A stretch of DNA of 64,000 nucleotides from contig JAFYOX010000089.1 in NCBI GenBank assembly GCA_017547755.1, positions 27,326 to 91,325 of the forward strand, given 5' to 3'. Shown here piece by piece: positions 1 through 64,000 of this stretch. Every line of letters begins with the position of its first letter. Positions within the stretch are counted from its first letter, which is position 1. The position numbers and the translations under genes are program-made. The notes under the pieces are model-generated. The model was not told the DNA's origin and ran no database searches. It was given only the letters and a program-made list of their open reading frames with translations. The stretch comes from Clostridia bacterium. GTDB lineage: Bacteria; Bacillota; Clostridia; Oscillospirales; CAG-272.

Positions 1-1
1 T

Positions 2-1132
2 TCCGACCTCGAACGCAAGATTTCCGACGCATACGAAAAACTTGACGTCATCGGTCTTCCCGAAGTGGACGACGTCATCAACTATGCCACCGATTACGAC
101 CTCTCCGAAGCCAAGCGCCGCTACGATGAAGCCAGCGCAAGCCTGAGCGAGGTTACCGGAAAGTACGAAGAAGCAAAAACAAAAGTCGAATCTCTCCGGA
201 AGCAGAATACCGCAGACGGAATGGTGTCCGAGTACACGATCCTGCTGAATACCTATCAGGCGGAGCTTGACAGTCTGGAAGCCCAGCTCAAGCAGAAGAA
301 CAAGGACCTGGAAGCGGCGCGGAAGGAACTTTCCGGTGCGGAAACACCCGCCGATCCCGAGGATATCCGCAAGCAGATCGAAGCGGCGGAAAAGAATATC
401 GTGGAACTGGAAGCTCAGCTTGAAATCACGAAGGCGACCGAAAACAAGTCCGGTCAGACCACCGAATTCGAACGTGCCGATCAGCTGAAGAAGCTCGAAG
501 AACTCCAGAAAAAGATCGAGGAATACAAAAACGCTCCCGAAACCGTATCCGTCACCGCTCCCATCGCCGGACGGATCGTTTCCGTGGATGTGGTCCCCGG
601 CGATACCGTGACCAGCGGCAACACCGTCGCGCGCATCGAGATCGCCGACAAGGGCTACATCTGCGAGATCACCATGTCCGCCGAAGAGGCGCGGAAGATC
701 CAGGTCGGCGCACCTTGTACGATCAGCAACTCCTGGTGGTACTCCGAAGTTTCCGCGTCCGTCACGCAGATCCGTTCCGATCCGCAGAGCCAGGGCAAGA
801 ACCGCATCGTTGTGATCACCGTGAACGGGGATGTCTACGAAGGTCAGAGCCTCAGCTTCACCATCGGCGACCGCAATCAGTCCTATGACTGCGTTCTCCC
901 GAATTCCGCGATCCGTGAGGACAACGACGGCAAGTTCGTTCTGACCGTCACCTCCAAGAAGACTCCGCTCGGCGTCCGCTATACCGCCGTCCGCACCAAC
1001 ATCGAAGTGCTTGCGTCCGACGATACCAAGTCCGCCGTTTCCGGTCTGTACGGAAGCGAATTCGTCATCACGAACGCGACCTCCCCGATCTCCGACAAAC
1101 AGCAGGTCCGTCTGGCGGACGAAAACGGATGA
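2..1132 (+). CDS. HlyD-family periplasmic-adaptor-like protein (5' partial)
   Basis: The reading frame is open from base 2, so the true start lies upstream of the window; an internal GTG at 65 is not needed as a start. The first ~180 visible residues are charged and heptad-like (many E, K, A, L), as in the coiled-coil hairpin of membrane-fusion adaptors. A lipoyl/barrel-sandwich segment follows, with VSVTAPIAGRIVSVDVVPGD near residue 185, and then a beta-barrel region. This order (coiled coil, barrel-sandwich, beta-barrel) is that of HlyD/MacA-type adaptors, which link an ABC-type permease to an outer partner and in Gram-positives often serve peptide or antimicrobial export. The downstream MacB-like permease starts within 14 bp of the stop, which supports this. 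The N-terminal membrane anchor is off-window. The family is secure; the substrate is unknown. Confidence 0.8.
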   Translation, partial: SDLERKISDAYEKLDVIGLPEVDDVINYATDYDLSEAKRRYDEASASLSEVTGKYEEAKTKVESLRKQNTADGMVSEYTILLNTYQAELDSLEAQLKQKNKDLEAARKELSGAETPADPEDIRKQIEAAEKNIVELEAQLEITKATENKSGQTTEFERADQLKKLEELQKKIEEYKNAPETVSVTAPIAGRIVSVDVVPGDTVTSGNTVARIEIADKGYICEITMSAEEARKIQVGAPCTISNSWWYSEVSASVTQIRSDPQSQGKNRIVVITVNGDVYEGQSLSFTIGDRNQSYDCVLPNSAIREDNDGKFVLTVTSKKTPLGVRYTAVRTNIEVLASDDTKSAVSGLYGSEFVITNATSPISDKQQVRLADENG

Positions 1133-1145
1133 GAAGGTGGACGAC

Positions 1146-2255
1146 GTGAACGATAAGGTCAACAGAAAACTGCTTGCCGCATCCGGCATTGCCGCCGTGA
1201 TCTTCGCGGTCAGCGCGCTTCTGCTCGGCATTCTGGAACTGACCGTGTCCGGCATCTCCGGCTCGATCGATTTTCTCGATGCCGGGGAACGCTGGTCGTC
1301 ATCCGGTGACCGGTTTGCCGTCATCACGCTGTATGCCGAGGAAAGCGCGGCAATGTCCGGCGATCAGGTCAAATCATGGGTGCGCGGCATCGATGCGAAA
1401 CTGCTTGAATCCTCCGTTGCGCCGAACGAAAACGCCAGATCGTGGGCATACACCTACGCCGCCGAAGAAACCATGACCGTCTACGGTCCGAAGGACAAGG
1501 CGACGGCGGAGGTGATCGCGGCAGGCGGAGACTTCTTCGTCTTCCATCCGCAGATGTTCGTCTACGGATCGGCATTTCTGAACGATGAATCCAACCCGAA
1601 CGGCGTGGTCATCGACGAAGACCTCGCATGGAAGATCTTCGGTGCGACCGACATCGTCGGCATGGAAATGACGGTGGACGGCGTCCCGTTCACCGTGACC
1701 GGCGTCAGCCGCCGGGCTTTTGACCGCGGGATCTACGATTACACTTACGGAGAGCGTCCGCGGATGTACATGAGCTACGCCGGATACGTCAAACTGCGCG
1801 GTGACGGGGAGCATATCACGATGTTCGAGACCGCTCTGCCGAATGCCGTCCGCGGCTTCGCGCAGAATATCTTCAGCAGTGCCGTTACCGCCAACGAGGA
1901 AACCATGAGCGTCATGGAAGCCTCCGACCGGTTCTCGCTCATGAACCGGTACGCGAATATGAAAATTCTGAAATATTCGTGGATCCGCGAAAATAAAATT
2001 GAGTATCCCTACTGGGAAAACGAAGCGCGTACCGCCGATTTCCGCTGTGCGATCCTCATGATCTTTGAGGTGATCCTTGCGGCGGCAGCGGTCTCTTCCA
2101 TGCTCGTATCCTTTGTTCTTCTGCGTTCCTCCGGCTGGACCGTGACGGACAGCGTGAAGAATCTGTATTCAAAATCCAGCAAAAACCAAAGAAAAAAACG
2201 GCGTACACCGCCGGAAAATCCGCAGAATATCCGAAGAAAGAGGGGAAATCCATGA
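1146..2255 (+). CDS. Short MacB-type ABC transporter permease (periplasmic core domain)
   Basis: I chose GTG 1146 because a GAAGGTGG Shine-Dalgarno sequence ends 7 bp upstream; GTG 1137 is an alternative. The protein is about 369 aa. A transmembrane helix near residues 7-32 (AASGIAAVIFAVSALLLG) is followed by a ~260-residue extracytoplasmic domain resembling MacB_PCD (for example GVVIDEDLAWKIFG, typical of MacB-like permeases). One more helix lies near residues 300-330, followed by a lysine/arginine-rich tail. Standard MacB/FtsX permeases have four helices and ~400 or more residues, so the last two helices appear to be missing; the tail shows no obvious frameshift remnant. It lies between the HlyD-like adaptor and the solute-binding lipoprotein, overlapping the latter by 4 bp (ATGA), so all three are probably translated together. 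No ATPase gene is visible; it may lie upstream. Confidence 0.7.
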   Translation: MNDKVNRKLLAASGIAAVIFAVSALLLGILELTVSGISGSIDFLDAGERWSSSGDRFAVITLYAEESAAMSGDQVKSWVRGIDAKLLESSVAPNENARSWAYTYAAEETMTVYGPKDKATAEVIAAGGDFFVFHPQMFVYGSAFLNDESNPNGVVIDEDLAWKIFGATDIVGMEMTVDGVPFTVTGVSRRAFDRGIYDYTYGERPRMYMSYAGYVKLRGDGEHITMFETALPNAVRGFAQNIFSSAVTANEETMSVMEASDRFSLMNRYANMKILKYSWIRENKIEYPYWENEARTADFRCAILMIFEVILAAAAVSSMLVSFVLLRSSGWTVTDSVKNLYSKSSKNQRKKRRTPPENPQNIRRKRGNP

Positions 2256-4693
2256 GAAAATACTCTGTGAAGAAAATTGCATCCGCGGCGCTTGCCGTAG
2301 TGATGGCGGCTTCCTCGCTGACCGCCCTGTCGTCATGCGGAAAAAAGGAACCCGTGAAGGAAAAGCGAACCAACGTCTACAGCGGCATCGAGATCACCCT
2401 GCCGGAAGGCGTGGACTATGTCCAGAATCTGTTCCATGCAGGGGAAAATATCTGCATGATGTACAACAAGGTGTTCACCATCACCTACAACGAATCCGGC
2501 GAGGAAGTCGGACGTGTTCCCGGATACCAGTGGGATAGCGAAGGGCTGCAGGACGGCTGGTGGCAGGACTACCAGACCTCCAACTATGTTGCGACCCTGG
2601 ATTCCGCATCCGGTGAGATCAGCGAAGTGAAGATCGACGTGATCCAGAACGATACCGGCAACAGCTATATGCACAGTATGCGCGGCGGTGCGGACGGCAC
2701 CGCATGGGCGCTGATTAACACCTGGGAATATGCCGATGACTATTCATGGTCACGGAACACCTACACGCTCCGCGCGGTCGATCCGGTGAGCGGTGAAATG
2801 AGCGAAGGCGTCCTTCTCAACGACGCTCTGCTGAATGCCGGAATCGACGAAGCGAATATGTACATCAACAATTTCGTCGTTACGGAAGCCGGTAAGATCT
2901 ATCTCAGCACCGATACCTGCATCGTCGGCGTCGACCGGAACGGTACCTTCAAGGAAAAGATCCAGCTCGATGAAGACGGCTGGATGAACGGTATGTTCGC
3001 ACATGGCGAAAAGCTCTACACCCTGTTCTATCCCAACAGCGGAAGTCAGAAGCTCAAGGTGATCGAAGACGGCAAGATCACCGACATTTCCACTGAAACG
3101 CTCAAAGACATCATGCAGGCGGCGTACAGCTTCTACGGATTCTCCGATACGAAGATGTACTACAGCACCAATTCCGGCATCCATGTCTATGACTTTACCA
3201 CCGACACCACGGCGGAACTCATGAACTACATCAATTCCGACGTGGATTCCGGCAGTACCGGCAGTGCGGTGGTTCTTCCTGACGAACGGATCGCCATCGT
3301 GCAGACCGACTGGAGCAGCGATGTATCGACGAACACTGTGGCTCTTCTCAGCCGTGTGCCGGACGAACAGCTTCAGGAAGAGATCATTCTCGATCTCGGC
3401 TGTCTCTACAGCGATTATTATCTCACCAAGGCGATCATCAAGTTCAACAAGCAGAACACCGGCGTCCGCATCTCCGTGCGTGACTACTCGCAGTACAACA
3501 ACGAGGACAACGAATGGAAGGGCGCATCGATCCAGTTCAACAACGACATCGTGACGGGCAATGTACCGGATATCGTTCTTCTCAGCTCCGAACTTCCGGC
3601 GGAAAGCTACTTCCAGAAGGGACTGTTTGCCGATCTGTACAGCTTCATGGATGATCCGGAGATCGGCGTCAGCCGCGCGGATTATCTGGAAAACGTTCTG
3701 AAGGCGTGTGAAGTGGACGGAAAGCTGTACTCCATGATCCTTTCCTTCACGCTCAGCACGCTTGCCGCAAAGAGCGAATTTGTCGGCACCGAATCCGGCT
3801 GGACGCTCGCCGAAATGATGGAAGTGATCCGGAATATGCCGGAAGGTATGTCCGCGTTCCTCGAATATTCCCGTCAGAATGTGCTCGAAAACTTCTTCTC
3901 CTACTCGATGGATACGTTCGTCAACTGGGAGACCGGTGAGACCTATTTTGAAGACGAAGGCTTCGTGGAATTCATGAAATTCCTTGAAACCTGCCCCGAA
4001 AAGGGATTCTGGGAAGCGATGTATCCCGATGACGGCACCGAATACGTCTACGATGAAGAACTGGAAAAGGAATACTACCAGAAGTATGACCTGCGTTTCT
4101 ACAAGGATTATTCGCTGTTCAGCATGGCGAATATTTCCAACTTCACCCGTATCATGAACGACCGCGGCATGTTTGCGACCAAGGATATCACCTACATCGG
4201 CTTCCCGACGAACGATGAATCTTCCAACGGTGCAACGATCCTGCCGCAGGCGGAACTGGCGGTCAGCGCACAGTCCCTCGCACAGAGAGAAGCGTGGAGC
4301 TTCATCAAGTTCGTTCTGAACGATGAAACCTACAACGCGAATACCTGGGCGTTTTCGACCAACCTCCGCCGTCTGGAAGAAAAGAAGGCGAAGGCTGCCG
4401 ACGATTATTATTACTACGAACAGACCGAAGACGATCTCGCATGGTACAAGGAATACTATTCGGAAGAATACTTCCAGTACATGCTGACCCGCAACCAGCC
4501 TCTTGATGAATCCACCATCGATCAGACGATGGACATCATCAGGGGAGCGTCCAAGGTCCAGCGCAGCGACAGCGCCCTTCTTGATATCATCAACGAAGAA
4601 CTGTCCGTCTTCTTCTCCGGCACCCGCTCCGCCGAAGAAACCGCAAAGATCATCAACAGCCGCGCAAGAATTTATGTGAGCGAAAATTCATAA
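2252..4693 (+). CDS. Large extracellular solute-binding lipoprotein (beta-propeller-like N-domain)
   Basis: This 813-aa lipoprotein has a signal peptide ending in the lipobox LSSC, with Cys29 as the lipidation site. Residues ~35-365 contain repeated beta-strand units with aromatic and glycine turns that look like a beta-propeller sensor or ligand platform. From ~375 on (IILDLGCLYSDYYLTKAIIK onward) the sequence resembles family-1 sugar-binding proteins: residues such as GNVPDIVLLSSELPAESYFQ and QREAWSFIKFVLNDETYN are characteristic of SBP_bac_1. It is about twice the length of a normal binding protein. Its start overlaps the upstream permease stop (ATGA), giving translational coupling, and a strong terminator follows. 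No sugar-permease genes are nearby. The substrate cannot be deduced. Confidence 0.8.
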   Translation: MRKYSVKKIASAALAVVMAASSLTALSSCGKKEPVKEKRTNVYSGIEITLPEGVDYVQNLFHAGENICMMYNKVFTITYNESGEEVGRVPGYQWDSEGLQDGWWQDYQTSNYVATLDSASGEISEVKIDVIQNDTGNSYMHSMRGGADGTAWALINTWEYADDYSWSRNTYTLRAVDPVSGEMSEGVLLNDALLNAGIDEANMYINNFVVTEAGKIYLSTDTCIVGVDRNGTFKEKIQLDEDGWMNGMFAHGEKLYTLFYPNSGSQKLKVIEDGKITDISTETLKDIMQAAYSFYGFSDTKMYYSTNSGIHVYDFTTDTTAELMNYINSDVDSGSTGSAVVLPDERIAIVQTDWSSDVSTNTVALLSRVPDEQLQEEIILDLGCLYSDYYLTKAIIKFNKQNTGVRISVRDYSQYNNEDNEWKGASIQFNNDIVTGNVPDIVLLSSELPAESYFQKGLFADLYSFMDDPEIGVSRADYLENVLKACEVDGKLYSMILSFTLSTLAAKSEFVGTESGWTLAEMMEVIRNMPEGMSAFLEYSRQNVLENFFSYSMDTFVNWETGETYFEDEGFVEFMKFLETCPEKGFWEAMYPDDGTEYVYDEELEKEYYQKYDLRFYKDYSLFSMANISNFTRIMNDRGMFATKDITYIGFPTNDESSNGATILPQAELAVSAQSLAQREAWSFIKFVLNDETYNANTWAFSTNLRRLEEKKAKAADDYYYYEQTEDDLAWYKEYYSEEYFQYMLTRNQPLDESTIDQTMDIIRGASKVQRSDSALLDIINEELSVFFSGTRSAEETAKIINSRARIYVSENS

Positions 4694-4702
4694 AAAAAGA
4701 GG

Positions 4703-4742
4703 ATCGGGGAAACCTTATGAGAAAGGTTTCCCCGATTTTTTT
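4703..4742. terminator. Rho-independent terminator after the solute-binding lipoprotein
   Basis: There is a perfect 14-bp stem (4703-4716 with 4723-4736), a 6-base loop, and a T-run at 4737-4742. An A-run at 4692-4698 on the left lets it also work for the convergent small gene on the minus strand. Confidence 0.9.
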
Positions 4743-4748
4743 GACGTA

Positions 4749-4958
4749 TTACTGGAAAAGCAGACATCCCTCGTTGCGGAAATGTTCGATGCGTTCCCTG
4801 AGACGTTCTTCGGTGCTGCCGGTGTATTCGGCAAGGCAGGTAAGACAGAAGAATTCCGTCGCCCCGCGGTTGATCATCTTCTTGTGGATGCCGATCTCGT
4901 CATAAGTCAGCTTCCGTCCGCACTTCTTGCAGCACGGCTGTGCAGTATTGTTGTTCAT
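4749..4958 (-). CDS. Small zinc-ribbon protein (69 aa)
   Basis: The predicted protein is MNNNTAQPCCKKCGRKLTYD and onward. It has two CxxC pairs (CKKC near residue 10 and CLTC near residue 38) separated by about 26 residues, which is a treble-clef or zinc-ribbon arrangement, followed by a charged helix rich in E and R. Short conserved Clostridia proteins of this type are usually left unnamed. The gene lies between two terminators and has only a weak ribosome site. It may be expressed by read-through from the GH27 gene just upstream on the same strand. The two CxxC motifs and clean frame support a real gene; the function is unknown. Confidence 0.6.
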   Translation of the reverse strand: MNNNTAQPCCKKCGRKLTYDEIGIHKKMINRGATEFFCLTCLAEYTGSTEERLRERIEHFRNEGCLLFQ

Positions 4959-4998
4959 ATGGATTTACTTATGTGTTCTTAATAAAAGGTTTTGGAAA

Positions 4999-5031
4999 GG
5001 GGAGAACCTTTTCCGAAAAAAGGTTCTCCCC
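4999..5031 (-). terminator. Hairpin terminator downstream of the GH27 gene
   Basis: There is a perfect 14-bp stem (4999-5012 with 5018-5031) around a 5-base loop, placed just after the GH27 stop on the minus strand. The following T-tract (TTT then TTTT) is interrupted, so some read-through into the zinc-ribbon gene is possible. Confidence 0.75.
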
Positions 5032-5041
5032 GGGAAAAAAC

Positions 5042-6160
5042 TTATTTCTGTTCAAGAGTACCGCGGTAGATCTTGCAGTCGTGAGATGCTACGTGTACGT
5101 CCATGTTTTCGGTGATGAGGCCGGTTTCTTCGCCGGTGAAGATGTCACGGAACTTGAAGCCGTAGCCGGAAGCAACGGTGAGACCGAGGTCGTAGAATTC
5201 TACGCCGCAGTGACCGTCGCGGTCGGAGAAGTTGAAGAATGCGAGAACGTATTCGCCGTTTGCCATGTGCTTGAAGAATACGGGACGGTCGCCGCCGCCG
5301 ATCATCATCGGAGGACGTGCTTCGATGTCCTGGTTGATGTCGATGAGTTCCTTGTTCTTGAGGAGTTCAAGGTTGAAGTCGTCGAGCTTGTTGAGGTCGC
5401 CGCCGATCATGAGCGGGGACTGGAACAGGCACCACAGAGCGAAGTGGGTACGGTATTCGATGTCGGAGCAGCCGCCGTTGGCAACGTTGCCCTTGCCGTG
5501 CATACCGCAGATGAGCATGTCGATGTCGTTGTAGCAGCCGGGGCCGGAGTAAGCGAGCTTGTCAACCTGGCTCATTGCGATATCCTTGAAGCTCTGGAAG
5601 CTGTCGTTGATGTCGCCGGTGGAGCGATACATGTGAGCGCCAGTGGAACGGATCCACTTTTCAACTTCGTTGGAACCCCAGTTGCACGCGGAGAAGAGGA
5701 TTTCACGGCCGCTTGCCTTGAGAGCCATACCCATTCTGTTGTAGAGGATCGGACCGTGTGCAAGACGCGGCTTGTAGCAGAAGTCGTATTTCAGGAAGTC
5801 AACGTCCCATTCTGCGAAGGTCTTTGCGTCAACGAATTCGTAGTCGAAGGAACCCGGGTAGCCGGCACAGGTACGGGTACCTGCACAGGAGTACATACCG
5901 AACTTCAGACCCTTGGAGTGAACGTATTCAGCGAGAGCCTTCATGCCGGACGGGAACTTTTCGGGGTCAGCAACCATCTTGCCTTCTGCGTTTCTCTTGC
6001 GGAGAGACCAGCAGTCGTCGATAACAACGTATTCGTAACCAACGTCCTTCAGGCCCTTTTCAATGATCGCGTCAGCGGTTTCGCGTACAACCTGTTCGTT
6101 GATCGCGCCGCCGAAGGTGTTCCAGGAGTTCCAACCCATCGGGGGTCTCTGTGCTAACAT
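5042..6160 (-). CDS. GH27 alpha-galactosidase (cytosolic)
   Basis: This 372-aa protein is a glycoside hydrolase family 27 (melibiase) enzyme that removes terminal alpha-1,6-galactose, for example from melibiose or galactomannan oligomers. It opens directly with the hallmark PPMGWNSWNTF and then shows YEYVVIDDCW, LKYDFC (nucleophile Asp126) and YRSTGDI (acid/base Asp183). There is no signal peptide, so it should act on imported sugars. The ATG is preceded by AGGAG. A strong promoter with a perfect palindrome in its spacer lies 63 bp upstream. The length fits a two-domain GH27 enzyme (barrel plus C-terminal beta domain). Alpha-N-acetylgalactosaminidase activity cannot be excluded. Confidence 0.93.
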   Translation of the reverse strand: MLAQRPPMGWNSWNTFGGAINEQVVRETADAIIEKGLKDVGYEYVVIDDCWSLRKRNAEGKMVADPEKFPSGMKALAEYVHSKGLKFGMYSCAGTRTCAGYPGSFDYEFVDAKTFAEWDVDFLKYDFCYKPRLAHGPILYNRMGMALKASGREILFSACNWGSNEVEKWIRSTGAHMYRSTGDINDSFQSFKDIAMSQVDKLAYSGPGCYNDIDMLICGMHGKGNVANGGCSDIEYRTHFALWCLFQSPLMIGGDLNKLDDFNLELLKNKELIDINQDIEARPPMMIGGGDRPVFFKHMANGEYVLAFFNFSDRDGHCGVEFYDLGLTVASGYGFKFRDIFTGEETGLITENMDVHVASHDCKIYRGTLEQK

Positions 6161-6222
6161 AATTTTTGTCTCCTTTATTTGGTAAATTTAATAATTCGCA
6201 CATTGGCGTATTTTACCTCATT

Positions 6223-6251
6223 ATGATAGCACAATTTGTGCGCTTTGTCAA
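6223..6251 (-). promoter_or_regulatory. Sigma-A promoter of the GH27 gene
   Basis: On the minus strand TTGACA (6251-6246), a 17-bp spacer and TATCAT (6228-6223) with an extended TG motif form a near-consensus promoter 63 bp upstream of the start codon. Confidence 0.85.
6229..6241. promoter_or_regulatory. Palindromic operator candidate within the GH27 promoter
   Basis: GCACAATTTGTGC is a perfect inverted repeat (6-bp arms around one base). It fills most of the -35/-10 spacer of the GH27 promoter, where a bound repressor would block RNA polymerase. The regulator is unknown. Confidence 0.55.
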
Positions 6252-6277
6252 TAGGATTGCAAGGATTACGACAGTCG

Positions 6278-6790
6278 TTATTTCGATTTCGGCGTCAGGA
6301 GCAGAAAGGGCAGACCCGCTTCCGCCGTATTTCCGGCGGTCGTTACGGAAGTATACGCGTCCGTATTGGTGACGATCACCGGTGTGACGATGTCGTAACC
6401 GGCATTCCGGATGCCGTCGAGATCCGCTTCGATCAGCACATCCCCAGCTTTTACACGGTCGCCGGCGGCTACCGGGATTTTGAAGTACTTTCCGTCCAGT
6501 TCCACGGTGTCAAGTCCCACGTGGATCAGCAGTTCCGCACCGCTGTCGGTGGTCATGGAAATTGCATGACAGGTGTGCGGCACCGCTTCGATAAGCGCAT
6601 CCGCGGGAGCGGTGAATGTTCCGCATTCGGGAAGGATGGCGGCACCGCTGCCGAGGATGTGCTCGGAAAACGTTGGATCGCTGACCTCGCAAAGGGGAAC
6701 GATGCGCCCGGAAACCGGTGCGCTGAGAGTGATCACCTCGTCGTGTGCGGCAGTATTTTTCCGCTGACGGATATTTCTTAACAGATTCAT
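6278..6790 (-). CDS. PTS glucose-type EIIA protein (orphan)
   Basis: This 170-aa single-domain phosphocarrier of the glucose/sucrose PTS family (PTS_EIIA_1) accepts phosphate from HPr on a histidine and passes it to an EIIB domain. Visible landmarks are SAPVSGRIVPL near residue 23, His75 (CHAIS) and the phosphorylated His90 in LLIHVGLDTVELDG; the two histidines fall at the same numbers as in E. coli Crr. I chose ATG 6790 over ATG 6796 because the GGAGGT site touches the latter. No EIIB or EIIC gene is present in the window, so it must serve a transporter encoded elsewhere or act as a regulator. It lies upstream of the GH27 gene, which has its own promoter. Confidence 0.9.
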   Translation of the reverse strand: MNLLRNIRQRKNTAAHDEVITLSAPVSGRIVPLCEVSDPTFSEHILGSGAAILPECGTFTAPADALIEAVPHTCHAISMTTDSGAELLIHVGLDTVELDGKYFKIPVAAGDRVKAGDVLIEADLDGIRNAGYDIVTPVIVTNTDAYTSVTTAGNTAEAGLPFLLLTPKSK

Positions 6791-6860
6791 GGGCATACCT
6801 CCGGTAAGTTGATCGGTATTCGGAGATAGGATTGCCGGAAATCACGCGGAATATCCGGGA

Positions 6861-6896
6861 AAAACAAAAAGCCCACAGAATCTTGTTCTGTGAGCC
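6861..6896 (-). terminator. Terminator of the cysteine-rich protein gene
   Basis: On the minus strand a hairpin (6874-6880 with 6886-6892, extended by two more pairs across a mismatch) is followed by the T-tract TTTTTGTTTT at 6870-6861, 19 bp after the stop codon. Confidence 0.85.
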
Positions 6897-6914
6897 GTTT
6901 GGTTCGGGGGGAGA

Positions 6915-7466
6915 TTATTCAGCCTTGTCTTCTTCTGCGGTTTCTTCGCAGCAGCAGCAGGGTTCTTCCGCGGTTTCTTCACAGCAGCATTCGCAGGTGC
7001 ATTCTTCCGCAGCTTCTTCGCAGCAGCATTCGCATTCGCAGTCACATTCAGCTTCGCATTCGCATTCACATTCGCAGCATTCGCAGGTTTCTTCTGCCGG
7101 AGCGGGCTTTTCGATCTTGGAGCCGCAGAAATTGCAGAATGCAAAGTCAGCGTTTACTTCGTTGCCGCAGTTTTCGCATACGATCACGTTGCGGAGAGCA
7201 GCGATTTCGGACTTGAAGTTAGCGATGTCAGCCTTGATCTTGTCAGCCTTCATGATGTTTGCAGCGATGTCGCTGGTAAAATCTTCGCCGGTGCGTTCTG
7301 CGGTGTAGAAGAGACGGCCGATTTCTTCGTAAACGGCGCCGAGTCTGGTTTCCGCATTCTTTATATTCATGGCCAGCTTTGCAATATTGGTAATTTCACC
7401 GGTCTTCTTGGCAGCCTTGGTTGCAGCGTCGGTAGCACCGCGCTTGATGTTGTTGAAAATGGTCAT
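6915..7466 (-). CDS. Zinc-ribbon protein with cysteine/glutamate-rich metallothionein-like tail
   Basis: The start is ATG 7466, with AAGGAT about 10 bp upstream; an in-frame ATG 39 bp earlier lacks a ribosome site. The protein is 183 aa. Residues 1-90 form a mostly helical amphipathic segment (NNIKRGATDAATKAAKK and onward) of a type often found in small Clostridia zinc-ribbon proteins. Residues 97-114 hold a zinc ribbon (CENC, 10 residues, CNFC). Residues 128-173 are almost only Cys and Glu, with 21 cysteines in 46 residues in CEC, ECCC and CCCC clusters. Such density suggests binding of several soft metal ions, as in metallothioneins. It has its own strong promoter and terminator. The metal and the role are inferred, not known. 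Confidence 0.75.
   Translation of the reverse strand: MTIFNNIKRGATDAATKAAKKTGEITNIAKLAMNIKNAETRLGAVYEEIGRLFYTAERTGEDFTSDIAANIMKADKIKADIANFKSEIAALRNVIVCENCGNEVNADFAFCNFCGSKIEKPAPAEETCECCECECECEAECDCECECCCEEAAEECTCECCCEETAEEPCCCCEETAEEDKAE
6925..7092. repeat. Low-complexity hexamer-like repeats coding the Cys/Glu tail
   Basis: Imperfect CATTCG/CATTCA and TTCTTC-type units recur through the 3' part of the cysteine-rich gene, encoding the alternating Cys-Glu tail. They are coding microrepeats prone to slippage, not a CRISPR or intergenic repeat. Confidence 0.7.
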
Positions 7467-7525
7467 TATGAACGATATCCTTTCTAAGTAAGTGTTATGA
7501 AACACATATGTTTTTCAACATATTT

Positions 7526-7554
7526 ATTATACTATGTTTTTTGTGCAAAGTCAA
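7526..7554 (-). promoter_or_regulatory. Sigma-A promoter of the cysteine-rich protein gene
   Basis: On the minus strand TTGACT (7554-7549), a 17-bp spacer and a perfect TATAAT (7531-7526) lie 60 bp upstream of the start. Confidence 0.88.
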
Positions 7555-7607
7555 ATTAAAATCGGATGAAAAAATGATTAAAATGTAAACAATTCCATGG
7601 CGGAATA

Positions 7608-7638
7608 TGAATAAATTATGTGTGTGTCCTCCAAACTA
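7608..7638 (+). promoter_or_regulatory. Candidate sigma-G/forespore promoter of spoVAC
   Basis: TGAATA (7608-7613), an 18-bp spacer and CAAACTA (7632-7638) match the sigma-G consensus (TGMATA, 17-18 bp, CATAMTA) at 12 of 13 positions. No sigma-A promoter is evident here. spoVA genes are classic forespore genes. Confidence 0.6.
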
Positions 7639-7677
7639 ACGGACAAGTCACAAAAAATCGTAGCGGGAGAAGAAAGA

Positions 7678-8121
7678 ATGGACGCAAAAACCTACAAACG
7701 ATATGCCGCCGCACGCGCGAAAAAATCACCGCTGGCGAAGGACTGCGCGAAAGCCTTTGTCACGGGAGGACTGATCTGTACCGGCGGGCAGGGGCTTCTC
7801 AACCTGTATAAAACGCTCGGACTGGCGGAGCAGAGTGCCGGGATGATGGTCTCGGTCACGATCGTTTTCATCACGGCTCTGCTGACCGGGTTTGGCGTCT
7901 TCGATAAGATCGCCAAGCACGCCGGAGCCGGAACGGTGGTTCCGATCACGGGATTTGCCAATGCGGTGACTTCCGCCGCCATCGACAACAAAACGGAGGG
8001 TCTGATCCTCGGTGTGGGAAGCAAGATCTTCAGCATTGCCGGACCGGTCATCCTGTACGGCATTTCCGCCGGCGCGGTCTACGGCGTGATCTACTGGGCG
8101 CTGACGACGTTTATTCTGTAG
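7678..8121 (+). CDS. spoVAC: Stage V sporulation protein AC (SpoVAC/SpoVAEB family)
   Basis: This 147-aa integral membrane protein of the SpoVA channel takes dipicolinic acid into the forespore and releases it at germination. Family hallmarks are AFVTGGLICTGGQGL (about residues 26-40), LLTGFGVFDKIAKHAGAGT, VPITGFANAVTSAAI and EGLILGVGSKIFSIAGPVI, with about four hydrophobic segments. ATG 7678 follows GGGAGAAG; the ATG at 7618 has no ribosome site and falls within the promoter. Canonical operons continue with spoVAD and spoVAE, but here the next gene is convergent, so spoVAC stands alone. SpoVAEB is the closest alternative because it shares the family; the N-terminal KxAKDCxKAF segment favours SpoVAC. 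Confidence 0.85.
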   Translation: MDAKTYKRYAAARAKKSPLAKDCAKAFVTGGLICTGGQGLLNLYKTLGLAEQSAGMMVSVTIVFITALLTGFGVFDKIAKHAGAGTVVPITGFANAVTSAAIDNKTEGLILGVGSKIFSIAGPVILYGISAGAVYGVIYWALTTFIL

Positions 8122-8719
8122 GATTTGTCCGTTTCGGGAGACCGTATAGAGTCAGATTCAGCACCAGCGTGTTCATCGTCAGCGCGAGTGCGCTGTAGAA
8201 AACCGCCGCGGCAGATTCGAATACCACGCCGGATGCCAGAACGACCGCCGCATCCACCAGAAGAAAAATATACCCCACCTTTACGTCCGGGATCTTCCGC
8301 TGGATCAGATGCACCACGATGTCCGTGCCGCCGGTCGTTGCATGGTAGCGGAAGATCAGCCCCATGCCGATGCCGGTCAGGACGGCACCGGTGACTGCAC
8401 AGAAATACGGATCGTCCCCGACCGGAGGATAGACGAAATGTTCGGCATACGAGATCATCGCGGAGGATACCGTTGTTGCCCAGACGGTCCCGAAGAAAAA
8501 GCGTCCGCCGAATACGACGGAACCGACGATCAGAAGGGGAAGATTCAGCAGAAAGATCACCGTTCCGCCGTCGACCGCTGTCCAGAGATGCGTCACGATG
8601 ACGGCGATTCCCGAGACTCCTCCGGCGGCAATGTCCGCAGGTTCCAGAAACAGGGCAAATCCGGCGGCGAACAGGGCGCATCCGAAGGTAATGCGTGCAT
8701 AGCGTTTCAGAATTTCCAT
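8111..8719 (-). CDS. YitT-family membrane protein lacking the C-terminal domain
   Basis: This ~200-aa multi-pass protein resembles the YitT/DUF161 family, with GFALFLEPADIAAGGVSGIA (near residue 20), LNLPLLIVG, TGAVLTGIGMGLIFRYHATT and GGTDIVV. These motifs are diagnostic for YitT. Typical YitT proteins run to ~280 aa with a cytosolic DUF2179 domain; this one ends after the last helix, so that domain is absent. The start is uncertain: ATG 8719 (MEILKRYAR) is preceded by a GGATGG site, while an upstream TTG at 8752 would add 11 residues. The 3' end overlaps the convergent spoVAC gene by 11 bp with no terminator between. The transported or sensed substrate is unknown. Confidence 0.82.
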   Translation of the reverse strand: MEILKRYARITFGCALFAAGFALFLEPADIAAGGVSGIAVIVTHLWTAVDGGTVIFLLNLPLLIVGSVVFGGRFFFGTVWATTVSSAMISYAEHFVYPPVGDDPYFCAVTGAVLTGIGMGLIFRYHATTGGTDIVVHLIQRKIPDVKVGYIFLLVDAAVVLASGVVFESAAAVFYSALALTMNTLVLNLTLYGLPKRTNPTE

Positions 8720-8768
8720 GAGTATCCATCCGATGATTTGTTTGAAGTTCAATAAGTGGATTATGGAC

Positions 8769-8797
8769 TTGCATTTCGGGAACTATTCCATTATAAT
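8769..8797 (+). promoter_or_regulatory. Sigma-A promoter of murI
   Basis: TTGCAT (8769-8774), a 17-bp spacer and TATAAT (8792-8797) lie 37 bp before the start codon. Confidence 0.85.
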
Positions 8798-8833
8798 AAA
8801 GGAAGATCCAAAATCCCCTCGGAGGAATTTCAA

Positions 8834-9613
8834 ATGAGCAAAGTCAGAATCGGATTTTTCGACTCCGGGATCGGCGGTATTTCCGTGCTGTCCTATGCAC
8901 GCCGCCGTCTGCCCGGCGCCGATTACATATATTACGCCGACACCGATCATGTTCCCTACGGTACGAAATCGCCGGAAGATATCCTGCGCTATTCCGATGC
9001 CGCCGTCGGTTTTCTGGCGGAACAGGGCGTGTCCGCCGTGGTTGTCGCGTGCAATACGGCAACGAGTATGGCGATCTCTTATCTGCGGGAGAAGTATCCG
9101 TTCCCGATCGTCGGGATGGAACCGGCGGTCAAGCCTGCCGCCGCCGCACATCCGGGCGCGAATATCCTTGTCTGCGCAACGCCCGTGACCATCGCGGGCA
9201 AAAAGCTCCACACTCTGATCGAGAACAATTATCCGTCCGAAGAACAGCCCGACCTTGTGGGGCTGCCGGGACTGGTCACGTTTGCGGAAAACGGCATTTT
9301 CGACTGTGAGACCGTCTGCGGCTATCTGGAGACCGTGATCGACCGGACGAAAAACTATGCTGCCGTTGTCCTCGGCTGTACGCATTTCGGTTATTTCCGC
9401 GACAGTTTCCGTGACCTTCTCGGCGACATCGACCTGATCGACGGTACCGAAGGAACGGTCAACCGGCTGATCTCGATCCTTTCGCAGAACAGCATCGACG
9501 TGCCGGATGCGCAGGGAAGCACCGCTTTTTATCAGACCGGACGTCCCGTCACGGATCCGGCGGTGCTTGCGTATTACGATCAGCTTCTGACCCGTTCGGA
9601 AATTCTGAAATAA
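8834..9613 (+). CDS. murI: Glutamate racemase
   Basis: MurI (259 aa) interconverts L- and D-glutamate without a cofactor, supplying D-Glu for peptidoglycan stem peptides in the cytosol. The start is ATG 8834, 7 bp after GGAGGA; an in-frame ATG at 8756 precedes the promoter and is rejected. Diagnostic features are FFDSGIGGISVL at residues 8-19, the first catalytic cysteine Cys73 in VACNTATS, and the second in GCTHFGYF (Cys182, His184). All catalytic residues are present and the length is normal. The gene stands alone with its own promoter and is divergent from the YitT-like gene. Confidence 0.96.
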   Translation: MSKVRIGFFDSGIGGISVLSYARRRLPGADYIYYADTDHVPYGTKSPEDILRYSDAAVGFLAEQGVSAVVVACNTATSMAISYLREKYPFPIVGMEPAVKPAAAAHPGANILVCATPVTIAGKKLHTLIENNYPSEEQPDLVGLPGLVTFAENGIFDCETVCGYLETVIDRTKNYAAVVLGCTHFGYFRDSFRDLLGDIDLIDGTEGTVNRLISILSQNSIDVPDAQGSTAFYQTGRPVTDPAVLAYYDQLLTRSEILK

Positions 9614-9639
9614 TTTTTTGGGAAATTTTCAGAAAAAGC

Positions 9640-9670
9640 AAACTTTTTTCGCTCCGTTTCCGTCTGTATA
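9640..9670 (+). promoter_or_regulatory. Candidate ECF-type (autoregulatory) promoter
   Basis: AAACTTTTTT (9640-9649, AAC core 9641-9643) and CGTCTGTATA (9661-9670), separated by 17 bp from the AAC core, resemble ECF promoters (AAC ... CGTC). They lie just upstream of an ECF sigma gene, as expected for autoregulation. No sigma-A -10/-35 pair was seen here. Confidence 0.5.
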
Positions 9671-9701
9671 GGTGTAACCGGTCAGAATGAGGCAAACGAA
9701 C

Positions 9702-10997
9702 ATGACACATACGGAACTTGAAACCCATCTCACGGAGAATTACGCCGCGCTGGAGCGGTATATAAAATTCCGCATTTCCGACAAGGATCTTGCGGACGAT
9801 CTGGTGCAGGACATCTGTCTGACCGTCCTGACGCACGGAGAGAGCCTGCGTCAGCCGGAATCCTTCCGGCCGTGGCTGTACCGGATCGCACGGAACCGGC
9901 TGAACGACGTTTACCGCAGTCCGGAGCGTGAGCGCGAGATCCGGACGGACCGCATGGACAGCTTTGTCAGCCGCCGCGCGGATGCGTTCGTGCATCACGA
10001 CGCCGTTTCGGAAACGCTCGCACGGCTTGGTGACGGCGACCGACGTCTGCTGATGCTGTGCTATATGTCGGATATCACGCAGAAAGAAGCGGCGGAACAG
10101 CTCGGTATCCCGCTCGGAACGCTCAAGACCCGGCTGACCGCCGCAAAAAAACGCTTCCGTGAACGGTATCCGTATACGAAAGAAATGGAGAGAACGACAA
10201 TGAAAAAGAGGATCTTCCCCGAAATCATGCCCGAATACACGATCACACAGCGCCCGGACGCACCGTTTGAGGTCGTCCACGAAGCCATCATCGGCTGGGG
10301 TATCGTACCGCGGCTCGGCGAAAAATGCGCGTGGGCGGCGTACGATTTTCCGGAAAAGAAGCTGACCGAGACGATGCATCTGGAAGTTACCGGCCGTGCC
10401 GAAGTCCACGGCATCGAAGGCGTGGAAATAAAAACGGTGGAATCCGGCTGGAATTCGTCCGACAATCTTGTCTTTGCGATGGAAGAAACCGAACGCTGGT
10501 TCATCGCACAGCTTACCGATACCCACTGCCGTCTGCTTGCCGAAAGCCACATCGAAGACGGCGTGAAGAAGTGCTATACCTTCCTCGACGGCGCTTCGTT
10601 CCTCGACAACTGGGGATTCGGTGAGGACAACTGCGGCTTTGAAACGCATCTCCGTCCGCACGGATGGATCACGAAAGACGGGGAGAGGGTCACGGTGGTA
10701 CCGGAGCCGCAGGTCATCGATATCTGCGGACGGTTTGACGTGACGATCGCAGGAAAGATGTACGATACCATCTGTCTGATGGATGTGGAATCCTACGACA
10801 CCAAGGTGCTTACCGAAACGTACATTGACCGCGAAGGACGCATCGTCCTCTGGCGGCGGTTCAACCGGAACGACTGGGGACAGAAGCGCATCGGTCAGCT
10901 CTGGACAGAGCGCTTCCCGGAAAACGAACACCTGACCGTGAACGGCGAGATCTACGTCCACTGGTACGACTGCATCTACGACTGGATCCTGAAATAA
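9702..10997 (+). CDS. ECF-type sigma factor fused to a large uncharacterised C-terminal domain
   Basis: This is a 431-aa protein. ATG 9702 is preferred (GAGG 8 bp upstream) over ATG 9687. Residues 10-75 match sigma-70 region 2 (KDLADDLVQDICLTV, then FRPWLYRIARNRLNDVY). Residues 110-155 match region 4 (RRLLMLCYMSDITQKEAAEQ, LGIPLGTLKTRLTAAKKRFR). A normal ECF sigma factor would end near 165; instead ~265 further residues follow, rich in Trp, His and beta-strand-like segments, with no transmembrane helix. I do not recognise this domain; it could be a ligand-sensing regulator in cis. An in-frame ATG at 10200 with GGAG 9 bp upstream could also yield the C-domain alone. A terminator follows. Confidence 0.8.
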   Translation: MTHTELETHLTENYAALERYIKFRISDKDLADDLVQDICLTVLTHGESLRQPESFRPWLYRIARNRLNDVYRSPEREREIRTDRMDSFVSRRADAFVHHDAVSETLARLGDGDRRLLMLCYMSDITQKEAAEQLGIPLGTLKTRLTAAKKRFRERYPYTKEMERTTMKKRIFPEIMPEYTITQRPDAPFEVVHEAIIGWGIVPRLGEKCAWAAYDFPEKKLTETMHLEVTGRAEVHGIEGVEIKTVESGWNSSDNLVFAMEETERWFIAQLTDTHCRLLAESHIEDGVKKCYTFLDGASFLDNWGFGEDNCGFETHLRPHGWITKDGERVTVVPEPQVIDICGRFDVTIAGKMYDTICLMDVESYDTKVLTETYIDREGRIVLWRRFNRNDWGQKRIGQLWTERFPENEHLTVNGEIYVHWYDCIYDWILK

Positions 10998-11004
10998 AGA
11001 AAGA

Positions 11005-11028
11005 AAAACCACCGGCGACGGTGGTTTT
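11005..11028. terminator. Bidirectional terminator between convergent genes
   Basis: A 9-bp stem (11005-11013 with 11020-11028) has an A-tract on the left arm and a T-tract on the right. It lies between the ECF gene and the convergent XRE/TPR regulator. Confidence 0.85.
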
Positions 11029-11035
11029 CTGTATA

Positions 11036-12034
11036 TCACGGGCAGGTGCGGTACGCATCCAGTCCGAATTTTGTGAAGTATTCGCGAAACGGTTCCAGAA
11101 ATTCTTCGCGTTCTTCCTCAAAATCTTCGTCCCAAGCGTGCGACAGGATGAAATATGCACGGTCAAACGCCGCATCCGCTTCCGCAGTACGTCCGAGACG
11201 GTACAGCGATGCCGCGATCCCGAGCTGATTGTACCAGTGGTGGGTCTGCATTCCGCCCCATAAATACGAATCGTACCGGATCTCGCTGCTTTTCATGAAC
11301 ATTTCGATCACCTGTACGGCTTCGCCGAAATGCCGCAGAGCAAATTCGTAATTTCCGGTTTCAAAATATCCCTCGCCGGTATGGCTGCAGGCGGCGTACA
11401 GGTCTTCGATCCGTTCGTTCCGCAGAGGAAGTGCGGCGTCAAGGCGATCCTGTCCGTGCAGACGGAAGGCACGGCTTTCATACGACCATTCCGGACGGTC
11501 GGGCAGGGTAAGGAGTACTTCCTTTGCTTCGTCATACCGTCCTTTTTTCAGAAGAAAACTTGCGAGATCGTCCTTTGCGTCGCATACGGTCAGAAAATCC
11601 TCCGACGTTTCGATCAGATTCCGGGCAAGTGCGATCCCTTCGTCGATCCGGTCGGTGCGTCCGAAATTCCGCATATGGCATTCGTACAGATTGAGCAGGG
11701 TATGCCGGAGTTCATCGTCGGACGGATAATCCTCCAGCGCATTTTTCAGAATGGATTCGCAGGCGTCGAAATCGTTCCAGAAGAGACGGCGGGTCTGTGA
11801 GAAGATTTCCTCCAGTTTCTTCTTTTTTCCGGCGGGTTCGTAGCCGAACAGGGTATCGAGACTGACTTCGAAAAATTCGGCGAGAACGGGGATCAGGGTC
11901 ATATCGGGAAAAGTCTCGGCGGTCTCCCATTTTGAAACGGTTTTCGGAGAGATGTTCAGCACTGCGGCAAGCTGTTCCTGCGTGAGTCCTTTTTTCTTCC
12001 GCAGGATGCGGATGGTTTTTGCGAGACAGATCAT
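11036..12034 (-). CDS. XRE-family transcriptional regulator with TPR-like C-terminus
   Basis: This is a 332-aa cytosolic regulator. Residues ~5-60 form a helix-turn-helix of the Cro/CI (XRE) type: TIRILRKKKGLTQEQLAAVL, then ISPKTVSKWE as the recognition helix. From ~residue 75 the protein is all-helical with repeated ~34-residue units rich in Leu, Tyr and Ala (for example GYFETGNYEFALRHFGEA), which fits tetratricopeptide repeats used by peptide- or partner-sensing regulators. ATG 12034 is preceded by AAAGGAG at good spacing, and a sigma-A-like promoter lies at 12064-12092. It is divergent from gdhA, 337 bp away; whether it controls gdhA or itself is not shown by the sequence. Confidence 0.85.
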   Translation of the reverse strand: MICLAKTIRILRKKKGLTQEQLAAVLNISPKTVSKWETAETFPDMTLIPVLAEFFEVSLDTLFGYEPAGKKKKLEEIFSQTRRLFWNDFDACESILKNALEDYPSDDELRHTLLNLYECHMRNFGRTDRIDEGIALARNLIETSEDFLTVCDAKDDLASFLLKKGRYDEAKEVLLTLPDRPEWSYESRAFRLHGQDRLDAALPLRNERIEDLYAACSHTGEGYFETGNYEFALRHFGEAVQVIEMFMKSSEIRYDSYLWGGMQTHHWYNQLGIAASLYRLGRTAEADAAFDRAYFILSHAWDEDFEEEREEFLEPFREYFTKFGLDAYRTCP

Positions 12035-12063
12035 GATTGCTTCTCCTTTCGGGTTCTGTCTTT

Positions 12064-12092
12064 ATTGTAACGGATGAGCGTCCGGGATGCAA
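12064..12092 (-). promoter_or_regulatory. Sigma-A promoter of the XRE/TPR regulator
   Basis: On the minus strand TTGCAT (12092-12087), a 17-bp spacer and TACAAT (12069-12064) lie 30 bp upstream of the start. Confidence 0.7.
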
Positions 12093-12266
12093 CACCGCCG
12101 TACGGGAAAAAATCCGAAAAATAAGAGATATTTCCCCGGTTTTCCCGGAAACCGGAAGCACGGAGACGCTGTTATGGTTGCAGAAACTCACGGAATTTAT
12201 GAAAAACGCATAAAATAAATATGGTACAATGACGTCATTTCGGTAATAATTTTCTTGTGTCAAATC

Positions 12267-12295
12267 TTGAAAAAATTTCTCGGACGGTGTATAAT
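12267..12295 (+). promoter_or_regulatory. Sigma-A promoter of gdhA
   Basis: TTGAAA (12267-12272), a 17-bp spacer and TATAAT (12290-12295). The -10 is part of the palindrome GTATAATTATAC. The leader to the start codon is about 70 bases. Confidence 0.82.
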
Positions 12296-12371
12296 TATAC
12301 CGTTAATCACAAAAACCAGATCAATGGTGCGTGAAATTTATTAATTATTACTTAATGGAGGTATGTATAAA

Positions 12372-13727
12372 ATGGCATTAAAGAATCCTTATCTCATTAG
12401 TGTTTATGAAAATACATGCAAGAGAAATCCCGGTGAACCGGAATTCCTTCAGACCGTCGAAGAAGTATTCGAATCCCTCGAACCCGTTGTTGAAAAGCGC
12501 CCCGACTACGTAAAGGCCGGCATTTTCGAACGTATGGTTGAACCGGAACGCATGATCTCCTTCCGTGTAAGCTGGGTAGACGACGCAGGCAACGTACAGG
12601 TTAACCGCGGTTACCGCGTACAGTTCAACTCCGCGATCGGCCCGTACAAGGGTGGTCTCCGCTTCCATCCGTCCGTAAACGCTTCCATCATGAAGTTCCT
12701 CGGCTTCGAACAGACCTTCAAGAACTCTCTCACCGGTCTCCCGATGGGCGGTGGTAAGGGTGGTTCCGACTTCAATCCCGCAGGCAAGTCCGACAACGAA
12801 ATCATGCGCTTCTGCCAGAGCTTCATGACCGAACTCGCAAAGCACATCGGTCCCGACACCGACGTTCCGGCAGGCGACATCGGCGTTGGCGCACGTGAAG
12901 TCGGTTATCTCTTCGGTCAGTACAAGAGACTCCGCAACGAATTCACCGGCGTTCTCACCGGTAAGGGCTTCTCCTACGGCGGTTCCAGAATCCGTCCCGA
13001 AGCTACCGGCTACGGCGCAGTATATTATGTAGAAAACCTTCTCGCTACCTACGGCGAAAAGATCGAAGGCAAGACCTTCGCAGTATCCGGCTTCGGCAAC
13101 GTAGCATGGGGTACCGTTCAGAAGCTGACCGAACTCGGCGGTAAGGTTGTTACCATCTCCGGTCCCGACGGTTACATCTACGACAAGGACGGCGTAAACA
13201 CTCCCGAAAAGATCGCGTTCATGCTCGAAATGCGTTCCTCCAACCGCAACCGCGTTGAAGACTATGCTGACAAGTTCGGCGTACCGTTCTTCAAGGGCGA
13301 AAAGCCGTGGGGAGAAAAGGTTGACGTTATCATGCCGTGCGCTACCCAGAACGAAGTCAACATCGACGACGCGAAGAAGATGGTTGCAAACGGTCTGAAG
13401 TACTACGTTGAAGTATCCAACATGCCCACCACCAACGAAGCAGTTGCATACCTCAAGGCAAACGGCGTTATCGTTGCTCCTTCCAAGGCAGTCAATGCCG
13501 GCGGCGTAGCAGTTTCCGGTCTCGAAATGAGCCAGAACTCCATGCGTTACAGCTGGTCCTCCGAAGAAGTTGACGCGAAGCTCCATGACATCATGAAGAG
13601 CATCTACGACAACTCCGTTGCAGCCGCTAAGGAATACGGTATGGAAGGCGACCTCGTTGCAGGTGCCAACATCGCCGGCTTCCTCAAGGTAGCAGACGCT
13701 ATGCTCGCTCAGGGTATTGCATATTAA
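12372..13727 (+). CDS. gdhA: NADP-specific glutamate dehydrogenase
   Basis: GdhA (451 aa) catalyses reductive amination of 2-oxoglutarate with ammonium to L-glutamate. ATG 12372 is preferred, with GGAGGT 9 bp upstream; ATG 12363 touches that site. Hexameric family-I hallmarks are present: GPYKGGLRFHPSVN, LPMGGGKGGSDFNP with the catalytic lysine, DVPAGDIGVGAREVGYLFGQ, the Rossmann segment FAVSGFGNVAWG, and NAGGVAVSGLEMSQNS. The length is normal. Codon choice (GTT, GCA and GTA frequent) differs from most neighbours and resembles the LamG surface gene, which suggests high expression. It has its own promoter and terminator. Confidence 0.96.
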   Translation: MALKNPYLISVYENTCKRNPGEPEFLQTVEEVFESLEPVVEKRPDYVKAGIFERMVEPERMISFRVSWVDDAGNVQVNRGYRVQFNSAIGPYKGGLRFHPSVNASIMKFLGFEQTFKNSLTGLPMGGGKGGSDFNPAGKSDNEIMRFCQSFMTELAKHIGPDTDVPAGDIGVGAREVGYLFGQYKRLRNEFTGVLTGKGFSYGGSRIRPEATGYGAVYYVENLLATYGEKIEGKTFAVSGFGNVAWGTVQKLTELGGKVVTISGPDGYIYDKDGVNTPEKIAFMLEMRSSNRNRVEDYADKFGVPFFKGEKPWGEKVDVIMPCATQNEVNIDDAKKMVANGLKYYVEVSNMPTTNEAVAYLKANGVIVAPSKAVNAGGVAVSGLEMSQNSMRYSWSSEEVDAKLHDIMKSIYDNSVAAAKEYGMEGDLVAGANIAGFLKVADAMLAQGIAY

Positions 13728-13741
13728 TTGAACATAATTTT

Positions 13742-13782
13742 TGCGGGGAAAACCTTTCCGGAGGCTTTCCCCGCATCTTTTT
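13742..13782 (+). terminator. Terminator of gdhA
   Basis: A 10-bp outer stem (13742-13751 with 13766-13775) with an inner CCT/AGG helix, then CTTTTT, begins 15 bp after the stop. The remaining ~150 bp up to the next gene hold nothing I can identify. Confidence 0.85.
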
Positions 13783-13930
13783 CGTCGGGTGGTTATTTAT
13801 ACACGGATCCGGCAGATTATACGCGGCATATTCATGAGCGGTCCTCCTGTGCGGAAAAAGTCGGCGGAAGGCTTCCGAATATGTTTCAGACCCTTGTATT
13901 TTCCGGGATTTTATGCTATCATTGTTTCAG

Positions 13931-14419
13931 TTACTTTTTTCCTTCGAAGCCGCAGATGAAGCCGGTGACGTCGGAAGAACACAGGTCGCCGCCGATCACA
14001 CGGTTTTTGTAGATGATCACGTTCGCCATGACCGTGCCGCTGTAATCCGGGAAGTTTGTCACTTTGTAGGTACAGCGACGGACCTCGCGGCCGCGGTATT
14101 TGGAGAGATCAAGCCCCTGATTCCGCTGCAGCTCGTTGTAGGAATTCATGACTTTGTCGAATTCCGCGGGGATCTTGATCGTGACTTCCTCGAGCGGCTC
14201 TTTCTCTGTCTCCCAGCCGAACTGGGCGAGAAAACCGACGATGTCGTCGTTTGTTTTGATCCTGTCGTAATTGTACTGCGATGCCGCCGCCGCGATCGCT
14301 TTCGTGGAGACCGGCGTGTATTTCGGAATGGTCAGGATAATGGCGCAGAGAACGGCAAGGGAAGCGGCGATCACACAGAAGAATTTCAGCGTATGGGCAC
14401 GGACCGTACAGATGAACAT
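13931..14419 (-). CDS. DUF4830 domain protein, membrane-anchored
   Basis: This 162-aa protein has one N-terminal transmembrane or signal-anchor helix (residues ~10-31, LKFFCVIAASLAVLCAIIL) and an extracytoplasmic domain. Residues ~50-160 resemble DUF4830: NDDIVGFLAQFGWETEKEP, IKIPAEFDKVMNSYNELQ, LSKYRGREVRRCTYKVTNFP and a C-terminal GGDLCSSDVTGFICGF. The family is common in spore-forming Clostridia and has no known function. GGAGG precedes ATG 14419. It is convergent with gdhA and divergent from the glycerol-1-phosphate dehydrogenase gene. Confidence 0.8.
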   Translation of the reverse strand: MFICTVRAHTLKFFCVIAASLAVLCAIILTIPKYTPVSTKAIAAAASQYNYDRIKTNDDIVGFLAQFGWETEKEPLEEVTIKIPAEFDKVMNSYNELQRNQGLDLSKYRGREVRRCTYKVTNFPDYSGTVMANVIIYKNRVIGGDLCSSDVTGFICGFEGKK

Positions 14420-14510
14420 AGAAAACCTCCGTTAAGGTTTTTGATTTTTCACTCCATTTTATTCCGGAACATTCCATGATAGAACTATAATACAGAAGGA
14501 GACCATCCCC

Positions 14511-15767
14511 ATGTTTGAAAGCGTAACGAAACTGCTTGAATCCTGCCCCTGCGGCAGAAAACATTCTCTTCTGACCGACGAATGCGTTGTCGCGGACGAC
14601 GCTGCCGTCCAGATGAAGGAATACATCGCCAAGCGCGGCTTTACCGCTCCCGTGATCCTCTGCGACGAGAACACGAAGGTGTTCGCGGACGCGCTCGCGG
14701 ACATCACGACCACTGTTTTTACCGTGGACGGTCACGCGCACGCAACCGAAGTTTACTCCGCACAGGCGATCGACTTCGTAAAATCCTCCGGTGCGGACGT
14801 GCTGATCGCGGTCGGCTCCGGTTCTCTTCACGATATCACCCGCTACGCGGCATTTGATACGCAGATCCCGTTTATCTCCTATCCGACCGCAGCCAGCGTG
14901 GACGGCTTTGTCTCCGGCGTTGCCGCAATGACCTGGTATGGTCAGAAGCTTACCTTTGAATCCGCGCCGCCGATCGCCGTTTTCGCTGTTCCGGACGTTT
15001 TCTGCACCGCGCCGACCCGTCTCACCGCTTCCGGTGTGGGCGACGTCATCGGCAAGTACACCTCCCTGTTTGACTGGCGTGTCGGCGAAATCCTGACCGG
15101 CGAATACCGCTGTCCGGGCATCTGCGGTCTCGAATACGAAGCCATCGACGCCGTACGTGACGCAATCAGGGCACGCAATCCCGAAACCGAACGCGAATAT
15201 ACCGTCAAGGTCATGGAAGCACTTCTCCTTTCCGGTCTGGCGATGCAGCTCACCGGCAATTCCAGACCTGCATCGGGTGCGGAACACCATATGTCCCATC
15301 TCTGGGAAATGTGCCGCATCAACGAAGAAAGTGACGCACTCCACGGCGAAAAGGTCGGCGTGGGACTCCTGTACGTTCTCCGTGAATATCACCGTTATCT
15401 GAAGAACATCGACGCGGACGCGATCGCATCGATCGATCTCGAAAAGGTATTCGACCGTGCGCATATCGAAGCGGCATACGGTGATCTGACCGACGTTACC
15501 CTCAAGGAAAACCTCCCGAAGGGAAAGTCCAGTCTTGCGGATATTAAGGTAACGGCGGAAACCGTTCCCGCACTTCTAGAAGCCGCAGAGACCCTTCCGA
15601 CCGCGGAAGAAGCGGAAGAACTGCTGAAGGCTGCCGGCGCACCGGTATCCAATGCGGAAATCAAACTGCCGTACGACGAAGCGTTCATCGAAAAAACGCT
15701 GACCTACGCGCCGTACGTGCGCAACCGTCTGACCCTTCTCAAGGTCATTCAGGCAAGCAAAATGTAA
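14511..15767 (+). CDS. egsA: sn-Glycerol-1-phosphate dehydrogenase (AraM/EgsA family)
   Basis: This 418-aa iron-alcohol-dehydrogenase-fold enzyme reduces dihydroxyacetone phosphate to sn-glycerol-1-phosphate with NAD(P)H. In Bacillus the product feeds heptaprenylglyceryl phosphate; the related araM lies in arabinose operons. Visible motifs are the nucleotide-binding AVGSGSLHDITRYAA (near 103), ISYPTAASVDGFVSGVAAMT with the metal-binding Asp, and ASGAEHHMSHLWEM with metal-binding His; a DxxGKYTSLFDWR-type segment is also present. The N-terminus adds a CxC segment (SCPCGRKHS) common to clostridial members. AGAAGGAG precedes the start. It is followed by a Gfo/Idh/MocA gene and a DUF4838 gene with no terminator between, so the operon probably spans 14511-18528. 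Confidence 0.88.
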   Translation: MFESVTKLLESCPCGRKHSLLTDECVVADDAAVQMKEYIAKRGFTAPVILCDENTKVFADALADITTTVFTVDGHAHATEVYSAQAIDFVKSSGADVLIAVGSGSLHDITRYAAFDTQIPFISYPTAASVDGFVSGVAAMTWYGQKLTFESAPPIAVFAVPDVFCTAPTRLTASGVGDVIGKYTSLFDWRVGEILTGEYRCPGICGLEYEAIDAVRDAIRARNPETEREYTVKVMEALLLSGLAMQLTGNSRPASGAEHHMSHLWEMCRINEESDALHGEKVGVGLLYVLREYHRYLKNIDADAIASIDLEKVFDRAHIEAAYGDLTDVTLKENLPKGKSSLADIKVTAETVPALLEAAETLPTAEEAEELLKAAGAPVSNAEIKLPYDEAFIEKTLTYAPYVRNRLTLLKVIQASKM

Positions 15768-15813
15768 TTGTTTTCTTTGAATATAAAAAATTTTCAAAAG
15801 CGAGGGAAAAACA

Positions 15814-16872
15814 ATGGCAATCAAAGTTGGGATCCTCGGTCTGGCACACGGTCATGTCATGACCTACGGAAAAAAGTGGATCGAACATCCGGAATGGAAC
15901 ATTGAACTCGTCGGCGGCTGGGATCACGATACGAAACGCCGCGACGACAGCGTTTCCGCGCTCGGCATCAGGGCGTACGATACGCCGGAAGCCCTGCTTG
16001 CGGACGTTGACGCGGTGGTGATTTCTTCGGAAACTTCGTTCCACGCGGAACTGACCGAACTTGCGGCTGCCGCAGGGAAGGATATCCTCTGCTACAAGCC
16101 GATGGCTCTGACGCTGGAAGAAGCGGACCGCATGGTCGCGGCTGTGGAAGCCTCCGGTGTGCGCTTCACGCTCGGCTATCAGATGCGCGTTGACCCGCAG
16201 AACATCAGAATGAAGGAACTTGTCCACGACGGCACCATCGGCAATATCTGCCACTACCGCCGCCGTCACGGTCTGTCCACCCATACCTGGGCGAATTTTG
16301 ACACCGCATGGCACACGCAGGAACATTACAACCGCGATATCTTCGCCGACGACAGTGCGCATCCGATCGATATGATCAACTGGATGTTCGGCGTTCCGGA
16401 AACCGTTTCCTGCGAAATGACCACCATGGCAAATCTGAAGATCAAGAATGACAACGGCGTTGCGCTGTTCCGCTACGGCAACGGCATGATCGCCGAGATC
16501 ACCTGCTCCTTCACCTGCACCGCGTCCGAGATCACGACAGAAATTTACGGTACCAAGGGCTCGATCCAGCAGTATTACGGCGACGCGGTATCCACCGGTC
16601 TTCCGAGACCCGCCGGACAGCCCGGTCTGAAGTACTATGTCCTCGGTGACAGCGACTGGACGGACAGCGGCATCCCGAGCCCCGCCGTGCACGGCGAACG
16701 CATTGCCGCACAGGGCGAATTCTTCGCGCAGTTCTTCCGCGGCGAACGCGGACCCATCTGCTCGGTTTACGAAGCGAGAGATTCCCTGAAAATGGTCCTC
16801 GCATGCTATCTTTCCGCGAGAGAAGGACGCCGCGTGAGAATCGACGATCCCGCACTGTACGGAATTCTTTGA
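15814..16872 (+). CDS. Gfo/Idh/MocA family NAD(P)-dependent oxidoreductase
   Basis: This is a 352-aa cytosolic oxidoreductase. The N-terminal Rossmann fold starts IKVGILGLAHGHVMTYGKKW, with a GHxH-like substitution in the usual GxGxxG loop. The CYKPMALT motif near residue 90 carries the lysine typical of the family's EKP catalytic motif. The C-terminal alpha/beta domain contains ADDSAHPIDMINWMFG, where the His-Asp pair is usual. Members oxidise or reduce sugars, inositols and derivatives. Lying second in the operon after egsA and before a DUF4838 protein, it probably handles a polyol or sugar acid. The substrate cannot be named. Confidence 0.88.
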   Translation: MAIKVGILGLAHGHVMTYGKKWIEHPEWNIELVGGWDHDTKRRDDSVSALGIRAYDTPEALLADVDAVVISSETSFHAELTELAAAAGKDILCYKPMALTLEEADRMVAAVEASGVRFTLGYQMRVDPQNIRMKELVHDGTIGNICHYRRRHGLSTHTWANFDTAWHTQEHYNRDIFADDSAHPIDMINWMFGVPETVSCEMTTMANLKIKNDNGVALFRYGNGMIAEITCSFTCTASEITTEIYGTKGSIQQYYGDAVSTGLPRPAGQPGLKYYVLGDSDWTDSGIPSPAVHGERIAAQGEFFAQFFRGERGPICSVYEARDSLKMVLACYLSAREGRRVRIDDPALYGIL

Positions 16873-16929
16873 TTATAATTCGTAAGAAACTTATAAACCT
16901 ACATTATCCCCAATAAAGGAGGATTTATC

Positions 16930-18528
16930 ATGGCAAAGCAGATTATTATCGCCGGAACACCGATCGCAAAGTTCAGGATCGTGTACGGAAAGAGCCTTGA
17001 CGCCGCGCTGGAACTGCAGAAGTACCTTGCGCTCGCATCCGGCGTCAAGCTGCCGATCATCCACGACTGCGAAAAGAGCGAGTTCGAAATCCGTGTCGGA
17101 AAGACGAACCGTACCTGTTCCAAACTGTCGTATGACGGAATTGAAAACCACGGTTTCGTCATCAAGGTTGCCGGAGGAAACCTCATCATCGCCGGAAACG
17201 ACGAACTGGGCGACCTCTACGGCGTGTACGAGTTCCTCGACCGCTACATCGGCTGGCGCTTCGTCCATAAGGAAACCGATTATCTGAAGGACGGCGACGT
17301 CGATCTTCCCGAAGGACTCCGCTTCAAGTTCAATCCGCCGTACGAATACCGTCAGCTCGACTGGCCCTGCACGCAGGACGATGTATGGCGCAGAAAGAAC
17401 GGCGAAAACCACCTCGATTTCCACTGGGTCGGCTTCGTTCACACGCTGTCCGATCTGTCCGAACTGAACAATCAGTTCACCGGTCAGCCCTGTCTGTCCG
17501 ATCCTGCCGTTCTCGAAACCGTCAAGAAGAACGTCCGCAAGTGGCTCGACAACAACCCGCAGGCGAAGATCATTTCCGTTTCCCAGAACGATAACCAGAC
17601 CTACTGCAAGTGCGAAAAGTGTCAGGCGACCGACGCCGAAGAAGGAAGCCCCGCAGGCACGCTTCTCCGCTTTGTCAACGCCGTAGCGGACGATATCAAG
17701 GACGAATATCCGGATGTTTCCATCGAAACGCTCGCATATCAGTACACCAGAAAGGCGCCGCTCATCACCAAGCCGCGCGACAATGTGATCATCCGTCTCT
17801 GCTCGATCGAATGCTGCTTCTCCCATCCGCTGTCCGATCCGGACTGCGAAGTCAACAAGGCGTTCCAGCACGACATCATTGAATGGGGCAAGATCTGCAA
17901 CCGTCTCTACATCTGGGACTATGTTACGAACTTCCCGCACTACATCCCGCCGTTCCCGAACTTCCGTGTCCTGCTCGACAATATGCGCTTCTTCGCGGAA
18001 AATCACGTCACCGGCATGTATCCCGAAGGAAACTACCAGAGCAATTCCGGCGAATTTGCGGAACTTCGCGCATACCTCCTCGGCCGTGCGATGTGGGATC
18101 CCTACATGACGGAAGAAAAGTATTTCGAATACATGGACGACTTCCTCGACGGCTACTACGGTAAGGAAGCGGCACCGTACATCCGCAAGTTCATCGACTT
18201 CACGCTGAAGGAATCCGAAGGACGCCACTTCAACATCTGGCAGAAGCCGTTTGAAATCATTCCGCAGGAAGTCTACGAAGCAAACTTCGACGAAATCGAA
18301 GGCTGGTGGAACGCCGCCGAAGAAAAAGCCGGCGCAAACCTTGCAAGAGTACAGAAATCCCGTCTCCAGTGGACGTACATCAAGCTCATGCTGAAGCCTG
18401 ACGCTGCGATGGCGGAACCGTTCTTCCGCACGGTCCAGAGCCTCGGCATCCGCTGGAACGAATGGCACGGCCCGTTCACGGAAGATCCGGACTTCACGAA
18501 GTCCCCGATCGAATGGCCGCACCGGTAA
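16930..18528 (+). CDS. DUF4838 domain protein (glycoside-hydrolase-like)
   Basis: This is a 532-aa protein without a signal peptide. Residues ~1-115 resemble the small alpha/beta domain that precedes the catalytic barrel in GH20 and GH67 enzymes (KVAGGNLIIAGNDELGDLYG, then VYEFLDRYIGWRFV). The DUF4838 core follows: KIISVSQNDNQTYCKCEKCQ, GSPAGTLLRFVNAVADDI, SIETLAYQYTRKAP and the C-terminal EGNYQSNSGEF. DUF4838 proteins are found in polysaccharide-utilisation regions and are predicted glycosidases without proven activity. The CKCEKC cluster could hold a structural metal. The gene ends the egsA operon and is followed by a strong terminator. AAAGGAGG precedes the start. Confidence 0.85.
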   Translation: MAKQIIIAGTPIAKFRIVYGKSLDAALELQKYLALASGVKLPIIHDCEKSEFEIRVGKTNRTCSKLSYDGIENHGFVIKVAGGNLIIAGNDELGDLYGVYEFLDRYIGWRFVHKETDYLKDGDVDLPEGLRFKFNPPYEYRQLDWPCTQDDVWRRKNGENHLDFHWVGFVHTLSDLSELNNQFTGQPCLSDPAVLETVKKNVRKWLDNNPQAKIISVSQNDNQTYCKCEKCQATDAEEGSPAGTLLRFVNAVADDIKDEYPDVSIETLAYQYTRKAPLITKPRDNVIIRLCSIECCFSHPLSDPDCEVNKAFQHDIIEWGKICNRLYIWDYVTNFPHYIPPFPNFRVLLDNMRFFAENHVTGMYPEGNYQSNSGEFAELRAYLLGRAMWDPYMTEEKYFEYMDDFLDGYYGKEAAPYIRKFIDFTLKESEGRHFNIWQKPFEIIPQEVYEANFDEIEGWWNAAEEKAGANLARVQKSRLQWTYIKLMLKPDAAMAEPFFRTVQSLGIRWNEWHGPFTEDPDFTKSPIEWPHR

Positions 18529-18550
18529 AACATACGAATGATCTCATCGG

Positions 18551-18580
18551 AAAGGGCATCTGTTCCGGCAGATGCCCTTT
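18551..18580 (+). terminator. Terminator after the DUF4838 gene
   Basis: A perfect 12-bp stem (18551-18562 with 18569-18580) around TTCCGG, ending in TTT, lies 22 bp after the stop. Confidence 0.85.
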
Positions 18581-18680
18581 CTATGCGCCATGGAAAGTTT
18601 TCTCCGGAAACCGTGCGGAATCCGGATATTTATTCACAATTTTATGGTAAAATAAAGAAAATTTTCAGACAGGAGTTTAC

Positions 18681-20219
18681 ATGAAACGAATTATGGCTAT
18701 GGCTCTTTCTTTCCTTCTTCTCACATCCTGCTCCGGAGAACCGGCGGAAACCACTCCGGTTCCGGAATCTGTTCCGGCTCCCGAAACCGTACCGGTGACG
18801 GAAACCGTTCCCGTACCGGAGGAACCTGCCGCATCCGCAGAAGCACTTCAGGAACCTGCGGCAGAGGAAGTGACCGTCTCTACCTATGCCGATCCCGTCA
18901 TTGCGGCGGAAAACCTTTCCCGCGCGGTGGAATACGCAAAGACGATCCGCGGACTTTACTGGGATTCCGAAACCTGCCTGTCCCGGCTGACACCGGACGG
19001 CGGCAAGCCGTTCCTGTGGCCCTACACGGAGCAGGCGGCAATGGTCAACGGCATCCTGCTTGCGATGGACAGGGATCACGAAGACCGTGCGTATTTTGAA
19101 GAATATCTGACGGAACTGATCGAAGGTCTCCGCCATTACCGCGTGAAGGAGGCCCGCATGACCGGAAATCAGACGTGGAACAACGAAGATCACGTCATGA
19201 CGGCGTTCGGTGAAAACGACGGTACGCCCGGATGCTATGCGATCTACTGCGCGTCCCGGAGCGATGCCTCGGTTGACCGCACCCGTACCCTCACGGACGG
19301 CGTGTATTTTGACGACAACGTCTGGGTGGCAAAGGAAATGTACTATGCCTACCTCAATCTCGGCGATGAACGCTATCTCAACGAAGCGGTCAGCATCCTG
19401 AACTGGATCATCGGCGAAGGCTACGAACCCGCGGAAGGTCTGAACGGGATCTACTGGAAATGGTCGTCGAAATTCGAATTTGCCGGCGGCGATTACAGTG
19501 ACAGCAATCACGCTTCGCTCAATGCCTGCTCGAGCGTTCCGACGTCGATGATGCTTGCCAAGGTCTACCGGATCACGGAAGGCATGGAAAAGTTCGCGGG
19601 TCTGCGGGAAAATTATCTGACCTGTGCGGAAGCGATCTACCGCTTTGCCGAAGATGTCCTGCTGGATCGTTCGACCGGCTGTATCGTGGACAAGATCTTC
19701 CTGAAGCAGGGATTTGAATCCATGACCGGCAAGTCGCGCATCCAGAAGACGGACGGAAATCAGTTTGCCTATAACACGGGAACCTTTATGACCGCCGGTG
19801 CGGAACTGTACGCGATCGCATCCGAACAGGGACGCACGGAAGACGCGGAATTTTATCTTAACCAGAGCGCGGCAACGGCAAAAGGCGCGGACGTCAAGTT
19901 CGGTGACCGGACAGTTAAATCAGGTCAATACTCCTATCCGTCGCACAGCTGGTTCACCTCCTTCCTTCTCGAAGGATTCGCGGATCTTGCACCTGTTCTC
20001 CCCGAAGCGGCGGAATATGCCGATCATATGCGCTCTTCCCTCGATTATGCGTGGAACAACAACCGTGCGGCGGACGGTCTGGTCTGCCCGTCGTGGATCC
20101 GCGGCTGGTCCCGCTACAACGACAACGACCCGAATTCCGAAGGAAATCCGCGGCAGATCCTTCTGCAGTCCGCAAACGCGCACTGCTACGCGATGCTTGC
20201 GCGGCATTACGCGGAATAA
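18681..20219 (+). CDS. GH76-family alpha-1,6-mannanase-like lipoprotein
   Basis: This is a 512-aa lipoprotein. The signal peptide ends in LLTSC (Cys17), followed by a Pro/Glu/Val-rich spacer to ~residue 65. The catalytic (alpha/alpha)6 domain shows GH76 features: NQTWNNEDHVMTAF, GVYFDDNVW with the paired catalytic aspartates Asp211-Asp212, YWKWSSKFEF, NACSSVPTSMMLAKVYRIT and NTGTFMTAGAELYAIA. GH76 enzymes cut alpha-1,6-mannan backbones such as yeast mannan or bacterial mannosides. It would act at the cell surface. A purple-acid-phosphatase-like gene follows after 24 bp, and a GH92 alpha-mannosidase lies 10 kb downstream, which fits mannan use. AGGAG precedes the start. Confidence 0.88.
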   Translation: MKRIMAMALSFLLLTSCSGEPAETTPVPESVPAPETVPVTETVPVPEEPAASAEALQEPAAEEVTVSTYADPVIAAENLSRAVEYAKTIRGLYWDSETCLSRLTPDGGKPFLWPYTEQAAMVNGILLAMDRDHEDRAYFEEYLTELIEGLRHYRVKEARMTGNQTWNNEDHVMTAFGENDGTPGCYAIYCASRSDASVDRTRTLTDGVYFDDNVWVAKEMYYAYLNLGDERYLNEAVSILNWIIGEGYEPAEGLNGIYWKWSSKFEFAGGDYSDSNHASLNACSSVPTSMMLAKVYRITEGMEKFAGLRENYLTCAEAIYRFAEDVLLDRSTGCIVDKIFLKQGFESMTGKSRIQKTDGNQFAYNTGTFMTAGAELYAIASEQGRTEDAEFYLNQSAATAKGADVKFGDRTVKSGQYSYPSHSWFTSFLLEGFADLAPVLPEAAEYADHMRSSLDYAWNNNRAADGLVCPSWIRGWSRYNDNDPNSEGNPRQILLQSANAHCYAMLARHYAE

Positions 20220-20243
20220 CGGCGCCGCCGCAGGGAGAGCGTT

Positions 20244-21899
20244 ATGAATATCAACAAACCCAACCGCGGTTCCGCATCCGCTCCGGATCACATCCTTCTT
20301 TCGATCTGCGGAGACGCGAAAACCTCGATGGCTGTTTCGTGGCGCACCGACTGTACGGTGACGCAGGGATGGGCGGAAGTCCGCAGAGAAGATCAATCCC
20401 CGGCGGAAGCCGTCCGTTTCCCGGCGAATACACAGTATTTCCGGAGTGACATCGACGAAAGCCATTTCCATACGGCGATCCTCACGGGACTTACGCCGGA
20501 CACCCGCTATGTTTATACCGTAGGCGACGGATCCCACCGGAGTACGGAATATTCCTTCCGGACGGAGCCGGAGGATCTCACGCATTACAGCTTCCTCATC
20601 ATTGCGGACCAGCAGAATACGGAGCCGTTTGCCGCGCCCGAATACCGTCCGGTGCGGAATCTGCTCGATCTTGCCCTGCGCCGCTGTCCCGAGGCAAAAT
20701 TCATCCTCAGCCTCGGGGACAACGTCGACAACGGTGAAAACGAACTGCAGTGGAACGGTCTGTTTTACGGTCTCGACGGCATCAGCCAGAACATCCCCGT
20801 CATGCTTGCCACCGGGAACCACGACAACCGCGGCTTCCGTGTCTACGAAGAATTCCGCAGAGAGGGGAAGTATTACCTCGATCACGCCGATGCGTTCGAC
20901 TTCAAGTTCCGTGAAGCCTATCCGCAGAACGGTCCGGAAGGCTACGAGACCGAAAATTATTCGTTCGATTACGGCAATGTGCATCTGACCGTACTCGGTG
21001 TGAACGCTTACGAAGAGACCGGTGCATGGGCAAAAGAGGATCTGACCGCAAGCGAAAAGACGTGGAAGCTCGCCGCGTTCCACTATCCGGTGTTCCCCGT
21101 CATGCCGGAAGGCGTCGGCGGAATGTTCTACGGAAAGATCCCCGAAGCGCTTGACATCGGAAAAGCGGACATCATGTTTGCCGGACACGAGCATTCATTC
21201 GCGCGTTCGTATCCGATCCGCAATTACGAAATGTTCGACCGACCGTCCGAAGGTACGGTGCACTATATCCTCGGAAACAGCGGGGACAACGGTTTTGCCT
21301 CCAACGCGGCGAAGGTCTGGTACTACAATTTCTATCCGCAGGAAGAACGCAACAGTATGTACGCGCAGGTCGACGTCACGCCGACGCGCCTGACCGTCAC
21401 CGCATACCTCGATGACGGACGTACCGCCGACCGCTTCACCATCGACAGGGAACGCGACGAGATCGATCCGCCGCTGACGGCACCGGTATATTTTGATACC
21501 CACATGACGTTCAAGGGCAACCGGACGGAACTTGCCGCGAGAGGGATCTATGCCCATCACGCGGATGGAAAGATCTTCGTACCGTTTGCCGTGATCGCCC
21601 AGACCATCGGCTCGGAAGTTGTCAAGGAACCGGGACAGGTGACGATCGATCTGTATGGGATCCGCACCGTCTTCCGCGAAGGAAGTGCGGAAGCGCTCCG
21701 TAACGGGGAACCGTTTGCACTGACTTCGCCGGTATATGCGGGCGACATGGGCGAACTGTACATTTCCGCTGATGACATTTCCGCTGTCTGGAATCTGCGC
21801 TGGCGGTATGCCGCGCGCAACAATATCATCGATTTCGACTATGCGGAAGAAGATTTCCCGCGCAGCAAACAGCCGCCGTCGGCAAAGGAGAACGCGTGA
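20244..21899 (+). CDS. Metallophosphoesterase with Fn3-like N-domain (purple acid phosphatase-like)
   Basis: This is a 551-aa protein. Residues ~10-105 are a fibronectin-III-like purple-acid-phosphatase N-domain (DAKTSMAVSWRTDCTV, LTPDTRYVYTVGDG). The calcineurin-type phosphoesterase follows, with FLIIADQQN in place of the usual DxH, LSLGDNVDNGENE (GDxxD), ATGNHDNRGF (GNHD), AAFHYPVFP and ADIMFAGHEHSFARSYP (GHxH). The C-terminal ~110 residues look like a copper-amine-oxidase-N-like repeat domain. Note that the first metal motif has Asp-Gln instead of Asp-x-His. No signal peptide is evident. It lies 24 bp after the GH76 gene, probably in one operon. It may remove phosphate from phosphomannan, but that is inference. 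Confidence 0.85.
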   Translation: MNINKPNRGSASAPDHILLSICGDAKTSMAVSWRTDCTVTQGWAEVRREDQSPAEAVRFPANTQYFRSDIDESHFHTAILTGLTPDTRYVYTVGDGSHRSTEYSFRTEPEDLTHYSFLIIADQQNTEPFAAPEYRPVRNLLDLALRRCPEAKFILSLGDNVDNGENELQWNGLFYGLDGISQNIPVMLATGNHDNRGFRVYEEFRREGKYYLDHADAFDFKFREAYPQNGPEGYETENYSFDYGNVHLTVLGVNAYEETGAWAKEDLTASEKTWKLAAFHYPVFPVMPEGVGGMFYGKIPEALDIGKADIMFAGHEHSFARSYPIRNYEMFDRPSEGTVHYILGNSGDNGFASNAAKVWYYNFYPQEERNSMYAQVDVTPTRLTVTAYLDDGRTADRFTIDRERDEIDPPLTAPVYFDTHMTFKGNRTELAARGIYAHHADGKIFVPFAVIAQTIGSEVVKEPGQVTIDLYGIRTVFREGSAEALRNGEPFALTSPVYAGDMGELYISADDISAVWNLRWRYAARNNIIDFDYAEEDFPRSKQPPSAKENA

Positions 21900-21935
21900 T
21901 GCCTGCGGAATCCGCGGAGGATTCCGGAAATCCTC

Positions 21936-21964
21936 TTGTATTCTGCGGAAATATGTGATATAAT
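21936..21964 (+). promoter_or_regulatory. Sigma-A promoter of the MFS gene
   Basis: TTGTAT (21936-21941), a 17-bp spacer and TATAAT (21959-21964) lie 37 bp before the start. Confidence 0.75.
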
Positions 21965-22001
21965 ATTATATTATTTTTCGAATCAAGGAGATTCAATCCA
22001 T

Positions 22002-23225
22002 ATGTCTGTTTCCGCTTCCGTTTCCAGACGCCGGATCTATCTGGTCGTCGGGGTCGCCGCCATGCTGTTTTCCGGCGTTTTGTATGCGTGGTCCATTCTG
22101 AAAATGCCGTTCAAAGATATTTTCGGCTGGAGCGATTCCGCTTTGGCGCTCAATTTCACGCTGACCATGTGTTTCTTCTGCCTCGGTGCGTTTTTCGGCA
22201 GTCTGATCTGCAAGCGGACAAGTCCCCGCTTTGCTCTGATCCTTGCCGGGATCCTCGTCGGTATCGGCTTCGGTCTGACCGGCTTCCTCACCGCGGACGG
22301 TCTTGCACTTCTGTATGTTACTTACGCCGTTCTTGCCGGTTCCGGGATCGGGATTTCCTACAACGTCATCGTTTCCACGGTCACGGCGTGGTTCCCCGAC
22401 AAAAAGGGCTTCTGCTCCGGCTGTCTGATGATGGGCTTCGGTTTCAGCACGCTTCTTCTCGGGAATCTGATCGACGCTCTCTTTGCTTCGTCCGCGTTCG
22501 GCTGGAGCGGTACGTTCATTCTTCTCGGTATCCTTCTTGCGGTGATCCTCGTTATCTCCGGACTGATCCTCCGCCGTCCGGCGGCGGATACGGAATTCCC
22601 GGCAGTCAAAGCCGGAAAGAACGTCCGTAAGGAAGATTTCGAAGTCCGCGATTTCACCACGGCGGAAATGCTCCGCAGCTTCACCTACTGGAGAGCGTTT
22701 GTCTGTATGGCGTTCATGACGGCGGTGGGCAATTCCGTGATCAGCTTTGCGCGTGACCTGGTGCTTTCCGTGGATGCCGCACCCGCACTTGCCACCACGC
22801 TGGTTGGCGTACTTGCCGTATGCAACGGTCTCGGACGCATCCTTACCGGCGCGGTCTACGATGCGCTCGGACGCCGCGTGACCATGCTTGCCGCCAACGG
22901 CATTGCCATCGTTGCCGCAGGGATCACGCTGATGGCAGTATGGCTCCATTCTCTGCCGATCTGCATTGCCGGTCTCTGCCTGACCGGACTTTCCTACGGT
23001 GCCTGCCCCACCGTTACTTCGGCGTTCACGTCGTCGTTCTACGGCACGAAATATTTCCCGGTCAACTACAGCATCACCAATTTCAACCTGATCGCCGCCG
23101 CGTTCATCGCGGCATGGAGCAACAGCCTGCTGGTTTCCACCGGAAGCTACACCGCTCCGTTCGTGATGCTGCTGATCCTTGCCGTCTGTGCGCTCGGACT
23201 GAATTTCAGCGTCCGCAGACCGTAA
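22002..23225 (+). CDS. MFS transporter, OFA (oxalate/formate antiporter)-like
   Basis: This is a 407-aa, twelve-helix major facilitator. ATG 22002 follows AAGGAG; an ATG at 21936 lies within the promoter and is rejected. The sequence begins RRIYLVVGVAAMLFSGVLYA, then WSILKMPFKDIFGWSDSALA, typical of OFA-family carriers for oxalate/formate and other monocarboxylates. Later segments include GSGIGISYNVIVSTVTAWFP, DKKGFCSGCLMMGFG and NGLGRILTGAVYDALGRR. It sits after the phosphatase gene but has its own promoter and terminator. Substrate calls within OFA are unreliable; a monocarboxylate or dicarboxylate end product is plausible. Confidence 0.88.
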   Translation: MSVSASVSRRRIYLVVGVAAMLFSGVLYAWSILKMPFKDIFGWSDSALALNFTLTMCFFCLGAFFGSLICKRTSPRFALILAGILVGIGFGLTGFLTADGLALLYVTYAVLAGSGIGISYNVIVSTVTAWFPDKKGFCSGCLMMGFGFSTLLLGNLIDALFASSAFGWSGTFILLGILLAVILVISGLILRRPAADTEFPAVKAGKNVRKEDFEVRDFTTAEMLRSFTYWRAFVCMAFMTAVGNSVISFARDLVLSVDAAPALATTLVGVLAVCNGLGRILTGAVYDALGRRVTMLAANGIAIVAAGITLMAVWLHSLPICIAGLCLTGLSYGACPTVTSAFTSSFYGTKYFPVNYSITNFNLIAAAFIAAWSNSLLVSTGSYTAPFVMLLILAVCALGLNFSVRRP

Positions 23226-23255
23226 ATCCCGTACGATATCCGTACATAGAAGCAG

Positions 23256-23291
23256 AACAGCCCCCTCACCGATGTGAAAGGGGCTGTTTTT
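23256..23291 (+). terminator. Terminator of the MFS gene
   Basis: A 9-bp stem (23256-23264 with 23280-23288), with an inner TCAC/GTGA helix, is followed by a T-run. It lies between convergent genes. Confidence 0.88.
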
Positions 23292-23302
23292 CTATCTGTT
23301 TT

Positions 23303-25372
23303 TCAGTTTTCGCAGAGGATCTTCGCGCCGTACGGCGGAAGGGTCAGGGTAAATCCCGAACCGCAGACGTCCGCGGTTTCCTCCGTCAGCGGATCGAACA
23401 GGACGGCGCTTTCCCGTCCGGGAATCTTAGCGGAAGTACAGACGGCTTCCGGCGTGGTATTGACGAGAAGGATGCTTCGTCCGTTGGCGTTTTCACGGCA
23501 GAGGCAGAGGATCTGCGGCGCATTGTCGAGAAGAATGACGGGCGTCTGAACCGCGCGGATCTGTTCCGGAAGGGAATCGGGTACGGCGTTTTCCGGCAGA
23601 CAGATGACTGTCACGCCGTGACGGGTCATGCGGCGGACAACGGTGCGCAGACGCGGAGAGTTCAGGCAGTACGGGATGACCAGTACGCGGAATTCCTCGC
23701 CGCCGGCGGCGGTAAAGAAGCCGTCGTTCAGTCTTGCCTTTTCAAGGGCTTCCAGATCGAGGAAATCAAAGTCGATCTGATGATCGAGCAGGGTGTTCAT
23801 AGTGCCGCGCACGCTTTCCCAGCAGGCGTTTGCCAGCGGATTTTTGTACATCCAGGAATAGATCTGTTCACTGCCGTGAGGAATGGTATCTGCCTGAATG
23901 GTTTCGATGGGATAATATACCGCCGTGCCGGTGATATGCCGTCCGCCGCCGAGAAGACGGTCGATCCGTCCGACGGCGCGGTTGTAGCGTGCGTATTCCG
24001 GCGCATCCAGGAGATGCTTCGAGAAATAGGAGGTGAACACGTCGACGCCGAGCGCGTACTGCGTGGTCATGGTGCAGTAGAACTGTTCGGTCGTCACGTT
24101 GCCTCCCTGTGCGTGTGCGGAAATTTCGCTCATCACATGGGGACGGCGGTACGTATGGGCGATCGAAGAGATCAGCTTGGGCGTGAATGCATCGTCGCGG
24201 ATCCGTTCGGGGATGCCGTTGAGCATATCGATCCCGGGAATGTGCATATGCCGCAGAAGCGAGAAGAAATTCCCTTCAAAGACCGGATGATAGCGGATGT
24301 CGTCTTCCAGAAGCAGATGACCGGAGAAGGGAAGATCGTGCTTCGCGCAGAAATCGGAGATCTGTGCGAAGAAGCTCTGTTCGTACAGGTCGGAAAGGAC
24401 GCCGTAGAACTGCTGGCGTACCCGCATGGCTTCTTTGCCGCGACCGGTGAACAGGCAGTAGATCCGGGATCTCAGCTCATATCCCCAGACGGAGCTGAAG
24501 CGGTTTTCCACGTCCGCGCCCCAGTTGACCGACGGAAGGAATTCGATGGTTTCGTCAAAGGGATCATGGATGGAGCCGGGGATCAGTCCGAGATTGATGT
24601 AGGCGCCCATGTACGACGGTTCGTCGGTGAAAATGGCTTCGATGGGACCGGCTCCCGCCAGTTTTTCGGCGTAGGGACGGTAGGTATTTTCAAGGAATGC
24701 GGCAACGGCTTCCCGGTTGGAAACGTCGATGTAGCGCCGTGCTTCGCAGACATTGTGGATGGCGTGCGTTCCTTCGTACATCGGCTTGCGGTAGAAGACC
24801 GCCGCCGTGACGGGACCGTCCGTCGTGTTTTCGTCCGTCAGATCCGCCTGTCCGGAGAGATCGTACGTTTTCCACGGAGAGAGAAGTTCCTCTTCGGAAA
24901 GAGCGTCGAGGCAGTCCGTTTTCCATGCGTACGCCGCATAAACGCAGGTGTGACCCTTCGGGAAAGGGATCGAGACAGTTTCCCCGGCGGCAAACGTGAC
25001 CGCTTTCATCGCAAGTCCCTGTGCCTGCCAGTCGGGATTTCCTTCGTCCAGCGTCAGACCGCCGGCGCCGCCGCTCGGATAGCCTTTTTCGTCGTACAGC
25101 CAGACGCGCAGACCCATTTCGCGGCAGGTCTGCACCAGCCAGCGCAGAAGGATCCATTCCTCGTCGTCGCGCAGATAGCGCGCGTTCTGACATACATTGG
25201 TGACGAGACCGCCGAACCCCTTGGCGCGCAGATCGTCAAGGACGGCGCGGATGATCCGCTGTTTTTCGGCGATGGGCGCGTCGGGCGCGTAGCCGAATCC
25301 GTGGGTCAGGGACAGCGGAAGGTACGGTACCGGATTTTCTGCGAAATCCTGCATCCGTTCGGTTAAATTCAT
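23303..25372 (-). CDS. Glycoside hydrolase, GH106 alpha-L-rhamnosidase-like
   Basis: This 689-aa cytosolic protein (no signal peptide) has GH106-type landmarks: the barrel segment VWLYDEKGYPSGGAGG at ~residues 90-105, the conserved IEAIFTDEPSYMG (Glu251 is a catalytic candidate), FSGHLLLEDDIRYHP, PHVMSEISAHAQGG and a late glutamine-amidotransferase-like beta-galactosidase trimer domain (TGTAVYYPIETIQ). GH106 enzymes remove alpha-L-rhamnose from plant polymers, but many relatives are unassigned and shorter than the ~1000-aa founders, as here. AAAGGAG precedes ATG 25372, and it has its own promoter. The fold is confident and the rhamnosidase specificity is tentative. Confidence 0.7.
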   Translation of the reverse strand: MNLTERMQDFAENPVPYLPLSLTHGFGYAPDAPIAEKQRIIRAVLDDLRAKGFGGLVTNVCQNARYLRDDEEWILLRWLVQTCREMGLRVWLYDEKGYPSGGAGGLTLDEGNPDWQAQGLAMKAVTFAAGETVSIPFPKGHTCVYAAYAWKTDCLDALSEEELLSPWKTYDLSGQADLTDENTTDGPVTAAVFYRKPMYEGTHAIHNVCEARRYIDVSNREAVAAFLENTYRPYAEKLAGAGPIEAIFTDEPSYMGAYINLGLIPGSIHDPFDETIEFLPSVNWGADVENRFSSVWGYELRSRIYCLFTGRGKEAMRVRQQFYGVLSDLYEQSFFAQISDFCAKHDLPFSGHLLLEDDIRYHPVFEGNFFSLLRHMHIPGIDMLNGIPERIRDDAFTPKLISSIAHTYRRPHVMSEISAHAQGGNVTTEQFYCTMTTQYALGVDVFTSYFSKHLLDAPEYARYNRAVGRIDRLLGGGRHITGTAVYYPIETIQADTIPHGSEQIYSWMYKNPLANACWESVRGTMNTLLDHQIDFDFLDLEALEKARLNDGFFTAAGGEEFRVLVIPYCLNSPRLRTVVRRMTRHGVTVICLPENAVPDSLPEQIRAVQTPVILLDNAPQILCLCRENANGRSILLVNTTPEAVCTSAKIPGRESAVLFDPLTEETADVCGSGFTLTLPPYGAKILCEN

Positions 25373-25422
25373 AGATAATCTCCTTTCCGGGATGGAATAC
25401 GTTCGGAAGAGCCGTTTTTTTC

Positions 25423-25451
25423 ACTATATCATGTTTGTGAGGAAAAGTCAA
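25423..25451 (-). promoter_or_regulatory. Sigma-A promoter of the GH106-like gene
   Basis: On the minus strand TTGACT (25451-25446), a 17-bp spacer and TATAGT (25428-25423) lie 50 bp upstream of the start. Confidence 0.82.
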
Positions 25452-25534
25452 TTCATCCGGGCGATTTTCGCTTCCGGAACCCCGGAAAACGGCAGAAAAA
25501 GCATTGTGATAATGACGAATTTCCATCCCGGTTA

Positions 25535-25563
25535 TTGACTTTTGCAGAGAACTGTTCTATAAT
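25535..25563 (+). promoter_or_regulatory. Sigma-A promoter of the LamG surface operon
   Basis: TTGACT (25535-25540), a 17-bp spacer and TATAAT (25558-25563) lie 62 bp upstream of the LamG gene. It is a strong, near-consensus promoter. Confidence 0.88.
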
Positions 25564-25625
25564 GTACAATATGGTAATATAGCCATTTCTGTATAATTAA
25601 TTTATCAAACATGGAGGATGTTCCA

Positions 25626-27446
25626 ATGAAAAAGTTCTGGATGATCCCCGCGGCGGCAGCTCTTGCGGCAGCCTGCGGTATCTCCGCTTATGCGGCAACC
25701 GGCGAAGAACTGCTGAAGTCCGCGGAAATGTACCTCACGTTCGAAGAAACCCTCGATGACGTGATGGGCAACCACACCGTTGAATCCGACGGTGATACCC
25801 CCTTCGTTGACGGTAAGTTCGGTATGGGCGTCAACATTGAAAACGCAGTAAACTCCCTCTACATCGAAGACCTCAAGTTCGAAGATTCTTCCTTCACCAT
25901 TACCACCTGGATCAACTGCCACGAGCACAGCGGTGACCCCGTTCTTTTCGGTAACAAGGACTGGAATCTCGGTGCTAACCCCGGCTGGCTCCTCTGCATA
26001 CGCGGCAGTGACTTCAAGTTCAACGCAAACGTTGACGGCGGTACCCGTACCGATATGGAATATCCTTTCGCTGTTGCTCCGATCGAAAGCGAAAAGGATA
26101 CCTGGATGCACGTTGCACTCGTTGTTGACCGTGAAAACAATACCTATGAATTCTATGTCAATGGCGTAAAGCAGGGTAAGAGCGGTGACATCAGCGGTCA
26201 CGCAGGCTCCACCTACGACGAAACCTTTATGGAATACCCCTTCGCAATCGGTGAAGACGGTACTCTTCTTTACAACATGATGCAGACCCTTATCTGTGAC
26301 TACGACGAATTCGCCGTATTCATGAAGGCTCTTTCCGCAGAAGAAGTAGAAGCAGTTTACACCTACGCTCCCGCAGGCGAAGAAGCAGCGGCTGTTATTG
26401 TAGAAGAAGACCCCAACGCTCCTCTCACCTACACCGCAAATGCAGCGGAAGTTCTCGCAACCGCAGATGTATACGTTACCTTTGAAGACGGTGCAAAGGA
26501 TACCACCGGCAAGTACAACATCGTTTCCAACGGTGATACCGCAATCGTTGCAGGTAAGATCGGCAGCGCCGGCAATGTAACCGCAGGCACCAACTACCTC
26601 ACCGTAGAAGGCTTCGAATTCGGTGCAGACTCCTTCACCATCACCTCCTGGATCAAGGCAAACGCTCATACCAGCGACCCCGTAATCTTTGGTAACAAGG
26701 ACTGGGGTTCCGGTGCAAATGAAGGCTGGCTCCTCTGCGTTAACGACTCCAGCTGGAAGTACAATGCAAATGGTCTCGGCGGCAACCGTGTTGACTTCTC
26801 CTATCCTCACAATATCGTTGCTTTCCAGAATGCAGAAGGCTCCGAAATCGGCGAATGGTATCACATGGCACTCGTTGTTGACCGTGCAAACGAAACCGTA
26901 GAATACTTCATCAACGGCAGAAGCATTGTTAAGAAGGCTCAGTCTTTCGCAGATAAGCTTCAGACCGGTCTTTCCTACGACGCAGGTCTCGCATTCAACA
27001 TCGGTGAAGACGGTACCGGCGCATACAACGCAAACAACACCTTCAACTATGACTACGACGAAATCGCAGTCTTCAAGAAGGTACTCACCGCAGACGAAAT
27101 CGCAGCGATCTCCTGCTACGATCCGAACGCTCCGGTTGCTGAAGCAGCTCCTGTAGTTGAAGAAGCTCCCGCAGTCGAAGAAGCTCCCGCAGTTGAAGAA
27201 ACTCCCGTAGTTGAAGAAACTCCCGTAGTTGAAGAAGCTCCGGCAGTTGAAGAACCCGCAGAAGAAATCGTTGAAGAAGTTGTTGAAGCTCCCGCAGAAG
27301 AAGCTCCGGCAGAAGAAGTTGTTGAAACTCCCGCTGCAGCAGAAGTCGTTGAAGAAGCTCCGCAGACCTTTGACTTCGGCGTAATCGGTGCTCTCACCGC
27401 AGTTCTTGCTCTCGCAGGTACCGCAATCAGCCGCAAGAGAAAGTAA
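25626..27446 (+). CDS. Wall-anchored protein with two LamG/concanavalin-like domains
   Basis: This is a 606-aa surface protein. ATG 25626 follows GGAGG. A signal peptide ends near AYA/AT (residue ~24). Two homologous LamG-like jelly-roll domains follow (~30-245 and ~275-510), each with GNKDW and VVDR motifs such as SDPVIFGNKDWGSGANEGWL. A Val-Glu-Glu-Ala-Pro repeat spacer (~510-575) leads to APQTFDFGVIGALTAVLAL, then a hydrophobic helix and the basic end SRKRK. The end has the layout of a sortase substrate (motif, helix, positive tail), with PQTFD in place of LPxTG or NPQTG. It probably binds extracellular glycans. Its codon use (GTT, GCA) suggests strong expression. It leads an operon of three genes. 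Confidence 0.82.
   Translation: MKKFWMIPAAAALAAACGISAYAATGEELLKSAEMYLTFEETLDDVMGNHTVESDGDTPFVDGKFGMGVNIENAVNSLYIEDLKFEDSSFTITTWINCHEHSGDPVLFGNKDWNLGANPGWLLCIRGSDFKFNANVDGGTRTDMEYPFAVAPIESEKDTWMHVALVVDRENNTYEFYVNGVKQGKSGDISGHAGSTYDETFMEYPFAIGEDGTLLYNMMQTLICDYDEFAVFMKALSAEEVEAVYTYAPAGEEAAAVIVEEDPNAPLTYTANAAEVLATADVYVTFEDGAKDTTGKYNIVSNGDTAIVAGKIGSAGNVTAGTNYLTVEGFEFGADSFTITSWIKANAHTSDPVIFGNKDWGSGANEGWLLCVNDSSWKYNANGLGGNRVDFSYPHNIVAFQNAEGSEIGEWYHMALVVDRANETVEYFINGRSIVKKAQSFADKLQTGLSYDAGLAFNIGEDGTGAYNANNTFNYDYDEIAVFKKVLTADEIAAISCYDPNAPVAEAAPVVEEAPAVEEAPAVEETPVVEETPVVEEAPAVEEPAEEIVEEVVEAPAEEAPAEEVVETPAAAEVVEEAPQTFDFGVIGALTAVLALAGTAISRKRK
27156..27245 (+). repeat. Five 18-bp tandem repeats (VEEAPA/VEETPV spacer)
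   Basis: Five copies of an 18-bp unit (GTTGAAGAAGCTCCCGCA and variants) in frame encode six-residue repeats of the wall-spanning spacer of the LamG protein. Two adjacent copies (27192-27227) are identical, which indicates recent duplication. Confidence 0.9.
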
Positions 27447-27491
27447 TCAAACAAGAATTCACGGAAAGAAAGTGCAATACAAAAACGGATT

Positions 27492-29255
27492 ATGAAAAAT
27501 ATCAGATGTTTTCTGACCGCGCTTGTACTGATCCTCGCTTCCTTTACCGGCTGTTCTTCCGAAACAACTGAAGAAATTCTCACCGAAACCGATGTCATTG
27601 ATCCGAATCAGACATCGGTTTCGGTTTCAGAGGATACAGAAAGCCCGGAAGACGCCGGAGAAGCCGCAGAAGTTGCAGAAGAACTTCCTGCGGAACCGGA
27701 AGAAGCGGAAGGATTTGTGTACGAACGCGTGGTTCTTCTCGGTGTGGACGGTGCCGGCAATTTCTTCAATAAGACCGACACGCCCAACCTTGACCGCATT
27801 TTCGAAAACGGCGCGGTCTCCTATGACGTTCTTACTTCGGATCCCACCATCAGCGCGGAATGCTGGGGATCCATGCTCCACGGCGTCACGCCCCAGTGCC
27901 ACCGTCTGTCCAACTCTCTCGTCAGCTCGACGCCCTATGACCCGGAATCGGAATTCCCGTCCGCATTCCGCGTGATCCGCGAAAACGATCCCGATGCCGT
28001 TCTGGCATCGTTCTGCAACTGGAATCCGATCAATGTCGGGATCATCGAAGATAATCTCGGCGTCCACAAGGATTCCGCCGGCGACGCGGCGCTCACCAAA
28101 AAGATCTGCGATTATGTTGCGGAAAACGATCCCACATTCCTGTTTGTCCAGTTCGACGAAGTTGACGGCGCGGGACACGGCTCCGGTTACGGCAGTGCCG
28201 CACACCTGAAGCAGATCAGCATCACCGACGGCTACATCGGCAAGATCTACGAAGCCTACGAAGAACGCGGTTTCCTTGAAACAACGCTGTTCATCGTGGC
28301 CGCCGACCACGGCGGTACTCCCGGCGGCAGCCACGGCGGTCTTTCCGACGCGGAAAAATACGTTATGTTTGCCGCAGCGGGCAAAACCGTCGAAAAGGGA
28401 ACCATCGGGGATATGGAGATCCGCGACAGCGCTTCCGTCGTTCTGCACGCACTCGGTTACGAACAGCCGGACACCTGGACGGGACGTGTTCCTTCCGGAC
28501 TTTTTGAAGGCGTGGAAGCATGCGAACGCCCGGTCTACACCATCCAGTACGCCTATGAACACCGTACCCACGAATCCGTACCCACTCCGGAGATCGGCAG
28601 CGGAAATTCCGTTGTTGACGTCCTTGGCGCGGATCGCGTGCTGACCTACCTGACGTTTGACGACAATACCGCAGACGCCGCCGGCAAAGCGGTGACTGCG
28701 GAAAAGGGCAAGCTGTATTACGTGGACGGTTACTTCGGAAACGGCTGTAAATTCGACGACGGCTCCGTTGCCGTCAAGGATTATGCCGTTGGTACGGACA
28801 GCTTCTCCGTCTCTCTCTGGATGAAGACCGGCAGCGTCAGCTCCGACCCTGCGCTCTTCAGCAATAAAGACTGGAACAACGGATCCAACCCCGGCTATAT
28901 CCTCTCTCTCCGTTCGGGTGACGTAAAGTTCAATGCCGGCAACGGCGGTACCCGTATGGACAAGGAATATCCGTTCCCGATCGACTACATGGACGGCTGG
29001 GTCCACCTGACTCTGGTCGTTGACCGCGAAGCGGGCGAAGTCCGGTTCGCTTACGACTTCGGCGAATTCATCACGGCGGAGATCCCGGCGGCGATGAAGA
29101 ATTCCTCGTTTGACGCATACAAGACGCTCTGCATCGGTCAGGACGGCACCAAGAATTATTCCGCGGCTCTTCCGGCAGTACTGGACGAATTCGTCCTCAT
29201 TGACGGTGTGCTGACGGCGGACGACGTCAAGGCCCTCGCAGAACTTTATAAATGA
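27492..29255 (+). CDS. Phosphodiesterase/alkaline-phosphatase-fold lipoprotein with C-terminal LamG domain
   Basis: This is a 587-aa lipoprotein (lipobox FTGC, Cys21) with an acidic spacer to ~residue 75. Residues ~78-360 match the nucleotide pyrophosphatase/alkaline-phosphatase superfamily: VVLLGVDGAGNFF, TDTPNLDRIFENGAV, a Thr/Ser nucleophile region in SDPTISAECWGSMLHGVTPQ, FVQFDEVDGAGHGSGYG, and metal ligands in IVAADHGGTPGGSHGG. Residues ~385-587 are a LamG domain closely related to those of the upstream gene (SDPALFSNKDWNNGSNPGY). It is likely a cell-surface phosphodiesterase held on glycans by LamG. It lies 45 bp after the LamG gene with no terminator between, so it is probably co-transcribed. 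The ribosome site is weak. Confidence 0.85.
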   Translation: MKNIRCFLTALVLILASFTGCSSETTEEILTETDVIDPNQTSVSVSEDTESPEDAGEAAEVAEELPAEPEEAEGFVYERVVLLGVDGAGNFFNKTDTPNLDRIFENGAVSYDVLTSDPTISAECWGSMLHGVTPQCHRLSNSLVSSTPYDPESEFPSAFRVIRENDPDAVLASFCNWNPINVGIIEDNLGVHKDSAGDAALTKKICDYVAENDPTFLFVQFDEVDGAGHGSGYGSAAHLKQISITDGYIGKIYEAYEERGFLETTLFIVAADHGGTPGGSHGGLSDAEKYVMFAAAGKTVEKGTIGDMEIRDSASVVLHALGYEQPDTWTGRVPSGLFEGVEACERPVYTIQYAYEHRTHESVPTPEIGSGNSVVDVLGADRVLTYLTFDDNTADAAGKAVTAEKGKLYYVDGYFGNGCKFDDGSVAVKDYAVGTDSFSVSLWMKTGSVSSDPALFSNKDWNNGSNPGYILSLRSGDVKFNAGNGGTRMDKEYPFPIDYMDGWVHLTLVVDREAGEVRFAYDFGEFITAEIPAAMKNSSFDAYKTLCIGQDGTKNYSAALPAVLDEFVLIDGVLTADDVKALAELYK

Positions 29256-29276
29256 TGTGAATCAGAAAGGAACGAT

Positions 29277-30758
29277 ATGAAAAAGTTAATTTCTTTCTCT
29301 CTCGCCCTGCTGTTTGTTCTTCTTTCCGCTGCGGGCTGCAGCGATGCAACGCAGGAACCGGAAGAAACCACCCCTGTGATCACGACAAATGATCCGGCGG
29401 CGGAACTGGAACTGGAAACGGAATCGCTCACCCCCTTCTGGGATGCGGCGGAAAAGGTCGACCTTCAGGGGATCACGCTCAACGCAAGCTGTGAAAACTA
29501 TGACTCCAACTTCTACAATGTCCTTGACTGGGACGAACTGACCGGCGAACGTCTGAACGACGCAGTTTACGACCGCAACCGCTATGTGGAAGAAGCGCTG
29601 AACTGTCTGTTCACCTCCGACTACGGCTCCGCGGTACAGAAGCTGGAACAGTCCTGCATCTCCGGCTCCGGCGACATCGACATGACCTACGCGCTGATGA
29701 GCAACGGCGGCAGCCTTCTCCAGAAAGGCTACCTCAAGGCGTTCAACTCCGTGGATACCATCGATATGAGCCAGCCGTTCTGGGATCAGGGCGCGATCCG
29801 CAGTCTGTCGATCCTCGGTCAGACTTTCTGCGGCATGATCGACTTCGGCTTTGACCACTACGACTCCATGTCCGTTCTGTTCTACAACGGGGAACTCGTG
29901 GAAGAATACCGTCTTGAAGACCCGTACGAGCTCTTCAAGAATCAGGAATGGACGATCGACAAGATGAAGGAACTGATCGTTGCGGTCTCCACCGACCAGA
30001 ACGGTGACGGCAAATACTCTCTTGACCGCGACGTATACGGCCTTGCGGGACGTGAATACAACTTCCAGCCGATCCTCTTTGCTTCCGGCGAACGTCTCGT
30101 CGGCTGGGATGAAGCCAACGAAACCTTCACGTTCAACTTCACCAACGACCGTTTCCTGCAGGTCGCGGAAGGCATCGCAACCATTTACGATGAATCCGCC
30201 AACGCGGACTACGTCCACTATTCCGACTATGACCTCGGCAGAACCGCATTCTCCGACGGACGTGTTCTCTTCTACTCCCGTCTTCTCGGGGACTTCAAAC
30301 AGCTCCGTGAGATCGAAGACGACTACGGTGTGATCTGCTTCCCGCGCTATGACTATACCAACCAGGATACCTCCTATTTCGTTCAGAATCCGACCACGCT
30401 GTTCCTGCCGATCGTTGTCGGCGATGACAACCGCGACGGAGAAGGCGACTTCAACGAAATCGGCGTATTCCTTCAGGCAGTCGGCGCATATACGCTCGAT
30501 GTAACGCTCAATGAATACATTGAAAATGCTGTCATCGGTAAGGGTATGCGTGACCAGAACTCGGCAGATATGGTTCGTGTCATGATGCAGAACCGTAATT
30601 TCGACCTGACGCAGGCGTTCTCCTTCCCGAACATGGCAAGCGGTCTTTACACCTGTATCAAGTCCAACTCCGGCTATGCTTCCGTTGGCAAGAAGCTGGA
30701 ACGTTCCTTCGGCAAGCTCTCCGACAAGATCGTCGAAGAAGTCAAGGAACATCAGTGA
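29277..30758 (+). CDS. Extracellular solute-binding lipoprotein
   Basis: This is a 493-aa lipoprotein with lipobox AAGC (Cys21) and a short acidic spacer. The body resembles family-1 sugar-binding proteins of Clostridia: EEALNCLFTSDYGSAVQKLE, LKAFNSVDTIDMSQPFWDQG, FYNGELVEEYRLEDPYELFK, and NQEWTIDKMKELIVAVSTDQ followed by a calcium-like loop DQNGDGKYSLD near 245. It is the last gene of the LamG/phosphodiesterase operon (gap 21 bp, AAAGGAAC ribosome site) and is followed by a terminator. No ABC permease or ATPase genes lie beside it, so it is an orphan binding protein, perhaps sharing permeases encoded elsewhere or sensing a ligand. Confidence 0.85.
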   Translation: MKKLISFSLALLFVLLSAAGCSDATQEPEETTPVITTNDPAAELELETESLTPFWDAAEKVDLQGITLNASCENYDSNFYNVLDWDELTGERLNDAVYDRNRYVEEALNCLFTSDYGSAVQKLEQSCISGSGDIDMTYALMSNGGSLLQKGYLKAFNSVDTIDMSQPFWDQGAIRSLSILGQTFCGMIDFGFDHYDSMSVLFYNGELVEEYRLEDPYELFKNQEWTIDKMKELIVAVSTDQNGDGKYSLDRDVYGLAGREYNFQPILFASGERLVGWDEANETFTFNFTNDRFLQVAEGIATIYDESANADYVHYSDYDLGRTAFSDGRVLFYSRLLGDFKQLREIEDDYGVICFPRYDYTNQDTSYFVQNPTTLFLPIVVGDDNRDGEGDFNEIGVFLQAVGAYTLDVTLNEYIENAVIGKGMRDQNSADMVRVMMQNRNFDLTQAFSFPNMASGLYTCIKSNSGYASVGKKLERSFGKLSDKIVEEVKEHQ

Positions 30759-30789
30759 TCCGAAAAAATCCAATAGCACCTGACCACCC

Positions 30790-30825
30790 GACGGGATATC
30801 TTTCACAGATGTCCCGTCTTTTTTT
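30790..30825 (+). terminator. Terminator of the LamG surface operon
   Basis: An 11-bp stem with one G-T wobble (30790-30800 with 30808-30818) is followed by T7, 32 bp after the stop. Confidence 0.88.
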
Positions 30826-30850
30826 CGGCTCCGGAATGTGAAATTCCGGC

Positions 30851-30879
30851 TTGACTTCCGCTTTCCGGGGGTGTATACT
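30851..30879 (+). promoter_or_regulatory. Sigma-A promoter of the GH92 gene
   Basis: TTGACT (30851-30856), a 17-bp spacer and TATACT (30874-30879) lie 38 bp before the start. Confidence 0.82.
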
Positions 30880-30917
30880 GTTTTCAGTAATAAAATCGGA
30901 TCAAGGAGAATCAGATT

Positions 30918-33158
30918 ATGCAGAACGTAAGCAGATATGTCAGCACGAAGATCGGGACGATCGGCGATATGACCACGACAAGCTGTCACGGCGGCGGCAA
31001 AACCCATCCGGGCGCGGTGTGCCCGTTCGGAATGGTCGCTTTCGGACCGGATACCCTCGAAGGCGGCGACAACGGCTCCGGATACAGCTATCACCATACC
31101 ACGATCGACGGTTTTTCCATCAACCATATGTCCGGTGTGGGCTGGTACGGCGACCTCGGGAACTTTCAGGTCATGCCGACCACAGGCGAGCTGAACCTTC
31201 TTTCCGGAACGTACCGCGATGCCCTGACGACCCGGGATGACCGCGGATACGAATCCGATTTCCGCCACGAAACCGAAGTGACCGAAGCGGGATATTACGC
31301 AGTCACGCTCGATACATACGGGATCCGTGCGGAAACCACGTCGTCCGTTCATACCGGTATGATCCGCATGACCTATCCGGCGGATACCCGCCGCCGGGTA
31401 CAGATCAATCTGGCTCGACGCATCGCAGGACGTTCGCCTCTGCAGGAACTGCAGATCTTGGACGGACACACCATCGAAGGACGTATCCACTGTCCGTCCA
31501 CACACGGCGGCTTCGGACGCGGCGGCGGTCACGTGAATTACGACCTGTATTTCCACGCGGAATTTTCCGAAGCGTGGGATGAAAACGGCGTATGGAACTA
31601 TCATTCGGAAGCGGAAAGCGGTGTCGAATATACCGGGGAAGAACTCTGGTTCTACGCGGAATTCCCGGAGGGAGATCAGCCGATCGTGCTGAAGGTCGGG
31701 ATCTCCTACATCAATATCGAAGGTGCGCGGTACAATTTCGCGGCGGAAGCGGTGGACGTTTCCTTTGACGAAATGCACGCGCAGGCTACGGCGGCATGGG
31801 ATGAAGCGCTGTCGGTCATTTCCGTGGACGATACCAGAGATGACGCGGACATGCGCACTGTCTTCTACACCACACTCTATCATGCGCTTCTCGACCCGCG
31901 CGTATATTCGGATGCGAACGGCAATTATCTTTCCGCCGACGGTACGATCCGCCATACGGAAAGCTTCGCCAAGCGCACCGTCTTCAGTGGATGGGACGTT
32001 TTCCGGAGCGAATTCCCCCTGCTCACGATCATCAGGCCCGATGCCGTCAACGATATGATCAACTCCCTCATCGATATTGCGGAATACGAAAACGTCTCGT
32101 TCCCGCGCTGGGAGCTTCTCGGTCACGAGACCGGCTGTATGCTCGGTGACCCAGGGATCGTCGTGACGGTGGACGCCTACAAGAAGGGGATCCGCAATTT
32201 TGACGCGGACAAGGCGTATGAGATCTGTCTGAAGACCGTCTTTGATCCGCAGTCAAAGCGTACCAGCGGTGAGGCGTACAACCGGTACGGCTACGTCCCC
32301 GGCAATATTTCCGCGACTCTCGAAAATGTATATGCCGACCACTGCATCGCTCTGTTCGCGGAAATGCGCGGCGACGAAGAAAATGCGGCACGGTTCAGAG
32401 AACGTGCGCAGAATTACCGGAATATCTTCTCCCATGAAGTCGGCTGGATGCGCCGGAAGGACGAAAACGGCAATTGGGCGGAATGGAAGGGCATCTACGA
32501 CGGTTCCGGCTGCACGGAAAGCAATATTTTCCAGCAGACATGGTTTGTTCCGCACGATCCTCAGGGGCTGATTGCGCTGATGGGAAAGGAAAAATTCCTT
32601 GAAAATCTTGACCGCCTTATGGAGGAAAGCGATCTCTCCGCCATGTGGAACGAAGCGTACAACCATCCGAACGAGCCCTGCCATCACCTCGTTCACATCT
32701 TCACGGATGCGGGACAGCCGCACAAGACCCAGTACTGGGTGCGCCGGATCCAGAAGGAATCGTACAATACCACCGAATACGGTTTCTGCGGCAACGAAGA
32801 CGTCGGACAGATGTCCGCATGGTTCGCGCTGACCGCGCTCGGCTTCCATATGATGTCTCCCGGAAGCGGTATTTTCCATGTGAATACGCCTCTGTTCCGC
32901 CGCGCGGAAATCCGTCTTTCGAACGAATACCACGCACGTACCGCCGCCGATACGCTGGTGATCGAGTGTGACCGCGATCCCGAAACGAACGTCTATATCC
33001 GCGGGATCGACGTCAACGGCGTTCCCGTTTCCCGTGCATGGCTCACGTGGGACGAGATCGCATCCGGCGGCGTGATCACCTATCATCTTACGGACACGCC
33101 GGACGACTCCTGGGTGACCGAGCTTCCGCCGTCCGTCAGCCCTGTTTCGGAAAACTGA
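30918..33158 (+). CDS. GH92-family alpha-mannosidase
   Basis: This is a 746-aa calcium-dependent exo-alpha-mannosidase family member. N-terminal beta-sandwich motifs: GGGKTHPGAVCPFGMVAFGP and GFSINHMSGVGWYGD. C-terminal (alpha/alpha)6 barrel motifs: TVFSGWDVFRSEFPLLTI, NIFQQTWFVPHDPQGLI, PNEPCHHLVHIFTDAGQPHK and GNEDVGQMSAWFALTALGFH, which carry the conserved Glu/Asp catalytic and calcium residues. There is no signal peptide, so it works in the cytosol on imported mannosides. Together with the secreted GH76 enzyme it suggests two-step use of alpha-mannan or N-glycan. It has its own promoter, and AAGGAG precedes the start. Confidence 0.95.
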   Translation: MQNVSRYVSTKIGTIGDMTTTSCHGGGKTHPGAVCPFGMVAFGPDTLEGGDNGSGYSYHHTTIDGFSINHMSGVGWYGDLGNFQVMPTTGELNLLSGTYRDALTTRDDRGYESDFRHETEVTEAGYYAVTLDTYGIRAETTSSVHTGMIRMTYPADTRRRVQINLARRIAGRSPLQELQILDGHTIEGRIHCPSTHGGFGRGGGHVNYDLYFHAEFSEAWDENGVWNYHSEAESGVEYTGEELWFYAEFPEGDQPIVLKVGISYINIEGARYNFAAEAVDVSFDEMHAQATAAWDEALSVISVDDTRDDADMRTVFYTTLYHALLDPRVYSDANGNYLSADGTIRHTESFAKRTVFSGWDVFRSEFPLLTIIRPDAVNDMINSLIDIAEYENVSFPRWELLGHETGCMLGDPGIVVTVDAYKKGIRNFDADKAYEICLKTVFDPQSKRTSGEAYNRYGYVPGNISATLENVYADHCIALFAEMRGDEENAARFRERAQNYRNIFSHEVGWMRRKDENGNWAEWKGIYDGSGCTESNIFQQTWFVPHDPQGLIALMGKEKFLENLDRLMEESDLSAMWNEAYNHPNEPCHHLVHIFTDAGQPHKTQYWVRRIQKESYNTTEYGFCGNEDVGQMSAWFALTALGFHMMSPGSGIFHVNTPLFRRAEIRLSNEYHARTAADTLVIECDRDPETNVYIRGIDVNGVPVSRAWLTWDEIASGGVITYHLTDTPDDSWVTELPPSVSPVSEN

Positions 33159-33188
33159 ACTCATATCGATCGGGAATAAAACGACAGA

Positions 33189-33223
33189 AAACCCCGGATT
33201 CCAGAAAAGAATCCGGGGTTTTT
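33189..33223. terminator. Terminator between convergent GH92 and GH63-like genes
   Basis: A perfect 13-bp stem (33189-33201 with 33209-33221), A-rich on the left and T-rich on the right, works for both strands. Confidence 0.88.
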
Positions 33224-33237
33224 GCTGTGGTGAAAGT

Positions 33238-35067
33238 TCAGTTTTCTTCCGATCCGGCGCACGATTCCGCATGATCGATCGCGATATAGGCGAGAAGTCC
33301 GCCCCAGTGATAGAATTTGTCGCTGTTGCTGACGCCGCATCCCATGCCGTCGATGCCGCTGTAATTTTCGTGGACATGACCGTGCATCCGCCATTCCTTC
33401 AGCAGGAGTTCTTCCGATTTCGCCGCGAGATCGGCGCATTCCTTCCGCAGTCCGGCGTGTTTGATGGCAATGTAAGCAAGATAATTCGTCGGCGCCCAGA
33501 TGCGTCCGCGCCAGTAGGTCTGATCGGGGAACGCGGGATCGTTTCGCGCAATGGTCGGCAGGATATAGTCGCCCCAGAATTCGTCGGGATTGTAGAAATG
33601 CTCGTCCATCATCCGGCGCTTCTGTTCTTCCGTCACACAGTCGGCGTTCAGGGCATAGAAATTTGTTGGCGAAAGACGCCCGGAGAGGGAACCGTCCCGC
33701 AGATCCTTGTTGAGGAAGCAGCCGGTCTTTTCGTCCCAGAGGGTGGACAATGCCGCTTCGACGTGGTTTTTCCGGGCTTCCAGTTCCGGAATGACGTCTT
33801 CGTTTTCCGTGATCCGCGCAAGCTCGATTAGGCTGCGGCAGTCGAGGATGTACAGACCCATCAGCCCGACGTCCGCGAGAAGCATGATGTTCCGTTCCGG
33901 ATCAAAGTCCATGCCGTCGTACATCGGGGAGTTGTCAAGACCGCTTTCCAGAGCCGCACCGGAGGTGCAGTGGACGCTGTTCAGCTCCCAGTACCGTCCG
34001 TGGATAGGATCAAACGGATCGGAACCCCAGCAGAGATAGCCTTCCTCCGTCATCCGGTGACCGGCGAACCAGCGGTTCCAGCCGAGAAGCGTCGGGAAGA
34101 CGTGTTCCGCAAACCAACGTTCGGGATAACGTCTGTAAATTTCCAGACAGACGAACGAGCCGACCGGCGGTTGGGAACGGTCGTAGGATTTTCCGCTGTG
34201 GTTGCAGCCGAAATTCGGTATGAAGCCTGCCGGAGTCACTTCTTCGGTGATCGCAATGGCGTTGAGCTGTGCCAGTTCCTTGTTTTCAAGCGACGCCATG
34301 AGTGCCGCGAAGTAGGTGTCCCAGTCGAACAGGACATAGCCGCCCCAGCCGACATTCCAGATGCGGGAGACCGGCGAACAGATGCGGTCGTGTTCGCATT
34401 CGTAGATCGTATCCCACGCGAGGCAGGTTTTCATGGCGGTATAAGCTTCGGAATGCTCGCCGAAGGCGTTGTTTTCTGCGTCCAGACGTGCTTTGGCCGC
34501 CGCGTAGAGCGTTTCGGCTTCTTCGACGGAACAGGGTCGGGTGGAGACAACTACAGGACGGTCGAGCGAGACTGCGATATAGGGGGACAGCGAATGGGTG
34601 TGCTGTTCCGCGATCGTCGGTGAGGAGGTGTAAATGTCAAACCGGCGGCCGCCGCATTCCCCGTAAATTCTGCCGTCTTTACGGAAAATACCGCCGTCTT
34701 TGCCCCACATCAGGCAGGCTTCGATGATGAGCGTGGGTGTTTTGAAGCATCCGTCCGTCTTCGGCGTCAGCAGGATGATCTGCTCGTCCCGGTCAACGAC
34801 TGTGCGCACATCGAGCGTGAGACGGTGGAAGGTCAGTTCCATCTGCGTGCAGGAACCGTCGTAGGAGCGTGCGCCCGGGATGATTTTTTCGTCGTAATCC
34901 CCGTGGCGGCCGATGAGGCTTTCGCGCAGTACCTTTGCGTCGCTGTACTCGCGGATGCAGAGATTGATCGTGAAACCTTCGGGCAGATGGGAGTAGGAAA
35001 GGACGTTCAGCGTATTCCATGTGTTCCATCCGGCGTTGGTTTTCTGTTTCAGAGCGGAATAATCCAT
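33238..35067 (-). CDS. GH63-like (alpha/alpha)6 glycosidase
   Basis: This is a 609-aa cytosolic protein. ATG 35067 has GGAGG upstream; an earlier in-frame ATG precedes the promoter. The N-terminal ~200 residues form a beta-sandwich-like domain. The C-terminal barrel carries GH63/mannosylglycerate-hydrolase-type features: WNVGWGGYVLFDWDTYFAAL (WD acid candidate), PPVGSFVCLEIYRRYPERW, LDNSPMYDGMDFD, TYWRGRIWAPTNYLAYIAIK and HVHENYSGIDGMGCG (Glu base candidate). GH63 enzymes cleave terminal glucose or mannose from glycerate, mannosyl or glucosyl glycans. It has its own promoter and is divergent from a serine hydrolase gene. The family is good; the substrate is undefined. Confidence 0.82.
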   Translation of the reverse strand: MDYSALKQKTNAGWNTWNTLNVLSYSHLPEGFTINLCIREYSDAKVLRESLIGRHGDYDEKIIPGARSYDGSCTQMELTFHRLTLDVRTVVDRDEQIILLTPKTDGCFKTPTLIIEACLMWGKDGGIFRKDGRIYGECGGRRFDIYTSSPTIAEQHTHSLSPYIAVSLDRPVVVSTRPCSVEEAETLYAAAKARLDAENNAFGEHSEAYTAMKTCLAWDTIYECEHDRICSPVSRIWNVGWGGYVLFDWDTYFAALMASLENKELAQLNAIAITEEVTPAGFIPNFGCNHSGKSYDRSQPPVGSFVCLEIYRRYPERWFAEHVFPTLLGWNRWFAGHRMTEEGYLCWGSDPFDPIHGRYWELNSVHCTSGAALESGLDNSPMYDGMDFDPERNIMLLADVGLMGLYILDCRSLIELARITENEDVIPELEARKNHVEAALSTLWDEKTGCFLNKDLRDGSLSGRLSPTNFYALNADCVTEEQKRRMMDEHFYNPDEFWGDYILPTIARNDPAFPDQTYWRGRIWAPTNYLAYIAIKHAGLRKECADLAAKSEELLLKEWRMHGHVHENYSGIDGMGCGVSNSDKFYHWGGLLAYIAIDHAESCAGSEEN

Positions 35068-35103
35068 AAAAATAACCTCCGTGCTGTCAATAATACTGTA
35101 CAA

Positions 35104-35132
35104 ATTATACCACAGAACTGCCGGAAATGCAA
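35104..35132 (-). promoter_or_regulatory. Sigma-A promoter of the GH63-like gene
   Basis: On the minus strand TTGCAT (35132-35127), a 17-bp spacer and TATAAT (35109-35104) lie 37 bp upstream of the start. Confidence 0.85.
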
Positions 35133-35173
35133 GAAATTTCCGCAAAAAGAGGCACGCAACTTTTTGTACCATC

Positions 35174-35202
35174 TTGAGAATCGCCGGCGGATGTGCTATA
35201 CT
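35174..35202 (+). promoter_or_regulatory. Sigma-A promoter of the serine hydrolase gene
   Basis: TTGAGA (35174-35179), a 17-bp spacer and TATACT (35197-35202) lie 35 bp before the start. Confidence 0.8.
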
Positions 35203-35237
35203 TGGGATAAAAGATCCTTTCTGAAAGGGGAAGATTT

Positions 35238-36275
35238 ATGTACGATTATCTCGAAAAATTCACGGAGGAATACTGCCGGAACCAGCCGTTTTACGGAAAT
35301 ATCCGCGTGACCTCCCACGGAAACGTTGTGTACCGGAAGTCCGTCGGCTATGCGGACCGCAACCGCGGCATCCTTCTGAACGAGGATTCCCGCTTCACAT
35401 TGTATTCGCTGTCGAAGCCGTTCTGCGCGATCGCGCTTCTTCTGCTCCGCGACCGCGGTATGGCAGACATCGACCGGCATCCCGGGGAATATGTGCCCGA
35501 AGCGGCGCAGGCGGATGCACGGGTGACGCTCCGTCAGATGCTCCATCATACGAGCGGTCTGCCGGACTTTGAACAGAATCCGGAATTCTGCCGGAAATAT
35601 GCACCGGCACGGCTCGAAGATCTGCGGGAACATGTGAAGATCCTGTGCGGGGAGTATCCCATGTGTTTTGAACCGGGGACGTCCGCCATGTACTGCAATG
35701 TCAATTTTACGCTCTGCGCGCTGGCGGTCGAAAACATCGCCGGGATGCCGTATCCGGAGTTTCTCCGGAAGGAGGTCCTCGAACCCTTCGGAATGAAAAC
35801 CGCGCTTGTGGACCGACAGGGACTCGTCCTTCCCGACCGTGTGCAGGGATACGACTGGGACGGAGAAAAGCTGCGTCCGGTGCCGGTCAGTTATGACTGG
35901 CTGTACGGCGCCGGAGATCTGATCGGCTCCGAGAAGGACGTCTATTGTCTCCACGATGCCATCCGGGAACGGAAACTCCTGAAGCCGGAGACTTGGGACG
36001 AGATCCTGACGCCGTCACCGATGAACGGGATGGGAATGGGCTGCACCGTTTCCGTCTGGCACGGAAAACGGCGGATCACCCACAACGGCGGACATACCGG
36101 CTTCCGGACCCTGCACATTCAGCTTCCGGACGATGATTTTGACATGATCCTGCTGTCCAACTGCGGGTTCGGAGATGCACGGAATGCGTTCGCGGAAGCG
36201 GTTCACGAAGCATGGTACGGACAGGGGAACGGGGAAAATACCGCCGTGGAGATGGACAAAGGCTACGCGAAATAA
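35238..36275 (+). CDS. Serine beta-lactamase-fold hydrolase (class C/AmpH-like)
   Basis: This is a 345-aa protein of the beta-lactamase/penicillin-binding superfamily without a signal peptide, so probably a cytosolic esterase or D-peptidase, not a resistance enzyme. Residues match the family: Ser57-Leu-Ser-Lys60 (SxxK nucleophile), MLHHTSGLPDFEQ, Tyr152-Cys-Asn154 (YxN), EPFGMKTALV and the KTG-like HNGGHTG near residue 285. The length fits the family. AAAGGGG precedes the start. It is divergent from the GH63-like gene and has its own promoter. The substrate is unknown; esterified sugars or D-amino peptides are possible. Confidence 0.88.
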   Translation: MYDYLEKFTEEYCRNQPFYGNIRVTSHGNVVYRKSVGYADRNRGILLNEDSRFTLYSLSKPFCAIALLLLRDRGMADIDRHPGEYVPEAAQADARVTLRQMLHHTSGLPDFEQNPEFCRKYAPARLEDLREHVKILCGEYPMCFEPGTSAMYCNVNFTLCALAVENIAGMPYPEFLRKEVLEPFGMKTALVDRQGLVLPDRVQGYDWDGEKLRPVPVSYDWLYGAGDLIGSEKDVYCLHDAIRERKLLKPETWDEILTPSPMNGMGMGCTVSVWHGKRRITHNGGHTGFRTLHIQLPDDDFDMILLSNCGFGDARNAFAEAVHEAWYGQGNGENTAVEMDKGYAK

Positions 36276-36296
36276 ATCGGAACATCCGCACCGGAT

Positions 36297-37001
36297 TCAT
36301 GTCCGTTCGTTCAGACGCGAGCGGATCTCCCGCCAGTCCGGCATATACCGGTCGAGGAACGCTTCGAAATCCCGGCCGTGTCCGGGGATCTTCAGATGCG
36401 CCAGCTCGTGAAGGATGACATATTCCAGGCATTCTTCCGGTTTTTCCGCAAGACGGAGGTTCAGCCAGACCCGGCGCGCCTTCGGATTGCATGTACCCCA
36501 GCGGGTCTTCATGTTTTTGATGTGCCACGTATCGCAGAACAGTCCGGTTTTTCTCTCCCATGCGGGAAGAAAACGCGTGATCTGTTCTTTCAGCAGACCG
36601 CGGTACCATTCGTTCAGGCAGGCTTGCCGCTGTCCGGCGGTGCTGTCGGGCTTTGCGGTCAGGATCACCGTGTCACCGTCGGAACGCACGGACGGTTTTC
36701 CCGTACCGGATTCCACGGACAGACGGTACGGTCTGCCGAAGAGGTACAGCATTTCCCCGGAGGTGTACTGCGGTTCCGGACGGTGCGGGATTTCTGCGAG
36801 TTTTTTCTGTGTCATGAGGATCCAGTCCTTTTTTTCGCGGACAAACGCCGCCGCTTTCTCGTTGGTGAAGCCGAGCGGCACGGACAGACGGACTCTGCCG
36901 TCCGGCGGCAGGACATAGAGGTGCAGGTTTTTGATCTTTTTTCTCTGGATTTCGACGGGGATCCCGTCGATTTCAAGGATCGTCTGTTTTTGTTTCGTCA
37001 T
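36297..37001 (-). CDS. YgjP/SprT-type zinc metallopeptidase (M48-like, DUF45)
   Basis: This is a 234-aa protein. ATG 37001 follows CGGAGA by 9 bp; a longer in-frame extension would run through the promoter. The zinc-binding motif is His198-Glu-Leu-Ala-His202 with a third ligand at His208 (HELAHLKIPGHGRDF). KNMKTRWGTCNPKARRVWLN just before it is diagnostic for the YgjP-type family. The N-terminal half (IQRKKIKNLHLYVLPPDGRV, then LSVPLGF) is typical too. Such proteins are cytosolic, sometimes linked to restriction systems, with poorly defined substrates. No restriction genes are nearby. The promoter is back-to-back with that of the M55 gene. Confidence 0.9.
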   Translation of the reverse strand: MTKQKQTILEIDGIPVEIQRKKIKNLHLYVLPPDGRVRLSVPLGFTNEKAAAFVREKKDWILMTQKKLAEIPHRPEPQYTSGEMLYLFGRPYRLSVESGTGKPSVRSDGDTVILTAKPDSTAGQRQACLNEWYRGLLKEQITRFLPAWERKTGLFCDTWHIKNMKTRWGTCNPKARRVWLNLRLAEKPEECLEYVILHELAHLKIPGHGRDFEAFLDRYMPDWREIRSRLNERT

Positions 37002-37046
37002 CGGTTTCAGTCTCCGAACGGATGAACTGAGAAGATATATGATTTC

Positions 37047-37075
37047 ATTATACGCGGAATCCGGCGGTTCGTCAA
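37047..37075 (-). promoter_or_regulatory. Sigma-A promoter of the YgjP-type gene
   Basis: On the minus strand TTGACG (37075-37070), a 17-bp spacer and TATAAT (37052-37047). Its -35 box lies 10 bp from the -35 box of the divergent M55 promoter. Confidence 0.88.
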
Positions 37076-37085
37076 CCGCAAGTGC

Positions 37086-37115
37086 TTGACAGACTGGCAA
37101 AAAATGCGATATAAT
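37086..37115 (+). promoter_or_regulatory. Sigma-A promoter of the M55/GH36 operon
   Basis: TTGACA (37086-37091), an 18-bp spacer and TATAAT (37110-37115) lie 50 bp before the start. Confidence 0.86.
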
Positions 37116-37164
37116 GAAAGAAAACGGCGCAGTCCGGAACATTTTTTATCAGGAGGAACGAAGA

Positions 37165-37986
37165 ATGTACAAGAGAATTTTACTGCTGTGCGATCTGGAA
37201 GGCATCAACCACGTGGTCGGCGTACCGTACGAAGGACTTTTGTCGGGTACGGAACAGTGGGAAATTGCCAGACGTCAGGCGGCGCGGGAACTCAATGCGG
37301 CGGCAGACGCGCTGTTCGAAGCGGGAGTATCGGAAGTTGCCCTGTGGGACAACCACGGCGGCGGAAAGAACATCGATCCCGCGGATCTCGATGAACGGAT
37401 CGATCTGCTGGATCCGAAGGGACTTCGGCTCAGTTTTGCCGCAGGGAAATATGACTGCGTGTGCTATTTCGGCTATCACGCGATGGAAGGGACCCTCGGC
37501 GGTGTCCTCGCGCACACGATGAGCAGCAAAACCGTACAGTATTACAAGCTGAACGGACGCTATATCGGGGAGATCGATATGGATTCCGCGATCACCGCGT
37601 CCCACGGAATTCCGTCCGTCTTTTTCGCAGGCGGCAATCTTGCCTGCGCACAGGCGGAACGTGCGGTCCCGGGGATCGTGACGGTCGTTACAAAACAGGA
37701 GCTCTCCCGGAATCAGGCGGTTTTCCGCGATAACGACGAACTTTTTGCGGAGATCCGGCAGAAGATCACCGAAGCAGTGCGGACGGAAGTGCCGCTTTGT
37801 CCGGTGACATTCCCGTGCGTGATGGAAAAATCGTTCAAGCGCATGGAGGATGCGGCGGCGTATCTCGCCAGACTCCGTTCGCTCGGCATCGAAGCGGAGC
37901 ATCCGGCGGATGATATCCTCGGCAGGGATGCCCATACCGTGACCGCGTCGGTCGGCGATATGGAAACGTATATCAAGTGTATATAA
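37165..37986 (+). CDS. M55-family D-aminopeptidase (DppA-like)
   Basis: This is a 273-aa cytosolic zinc peptidase resembling DppA, which removes N-terminal D-amino acids from dipeptides. ATG 37165 has AGGAGGAA upstream; an earlier in-frame ATG at 37114 lies in the promoter. The N-terminal metal motif DLEG (Asp10, Glu12), WDNHGGGKNID with a metal-binding His, YHAMEGTLGGVLAHT and the substrate segment GEIDMDSAITASHGIPSVFF match the family. Its length is normal. It is followed after 19 bp by a GH36 gene, so the pair is probably co-transcribed. Cell-wall peptide recycling is a plausible but unproven role. Confidence 0.9.
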   Translation: MYKRILLLCDLEGINHVVGVPYEGLLSGTEQWEIARRQAARELNAAADALFEAGVSEVALWDNHGGGKNIDPADLDERIDLLDPKGLRLSFAAGKYDCVCYFGYHAMEGTLGGVLAHTMSSKTVQYYKLNGRYIGEIDMDSAITASHGIPSVFFAGGNLACAQAERAVPGIVTVVTKQELSRNQAVFRDNDELFAEIRQKITEAVRTEVPLCPVTFPCVMEKSFKRMEDAAAYLARLRSLGIEAEHPADDILGRDAHTVTASVGDMETYIKCI

Positions 37987-38005
37987 ATAAAAGGGTAGGA
38001 CCGAT

Positions 38006-39835
38006 ATGAAAAACGAAACGGCGGCTCTGCTGTTTTCCGGAACCGACGGTATCCGCGCCGGCTTCGAAAACGGCAGACTGGAAATAAACACCCCTGTTCT
38101 CGAGATCCATGTGGACGGAAACGAAGGATCTCTGGAGGGGAAGAATGTCCGGTGGACATTCGTACAGCCGGAACCGGTTCTGGAGGTGCGTGTGATCCCC
38201 GAAAACGGCGGAGAAGCCGATCCTGCGGGGGTCTCTCTGGAGCTCCGGTACGCAGACGGCACGGAGATCTGGCATCTGTATCCGCATCTTCCGTTTGTCT
38301 GCACGGACTGTCATCCGGACGGACGGGTATTTGATCTCGCATCTCCCCACATTCAGCTGACGACAGTGGAAATGGTCGACCGGACGGACCATCACGATTC
38401 CCTTGTGAAGGAATCGGTGCATCAGCATTACAAATCCCACCGTGCGCGAGGGAATATGTTCCTTCTTGACGATTACGCGAAACGGCGCGGACTTCTGCTG
38501 GTGAAGCATTCGCCTTGTCCGGACAGCGCGGTACGGCGTGCACCGGACGGAGACCTGCGTCTCCATGACGGCAAAGCGGAACTTTCCGGCTGCGGATACG
38601 GCGCCGTATACGGTGTCGGTACGCCGTCGGAACTGTTTGCACAGTACCGTCTGCTGTACGCGGAGCTCTGCGGACGGAAGGAACCGAATTTCATCATGTC
38701 GAACACCTGGGGCGACCGCAGCCGCGACCGGGCGATGAAAGAGGAATTCGTCCTGCGGGAACTGGACTGCGCGCATCGTCTCGGCGTGGATATCGTTCAG
38801 CTGGACGACGGCTGGCAGAAGGGGATCTCCTCCAATTCTGCCTACGCGGCGCAGAACCGCGGCGGCGTGTTCGAAGGATTCTGGGATTTCGACCCGGATT
38901 TCTGGGAGCTTGATCCGGTGAAATTCCCCGGCGGCATGGATACGATCCTGCAGAAGGCGGAAGAATCCGGCATTGCGCTCGGACTCTGGTTCGCGCCGGA
39001 TTCCGCGGATGATTTTGTGAACTGGAAAAAGGACGTGGAAGTGGTCCGCACGCTGGCGGAAAAGCACGGCGCACGCCACATCAAGCTCGACGGCGTGGTT
39101 CTCCGCACGGAGGAATGCGAGAAGAATTATCTCGCCATGCTGGACGCTATCTGTGAACTTCGCTGTCCCGACGGCGAACCGCTCCGGTTCAATCTCGACA
39201 TCACCAACGACGAGCGTCTCGGCTATTTCTGCGGGATTCCGTACGGAACGCTGTTCGTGGAAAACCGCTATACCGACTGGAAAAATTATTATCCGCACCG
39301 GACCATGCGGAATCTTTGGCAGCTTTCAAGATACCTTCCGGCGTCGAAGTTCCAGTTCGAGGTGCTCAATCCCCGACGGAACGCCGAACTGTACGGAGAC
39401 GATCCGCTGGCACCGGTGAATTACGACATCGACTGGTGTTTTGCGTCGGTCATGGCGGCGAATCCGCTGATCTGGATGGAAATGCAGCATCTGAGCGAAA
39501 AGGATACCGACGATCTCCGCCGGATCATCGCCGTTTACCGGGAACACCGGGATGCGATGGCGGACATGACCGTGGATCCGATCGGCGATCTGCCGGACGG
39601 CGTGCAGTGGAGCGGCTTCCTCTGGACGGGTACCGACGGCGGCTATGCGACACTGTTCCGCGGGATCACGGACGAAGGCGTACACACCTTCCGGCTTCCG
39701 GAGCCGGTACGCGGAATGCGCTGGACCGTCCTGCACGGCAATGCGTCCGCAGAGGTCTGCAGTACGGACGACGGCATCCGTGTCTCCCTCGGAAAAAAGC
39801 GCAGCTATGTCTTCCTGCGCTGTGATCGGAGATGA
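38006..39835 (+). CDS. GH36-family alpha-galactosidase-like enzyme
   Basis: This is a 609-aa cytosolic protein. The N-terminal ~220 residues form a beta-sandwich-like domain. The barrel shows GH36/melibiase features: MSNTWGDRSRDRAMKEEFVL, VDIVQLDDGWQKG (residues ~262-272), VKFPGGMDTILQKAEESGI, LGLWFAPD and RHIKLDGV with Asp362 as nucleophile candidate in the place of the usual KxD. The acid/base Asp is likely in the later FNLDITND or ENRYTDW region. Many such GH36 relatives act on alpha-galactosides, others on alpha-GalNAc or raffinose-type sugars. It is second in the operon after the M55 gene. The family is good; the exact sugar is unknown. Confidence 0.82.
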   Translation: MKNETAALLFSGTDGIRAGFENGRLEINTPVLEIHVDGNEGSLEGKNVRWTFVQPEPVLEVRVIPENGGEADPAGVSLELRYADGTEIWHLYPHLPFVCTDCHPDGRVFDLASPHIQLTTVEMVDRTDHHDSLVKESVHQHYKSHRARGNMFLLDDYAKRRGLLLVKHSPCPDSAVRRAPDGDLRLHDGKAELSGCGYGAVYGVGTPSELFAQYRLLYAELCGRKEPNFIMSNTWGDRSRDRAMKEEFVLRELDCAHRLGVDIVQLDDGWQKGISSNSAYAAQNRGGVFEGFWDFDPDFWELDPVKFPGGMDTILQKAEESGIALGLWFAPDSADDFVNWKKDVEVVRTLAEKHGARHIKLDGVVLRTEECEKNYLAMLDAICELRCPDGEPLRFNLDITNDERLGYFCGIPYGTLFVENRYTDWKNYYPHRTMRNLWQLSRYLPASKFQFEVLNPRRNAELYGDDPLAPVNYDIDWCFASVMAANPLIWMEMQHLSEKDTDDLRRIIAVYREHRDAMADMTVDPIGDLPDGVQWSGFLWTGTDGGYATLFRGITDEGVHTFRLPEPVRGMRWTVLHGNASAEVCSTDDGIRVSLGKKRSYVFLRCDRR

Positions 39836-39841
39836 ACACAT

Positions 39842-39888
39842 AAAAAAACAGGCGTGGATCCCCGTACAAAACGGGGGTTCACGCCTGT
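39842..39888 (-). terminator. Long terminator hairpin of the glgB-MBL operon
   Basis: An 18-bp stem with two G-T wobbles (39848-39865 with 39871-39888) and the loop ACAAA is followed on the minus strand by T6 (39847-39842). It lies between the convergent GH36 and MBL genes and may also slow plus-strand transcription. Confidence 0.88.
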
Positions 39889-39902
39889 CTGCTGTTCTTG
39901 GA

Positions 39903-41222
39903 TCATTCAAGAATGCGTTCGGTATAGGTGCCGTAGAGACCGATGCCGTCGTGTTCGCCGCCGACGCGGTCTTCTTCGAGGATCACCTTGTATTCGCCGT
40001 CTTCAAAGACGAAACCGGTGGTTTTTTCTTCGTACCAGATGCAGTCCGGGGACTTCAGGCACGCTTCGACATCCGCCAGCTTGGAGAGGTTTTCCGGCGT
40101 ATGTCCGCCGAAATAGGAGTTCGGCAGCATCGCATACGGTGCGGAGATCCACGGATAGAGCGTGGAAAGATGGTTGAAGCAGTGATGCGCTACCTGTACG
40201 ACGTCCGCTTTCCACATTTCGCGCGGCATGGTCTTGACGATATGACCTTCCGCTTCGAGGTTGGTGTCGCCGAGCCACATGACGGAGCCGCCGTCCACGG
40301 TCATCTTCAGCACCGTCGAAGTGCAGTTGAAGTCACGGAACGGATAGACCGTCACATCGTCCGCGCGGATGACGTCTTCGTGGGTGTAGTAAACTTCGAA
40401 TTCCGCCGATGCCAGCGTGAATTTCATACCGTGATGGGGCTTGAGCGTCATGACATCCGGGAAGTATTCGCGGATGGTTTCGCGGAGGCGGAAGGGTTCT
40501 TCGGCGTATCCGCGGCGGCAGACGGAATAGGACGGGAAGTTGAACAGGACGCGTTCGATGTTGAATTCACCGGGATAGGTTCTGGTCAGACGGACGCACA
40601 TGGCGAGATGGTCGTCGTGCGCATGGGTCACGTACCAGCAGGCGATCCGTACGGGCTCCCCTGCGGGAATGCCGGTGATGCGGTGCAGGAAGCTGTAAAG
40701 TCCCGTCAGCGCTTCCACGGAGCACTGGAGGATGTGTCCGCCGTCCATCATGAAGAGGCTGTTGTCGGCGAGCTTCACGATGTACAGCATGCCGCAGTTG
40801 GTCGTGGTGGGCGTATGGCCGTTCTGCGGGTCGTAATACAGACCGTACTGGTAGATTTCCGTCTTACCGCCGTCTGCGGTGTAGCCGAAGCGGTCCGCGG
40901 TAACGCCGGCACCGTCGAGGAAGAGGCGTACTTCGCCGGCGAGACGGTTGTACACGCCGTAGAGGTGGATATCATCCTTCACCCACTGCACGCATTCCGC
41001 CGCAGGTGTGGAATTTTCAAAGACGGTGACAAATCCGGCTTCCGCCAGTTTTCTGCCGTAAGCGGCGAATTCTTCCGCCGTTGTGCCCGTGATCAGGCGC
41101 ATCAGAGTATCTTCTGCGGTGGCGCCTTCTCTGTCGTCGGCGAGCATGGGGCCGGCATTGTAGAAGCCTTCTGCCGCACATCCGCCGTCGTAGACGGGAA
41201 TTCTGTCAAATTTTTCAAACAT
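39903..41222 (-). CDS. MBL-fold metallohydrolase
   Basis: This is a 439-aa protein. ATG 41222 has GGAG 7 bp upstream; longer in-frame starts overlap the previous gene. It carries the metallo-beta-lactamase signature His200-Ala-His202-Asp-Asp204-His205 (WYVTHAHDDHLAM), the later MWLGDTNLEAEG and VVQVAHHCFNHLS, with metal-binding Asp and His. The N-terminal ~130 residues are an extra alpha/beta domain not usual in short MBL proteins. The reaction is unknown; esterase or lactonase activity is common in the fold. It is the last gene of the minus-strand operon glgB, GH28-like, aldo/keto reductase, MBL. Confidence 0.85.
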   Translation of the reverse strand: MFEKFDRIPVYDGGCAAEGFYNAGPMLADDREGATAEDTLMRLITGTTAEEFAAYGRKLAEAGFVTVFENSTPAAECVQWVKDDIHLYGVYNRLAGEVRLFLDGAGVTADRFGYTADGGKTEIYQYGLYYDPQNGHTPTTTNCGMLYIVKLADNSLFMMDGGHILQCSVEALTGLYSFLHRITGIPAGEPVRIACWYVTHAHDDHLAMCVRLTRTYPGEFNIERVLFNFPSYSVCRRGYAEEPFRLRETIREYFPDVMTLKPHHGMKFTLASAEFEVYYTHEDVIRADDVTVYPFRDFNCTSTVLKMTVDGGSVMWLGDTNLEAEGHIVKTMPREMWKADVVQVAHHCFNHLSTLYPWISAPYAMLPNSYFGGHTPENLSKLADVEACLKSPDCIWYEEKTTGFVFEDGEYKVILEEDRVGGEHDGIGLYGTYTERILE

Positions 41223-41286
41223 GATTTTTCTCCGTTTCCTGAATTTTCTGGGAATATTATAACACAATCCGGTGTCGATGACAATA

Positions 41287-42459
41287 TTATTTTCCGAATG
41301 TCCGGACGGCACGGTGCATCCGTTCGGTAACTTTTACGCCGAACGGACAGCGCTTTTCGCAGGCGCCGCATTCCAGACAGGATCCTGCCGTGGTTCCGAG
41401 TGCGAGGTAATGCTGCTTTACGCTGTCGGTCGGTCTGCCGTCCAGTTCGACCAGATCGAGATATTTGCTGACCGCCGCGATGTCGATTTTTGCGGGACAG
41501 GGCAGGCAGTGATTGCAGTACATACAGAGTTCTTCCGTACCCGTACCGGTGCGGAACATTTCAAGCGAAGCAAGGACTTTGCCGTGATCGCGTTCTTCAG
41601 CGGAGAGGGTCTCATATTCCAGCGCCTTTTCTACGTCGCTGAGACGCTGCATTCCCACCATGACGGCGGCAACTGCCGGACGGTCCAGCGCATAACTGAT
41701 GCACTGCGCTTCCGTCAGCGCGATGCCGAGCGGAGAACGTTCCTTACTCAGCAGAGTACCCATAGCCAGCGATTTCATGACCGTGATGGCGGTGCCGTGT
41801 TCCTCGCAGGCACGGTACAGCTCCGCACGTGCGGGTTCCAGCGTGAACCCGGTGAAATCCTGCTTTGTTCCTGTCAGAACTTCCGTGAAGACTGCGGTCA
41901 TGTCCCGGTCTTTCGGGATCAGGTCGTACGCGGGGTTCAGCGAAAACATCAGGACATCGATCAGCCCGCTTTCGACCGCCTTTTTCGCGGTAACGGGATT
42001 GTGGGAGCTCATGCCGATGGAACGGATCACGCCTTTTTCCTTCAGAGAGAGCGCGAACCGCATCATTTCGCTGTGTTCCAGCGTGTCCCAGTCGGTTTCC
42101 TTATCGACGAAATGAAGCATCCCGACGTCGATGTAATCGGTCTGCAGACGTTCCAGCAGGTCTTCAAAATACGTGACGCATTCGCCGATATCCCGGCTGA
42201 CCTTGTACTGTCCGTCCACCCAGCAGGAGCCGATGTGGCCCTGCAGAAGAACCTTCTCACGGCGTCCGAGAAGCGCTTTGCCGATGTTGGAGCGCACTTC
42301 CGGTTCGCTCATGAAGACGTCCAGAAAATTGATCCCGCCGTCCAGGGCGGCGTCGATCACGCTTTTGATAAGTTCATAGGATTTGCCCTGCAGATGTTCA
42401 CAGCCGAGCGCGATCTCGCTGACGGTCATGCCGGTTCTGCCGAGTTTCCGGTAATTCAT
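41287..42459 (-). CDS. Aldo/keto-reductase-fold protein with C-terminal 4Fe-4S cluster domain
   Basis: This is a 390-aa protein. Residues ~1-290 match the aldo/keto reductase (alpha/beta)8 barrel: MNYRKLGRTGMTVSEIALGC, GGINFLDVFMSEPEV and YIDVGMLHFVDKETDWD (conserved His). The usual catalytic Tyr (YG motif) and Lys positions appear as Phe/Met and Gln (VLLQGHIGS). The C-terminal ~90 residues hold ferredoxin-type clusters (CMYCNHCLPCP and CLECGACEKRCPFGV), so it may pass electrons to or from an iron-sulfur centre. This fused layout is widespread in Clostridia and not biochemically defined. It sits third in the operon from glgB, 64 bp before the MBL gene. Confidence 0.86.
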   Translation of the reverse strand: MNYRKLGRTGMTVSEIALGCEHLQGKSYELIKSVIDAALDGGINFLDVFMSEPEVRSNIGKALLGRREKVLLQGHIGSCWVDGQYKVSRDIGECVTYFEDLLERLQTDYIDVGMLHFVDKETDWDTLEHSEMMRFALSLKEKGVIRSIGMSSHNPVTAKKAVESGLIDVLMFSLNPAYDLIPKDRDMTAVFTEVLTGTKQDFTGFTLEPARAELYRACEEHGTAITVMKSLAMGTLLSKERSPLGIALTEAQCISYALDRPAVAAVMVGMQRLSDVEKALEYETLSAEERDHGKVLASLEMFRTGTGTEELCMYCNHCLPCPAKIDIAAVSKYLDLVELDGRPTDSVKQHYLALGTTAGSCLECGACEKRCPFGVKVTERMHRAVRTFGK

Positions 42460-42517
42460 ACGGAGTACCTTCCTTCTGCGATGTTTCGTAAATAATTTAT
42501 GGGGATTTTTTGATTGT

Positions 42518-43792
42518 TCAGGTATTTCCGGCGGTCACCAGACCGGAGGTGAAGACATTCACCATGCCGTCATCGCGGACAACACGGAGCGTGGGAGTAT
42601 CCGGATTCCGGTTGACGACGTTGGTGATCACCGAATCCTTCATGTAGCCCGCCAGCGTGATCGCCGTACTGCTGCAGCAGACCACGTTCGAGATCGTGAT
42701 GCCTGCCATGCTTTCCGGCTGATTGGCACCGTATAAGCCGCCGTCACCCAGAAGTATGGTTCCGCCGTTCGGATGACCGGCAGGCCGCGCGTCGATCAGA
42801 CCGTCGATGACGACGTTGTAGATCCGCGTGTTTGCCGGAAGAAGACGCAGGAGCCAGCAGAGGTAGGAGAATCCGATGACGTTGCGGATGACGATGTCGT
42901 GGATGTCCCGTTCCCGTCTCGACCAGTCGTTGTGCATGACGTGCGTGGTGCAGAGCGAACCGCCTTCACGGAATACCACCTCGTCGGGGACAATGGCGGT
43001 CAGTGCGATCAGGTCGTCGCCCGTTTCGCCGGTGATGTCGGAGATCACGATGTGATGACAGCCGTTGCGGATGTCGATGCCGTCCTGATTTTCCATATTC
43101 ATCAGCATCCCGTCGATCTCCTTGGACATCCGTGCGTCAAAGTCGATTTTCGAGATCCTGCCGTTCGAGCAGGCTTCCAGCGAAATTCCCCATCCGTGGG
43201 ATTCCCGGATGTGCAGGTTTTCGATCGAGAAATGTTCCGTATTGGCAAAGAGAACGCCGATGCCGCGCCAGTCCCCGTACTGGGATTCGTCCGGATTTCC
43301 TGCGTCGGTGCCGTAGGAATGGTCGTGGACATCGAGGAACGTGAGCTGTCCGGACGCTTTGCGTTCCGCCGGGATCCAGTCAGCGTCGATGGCGATGATG
43401 TCCTCCGGACGGTGCGGACAGGGATTGTGCTGCAGCTTGGAACTGTCGCCGGTCGCACGGGGATGATCGGCACCTTCCAGGACGCAGAATCCCTCGCCGC
43501 GGAGATGGACGTTCGAAATCGGTGCAGGATCGGGGAATCCGAATCCGCAGTTGGCGGTACGGAAGAAATTGTCGCGGCAGCGGTCGGATAATTTGATCCG
43601 GCAGTTCTGCAGGATCACCGTGGTGTTTTCGGGAATAAGAACGGCGCGATCGAGGAGCCAGAAATCCCGTTCCGGCTCAATATCGGAGACACGCGGCGGA
43701 ATGAGAACGATCCCGTCGGCGGTACGTGCGGCAACGGCACGTTCAAGAGTATCGCTGTCGGTGAGACAGCGGAAATCGTTTGCATTGACCAT
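42518..43792 (-). CDS. GH28-like parallel beta-helix glycosidase (polygalacturonase-like)
   Basis: This is a 424-aa right-handed beta-helix protein. It resembles GH28 pectinases: EGFCVLEGADHP, SHGWGISLEACSNG, the catalytic pattern ENQDGIDIRNGCHHIVI (the NxD of polygalacturonases) and ITGETGDDLIAL (the GDD pair). It lacks a signal peptide, whereas most pectinases are secreted. Small differences in the usual GHG and RIK motifs leave the substrate open (pectin oligomers or rhamnogalacturonan fragments). Its ribosome site AAGGAG lies inside the end of glgB, 5 bp away, so the two are coupled. Confident on fold, moderate on family. Confidence 0.78.
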   Translation of the reverse strand: MVNANDFRCLTDSDTLERAVAARTADGIVLIPPRVSDIEPERDFWLLDRAVLIPENTTVILQNCRIKLSDRCRDNFFRTANCGFGFPDPAPISNVHLRGEGFCVLEGADHPRATGDSSKLQHNPCPHRPEDIIAIDADWIPAERKASGQLTFLDVHDHSYGTDAGNPDESQYGDWRGIGVLFANTEHFSIENLHIRESHGWGISLEACSNGRISKIDFDARMSKEIDGMLMNMENQDGIDIRNGCHHIVISDITGETGDDLIALTAIVPDEVVFREGGSLCTTHVMHNDWSRRERDIHDIVIRNVIGFSYLCWLLRLLPANTRIYNVVIDGLIDARPAGHPNGGTILLGDGGLYGANQPESMAGITISNVVCCSSTAITLAGYMKDSVITNVVNRNPDTPTLRVVRDDGMVNVFTSGLVTAGNT

Positions 43793-43797
43793 GAGAT

Positions 43798-45858
43798 TTA
43801 CTCCTTTTTCGTGGTTTTTCTGCGGAATTTCCGGGTTTTCAGAGCGGGAATTTCGGAGAGGATCACTTTTTCCTTCAGCACGAAACAGGTGCGGGAAGGG
43901 ATATAGAGTTCAATATAATGCTTTCCTTCGAACATCTTGGAAGAGTACGTCTGTCTGCGGACATTGCCGAAACCGCCGTATTCCGGATCATCGGAGGACA
44001 GCACCACCGTGTATTCGCCGGGCTGATGCACGGGGATCAGGACGTTTTCCAGACTCTGTTCGGGATGGAAGTTGAAGACAAACAGAAGCGTGCCGCGGTA
44101 GAAGGCGCAGACCTGTTCCGGTTCCTTCATCAGCATCATGTCCGCCATCCGCTGGCGGAACATGCCGTGCTTTTTGGTGACGTCGATCATGTCTTTGTCA
44201 AAGGCGTCCAGCCACTGGTATTTCAGATATCCGTTTTCGCGGAGACTCCACTGTCGGCGGCAGTAATGGAAGCTCCATCCGTTGCCCTCTCTGGGAAAGT
44301 CGATCCATTCGGGATGTCCGAATTCGTTGCCCATGAAGTTCAGGTAGCCTTCGCCGCCGCCTGCCAGCGTGAACAGACGGATCATCTTGTGCAGGGCAAT
44401 GGCACGGTCGATGGTGATATTGTGGCAGCCCTTGTCCATATCCGTGTACATGGCGGCATCCGCCAGACGGAAGATCATGGTTTTGTCGCCGACGAGCGCC
44501 TGGTCGTGGGATTCCACATAGGCGATGGTGTTTTCGCCGGGACGGCGCAGACACATATCGCTCCACATTTTGTTGATGTCCCATGCCGGATCCGGCGTTT
44601 TTACGGTGCGGATCCACATATCGGGAAGTCCCATGCCGAGACGGTAGTCAAATCCTATGCCGCCGTCGCGGATCGGCAGAGCCATGCCGGGCATCCCGGA
44701 CATATCCTCGGCGATCGTGACGGCATTGGGATTGACCTCGCGGATCAGTTCGTTTGCAAGCTGCAGATAGGCAATGGCTTCGGTATGGGTATTGTGGGAG
44801 AAATATTTGCTGTCGTCATCGAACGAGGTACCCAGACCGTGATCGTGATACAGCATGGAGGTGATCCCGTCGAACCGGAAGCCGTCGAAATGGTATTCGG
44901 TCATCCAGAATTTCAGATTGGACAGCAGGAAATGGAGAACGCCGGTTTTTGCGTAGTCAAAGCATTTGGTGCCCCATGCGGGATGCTCACCCTTTGCGCC
45001 GTCATGGAAGAACTGCCATGTGGTGCCGTCGAACATATTGATCCCTTCGGCGGTATTCTTGACCGCATGGGAATGGACGAGGTCGAGCAGAACCCGGAGC
45101 CCCATGCCGTGCGCCTTGTTCACGAGATACTTCAGATCCTCCGGTTTGCCGAACCAGGAGGATGCAGCGTAGAAGTTGGAGACCTGATATCCGAAGGAGC
45201 CGTAATAGGGATGTTCCATGATCGCCATCAGCTGGATGGTATTGTATCCCGCTTTTTTGATATGTTCGAGCGTAATGTCGGCAAATTCACGGTAAGTACC
45301 GACGCGGCCTTCTTCCTGCGCCATCCCGACATGGGCTTCGTAGATGTACAGCGTGGCTTCTCCGCGGAAATCCGCGTCCGTCCACGGAAAGATCTTCCGG
45401 TCATCGACCACTTCCGCTTCGAAGGTATGGTCGTCCTTGTTCTGGACGACGCGGCGGCAGTACAGGGGAAGATGCTCGGTGAGCGCCATCAGCGCACGGT
45501 TCGCGGCAACAACGGTCTTGACTTTGCAGCCGTCCCACAGCGCATCGTCGCCTTCCAGATACAGTTCCCAGTTGCCGTCCCCGACCGGGGTCAGCGGATG
45601 GGAGGTCTTGTCCCAGTCGTTGAACTCGCCTTCGAGGAACAGACGGCTGGCGCCGGGTGCCCATTCGCGGTAGTACCATCCGCCGTCCACGTGATGAAAG
45701 CCGTAATAATGGTGGGCATTGGCAAAATCGTTCAGGGTCTGCCCTTTTGTGAGGAGTCGTTCCTTGGTTTCGCGGTACAGGGACATCCGGAGATCAATGT
45801 CACCCTCATATTTCTGCAGCTGGGGATTCAGTTCGATCAGTCGATACATATATTTCAC
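43798..45858 (-). CDS. glgB: 1,4-alpha-glucan branching enzyme (GlgB)
   Basis: This is a 686-aa GH13 subfamily enzyme that introduces alpha-1,6 branches into glycogen-like glucan. The start is GTG 45858 with AGGA 6 bp upstream; ATG 45849 is possible. The N-terminal CBM48-like domain (WYYREWAPGASRLFLEGEFN) precedes the (beta/alpha)8 barrel. Catalytic residues are visible: Asp330 in DGFRFDGIT, Glu384 in TIAEDMSGMPGM, and Asp451 in YVESHDQAL. No glgC, glgA or glgP gene is nearby, which is unusual for glycogen loci. It starts the minus-strand operon with GH28-like, aldo/keto reductase and MBL genes. Confidence 0.94.
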   Translation of the reverse strand: MKYMYRLIELNPQLQKYEGDIDLRMSLYRETKERLLTKGQTLNDFANAHHYYGFHHVDGGWYYREWAPGASRLFLEGEFNDWDKTSHPLTPVGDGNWELYLEGDDALWDGCKVKTVVAANRALMALTEHLPLYCRRVVQNKDDHTFEAEVVDDRKIFPWTDADFRGEATLYIYEAHVGMAQEEGRVGTYREFADITLEHIKKAGYNTIQLMAIMEHPYYGSFGYQVSNFYAASSWFGKPEDLKYLVNKAHGMGLRVLLDLVHSHAVKNTAEGINMFDGTTWQFFHDGAKGEHPAWGTKCFDYAKTGVLHFLLSNLKFWMTEYHFDGFRFDGITSMLYHDHGLGTSFDDDSKYFSHNTHTEAIAYLQLANELIREVNPNAVTIAEDMSGMPGMALPIRDGGIGFDYRLGMGLPDMWIRTVKTPDPAWDINKMWSDMCLRRPGENTIAYVESHDQALVGDKTMIFRLADAAMYTDMDKGCHNITIDRAIALHKMIRLFTLAGGGEGYLNFMGNEFGHPEWIDFPREGNGWSFHYCRRQWSLRENGYLKYQWLDAFDKDMIDVTKKHGMFRQRMADMMLMKEPEQVCAFYRGTLLFVFNFHPEQSLENVLIPVHQPGEYTVVLSSDDPEYGGFGNVRRQTYSSKMFEGKHYIELYIPSRTCFVLKEKVILSEIPALKTRKFRRKTTKKE

Positions 45859-45923
45859 TCACTTTCCTGACAGCCGATCAAAGATATCGCTGTTTTAGCT
45901 TATACAAACAGTTATTCAAGAAT

Positions 45924-45952
45924 ATTATAGCCGGAAAAATCCCGGAAGTCAA
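45924..45952 (-). promoter_or_regulatory. Sigma-A promoter of the glgB operon
   Basis: On the minus strand TTGACT (45952-45947), a 17-bp spacer and TATAAT (45929-45924) lie 66 bp upstream of the start. Confidence 0.87.
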
Positions 45953-45994
45953 GATTCTTCTGCCGGGATTTTATTGATATTGCCGAGCATTTCC

Positions 45995-46023
45995 TTGACT
46001 TTTTTCTGTTTTTATGGCATACT
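45995..46023 (+). promoter_or_regulatory. Sigma-A-like promoter of the GH43-like gene
   Basis: TTGACT (45995-46000), a 17-bp spacer and CATACT (46018-46023) lie 33 bp before the start. Confidence 0.7.
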
Positions 46024-46055
46024 ATCCATATCAACCGATCCCAAAGGAGTCCATC

Positions 46056-46940
46056 ATGTCCATTACCGACGCATTGTCAAGTTCGCTTCTGATCCGCGGA
46101 GACGCCGCCCATGCCTTCCGCGATCCGACCGTCCTGTACGAAGACGGCATTTTTTATCTGTACTGCACGTACGTGGAGACGGAACCTTCCGGAGACGTCT
46201 ATATGTACACCGTTGTTCTGCGGTCGAAGGATCTGGTGCAGTGGAGCGCGCCGGAAAAACTGACGCCGCGCGACAAAAGCCTCAATTATTCCAGTCCCGG
46301 AAATATCATCCGGCACGACGAGAAATACTGTATGTGCCTCCAGACGTACTGCCGGGAAAACGGCGAAAAATACGGGAATTCCAATTCCCGCATCTTCACG
46401 ATGTCCGGCAGCGATCCCATGCACTGGGATGCACCCGTGCTTCTTCCGGTGAAGGGAGACGTTCCGGTCGGTGACATGGGAAGAATGATCGACCCGTATC
46501 TGATCTATGACAAAACTGCCGGTCTGTGGAACTGCTTCTTCAAGCAGAACGGCGTCAGCCGCTCGGTCTCGCGGGATCTGAAGCACTGGGAATACCGCGG
46601 AAACTTTGCTGGAGGAGAAAATGTCAGCATTATCGAAAAAGACGGCGGATACTATATGTTCCATTCGCCGCACAACGGCGTCGGCGTCCGGTATTCCGAG
46701 GATCTCGAACACTGGCGGGACATCGGCAGTCTGCTGACCTTCGGACAGAATGACTGGGACTGGGCAAAAGGACGCCTGACCGCAGGCTTTGTCCTGCCGT
46801 ACACGGAAGAAGACGGTTCCACGGTCTATCTGATGTTCTTCCACGGAACCGGACCGGAGGATGAAGAAACGATTTTTGATACCCACGCCTGCATCGGGCT
46901 CGCGTGGAGCTACGATCTGCTCGAATGGCACTGGAAATAA
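46056..46940 (+). CDS. GH43-like five-bladed beta-propeller glycosidase
   Basis: This is a 294-aa cytosolic protein. ATG 46056 follows AAAGGAG; an in-frame ATG at 46014 lies in the promoter. It shows the five-blade propeller layout of GH43/GH32/GH68: AFRDPTVLYEDGIFYLYCTY (base Asp near residue 25), a mid DPYLIYDKTAGLWNCFFK (pKa-modulating Asp) and TAGFVLPYTEEDGSTVYLMF. The acid Glu candidate is in GGENVSIIEKDGGYYMFHS. GH43 enzymes act on arabinan, xylan or galactan side chains. No carbohydrate-binding module is present. It is divergent from glgB, with a terminator after it. Confidence 0.8.
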   Translation: MSITDALSSSLLIRGDAAHAFRDPTVLYEDGIFYLYCTYVETEPSGDVYMYTVVLRSKDLVQWSAPEKLTPRDKSLNYSSPGNIIRHDEKYCMCLQTYCRENGEKYGNSNSRIFTMSGSDPMHWDAPVLLPVKGDVPVGDMGRMIDPYLIYDKTAGLWNCFFKQNGVSRSVSRDLKHWEYRGNFAGGENVSIIEKDGGYYMFHSPHNGVGVRYSEDLEHWRDIGSLLTFGQNDWDWAKGRLTAGFVLPYTEEDGSTVYLMFFHGTGPEDEETIFDTHACIGLAWSYDLLEWHWK

Positions 46941-46944
46941 AAGC

Positions 46945-46982
46945 AAAGATCCGGCGGAAGGATTCCTTCCGCCGGATCTTTT
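46945..46982. terminator. Terminator between convergent GH43-like and URO-D-like genes
   Basis: A perfect 16-bp stem (46945-46960 with 46966-46981) has A3 on the left and T4 on the right, so it works in both directions. Confidence 0.9.
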
Positions 46983-46995
46983 ATGCATTGAGCCA

Positions 46996-48237
46996 TCACG
47001 GCTGCCAGTACTGTTCGATACATTCCTTGGCGATCTCAACATAGCGTCTGCCGCGGTTGTAATCGCCGAAAATCGTCAGGACTTCGCGCTGTGCCATTTC
47101 AAAGAGACAGCCGCTTGCCGATTCGCAGACCATTTTGAAATATCTGCGTAGGGCTTCTTCGTCCATGGGACCGGGATTGGTCACGTATTCCGCGCGCGGC
47201 TTGCTGTAGTAGATCACCTTGGATCCGCGGAGATACTCACCGACTTGCGGTTCGTTGTTGAACGGCGAAACGGACAGCTTGCGCAGATTCGTCCACTTGG
47301 AGAGATAATCCGTCCAGATGGCGTCCACACGTTCGCAGCAGCCGTAGGACAGAAGTCCCATCCGCTTCACAAGACGATCCTGATAGGGATATACGAATTC
47401 GCCGTAGACTTCCGGCGCGACCGCCGTCGTTTCCTGCGATTCGAGGAAGCCCCAGCATTCCGTGGTTTTTGTAACGGGACCGGAGGGAAGTTCATTGGTG
47501 AAGGAATAGCTTTCCTGCGGCAGAGGCGACATGCCGACGGTGGGAAGCAGAAGCTTTTCGCGTTCGAGGAAATCGTAATAATCCTCATAGACCTTAGTCG
47601 CCATATCCATGACCCTGTGGAGGATCTCCGGACAGTCATACATGGCAAGGTAGTAGTTCTCCATGCCGAGCAGGTGGACGAGAGGGTTGGTGAACGAGCC
47701 GGGAAGAGCGTTCATCACGATTTTTGCGGGCAGGATATCGCCGAACAGTTCGTTCAGCCAATTGCAGTGGTCGAGGGTACCCTGCAGATCCGCACCGAAA
47801 TGACCGCCTTTCAGCTTTTCCCATTCTTCTTCGAGGTCTTCGATCACGGGATCGATGTGGTAGCCGCTGCCGACTTTGCCGGGGATCCGGCTGGTTTTTG
47901 CGCCGATGCCGAAGGGACTTGCCCATGCACGGAGCCCGACGGGAAGCTCTGCGGAAAGAGGCGTGTCGTCGTCAAAGAGTTCCCGTCCGACCATGGAAGA
48001 AAGCAGAGTGGATTCCACATTCCGTGCTGCCTGGGATTCACACTGCAGACGCGGTGCAACAACTTCATGCGTGAAATTGCTGAACAGAAGACGCACCGTG
48101 GGAGTTTCCTTCCGGCCTTCCTCGAGTGCCTTCCACTTTTTCAGGATTTCTTCGTTTTTCGGACAGCCGGCGTATTCCAGACGCCGCTTTGCAAGGGAGC
48201 GCAGGATTTCTCTGTCTTTTGCGGGGATCTGTTCCAT
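46996..48237 (-). CDS. URO-D superfamily protein (methyltransferase/decarboxylase-like)
   Basis: This 413-aa protein resembles the uroporphyrinogen-decarboxylase superfamily, which also includes corrinoid/coenzyme-M methyltransferases. Matching segments are NALPGSFTNPLVHLLGMENY, PEILHRVMDMATKVYEDYY, SYGCCERVDAIWTDYLSKW with a Cys pair near 320, NLRKLSVSPFNN, and the end CLFEMAQREVLTIFGDYNRG. Canonical heme-pathway URO-D residues are not evident, so heme synthesis is unlikely. ACAGGAG precedes the start. It follows an aldo/keto reductase by 39 bp on the same strand, and many such pairs occur in Clostridia sugar loci. Substrate unknown. Confidence 0.75.
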   Translation of the reverse strand: MEQIPAKDREILRSLAKRRLEYAGCPKNEEILKKWKALEEGRKETPTVRLLFSNFTHEVVAPRLQCESQAARNVESTLLSSMVGRELFDDDTPLSAELPVGLRAWASPFGIGAKTSRIPGKVGSGYHIDPVIEDLEEEWEKLKGGHFGADLQGTLDHCNWLNELFGDILPAKIVMNALPGSFTNPLVHLLGMENYYLAMYDCPEILHRVMDMATKVYEDYYDFLEREKLLLPTVGMSPLPQESYSFTNELPSGPVTKTTECWGFLESQETTAVAPEVYGEFVYPYQDRLVKRMGLLSYGCCERVDAIWTDYLSKWTNLRKLSVSPFNNEPQVGEYLRGSKVIYYSKPRAEYVTNPGPMDEEALRRYFKMVCESASGCLFEMAQREVLTIFGDYNRGRRYVEIAKECIEQYWQP

Positions 48238-48276
48238 GTCAATATCTCCTGTTATGATGATATACGTTTTTTCGGT

Positions 48277-49257
48277 TTACTCGATCCGCTGTCCTTCCGG
48301 GAATTCGCGGTAGTCCGGGAGAAGGTAGTCCATCATATCCGGCGTGAGACGGAGATCGCACGCACCGAGCGAATCCTTCAGATGAGCAACTTCACCCGCG
48401 CCGATGATGGAGAACGACGGGAAGCGGTACGGATGATTCGTCAGCCAGGCAAGCTGGATCTGGGAGGCGGTCCATCCGGTTTCGTCACTCAGTTTTTTGA
48501 TGCGCACCGCCAGTTCGCGGTTGTACGGATTGTCGAACAGGGATGCACGCCATGTCACCAGATGATCGAAATTTCCGGTCTGTGCGTACATCGAGAAGAT
48601 TCCGGCGGCAAGAGCGGAATATCCGCCGATGCAGATGCCGTCCTCTTCGTGCAGAGCGATGAAATCTTCGTCCAGCCACTTGCATTCGCCGCGGTTGGTG
48701 CGGTTGTTCCGCGCAAGATTGAATTCGATCTCATCGATCACAAATCCCGGATATCCGTGCGCTTTTGCATAGTCCGCGGCGGCACGCTGACGTTCGACGG
48801 ACCAGTTGGAGCAGCCGTAATAACGGACTTTGCCGGCTTTCCGGAGGTCTTCGAGCGTGTCCATGATCTCGGAAATCTCCACCGCCGGATCGTCCACATG
48901 GAGCATGAAGAAATCCACATAATCCATGCCGAGCCGTGACAGGGATTCTTCCGCATCCTGAATGATGTCGTTCCGGTGCAGGGTGAGACAGCAGGGAAGG
49001 CTGTCGTCTTCTCCGCCTTTGGTGGTGATGATCACCTTGTCGCGGAGCCCGCGGGAAGCGACCCATTCGCCGAGGCATTGTTCGGACAGACCGTCTCCGT
49101 ATTCGTGGGCGGTATTGAAGAAAAAACCGCCGCGGTCATAGTAATAATCCAGGATTTCGTGGGCTGCGGGCTTGGGAATGCTGGTTCCGTGAGGGGCACA
49201 TCCCATGCAGATGCCGGATACGGCAAAGGGAACGCCGGGAATTTGAACAGTTTTCAT
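48277..49257 (-). CDS. Aldo/keto reductase
   Basis: This is a 326-aa (alpha/beta)8 oxidoreductase using NADPH or NADH on sugars or aldehydes. Landmarks are NTAHEYGDGLSEQCLGEWV (catalytic Tyr near 53; the usual upstream Asp of the FDTA motif is Asn here), VIITTKGGEDD with the catalytic Lys, YVDFFMLHVDDPAVEI with the His, RKAGKVRYYGCSNWSVERQR and FSIIGAGEVAHLKDSLGA. The length is normal. It has its own promoter and is followed by the URO-D-like gene, probably as an operon. The substrate is unknown. Confidence 0.88.
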   Translation of the reverse strand: MKTVQIPGVPFAVSGICMGCAPHGTSIPKPAAHEILDYYYDRGGFFFNTAHEYGDGLSEQCLGEWVASRGLRDKVIITTKGGEDDSLPCCLTLHRNDIIQDAEESLSRLGMDYVDFFMLHVDDPAVEISEIMDTLEDLRKAGKVRYYGCSNWSVERQRAAADYAKAHGYPGFVIDEIEFNLARNNRTNRGECKWLDEDFIALHEEDGICIGGYSALAAGIFSMYAQTGNFDHLVTWRASLFDNPYNRELAVRIKKLSDETGWTASQIQLAWLTNHPYRFPSFSIIGAGEVAHLKDSLGACDLRLTPDMMDYLLPDYREFPEGQRIE

Positions 49258-49287
49258 CGTGTCAGACTCCGATCATTTTTTACGTTA

Positions 49288-49316
49288 ATTATAGCACCAT
49301 CCGGTGTGTTTGGCAA
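49288..49316 (-). promoter_or_regulatory. Sigma-A promoter of the aldo/keto reductase operon
   Basis: On the minus strand TTGCCA (49316-49311), a 17-bp spacer and TATAAT (49293-49288). The spacer contains CACCGGATGGTG, a short inverted repeat. Confidence 0.8.
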
Positions 49317-49384
49317 GAGAAATGCCGACGATTCCCGCAGATTATAGAATATCGGCGCAGGATTTCCGTCTGTCACCGTATACC

Positions 49385-49409
49385 GGTAAGATCTCTGCGG
49401 GATCTTACC
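49385..49409. repeat. Perfect 9-bp hairpin in the intergenic space upstream of trmL
   Basis: GGTAAGATC (49385-49393) and GATCTTACC (49401-49409) form a perfect inverted repeat with a 7-base loop. A second hairpin (49413-49425 with 49437-49449) follows at once. No gene ends here that needs a terminator. Confidence 0.7.
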
Positions 49410-49429
49410 TCCAAAATCCCCGGAATCTC

Positions 49430-49458
49430 TTGTTTTTTCCGGGGATTTTGTTTATAAT
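49430..49458 (+). promoter_or_regulatory. Candidate trmL promoter overlapping a hairpin
   Basis: TTGTTT (49430-49435), a 17-bp spacer and TATAAT (49453-49458). The right arm of a 13-bp inverted repeat (49413-49425 with 49437-49449) fills the spacer. Confidence 0.6.
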
Positions 49459-49499
49459 GTTATAAATATTAAGCGTACTATTTTCAGGAGGATCCGCGT

Positions 49500-49991
49500 A
49501 TGAAAGAGATCAACATTGTTCTGCATGAGCCGGAAATCCCGCAGAACACAGGCAATATCGCGCGTACCTGTGCCGCCACGGGTGCCGCACTGCACATCAT
49601 CAAACCGATGGGGTTCACCATTGACGACCGCAAACTCAAGCGTGCCGGGCTCGACTACTGGCATCAGCTCGACATTACTTATTACGAAAATCTGGAAGAT
49701 TTTTTTGCGAAAAATCCCGGATGCAATTTCTACTGTTTCTCGACGAAAGCGCCGCGATGCTATACGGATGTTGTCTACGAAACTCCCGTATTCCTCTTTT
49801 TCGGAAAGGAAACCCGAGGTCTGCCTGAGGATTTTCTTCGTGCGAATCTGGAACGCTGTGTGCGTATTCCGATGCGCGAAAGCCTGCGCAGTCTCAATCT
49901 TTCCAATTCTGCCGCTGTCGGTGTATACGAAGTTCTCCGGCAGTCCGGATTCCGCGGTCAGCAGGAAGAAAGCGATTATCTCTCCGAATAA
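49500..49991 (+). CDS. trmL: tRNA (cytidine(34)-2'-O)-methyltransferase TrmL
   Basis: This is a 163-aa SPOUT methyltransferase that methylates the wobble 2'-hydroxyl of leucine tRNAs with S-adenosylmethionine. The trefoil-knot motifs are MKEINIVLHEPEIPQNTGNI then ARTCAATGA at the start, GRGxP-equivalent FGKETRGLPEDFL near residue 100, and IPMRESLRSLNLSNSAAVGV in the C-terminal knot. The length matches TrmL, which is shorter than TrmH. AGGAGG precedes ATG 49500. It appears to be a single-gene unit. Confidence 0.93.
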   Translation: MKEINIVLHEPEIPQNTGNIARTCAATGAALHIIKPMGFTIDDRKLKRAGLDYWHQLDITYYENLEDFFAKNPGCNFYCFSTKAPRCYTDVVYETPVFLFFGKETRGLPEDFLRANLERCVRIPMRESLRSLNLSNSAAVGVYEVLRQSGFRGQQEESDYLSE

Positions 49992-50014
49992 TAATTTCCG
50001 TTTCAGGCAAACAC

Positions 50015-50049
50015 AAAAAGCCACGGCAGTTTCGGCTGACGTGGTTTTT
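50015..50049 (+). terminator. Terminator of trmL
   Basis: AAAAAGCCACG (50015-50025) pairs with CGTGGTTTTT (50040-50049), with an inner partial helix and T5, 23 bp after the stop. Confidence 0.75.
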
Positions 50050-50117
50050 CTGCAGTCTATATTCAGCATAGTACATGCTTCCACGCGGTATTGCTGTTTA
50101 TTAAGATAATCATATCG

Positions 50118-50159
50118 AAAAAACTGCCCCGGAAAGGTTAAATCTCCTTTCCGGGGCAG
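50118..50159 (-). terminator. Terminator of the SASP gene
   Basis: A perfect 14-bp stem (50124-50137 with 50146-50159) is followed on the minus strand by TTTTTTCG (50123-50116), 31 bp after the stop. Confidence 0.9.
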
Positions 50160-50190
50160 CCGCTATCAGCGGATGAATGCCGGTTCCGGC

Positions 50191-50394
50191 TTACTTTGCG
50201 CTGATACTGTTTTCGTAGGATTCAATCATCTTCTTGACCATCTGACCGCCGATGGAACCTGCCTGACGCGCGGTGAGTTCACCGTTGTAGCCGTTTTCGA
50301 GGCTTACGCCGACTTCACGTGCAGCTTCCATCTTGAACTGTTCCATTGCAGCCTTTGCTTCCGGTACGACGATTCGGTTGTTCTTCTGTGCCAT
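50191..50394 (-). CDS. Alpha/beta-type small acid-soluble spore protein (SASP)
   Basis: This is a 67-aa DNA-coating spore protein. The hallmarks are all present: a basic start (MAQKNNRIVVPEAKAAMEQF), the germination-protease site region FKMEAAREVGVSL, and the two conserved blocks LTARQAGSIGGQMVKKMIES and NGYNGEL. The length is normal for the family. ATG 50394 follows GGAG by 8 bp. A candidate sigma-G promoter lies at 50502-50532. The mRNA leader of ~100 bases carries two hairpins. It indicates that the organism is from an endospore-forming lineage. Confidence 0.94.
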   Translation of the reverse strand: MAQKNNRIVVPEAKAAMEQFKMEAAREVGVSLENGYNGELTARQAGSIGGQMVKKMIESYENSISAK

Positions 50395-50437
50395 AATAGT
50401 AACTCCGTTTCTTGTTTTCGATTTGGATTTTGTTTTC

Positions 50438-50496
50438 CGAACTGCTTCTGCAGTTCGCGGAGATAAACTTTCTTTCGGAAGAGAAGTTTTATCTCC
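50438..50496 (-). repeat. Two hairpins in the SASP mRNA leader
   Basis: An 8-bp perfect stem (50438-50445 with 50450-50457) lies next to a 12-bp stem with one bulge (50459-50470 with 50484-50496). Both lie between the candidate start of transcription and the ribosome site. Confidence 0.6.
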
Positions 50497-50501
50497 ACAC
50501 A

Positions 50502-50532
50502 TATTATGAATCACATATAACCGAATTATGAA
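50502..50532 (-). promoter_or_regulatory. Candidate sigma-G promoter of the SASP gene
   Basis: On the minus strand TTCATA (50532-50527), an 18-bp spacer and CATAATA (50508-50502) match the sigma-G consensus (TGMATA, CATAMTA) at 12 of 13 positions. Confidence 0.6.
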
Positions 50533-50581
50533 TGGGAATTTGTGGGATACAGACTGCTGTTTGTTTTCGGATTTTACGAAT

Positions 50582-52681
50582 TTATTTCGTTTCCGTGCAT
50601 ACGACTGCCAGACTGTGCGGCGGCAGAACCACTTCGGCTGTACCGTCCGCATAGCGGACTTCAAGTTCGCGGATGTCGAAGACCGTGCCGGGAACCACAT
50701 CCTCGGAGGTATACAGCTGTGCCGAGATCACGCTGCCGCAGTTGTTCAGCGTGAATTTTTTCGGCTGATCGAACGAGCGGTTGAGAAGCGTGGTGGTAAC
50801 GGTTCCGTGCTTGCAGGTGGACGTGACGTCTTCTGCGAGCGCGCAGATCATGCCGTTTGCGTGACGGTTCATGACCGAGAAGACCTGTCCCGTCGGAGAA
50901 AGGCGCGCTTTGTCCGGGAAGACCTGGATCGCACCTTCGTTGACCGATTCAAAGTGGCAAGCCATCATGACGCCGTAACGGTCAGCGTTGCGGAACAGCA
51001 TATTCTGGAATGCCGCCGCCATGATGCCTTCGGTAACACTGCCGCTGCGGTACCACGCATACCATGCGTTCCATTCGTCGTAGGAAATTTTCACGACGCT
51101 GTCGCCGAGCTGTTCCCGGAGGATCCGCATCCGCGGCTGGAATTCGGTATCCACCTTGCGGATGAAGTTTTCGTACTCTTCTTTCCGCTTATCGGGATCG
51201 ATGTATGCCGGATATCCCGCATAATGGTGCAGGGAAACGGCGGCGGCGACGTCGGAAAGTGCCTTTGCGGAGTATTCCGCCCATTCCTTGTTCGGATACG
51301 GACCGGAGGAACAGAGCGTGAGCCCGGGCGATACTTCCAGCATCTTCACGGCGTGTTCGCGCACCAGCTTCGCATAGGCGTCCGCCGTATTGGCGCCTTC
51401 CATGTGGCCGTATCCCATTTCATTGCCGAGAGACCAGAACTGGACATTGTACGGCTCCGGATGACCATTTTCCGCGCGCTTTCTGCCGTAAGGCGTGGAT
51501 TCGTCACCGTTGCAGTATTCCACCCAGTCGGCACTGTCTTCCGGAGAGTTCCATGTCGGATTGAGCGTGATGAACGGTTCCGCACCGATTTCCCGGCAGA
51601 GTGCGATGAAATCGTCGGTATTGATCTCGTGGAAATCGTAGCCTCCCGAATGCGGCTGGGTTTCCAGCCACAGATAGGACTGGAACGGTGCACGCATATT
51701 GCGGGGAAGAAGTCCGTCTTTCCAGTGATATTCACCGGCGAAGTTGCCGCCCGGCCAGCGGAGCAGCTTGATGCCGAGTTCCTTGATCCTTTCGATGACG
51801 TCCGTACGCATGCCGCGGAAATTGTTCTGCGGCAGAAGGGACATGGCACCGATCATGACCGTGCCGACCGTGTCAAACGTCACTTCCAGCCGCGCCTCCG
51901 GATCTTCTTTGGGAGAATGAAGCGTCACGGCAACTTCGCGGTAATCGCCGGGATCGGCGGAGAAGGTCTTGCTGTCATAGACCGTCCGGTCGGAGCCGAT
52001 GAGGGAAACGGTCAGTTCATTGCCCGAGAAGGAACGGACAGCCGCCGTGAAGATATAATCGGTATCCGCGAGCAGGCAGAGATCCTTCTGACCCATGCCG
52101 GTGCGGACAGGCGCATAATTGGTGATGTACTGCGCATTCTGTTCGTGACTGCGGCGCATTTTGTAGCCGTCCCCGTGACGGGTGTACGGACTGCCGAACG
52201 CCATGACGGGTCTTTCACCGACGGCGTACCATTCGTGCGCACAGCCGTAACGTCCCGGCTTGCCGGTGAATTTCCGGTTCCGCAGGAGTTCGGCGGACAG
52301 ACCGCCGTAAATACAGCCGCGGGTATGTTCCAGATTATCCCCGAACAGCAGGGGAGAAATGGACTGGGATGCCGTGTAATCGAGCGTCACGGTGACGTCG
52401 GCTTCCGGTGCTTCCGGCGCATCGGATGCGGCAGGAATGTCCATGGGAAGATTGCTGGAGTGAGAGGGATCCGGCTGGGAACCGTTGACGATGTCGGAAA
52501 TACTGCATCGGAACAGGATCGCCATGTTCTTCAGATTGTCGATATCCGGACAGGCAAGACCGCGTTCCCATTTGGAGACCGCCTTGTCGGTTACGGAAAG
52601 AAAGTCGCCGAGCGCCTGCTGGGACAGATTCAGACGTTTGCGCGCTTCCTGGATGAAGGAACCGGTTTTCTGCATATTCAT
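50582..52681 (-). CDS. XRE-type HTH domain fused to GH51 alpha-L-arabinofuranosidase
   Basis: This is a single 699-aa frame. ATG 52681 has GAGGT 7 bp upstream; a longer ATG at 52699 is possible. Residues 5-65 are a Cro/CI helix-turn-helix (FIQEARKRLNLSQQALGDFL, then VTDKAVSKWERG). A Pro/Ser/Ala-rich linker (67-96) leads to a full GH51 enzyme: LLFGDNLEHTRGCIYGGL, LRWPGGNFAGEYHWKDGLLP, acid/base Glu421 in WSLGNEMGYG, HHYAG, and nucleophile Glu536 in ISYDEWNAW, with the C-terminal beta domain. All catalytic residues are intact. The gene is divergent from a PfkB/GH4/PHP operon 200 bp away. A regulator that hydrolyses or only senses its arabinoside ligand is the natural proposal; that is inference. 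Confidence 0.9.
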   Translation of the reverse strand: MNMQKTGSFIQEARKRLNLSQQALGDFLSVTDKAVSKWERGLACPDIDNLKNMAILFRCSISDIVNGSQPDPSHSSNLPMDIPAASDAPEAPEADVTVTLDYTASQSISPLLFGDNLEHTRGCIYGGLSAELLRNRKFTGKPGRYGCAHEWYAVGERPVMAFGSPYTRHGDGYKMRRSHEQNAQYITNYAPVRTGMGQKDLCLLADTDYIFTAAVRSFSGNELTVSLIGSDRTVYDSKTFSADPGDYREVAVTLHSPKEDPEARLEVTFDTVGTVMIGAMSLLPQNNFRGMRTDVIERIKELGIKLLRWPGGNFAGEYHWKDGLLPRNMRAPFQSYLWLETQPHSGGYDFHEINTDDFIALCREIGAEPFITLNPTWNSPEDSADWVEYCNGDESTPYGRKRAENGHPEPYNVQFWSLGNEMGYGHMEGANTADAYAKLVREHAVKMLEVSPGLTLCSSGPYPNKEWAEYSAKALSDVAAAVSLHHYAGYPAYIDPDKRKEEYENFIRKVDTEFQPRMRILREQLGDSVVKISYDEWNAWYAWYRSGSVTEGIMAAAFQNMLFRNADRYGVMMACHFESVNEGAIQVFPDKARLSPTGQVFSVMNRHANGMICALAEDVTSTCKHGTVTTTLLNRSFDQPKKFTLNNCGSVISAQLYTSEDVVPGTVFDIRELEVRYADGTAEVVLPPHSLAVVCTETK

Positions 52682-52809
52682 AATGTGCACCTCTTTCATG
52701 AAATTTTCAGATACCTTATTATATCATAAATTCGGCGGAAAATCATCCTCTGTGTTCTCGACTGTTGGTTTACTTTTGGTTTTCGGAAGCGGTTCTGCCC
52801 GCGTGTTCC

Positions 52810-52838
52810 TTGACACGGTTCGCACGGTATGTTATAAT
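52810..52838 (+). promoter_or_regulatory. Sigma-A promoter of the PfkB/GH4/PHP operon
   Basis: TTGACA (52810-52815), a 17-bp spacer and TATAAT (52833-52838) lie 43 bp before the start. On the other strand a TATAAT (52723-52718) with a weak -35 may serve the HTH-GH51 gene. Confidence 0.87.
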
Positions 52839-52881
52839 ATCCTGAAACATTATGTCTTAACACAGAAAATCAAGGAGATAT

Positions 52882-53820
52882 ATGGATATGCAGAAAAAAT
52901 GGGACGTTTATGTATACGGTGACGTAAACATCGACCTCGTTGTCCCGGGTGTGGAAAGCCTTCCGGATCCCGGCTCCGAAGTGGATGTACCGATTATGGA
53001 AACCTTTGTCGGCGGCGGTGCGGCGCTGTTCACGCTCGGACTTGCCAAGCTCGGACTGACCCCGGTCTTCCAGGGCAGCATCGGCAGGGATATGTACGGA
53101 GAATACATCCGGAATCTTTTCCGTGAACTCGGCGTGGACGACAGCCTTCTCCTGGACAGCGACACGAAGAAAACCGGGATCTCCATCAGCTTCACGACGG
53201 AAAAGGACCGCTGCTTCCTGACCTACCGCGGAACCAACGAAGGTCTTTCTCTCAAATATATGGATCTTGAACAGCTTCGGTATGCGAAGCATGTCCATGT
53301 CACCGGCTACGAAGGTGCGACCAACCATGCGGAATACCTTGACATCCTCACGAAGATCCACGAAATGGGCGACGTGACCGTTTCCTTTGACGTGGGCTGG
53401 GATATGACCGGCGTATGGTACGAAGGAATTTTCGATCTCCTTCCGATGATCGACGTTCTCTTTATGAACGAAACCGAATGCCAGCATTACACCCGCTGCG
53501 ATGACATTGAAACCGGTGCGCGCAAACTGGCGGAAAAGGCAGGTATGGCAGTCATCAAGCTCGGCAAGCAGGGCGCAATGGCTGTCCGCGACGGCGAAAA
53601 GTTCTTCGCTCCTTCCTACAAGGTACAGGCGGTCGACACCACCGGTGCGGGGGATTCCTTCAATGCCGGCTTTATCTACGGCTTCCTGCAGGGACTTCCG
53701 ATGGAAGAATGTCTGAAGTGCGGCAACGGCTGCGGTTCGCTGTCCGTCACCAAACTCGGCGGCAACACCGGCTTCCCGTTCCGTGCGGAACTGGAACAGT
53801 GGATCCGCGATCACGAATAA
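52882..53820 (+). CDS. PfkB-family carbohydrate kinase
   Basis: This 312-aa ribokinase-fold enzyme phosphorylates a sugar or nucleoside using ATP. Family motifs are GGGAALFTLGLAKLGLTPVF with GxIGRDMYG (residues ~44-73) and the anion-hole/catalytic DTTGAGDSFNAGF with Asp258. The start is ATG 52882 or ATG 52888; AAGGAG lies 4 bp or 10 bp upstream respectively. It is the first gene of a tight operon (13 bp to GH4, then overlap) that faces the HTH-GH51 regulator. Which sugar it phosphorylates is not shown; a GH4 enzyme next to it suggests phosphorylated glycosides are intermediates. Confidence 0.9.
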   Translation: MDMQKKWDVYVYGDVNIDLVVPGVESLPDPGSEVDVPIMETFVGGGAALFTLGLAKLGLTPVFQGSIGRDMYGEYIRNLFRELGVDDSLLLDSDTKKTGISISFTTEKDRCFLTYRGTNEGLSLKYMDLEQLRYAKHVHVTGYEGATNHAEYLDILTKIHEMGDVTVSFDVGWDMTGVWYEGIFDLLPMIDVLFMNETECQHYTRCDDIETGARKLAEKAGMAVIKLGKQGAMAVRDGEKFFAPSYKVQAVDTTGAGDSFNAGFIYGFLQGLPMEECLKCGNGCGSLSVTKLGGNTGFPFRAELEQWIRDHE

Positions 53821-53832
53821 GGAGAAAAATCA

Positions 53833-55203
53833 ATGAAAATCGGCGTTATCGGCGGCGCAGGTGTACGCACCGTCATCTTTATCAACGGACTTCTCAAGCG
53901 ATATAAGAAACTGAATATCGACGAAGTCGTTCTCTACGATATCGACCACGAAAAGCTTTCCGTGATCGGCAAGCTCTGCCGCCATGTCGTAAACCGCGAA
54001 GGCAAGGATCTCACGGTCCGCGAAGTTTACACGGCGGAAGAAGCCATCCGCGGCATGGACTACATCGTTACCACGCTCCGCGTCGGCGGCGACCATTCCC
54101 GCGTGATCGACGAAGCCACCGCTCTGAAAAACGGCGTCATCGGTCAGGAAACCACCGGTGTCGGCGGATTCTCCATGGCAGTCCGCACGATTCCCGTTCT
54201 TCTGGACTACTGCGAACTCATCGCAAAGTATGCGCCCGACGCATGGGTATTCAACTTCACCAATCCGTCCGGTCTCGTTACGCAGGCTCTGCACAATGCG
54301 GGACATCACCGGATCATCGGGATCTGCGACGCTCCCAGCAGCATGAAATACCGCATGGCACAGCTTCTCGGCGTCACCGAAGAAGAACTGTACGTGGAAT
54401 TCTTCGGTCTCAATCATCTCTCCTGGATCCGCAGCGTGCAGGTCAACGGCAAGGAGATCATGCCCGAACTGATCGCGGACGACAACTTCCTTTCCGGAAT
54501 TCAGGAACTTGAAATTTTCGACCGCGACGTCATCCGCAAGACCGGCATGCTCCCGAACGAATATCTCTATTATTATTATCACCGCGAACGCGCACTTGCA
54601 AACATCAACAAGTCTGAAATGACCCGCGGTCAGACCATCGAACTGGTCAACATCAAAATGATGGAAGAACTGAAGGCGATGGATATCGATGCAGATCCCG
54701 AAGAGGCTCTGCAGATCTTCCTTTATTATATGCAGCTCCGCGAAAACAGCTATATGTCCATCGAATCCGGCTCCGCGAACCGTCCGATGCTCGAAAAGGG
54801 AAGTCTTCCCGTTCCGGAAGGCATGGGCTATGCCGGCGTCATGCTCGACTGCATCGAAGGCATGCAGAGCGAAGAAGGACGTACGCTTGTCCTGAGCATT
54901 CTCAATCAGGGATGCATCCCGTTCCTGAGCGACGAAGATGTGGTCGAAGTCACCTGCAATGTTTCGAAAAACGGCATTGCTCCCGTGAAGCAGACCGAAA
55001 TCCCTGCGATGTGCGAACTGTATATCCGCCTGATCAAGCATTACGAACGCCTGACCGTGGAAGCGGTCCGCGAAGGAAGCGAAGACAAGGCAGTCACCGC
55101 GCTGATGACCCATCCGCTCATTAATTCCTATTCTCTCGCAAAGAAACTGATCGAAGACTACAACGAAGCCTACGGCGAAAAGATCCTTGGAGGAACCCGA
55201 TGA
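53833..55203 (+). CDS. GH4-family NAD-dependent 6-phospho-glycosidase
   Basis: This is a 456-aa enzyme that cleaves glycosides by a redox-elimination route needing NAD+ and Mn2+. The Rossmann start MKIGVIGGAGVRTVIFINGL, the NFTNPSGLVTQALHNA segment, the metal-binding Cys165 in GICDAPSS and the GLNHLSW segment (Asn194, His195) are diagnostic. The length is normal. Members act on 6-phospho-alpha- or beta-glucosides, alpha-galactosides or glucuronides; the sequence does not decide between them. The stop overlaps the start of the next gene by ATGA, so the two are translationally coupled. Confidence 0.92.
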   Translation: MKIGVIGGAGVRTVIFINGLLKRYKKLNIDEVVLYDIDHEKLSVIGKLCRHVVNREGKDLTVREVYTAEEAIRGMDYIVTTLRVGGDHSRVIDEATALKNGVIGQETTGVGGFSMAVRTIPVLLDYCELIAKYAPDAWVFNFTNPSGLVTQALHNAGHHRIIGICDAPSSMKYRMAQLLGVTEEELYVEFFGLNHLSWIRSVQVNGKEIMPELIADDNFLSGIQELEIFDRDVIRKTGMLPNEYLYYYYHRERALANINKSEMTRGQTIELVNIKMMEELKAMDIDADPEEALQIFLYYMQLRENSYMSIESGSANRPMLEKGSLPVPEGMGYAGVMLDCIEGMQSEEGRTLVLSILNQGCIPFLSDEDVVEVTCNVSKNGIAPVKQTEIPAMCELYIRLIKHYERLTVEAVREGSEDKAVTALMTHPLINSYSLAKKLIEDYNEAYGEKILGGTR

Positions 55204-56804
55204 AACTCAACTTTACCTTTGACGGCAACATGAGCCGGGAAGTGCTGGAAAGCTATCTTTCCCGTGCTGTGACCGCAAGCAATATGTACGAAACCGAAAC
55301 GCTGGAAGACGACCTTCGTCTGATCGCACGTCTGGGCGTAAAATTCATCGGACGCGCGTCCGGTATCTGGTTCATGGCGGAAGACGACGAGATCCATTTC
55401 GCAAAATCCAGAGCCCTCGCCGATGCCGTACATGCACAGGACCCCGAGATCATCCTGCAGGCCTGCGTATTTGAAAATATTACCCAGCGCATGGACACCG
55501 TAAAGATCCCCGCATATGTGTTTGAAGCGTTCGGCAAGCCGGCGGAAGACCGCTGCTTCTCCTGGAACGACGCACGGATGCTCGACGAAAACGGAGACGA
55601 TACCCCGATCGTATATCCCGAAGGACGTCCGGACTGGAAGTGCAGTGCGATGCCCGACCTGAACCGCGACGAAGCCAGAATGTGGTTCTACTACCGTGCG
55701 ACCAGCTACATCGACTGCGGCTACGAAGCCCTGCACATGGGTCAGGTCCATCTCTATGCCGCCGAAGACCGCGGCATGAAGAAGACCTACGAACTTTTCC
55801 AGATGATCCGTGATTACGCCGCTGTCCACGCGCGCCGTCATAAGGTACTGATGGACGCGCATACCCACGGTGTCAGCGTGAACGGAAAGCTCCTGTTCGA
55901 CTATCACGCAATGCCGTTTACCCGCGCACCTCTGGAATATTACGACGGTACCCGTCTGGTGCTCGTCCGCGAAGGCTTCAGCGAAGGCGGCGAAAACCCG
56001 AACGGCTGGTCCGGCGAACAGATGCCGTATCTCATGGAATACGACAACTGGGGCGGAAAGATGTTCCGCGACGAAGATTACGACAAGTACAGCCGCCACG
56101 AGCTCGCTATCTGGCAGTGGTGGGGCTACGACCAGATCGGCTGGTTTGCAAACGAATCTGCGGAAAACCGCGATCACTTCCTCGAATACACTTACCGCTG
56201 GACACAGGTCAACAATCCGCACGCATTCTTCGAAATGCCGATGCGCCGGATGCTCAGCGATGCCCGCGTGGAAATGGTGCGCGCGGACAACGGCGAAACA
56301 GGCGTGAACGAAAACTATCAGATCAACAATCCGTCCGCAGCCTGCCCGATGGGCTTCGGCCAGGAAGACGTGATGAAGGCGTGCTGGGACGACGGCGACC
56401 GTCTGCGCGAAGGATACGCCAACCCCGAACACCTCATCCGCTACGGTGCCCATGAAGTATACGATCCCGAAACCGGGTACAAGCTGCCCGAAAAGGTCGT
56501 CGTATTCGGCAGCTTCCAGCCGTTTGTAGGCGCTGTGGAAAACGACTCCAACAGCGAAGTTACCAGAATGTACTATATCGGCGACAATACCTACACGCTG
56601 ACCGTTGTCATCCCCTTCGCGGGTGAATACAGCTATGCGGTCTCCACCTACGGTACGCTGTCTGCCGTTTACGGTCAGACCAGCCATCGCGCGTTCAGCG
56701 GCGGTGCGGGCGGCAATCACTTCGTGACCAAGCGCGACAACAGCATCGTACGGTTTACCTTCCGTTATATGGACAACAAGGTATCCGCTGAGGTCGCAGA
56801 ATAA
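55200..56804 (+). CDS. Uncharacterised 534-aa protein of the PfkB/GH4 operon
   Basis: I do not recognise this family. It has no signal peptide or membrane helix. The N-terminal ~390 residues look like an alpha/beta barrel (LRLIARLGVKFIGRASGIWF, EIILQACVFENITQRMDTVK, YIDCGYEALHMGQVHLYAAE, HKVLMDAHTHGVSVNGKLLF, WWGYDQIGWFANESAENRDH) with many acidic and aromatic residues, as in glycoside-active enzymes. The last ~110 residues are beta-rich. GGAGG precedes ATG 55200, inside the end of the GH4 gene, so it is translated with GH4. It could be a new glycosidase or sugar isomerase; this is inferred from context only. Confidence 0.8.
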   Translation: MKLNFTFDGNMSREVLESYLSRAVTASNMYETETLEDDLRLIARLGVKFIGRASGIWFMAEDDEIHFAKSRALADAVHAQDPEIILQACVFENITQRMDTVKIPAYVFEAFGKPAEDRCFSWNDARMLDENGDDTPIVYPEGRPDWKCSAMPDLNRDEARMWFYYRATSYIDCGYEALHMGQVHLYAAEDRGMKKTYELFQMIRDYAAVHARRHKVLMDAHTHGVSVNGKLLFDYHAMPFTRAPLEYYDGTRLVLVREGFSEGGENPNGWSGEQMPYLMEYDNWGGKMFRDEDYDKYSRHELAIWQWWGYDQIGWFANESAENRDHFLEYTYRWTQVNNPHAFFEMPMRRMLSDARVEMVRADNGETGVNENYQINNPSAACPMGFGQEDVMKACWDDGDRLREGYANPEHLIRYGAHEVYDPETGYKLPEKVVVFGSFQPFVGAVENDSNSEVTRMYYIGDNTYTLTVVIPFAGEYSYAVSTYGTLSAVYGQTSHRAFSGGAGGNHFVTKRDNSIVRFTFRYMDNKVSAEVAE

Positions 56805-56841
56805 ATATCCTGCCGGAAAAGCAGAAGGAAAGGGAAAGATC

Positions 56842-57306
56842 ATGAACGAACTTTATCATGTGGAAGGGACCCTGAACCGCGGATTTGTGGGACAGATCAC
56901 CTATATGGTCTGCCTGGAAAAGCCCTGTGACAAACTGGATATCCACTTCACGTTTGACAAGAGAAAGCGCAAATATGCTCCGAGAGAAGCGACTCCCGAA
57001 CGGATCGCCGAAACCATCGAAGTCGTCCGCCGCGATTACGGCGAAGAGATCACGGAAGAAAGAGCGCGTGAGATCATCCTGAACGATATGAAAACCGAGA
57101 TCCATACGCTCGCCACGCTGAACGATGAATTCATCGGCTGCATCCACAAGCAGCTCGCCGACCGTCATATGCTTTACGACGGCGAATTTGCTTCCGAAGG
57201 ATGCATCCCGCAGCAGAAGATCGACGGCGTACTGAAAGTGACCGTTCTGGTTTTCAACGTTATCAAGGACAATACCCGCTATCAGCTCACCGTCAGCGCC
57301 GAATAA
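56842..57306 (+). CDS. Uncharacterised 154-aa protein of the PfkB/GH4 operon
   Basis: This is a small soluble protein I do not recognise. It has an N-terminal beta segment (YHVEGTLNRGFVGQITYMVC), a basic stretch (FDKRKRKYAPREATPERIAE), a central charged helix, and a beta C-terminus with Cys and His (EFIGCIHKQLADRHML, EGCIPQQKIDGVLKVTVLVF). No signal or membrane segment is visible. The layout looks like a small cupin-sized or regulatory fold, but nothing is diagnostic. It sits 37 bp after the 534-aa gene and 12 bp before the PHP gene, so it is part of the same unit. A ribosome site precedes ATG 56842 (AAAGGGAAAG). Confidence 0.75.
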   Translation: MNELYHVEGTLNRGFVGQITYMVCLEKPCDKLDIHFTFDKRKRKYAPREATPERIAETIEVVRRDYGEEITEERAREIILNDMKTEIHTLATLNDEFIGCIHKQLADRHMLYDGEFASEGCIPQQKIDGVLKVTVLVFNVIKDNTRYQLTVSAE

Positions 57307-57318
57307 GGAGGAAAGATC

Positions 57319-58227
57319 ATGTTCAAGCGTTATGAACTGCACAATCACACCGACCAGTCGGACGCGAAGATCACCTGCCGCGAACTGATCGGGATCATGG
57401 AAAAAGACCGTGTGGACTGCTTTGCCGTCACCGACCACAACACGACCTCCGGTCAGCCGATCATCCGGAAGATCCTCTCGGAAGAAGATCACAAGGTGAA
57501 GTGCCTTTACGGTATGGAATATACCACGTATTACGGACACATCGTCTGCCCGGTGCTCGAGCAGTATGTTCCGTGGGATTCCATCAACCGCCGCAATCCG
57601 GAACTGCTGTTTGAAGCCTGTAAAAAAGCCGGTGCGGTCACCGGCGTGGCACATCCGTTCTCTTACGGTGACCCGTTTGCACGCGGATGCCGCTTCGAAA
57701 TGGAGATCAAGGATTTCACCAACGTCGACTACATCGAGATCATCAACAATCCCGAACCCCTGCACGAAGTCAACGTACCGGGCATCCTCTGGTGGGAAGA
57801 CCTCGTTCTGAAGGGAGAAAAAATTTCTGCCTGCGCGGGCATGGACCTGCACACCTTCAAGGATAAGATGGCGAAGAAATTCGCCACCTACATCGAAGGC
57901 ACGGACGACGGCGACCCGGCAGAGGAACTCCGCACCGCGCTTGCGGCACAGAGAACGTGGGTATCCAGCGGAATGCTCGTTACCTGGGAGATCAAGAAAG
58001 ACAGCGTCCGTTTTGCTCTCCGCAATATGAAGAAGCCCGGTGCCGCACGTTCGAATACCTATACGCTCACCCTGAAGAACCGGGATGGCGTGCGCGAATT
58101 CGACCTGTCCGGCGGCTCGCTTACGCTTCCGCTCGACGAACTTTCCGACATCGAGATCCCGAAGCTCTACGCAGGCGAACCGATCCCGGAAAATCTGCGC
58201 TGTGTGGCACCGGTGATCCGGAAGTAA
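57319..58227 (+). CDS. PHP-domain phosphoesterase
   Basis: This 302-aa protein has polymerase-and-histidinol-phosphatase-type metal motifs: His8-x-His10 in YELHNHTDQSD, Asp and His in CFAVTDHNTTSG, GVAHPFSYGD, and ACAGMDLHTF near residue 175. The C-terminal ~80 residues are beta-rich. PHP enzymes remove phosphate from small phosphorylated metabolites, and some hydrolyse 5-phosphoribosyl cyclic phosphates. As last gene after a kinase and a GH4 enzyme, it may dephosphorylate a sugar phosphate in the same pathway. AAGGAGG precedes the start and a terminator follows. Confidence 0.88.
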   Translation: MFKRYELHNHTDQSDAKITCRELIGIMEKDRVDCFAVTDHNTTSGQPIIRKILSEEDHKVKCLYGMEYTTYYGHIVCPVLEQYVPWDSINRRNPELLFEACKKAGAVTGVAHPFSYGDPFARGCRFEMEIKDFTNVDYIEIINNPEPLHEVNVPGILWWEDLVLKGEKISACAGMDLHTFKDKMAKKFATYIEGTDDGDPAEELRTALAAQRTWVSSGMLVTWEIKKDSVRFALRNMKKPGAARSNTYTLTLKNRDGVREFDLSGGSLTLPLDELSDIEIPKLYAGEPIPENLRCVAPVIRK

Positions 58228-58263
58228 CCGTACGGCATCGATAACAAAACCGAATCAAAAACG

Positions 58264-58290
58264 AAAACCAGACGGCCCCCGTCTGGTTTT
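58264..58290. terminator. Terminator between convergent PHP and GH29 genes
   Basis: A perfect 12-bp stem (58264-58275 with 58279-58290) with a CCC loop has A4 on the left arm and T4 on the right. Confidence 0.9.
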
Positions 58291-58303
58291 CTGCATTTTA
58301 ACT

Positions 58304-59599
58304 TCAATATACGGCGATGTCACGGATCTTTGCGCTGCCGGCTTCGGCAGTGATCTCGAACGTGACCGTTCCGGCTTCCAGCGATTCGAAGGGAACGATC
58401 CGCTTGTGTCCGATGCACTGGCTTTCATAGACCGGAACACCGTCGGCAAGGATGCGGAATCCGCGGATCTGCTGACCTTCCGTGATATCTTCGCGGATCA
58501 CGACATACTTTACCTGCCGCTTTTCCGGAAGAGCGAGCGTGCAGCATCCGTCCGTCAGTACCGGAGCCTCCGCCATGGCTGGCGGTTCGGAGAATGTGTC
58601 GCGGATGAGTTTCCCGAACGCCTTGAACTGTTCTTCGTCCTGGAAATCTCCGTCCGTGCTGATCGACATGCCGAGCAGAAGATTGGAGTTTCTGCCGACC
58701 GAGCGGATGTAGCAGTCGAGGAGCTGTTCCGGCGTGTACAGCAGATGTTCCTCGCCGGCTTTCCATCCCCATCCGCCGCCGAATGCGGCGTGGGTACGGT
58801 TGGGCATATCGGTTTCCGCCGGCCAGTAATATTTGCCGTCCGGATCGCCCACACCGGCTTTTTCGTCCGGGATGGTGCCGTCATACCGTGCTTCACCGGC
58901 ATTGGTGGTTGCCCAGCAGTTTTCCGGAGCCAGACCGTTTTCGTTGCCGACCCAGCGGATGTTGTGCGCGTAATCGCGCGGACCCTGGAAGCAGATCGCC
59001 TGCGGCTGATACTTCCGCAGAAGGGGCGTCAGGTCTGGACCGCCCTGTTCCGGCGGAATGATGCCGCCGTCGAACCAGATCTCGAACAGTTCGCCGTATT
59101 TCGTCCAGAGCTCCGTGACCTGTGCTTCCACATTGCGGACGTAGTCCTGATAATATTCGGAACGGTAGTCCCATTTCCAGTTGTCATTGATGTTGTAGTA
59201 TCCGTTGCATCCGGTGGAGTAGTAGAAGCCGGGACGGAGTCCGTATTTTTTACACGCTTCGATGAATTCCAGACAGATGTCACCGCCGCCTCCGCGCCAG
59301 TCGGTCGACGCGATGGAGAAATCGTTGACTTTCGTGTTCCAGAGCGAAAATCCGGTGCAGTGATTGGTCACGAGGACTGCGTATTTCGCACCCATTTCCG
59401 CCGCACTGCGTACCCATTGTTCGGGATCCAGCTTCGTCGGGTGAAGGGTTTCCGGAGCGATCTCGGTGCGGACCGCGTTGGTCTTGTACCAGTCGCCGCC
59501 CAGATCGGGACGATAGATCTCGAGGCAGTAATGGATCAGAACGCCCAGTTCCATGTCCTGCCACGCAAGCTGTTCTTTGGTCGGTTTTGCCGTGTACAT
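58304..59599 (-). CDS. GH29-family alpha-L-fucosidase
   Basis: This is a 431-aa cytosolic enzyme. GH29 marks: MELGVLIHYCLEIYRP near residue 16, GAKYAVLVTNHCTGFSLWNT, and the nucleophile Asp177 in GELFEIWFDGG. A C-terminal beta domain (last ~80 residues) follows a short barrel. Length is about that of compact GH29 members without a lectin module. It removes alpha-linked L-fucose from plant or host glycans. GGAGG precedes ATG 59599. It has its own promoter and is divergent from the isomerase operon. Confidence 0.9.
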   Translation of the reverse strand: MYTAKPTKEQLAWQDMELGVLIHYCLEIYRPDLGGDWYKTNAVRTEIAPETLHPTKLDPEQWVRSAAEMGAKYAVLVTNHCTGFSLWNTKVNDFSIASTDWRGGGGDICLEFIEACKKYGLRPGFYYSTGCNGYYNINDNWKWDYRSEYYQDYVRNVEAQVTELWTKYGELFEIWFDGGIIPPEQGGPDLTPLLRKYQPQAICFQGPRDYAHNIRWVGNENGLAPENCWATTNAGEARYDGTIPDEKAGVGDPDGKYYWPAETDMPNRTHAAFGGGWGWKAGEEHLLYTPEQLLDCYIRSVGRNSNLLLGMSISTDGDFQDEEQFKAFGKLIRDTFSEPPAMAEAPVLTDGCCTLALPEKRQVKYVVIREDITEGQQIRGFRILADGVPVYESQCIGHKRIVPFESLEAGTVTFEITAEAGSAKIRDIAVY

Positions 59600-59651
59600 A
59601 AGTTTCCTCCGTTGTGATGATTTTTCGTTTCCGTTGATGGTTTATGTACAG

Positions 59652-59681
59652 ATTATAGCACATGGTTTTCGTTTCTGTAAA
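59652..59681 (-). promoter_or_regulatory. Sigma-A promoter of the GH29 gene
   Basis: On the minus strand TTTACA (59681-59676), an 18-bp spacer and TATAAT (59657-59652) with an extended TG lie 53 bp upstream of the start. Confidence 0.72.
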
Positions 59682-59710
59682 GAGGAATTGGGAAAATCGC
59701 CGAATTCCGC

Positions 59711-59739
59711 TTGACAGAAGCGCGGGCGTGTAGTATGAT
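59711..59739 (+). promoter_or_regulatory. Sigma-A promoter of the isomerase/propeller/esterase operon
   Basis: TTGACA (59711-59716), a 17-bp spacer and TATGAT (59734-59739) lie 47 bp before the start. Confidence 0.84.
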
Positions 59740-59786
59740 TGACTCATAAAAATACAGAATCATCCGAAAAGGAGTGATACATAAAA

Positions 59787-60614
59787 ATGAAGATCGTCAA
59801 TACGACCTCGGTGTTCCCGCCGTGCTGGGATCCGCTCAATGCACTGACGCGCCTTGCATCCATCGGCTACGACGCGCTGGATATGGCGTTTGATTACTGC
59901 GTGCAGGAAAAGGATTTCCCGTTCATGACGGCGGACTATGAAAACTGGGCATGCTCGCTCCGGGAATCGGCGGAAAAACTTGGCGTGAGCTATACGCATT
60001 CGCACGCACCGTTTGATGCGTCCGCGCGCGGAGAACTGGTGGAACGCAGTCTTCGCTGTGCGTCCCTGCTCGGCATCCGGTATATGGTCGTTCATCCGAT
60101 CGTCCGCAGAGAGAAAGATTTCATCACAGAGGACGACGAGTTCATCGCCGTCAATGCGGCGGCGATACGACCGCTTCTGGAGACTGCGGAAAAACACGGC
60201 GTGATCCTTCTCTCCGAAAATCTGCTCTGGGGGGCTTCCATCCGTTCGCAGACGATCGCTCGTCTCACGGAAGAAGTCAACTCCCCGTGGTTCGGCTGGT
60301 GCTACGATGCCGGACACGCACATGCGCTTCACGATTCTCTGGAATCGTTCCGGAACGTCTGCCGTGCGCCGCTGTCCCTGCATATCCAGGACAACCACGG
60401 TACGGGATGGGACGAACATCTCCTTCCCGGCAACGGTACGCTCGACTGGGGCGACTTCCTGCGTTCCCTGAAAGCCGTCGGCTACGCGGGAGAATTTGTT
60501 CTGGAAGCACATCATCAGCCGCTGGATGCGCCGGACGAAGAACGCGATGCGATTTTAACCGATCTGCTCGGACGCTCGAAAAAAATGACAGCATATTACA
60601 ACAGTCTCTGTTAA
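59787..60614 (+). CDS. Sugar phosphate isomerase/epimerase (AP-endonuclease-2 fold)
   Basis: This is a 275-aa (alpha/beta)8 barrel of the xylose-isomerase-like superfamily. Landmarks are the start MKIVNTTSVFPPCWDPLNAL, GVSYTHSHAPFDASARGELV, IRYMVVHPIVRREKDF, SENLLWGA with a metal-binding Glu, NSPWFGWCYDAGHAHALHDS (Asp and His ligands) and LSLHIQDNHGTGWDEHLLPG with metal-binding Asp/His. These metal ligands are typical of hexulose epimerases and inosose isomerases. GGAG precedes the start. It is the first gene of an operon with a beta-propeller protein (16 bp later) and an esterase. Confidence 0.87.
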   Translation: MKIVNTTSVFPPCWDPLNALTRLASIGYDALDMAFDYCVQEKDFPFMTADYENWACSLRESAEKLGVSYTHSHAPFDASARGELVERSLRCASLLGIRYMVVHPIVRREKDFITEDDEFIAVNAAAIRPLLETAEKHGVILLSENLLWGASIRSQTIARLTEEVNSPWFGWCYDAGHAHALHDSLESFRNVCRAPLSLHIQDNHGTGWDEHLLPGNGTLDWGDFLRSLKAVGYAGEFVLEAHHQPLDAPDEERDAILTDLLGRSKKMTAYYNSLC

Positions 60615-60630
60615 AAACAGGAGGAAAATC

Positions 60631-61995
60631 ATGATTATACTGCCTTTTGGAAAACGTGTGGAACCCTTTGTGGACGATTATCTGATCGAAAAAACGGAAG
60701 GCGTCAGCTTCCGCGGAAATACTCCCGTGAACCGCGGGAAGATCCTCGGCTTTGACAGAGAATGGGAAGGTCCCGGAAGCCTCGGCATGACGGTCTTTCA
60801 GGATGAAGAAAATATCAAGCTGTATTACCGCGGATTTCCCGGTCTGAGGGAAGACGATACCAGCGTAATGCAGACCTCCTGTCTGATGGTCAGCCCCATC
60901 GGGGACGGACTGAACTTTACCTCCGTTCCGGTCAACGAGATCGACTATGCGGGTATCCGTGAAAACAACATCGTGAAAATGGACACCTGCTGTCACAATT
61001 TCGCGCCGTTTTATGATACCAATCCGGACTGCAAGCCGGACGAACGCTACAAAGCGATCGGCGGCATCATCCAGACCGGCGGGATCTTCGTCTACGCCAG
61101 CCCGGACGGCATCCACTGGAAGCAGCTGACCGATCATCCCGTCATCACCAAGGGTGCGTTCGACTCCATGAACATGGCATTCTGGGACAGCATTGCCGGC
61201 GTTTACCGCTGCTACAACCGTTATTTCGACTGCAACGGAGCATATCCGGAAATCAAGGGCGGCGGTGCGCGTGCCATTCAGTCCTGTGTATCCACCGACT
61301 TCATCCACTGGAGCGAACCGGTCTTCAATCAGTACGCGGACGGCATCACCGATCAGCTCTACACCAACGCGGTACGCCCGATCCCCGGCGCGGAACATCT
61401 GCTGATCTCCCTGCCGATGCGGTTCCATCCGTCCCGCAAGAAGGTGAAGGAACACGGCGGAAGCAATGCCTGGGACTTTGACGGAGCCTCCGATATCGTG
61501 CTGATGACCTCGCGCAACGGGACATTCTGGGATCGTTCGCTGAAGGACGCATGGCTTGCCGGAAGCACCTACCTGCACGAATGGACGGAACGGAATTTCA
61601 TCACCTGCGGCGGCATTATAGAACAGGGCGACGATTTCCTGTTCTATACCGAGAAAAACTACCGCTGGGAAGACGACGGACTCTGGGCATATTCGGTCCC
61701 GCGTTACCGTTTCCTCTCCCTGTACGCGGACGGAACCGGCGGAACGGTCCTCACAAAGCCGCTGTTCTTCCAGTCGGACGAATTTTATCTGAACTTTGCG
61801 ACCTCCGCCTACGGCAGCGTGATCGTCCGTGTCCTCGATCCGGACGGAAACGTCACGTTTACCAGTGAAGAATACTTCGGCAACGAGCTGTCCGCGCCGG
61901 TGCATGTCGACGGACTTGCAGGAAAGACCGGACGTCTTTCCTTCGAACTGCGCGAGGCACATCTGTACGCGGTCGGCAGTCCTATGAAAAAATAA
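60631..61995 (+). CDS. Beta-propeller protein related to GH32/GH43 glycosidases
   Basis: This is a 454-aa cytosolic protein. The opening FGKRVEPFVDDYLIEKTEGV is typical of a large unassigned propeller family near GH32/GH43, often found in plant-polymer degraders. Repeated blades such as VFQDEENIKLYYRGFPG, IFVYASPDGIHWKQLTDHPV and CVSTDFIHWSEPVFNQY show the propeller. The C-terminal ~90 residues are a beta-sandwich (GSVIVRVLDPDGNVTF). The catalytic acids cannot be fixed from sequence. GGAGG precedes the start. It is coupled to the upstream isomerase. Confidence 0.8.
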   Translation: MIILPFGKRVEPFVDDYLIEKTEGVSFRGNTPVNRGKILGFDREWEGPGSLGMTVFQDEENIKLYYRGFPGLREDDTSVMQTSCLMVSPIGDGLNFTSVPVNEIDYAGIRENNIVKMDTCCHNFAPFYDTNPDCKPDERYKAIGGIIQTGGIFVYASPDGIHWKQLTDHPVITKGAFDSMNMAFWDSIAGVYRCYNRYFDCNGAYPEIKGGGARAIQSCVSTDFIHWSEPVFNQYADGITDQLYTNAVRPIPGAEHLLISLPMRFHPSRKKVKEHGGSNAWDFDGASDIVLMTSRNGTFWDRSLKDAWLAGSTYLHEWTERNFITCGGIIEQGDDFLFYTEKNYRWEDDGLWAYSVPRYRFLSLYADGTGGTVLTKPLFFQSDEFYLNFATSAYGSVIVRVLDPDGNVTFTSEEYFGNELSAPVHVDGLAGKTGRLSFELREAHLYAVGSPMKK

Positions 61996-62036
61996 ACCGG
62001 GATCTTCCCGGATACCGAAATCTGCAGAAAGGATTT

Positions 62037-62051
62037 ATGCCCGACGCATAA
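62037..62051 (+). other. Possible four-codon leader minicistron (MPDA-stop)
   Basis: ATG 62037 has a good AAAGGA site 4 bp upstream and reads Met-Pro-Asp-Ala then TAA, ending 8 bp before the ATG of the esterase gene, which itself has a poor ribosome site. Translation of the short frame could feed ribosomes to the esterase start. Confidence 0.3.
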
Positions 62052-62059
62052 ACGAAAGA

Positions 62060-63844
62060 ATGAACGATACCTGTAAAGTTCTCGGATTTCCGCCGGAAGA
62101 CGCACGCCTGAATGTCAGCCGGCACACCAATACCGTCTTCCCGATCACGACGTTTTCTTCGAAGGAAGAAGTGGATGCGCGCAGGGAGGAACTGCGGTTC
62201 AATCTCCGGATGGCAGCCGGACTGTATCCGTGGCCGGACAAAACCCCGCTGAACGTCCGCTATGAGGATGTCGGCGAATATGACGGCTACCGCATCAAAA
62301 AAGTCATGTTCGAAAGTTTCCCGGGACTCTGGTCGACCGGAAACCTCTATCTGCCGCATCCCATGAAAGAAAAAGCTCCGGCGATCCTTAACGTGATCGG
62401 TCACTGGATGGAACAGCGCCTCACCAGAGAAGATACCGCCGATTATCCGCAGCAGATCGCCAATTTTGCGCGGATGGGCTTCATCTGTCTTGTTACCGAC
62501 ATGATCGGTACGGTGGACAGCCGCCAGCTGACGCACAATTACGGACGGGAAGAGAAGGAACTCTGGCTGTCGAACGGTCTCGGCGTCCAGCTGTGGAACA
62601 ATATCCGCGCGCTGGATCTCCTTTGCTCCATGCCCGAAGTCGATGCGGAAAACATCGGCGTCACCGGCGCATCGGGCGGCGGCTCGCAGACCCTGTTCCT
62701 CAGCCTGATCGACGACCGCATCAAAGCCGCCGCACCGATCAATATGATCTCTCTCCGGATGCAGGGAGGTTGTCAGTGTGAAAATGCGGAAGGACTCCGC
62801 CGCCATACCGACAATGCCGAAATGTGCGCCATGATCGCACCGCGTCCGCTGTTCCTCGCAGGTTCCACCGGCGACTGGACGAATTATCTCGAAACGGCGG
62901 AACTTCCGGCGGTTCTGGAAGCATACCGGCAGTACGGCGCCGAAGATATGGTCGAACATTTCTATCAGGATGCACCGCATCAGTACAACGACAAAACGCG
63001 TCACCGCGTCTACAGCTTCTTTGCGCGTCATCTGATGGGAACCGATCCGCACTGGATCGAACAGCCGATCGAAACAGACGATCTTTTGGACCTCACATGG
63101 TTCCGCGGACAGGGACACGCACCCGGATTTGAAAACGATGCGGAATATTTTGCTTTCCGTAAGGCGGAACGTACCGCAAAGACTGCGGAACTGCTCGATG
63201 CGGAAAAGCGGAAGATGCTCGGCTGGATCACGGGCATCCGGGAAGACGCGTCGAAGTACATCCGGATCTCCTCTGAAAAAACGGAAAACGAAACCGTGGA
63301 ACGCGGGATCCTCTTCGGAAATCACGGCGAAAAACTGCCGTTTGTCAGCATTATTCCGGAAAACTGGGACGGAAAGCGCGTCTGCCTGATGCTCGGTGCG
63401 GACGGAAAAGATTGTCTGGCGAATACGGAAGCCTGTGCGATGCGGAAATCCGGCATCGCTGTTGTCGGCGGGGATCTCTTCCTGACCGGGGAATTCGCGG
63501 GCTGTACGCGGAACATTGCCGGAAGTGAAACCGACAACCGCTATTTCACTACATTCAATTATACGGACGATGCTCTGCGTACGCAGGATGCGGCACGGAT
63601 GATCCGTTTTGCCCTTGGAATCGGCGAAGAACTGACCGTCTGGGCGGACGGACGCGCGGCAAGAGCCGCTGTCTGTGCGCTGGCACTCTGCGGCGGTGTG
63701 AAGTCGGCAAAACTGGAAGGCAGTGCGCTGAATCTTGTCACCGACGACGAATACTACAGAGAATTCTTCATCCCCGGCATCTGCAATGTCGGCGGGCTTG
63801 CAGGCTGTCTCGCGCTTTCATCGTGCGAAGTCGAAACCTTCTGA
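62060..63844 (+). CDS. Alpha/beta-hydrolase esterase, acetyl-xylan-esterase-like
   Basis: This is a 594-aa cytosolic enzyme. Residues ~95-350 are an alpha/beta hydrolase: APAILNVIGHWMEQR, FARMGFICLVTDMIG, nucleophile Ser205 in GVTGASGGGSQ, a likely Asp in LFLAGSTGDWTNYLE, and His in FYQDAPHQYNDKTRHRV. Related proteins are called acetyl xylan esterases or glucuronoyl esterases. The C-terminal ~250 residues add a second alpha/beta domain (PFVSIIPENWDGKRVCLMLG) of unclear role. The start follows a weak site and a possible leader minicistron. It ends the isomerase operon. It probably removes ester groups from imported xylan or pectin oligomers. Confidence 0.83.
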   Translation: MNDTCKVLGFPPEDARLNVSRHTNTVFPITTFSSKEEVDARREELRFNLRMAAGLYPWPDKTPLNVRYEDVGEYDGYRIKKVMFESFPGLWSTGNLYLPHPMKEKAPAILNVIGHWMEQRLTREDTADYPQQIANFARMGFICLVTDMIGTVDSRQLTHNYGREEKELWLSNGLGVQLWNNIRALDLLCSMPEVDAENIGVTGASGGGSQTLFLSLIDDRIKAAAPINMISLRMQGGCQCENAEGLRRHTDNAEMCAMIAPRPLFLAGSTGDWTNYLETAELPAVLEAYRQYGAEDMVEHFYQDAPHQYNDKTRHRVYSFFARHLMGTDPHWIEQPIETDDLLDLTWFRGQGHAPGFENDAEYFAFRKAERTAKTAELLDAEKRKMLGWITGIREDASKYIRISSEKTENETVERGILFGNHGEKLPFVSIIPENWDGKRVCLMLGADGKDCLANTEACAMRKSGIAVVGGDLFLTGEFAGCTRNIAGSETDNRYFTTFNYTDDALRTQDAARMIRFALGIGEELTVWADGRAARAAVCALALCGGVKSAKLEGSALNLVTDDEYYREFFIPGICNVGGLAGCLALSSCEVETF

Positions 63845-63863
63845 GATCAACCACATACAAAAA

Positions 63864-64000
63864 GGGGCTGTCGCAAATTAGGGTAAAGTTTCCAATTGTT
63901 CAGTAACATATACAAAAAATCAAGTGTTAATCTTTCGAAATCAAATGATTTCTTGTGTATGTTGCCGATGAATTGGTTACGATTTCCTAATTTGCGACAG
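63864..64000. mobile_element. Fold-back (MITE-like) palindrome, right end off-window
   Basis: A perfect 15-bp inverted repeat, CTGTCGCAAATTAGG (63868-63882) and its complement (63986-64000), brackets the element. Inside, the arms stay in register for 40 more bases, including CCAATT and a 17-bp pair with two mismatches (63906-63922 with 63946-63962). The centre (63923-63945) is unpaired. GGGG at 63864-63867 would be expected to pair with CCCC beyond the window. No gene is visible. The ends look like those of insertion sequences, which suggests a non-autonomous element. Confidence 0.75.

Follow-up and report, generated by a model that had tools for sequence, protein, structure and literature searches.

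Trigger enzymes such as PutA, NadR and BirA combine an enzyme and a transcription regulator in one polypeptide, and to our knowledge no glycoside hydrolase is found among these three. AraC-type regulators with a GH39-like domain exist in databases; a single strict literature search, in which all terms were required, returned no paper, a result that is compatible with their existence. No HTH-glycosidase regulator appeared among the matches listed in the open-licence PMC literature, and a passage search of PMC10766802 found no 'XRE'. The nearest precedent for the gene described here is BzdR, an XRE domain joined to a shikimate-kinase-like domain, which represses catabolic genes (PMC3602430). The authors of that report hold that loss of enzyme activity was essential for the enzyme domain to become regulatory, and an active synthetic chimera, Q1, showed no induction in vivo because its catalysis prevented de-repression (PMC3602430), an outcome that weighs against the sensor reading proposed below.

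The window analysed here, a stretch of 64,000 nucleotides from a gut bacterium, encodes a fusion that shares with BzdR an N-terminal XRE helix-turn-helix (HTH), a linker and an enzyme-derived C-terminal domain, and that resembles PutA, NadR and BirA in carrying an enzyme and a predicted regulator on one chain. The two fusions differ in that the enzyme domain of BzdR is inactive, whereas the catalytic residues of the window's protein are invariant, and in that BzdR is of the kinase type, whereas the window's protein carries a GH51 module whose second substrate is only water (PMC3602430). Because the C-terminal domain is GH51 rather than a shikimate-kinase-derived effector domain, the protein may work like BzdR without being a member of the BzdR group. 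Judged from sequence, and set beside BzdR (PMC3602430), the surprising part is that the catalytic residues are kept. A natural fusion, repeatedly gained or lost and with its catalytic residues intact, puts the claim that activity loss is essential within direct reach of a test: if an enzyme cannot act as a sensor while active, selection must keep the two jobs together for another reason.

We hold, with slightly better than even confidence, that the gene encodes an autoregulating one-component repressor whose sensor is an arabinosidase with intact catalytic residues, and whose DNA binding is loosened by arabinosides. Taken separately, the fusion is probably a DNA-binding autoregulator, and its enzyme domain is a likely sensor, since relatives keep both halves and most of them keep a matching upstream site, which makes the enzyme half the probable sensor of the switch. 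From these features we infer DNA binding, repression in preference to activation, a response to ligand and enzyme activity. The XRE domain, probably as a dimer, would bind GTAAACC-N7-GGTTGAC-like sites across the -35 region, and the bound protein would repress its own gene; in some relatives its targets would also include arabinofuranosidase genes and the gene of a putative solute-binding lipoprotein. Repression would ease when an arabinoside occupies the active site and weakens the hold on DNA, and would return once hydrolysis has removed the inducer.

The gene (Table 1) translates into 699 residues with zero internal stops, as the first-pass annotation had read it, and a ribosome-binding-like GAGGTG lies 5' of the start codon at 52681; a second in-frame ATG, at 52699, is likewise open. 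Its N-terminus belongs to the XRE/HTH_3 family, with a match to HTH_3 (PF01381) at residues 10-63 (E 3e-11, 43.6 bits against a Pfam cut-off of 23) and, among PDB sequences, a match of residues 1-68 to the P22 C2 repressor (1adr, E 2e-06). The segment VTDKAVSKWERG (residues 30-41) we take to be that of the recognition helix, the DNA-contacting helix being assigned from the fold. P22 C2, DicA and RstR are of the same HTH family, and a promoter-overlapping operator is predicted for the fusion; it differs from these repressors in that its C-terminal part is a glycosidase, and it scores only 39.8 against 80 with the RstR model and 36.2 against 101 with that of DicA. Because the N-terminus is an HTH, the enzyme should be cytoplasmic.

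The enzyme part matches the alpha-L-arabinofuranosidase 1 domain ASD1_dom (PF22848) at residues 382-421 (E 2.7e-07, 30.8 bits against a Pfam cut-off of 22.2) and the GH51 enzyme 3ug3 at residues 284-610 (E 2.8e-47, PDB sequences), and a 54-row profile matches 3s2c at 2.1e-62, which places the barrel in GH51. The first-pass claim that both catalytic glutamates are present was borne out by alignment to solved GH51 enzymes, in which Glu421 falls on the acid/base glutamate of GNE and Glu536 on the nucleophile of DEW, and both are unchanged in 54 of 54 aligned homologues. The protein thus has the barrel and the GNE/DEW glutamates of GH51 alpha-L-arabinofuranosidases such as 3ug3 and 1qw9, but it is distant from them: the PDB matches span the enzyme part only, Alpha-L-AF_C (PF06964) falls slightly below its cut-off (E 3.8e-05, 24.4 bits against 27, Pfam), and its score with the ArfA model of NCBIfam is 146 against 625.

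Table 1. Positions of the fusion gene, its parts and the adjoining features in the window
Feature	Position	Strand	Basis or remark
XRE-GH51 fusion gene	50582..52681	minus	699 codons and stop; gut bacterium
HTH domain, about residues 1-68 (Pfam match 10-63)	52478..52681	minus	Pfam and pN/pS
Variable linker, residues 69-98	52388..52477	minus	Highest pN/pS among six regions (0.36)
GH51 module, about residues 99-699; barrel about 285-545; catalytic Glu421, Glu536	50585..52387	minus	Pfam, PDB alignment
Operator-like site GTAAACCAACAGTCGA, 0 mismatches	52758..52773	minus	Pattern match; in an imperfect 11-bp direct repeat (AAACCAAAAGT/AAACCAACAGT)
Extended -10 box TGA-TATAAT of the fusion gene	52718..52723	minus	40 nt from the start of AGTCG, against 29 nt in relatives
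Divergent sigma-70-like promoter TTGACA-17-TATAAT, PfkB gene	52810..52838	plus	Read by eye
PfkB-family sugar kinase gene, divergent	52882..53820	plus	Not found adjoining other fusions
GH4-family gene, second of the divergent run	53833..55203	plus	Not found adjoining other fusions

Matches at E <= 1e-30 occur in 22 of 59 related genomes and are mainly ordinary GH51 genes; a scan of genome contigs retained 80 of 86 confirmed loci. The HTH is present at 17 of the 107 loci with a usable best frame, which reduce to 13 distinct genes because several were obtained twice, and a fourteenth fused gene, L236, was discovered later via its operator. Two fused genes apiece are found in genomes G014 and G059. 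Recurrence of the same join at these loci rules out an assembly error or the sequencing error that the first-pass annotation had allowed for. The annotation had suggested that the fusion be sought in other Clostridia. It had also counted homologues without the HTH against a one-component sensor; such homologues are common outside the fused lineage, and in the window's own clade 11 of 11 rows are fused, including L041 with a truncated HTH. In L041 (1-217) the initial part of the HTH is gone near a contig end, and the residues upstream of the truncation resemble, by eye, the tail of a serine recombinase, pointing to insertion or misassembly.

Constraint on the HTH is equal to that on the catalytic barrel, and the linker is not so constrained. 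Among five close members (10 pairs), for which nearly saturated synonymous sites make the values relative, the HTH (residues 1-66) has a mean pN/pS of 0.124 and the barrel one of 0.115, with 0.046 at residues 27-47; the mean is 0.162 at residues 99-284, 0.243 in the C-terminal part and 0.358 in the linker.

On a tree of 81 GH51 rows, the label 'fused' changes at least three times, and the starred branches force three. A single fused clade was rejected by the AU test (p-AU 1e-58 with the 13 fused rows held together), and so was the pairing of L088 and L013 alone (p 0.0003); both apply to a set of 51 rows, 31 of 82 having been dropped earlier as near-copies or distant rows, and the rejection holds under the model. 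The architecture has thus been gained or lost repeatedly. One gain plus several HTH losses may account for the same pattern, and because the HTHs of L088 and L013 agree at 63% over 84 residues, losses or domain transfer are quite possible. In L046, a MobA/MobL relaxase gene (1782-3347, E 4.7e-83) lies directly upstream of the XRE-GH51 gene, a hint that the module is mobile.

Upstream of the fused genes an operator-like site, GTAAACNNNNAGTCG, precedes an extended -10 box and overlaps the -35 region. In a comparison of 300-bp upstream regions that leaves out L041, L236 and the fragment L047, counts some unfused loci twice and is partly circular because the pattern was taken from fused genes, the site occurs with up to one mismatch before 8 of 12 fused genes and before none of 74 unfused homologues; the scan of 394 genomes described below is free of that circularity. 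Counted over the 11 fixed bases, mismatches in the fused genes number zero in five, one in three, two in one, three in one and four in two, and in the unfused upstream regions two in one and three to five in the other 73. The four mismatches of L088 and L180, fused genes outside the window's clade, are at the level of shuffled sequence, and the three of L045 were matched by 58 of 200 shuffles. The site stands before 7 of 13 fused genes when the long pattern is used and one mismatch is allowed. Across the genus and six further genomes, all 10 sites with up to one mismatch among the matches listed (complete for the genus) lie at XRE-GH51 or sister XRE fusion loci. In 818 kb around 80 loci counted as unfused, DNA in which the window's HTH as query found no XRE gene, the long pattern at up to two mismatches occurs once, in L047, where it precedes a gene whose product starts like that of the GH127 gene of L042.

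The spacing of the site is also conserved. The distance from its start to the -10 box is 39 nt in nine window-clade genes, as it is in L125 and L175, the figure for L042 and L045 being a reading by eye where the script picked another -10; L088 and L180 fit the same spacing if read one base later, with the left arm missing. By eye, the AGTCG-to--10 spacing is identical in 11 of 12 fused genes. The window's own spacing is 50 nt, which sets the site 11 bp, about one helical turn, too far from the -10 and counts against the repressor reading; the right arm of this site is also poor. Relative to the divergent PfkB promoter, the site is placed 36 bp upstream of the -35. Across 23 sites, entered by hand from upstream readings, the arms read GTAAACC-N7-GGTTGAC, with a mean dyad symmetry of 3.22 of 7; shuffling the right arms gives 1.80, and 0 of 2000 shuffles reach the observed value. 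When only the 13 GH51-fusion sites are considered the dyad is weak (2.69, compared with 1.74 after shuffling, and reached by 4 of 2000).

A scan of 394 genomes of the order with the long pattern, one mismatch allowed, gave 10 matches, while the reversed pattern gave 6. Four of these 10 matches stand before XRE genes, namely an XRE-PfkB gene (L231), the new XRE-GH51 gene (L236), and L237 and L238, whose XRE proteins resemble membrane proteins by eye and carry no sugar enzyme; the remaining six do not precede an XRE gene. Among these, the gene behind the site looks by eye aldo/keto-reductase-like at L230 and permease-like at L233, and there is nothing convincing at L232 and L239. L234 and L235 (G100 and G282) have a one-mismatch site and a TTGACA before acetyltransferase-like genes that look similar by eye. 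A recognised XRE helix is present at 8 of 30 loci of PfkB relatives fetched with L231, and in four of those eight (L240, L241, L242 and L245) the dyad reaches 10 of 14 or more and is accompanied by an exact TATAAT at the same spacing, as against 0 of the 22 others, which include one, L244, that is probably fused too, from its match span. A dyad of at least 11 of 14 accompanies the helices VTDKAVSKWERG, ITDKAVSKWERG or VSNK-VSKWERG; the other XRE genes scanned reach 10 at most, and some genes with a VTDK helix, the window's included, are lower too. The matches before other XRE genes, XRE-PfkB included, and this pairing of dyad and helix suggest that the site follows the HTH, not the enzyme.

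As to targets, the first-pass annotation had proposed a one-component sensor controlling the divergent operon. The sensor draws support from the retained HTH-GH51 fusion and from the operator-like site before most fused genes, but the operon (PfkB gene at 52882, GH4 gene at 53833 and onward, plus strand) was not found beside any of the 12 other fused loci, among which the upstream flank is about 1.5 kb or less in L038, L039, L041, L042, L043 and L012, and its role as a conserved target is unsupported, which counts against the reading favoured here. Out of 18 window frames compared with these 12 loci, only 58307-59599 (minus) matched, the matches being fucosidase-like genes in L044 and L045. 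A putative solute-binding lipoprotein, likened by eye to ABC solute-binding proteins and without a match in Pfam (four proteins) or NCBIfam (two proteins), adjoins 6 of 13 fused genes (L038, L043, L044, L046, L088 and L180). In five of these loci its gene lies downstream on the same strand, with a frame that begins no more than about 150 nt away; the L038 gene is convergent, and a separate copy of the site is located 87 nt ahead of it. The unfused gene L019/L093 is also followed by a lipoprotein gene, and the family has 57 matches in the 3-Mb assembly of the window's genome (G000), the best just 36% identical, alongside about 40 HTH matches. In L042 another GH51 gene (PF06964, E 1.4e-47) comes after the fused gene, and beyond it a second copy of the site leads into a gene for an exported GH127 protein (domain E 7.9e-52).

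The position of the site bears on whether the fusion would repress or activate. The site centre falls near -41 to -43, with the site overlapping the -35, and about -41 to -43 is also the class II activator position, from which the bound protein could contact RNA polymerase and raise expression of its own gene and its partners. Window-clade promoters have poor -35 hexamers (TACAAA, TACCAT, CACCAA), and the window's own site, about one helical turn upstream, would be better tolerated by an activator than by an occluding repressor. A TGN, however, precedes the -10 in all 10 window-clade promoters read and lessens the need for a -35, and the TTGAC of a good -35 lies inside the site in L088, L175, L240 and the second L042 copy; because the right arm contains this part of the -35 in several promoters, occlusion is favoured, and activation seems to us unlikely.

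Slightly less probable still is a DNA-tethered enzyme without sensing, in which the HTH merely sets the protein's own level and the sugar is no signal. Autoregulation by itself would account for the site, which also stands before the two XRE genes without a sugar enzyme, and the 14-mer core of the window's site is the sole match at up to one mismatch in its 3.05-Mb assembly (about 75% complete), where the reversed-pattern control gave 8. What such an enzyme would leave unexplained are the second sites before the lipoprotein gene of L038 and the GH127 gene of L042, and the recurrence of XRE domains on other sugar-related enzymes. That the join is non-functional, with the HTH a passenger taking no part in DNA binding, we regard as very improbable: unfused homologues are common and L041 lacks the first part of its HTH, but the HTH is as constrained as the barrel, and the site accompanies the fusion and was not found with unfused homologues. 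The autoregulating repressor with an enzymatic sensor is the reading that we retain.

The same kind of XRE domain is found on other enzymes. XRE-PfkB fusions (L139, L231 and L240-L248) occur in several families of the order, part of them with the same operator; PfkB is matched at E 1.6e-34 in L139 (1501-2712) and at E 3.9e-28 in L231 (195-1454, minus). In L176 (G059:C57:16300-18600) the frame 216-1772 joins an XRE domain to a Gfo/Idh/MocA oxidoreductase (E 3e-10). Neither this gene nor the XRE-PfkB gene of L139 was seen to have the operator in front of it. The operator does precede L125 (1246-3459) and L175 (2-1552, minus), in which an XRE domain is followed by an enzyme-like region of about 660 residues, and whose HTHs are among the nearest paralogues of that of the GH51 fusion. 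Assignment of this region to GH127 was rejected, the match (E 0.071) lying below the cut-off and BLAST against a true GH127 giving no useful match (E 0.21). Lipoprotein-family frames lie directly after L125 (162 bits) and L176 (26.7 bits, a weak match cut by the locus end).

It is conceivable, at somewhat under even chances, that a single XRE cassette with its -35-overlapping GTAAACC-N7-GGTTGAC operator has been joined to several sugar enzymes in Oscillospirales-like gut bacteria, yielding a class of regulators in which the enzyme that uses up a sugar is also its sensor, so that the signal clears itself. The enzymes concerned would be GH51, PfkB kinase, the enzyme-like region and perhaps Gfo/Idh/MocA, with catalytic residues considered for GH51 only. 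The site also supplies a predicted operator for a group of XRE regulators in gut Clostridia. The window's genome holds about 39 XRE genes besides the window's own, and 29 whose open frame reaches at least about 290 codons were read; most of the 29 have, by eye, long C-terminal parts like those of TPR-type sensors, and the one given to a domain scan, L156, returned the HTH match alone.
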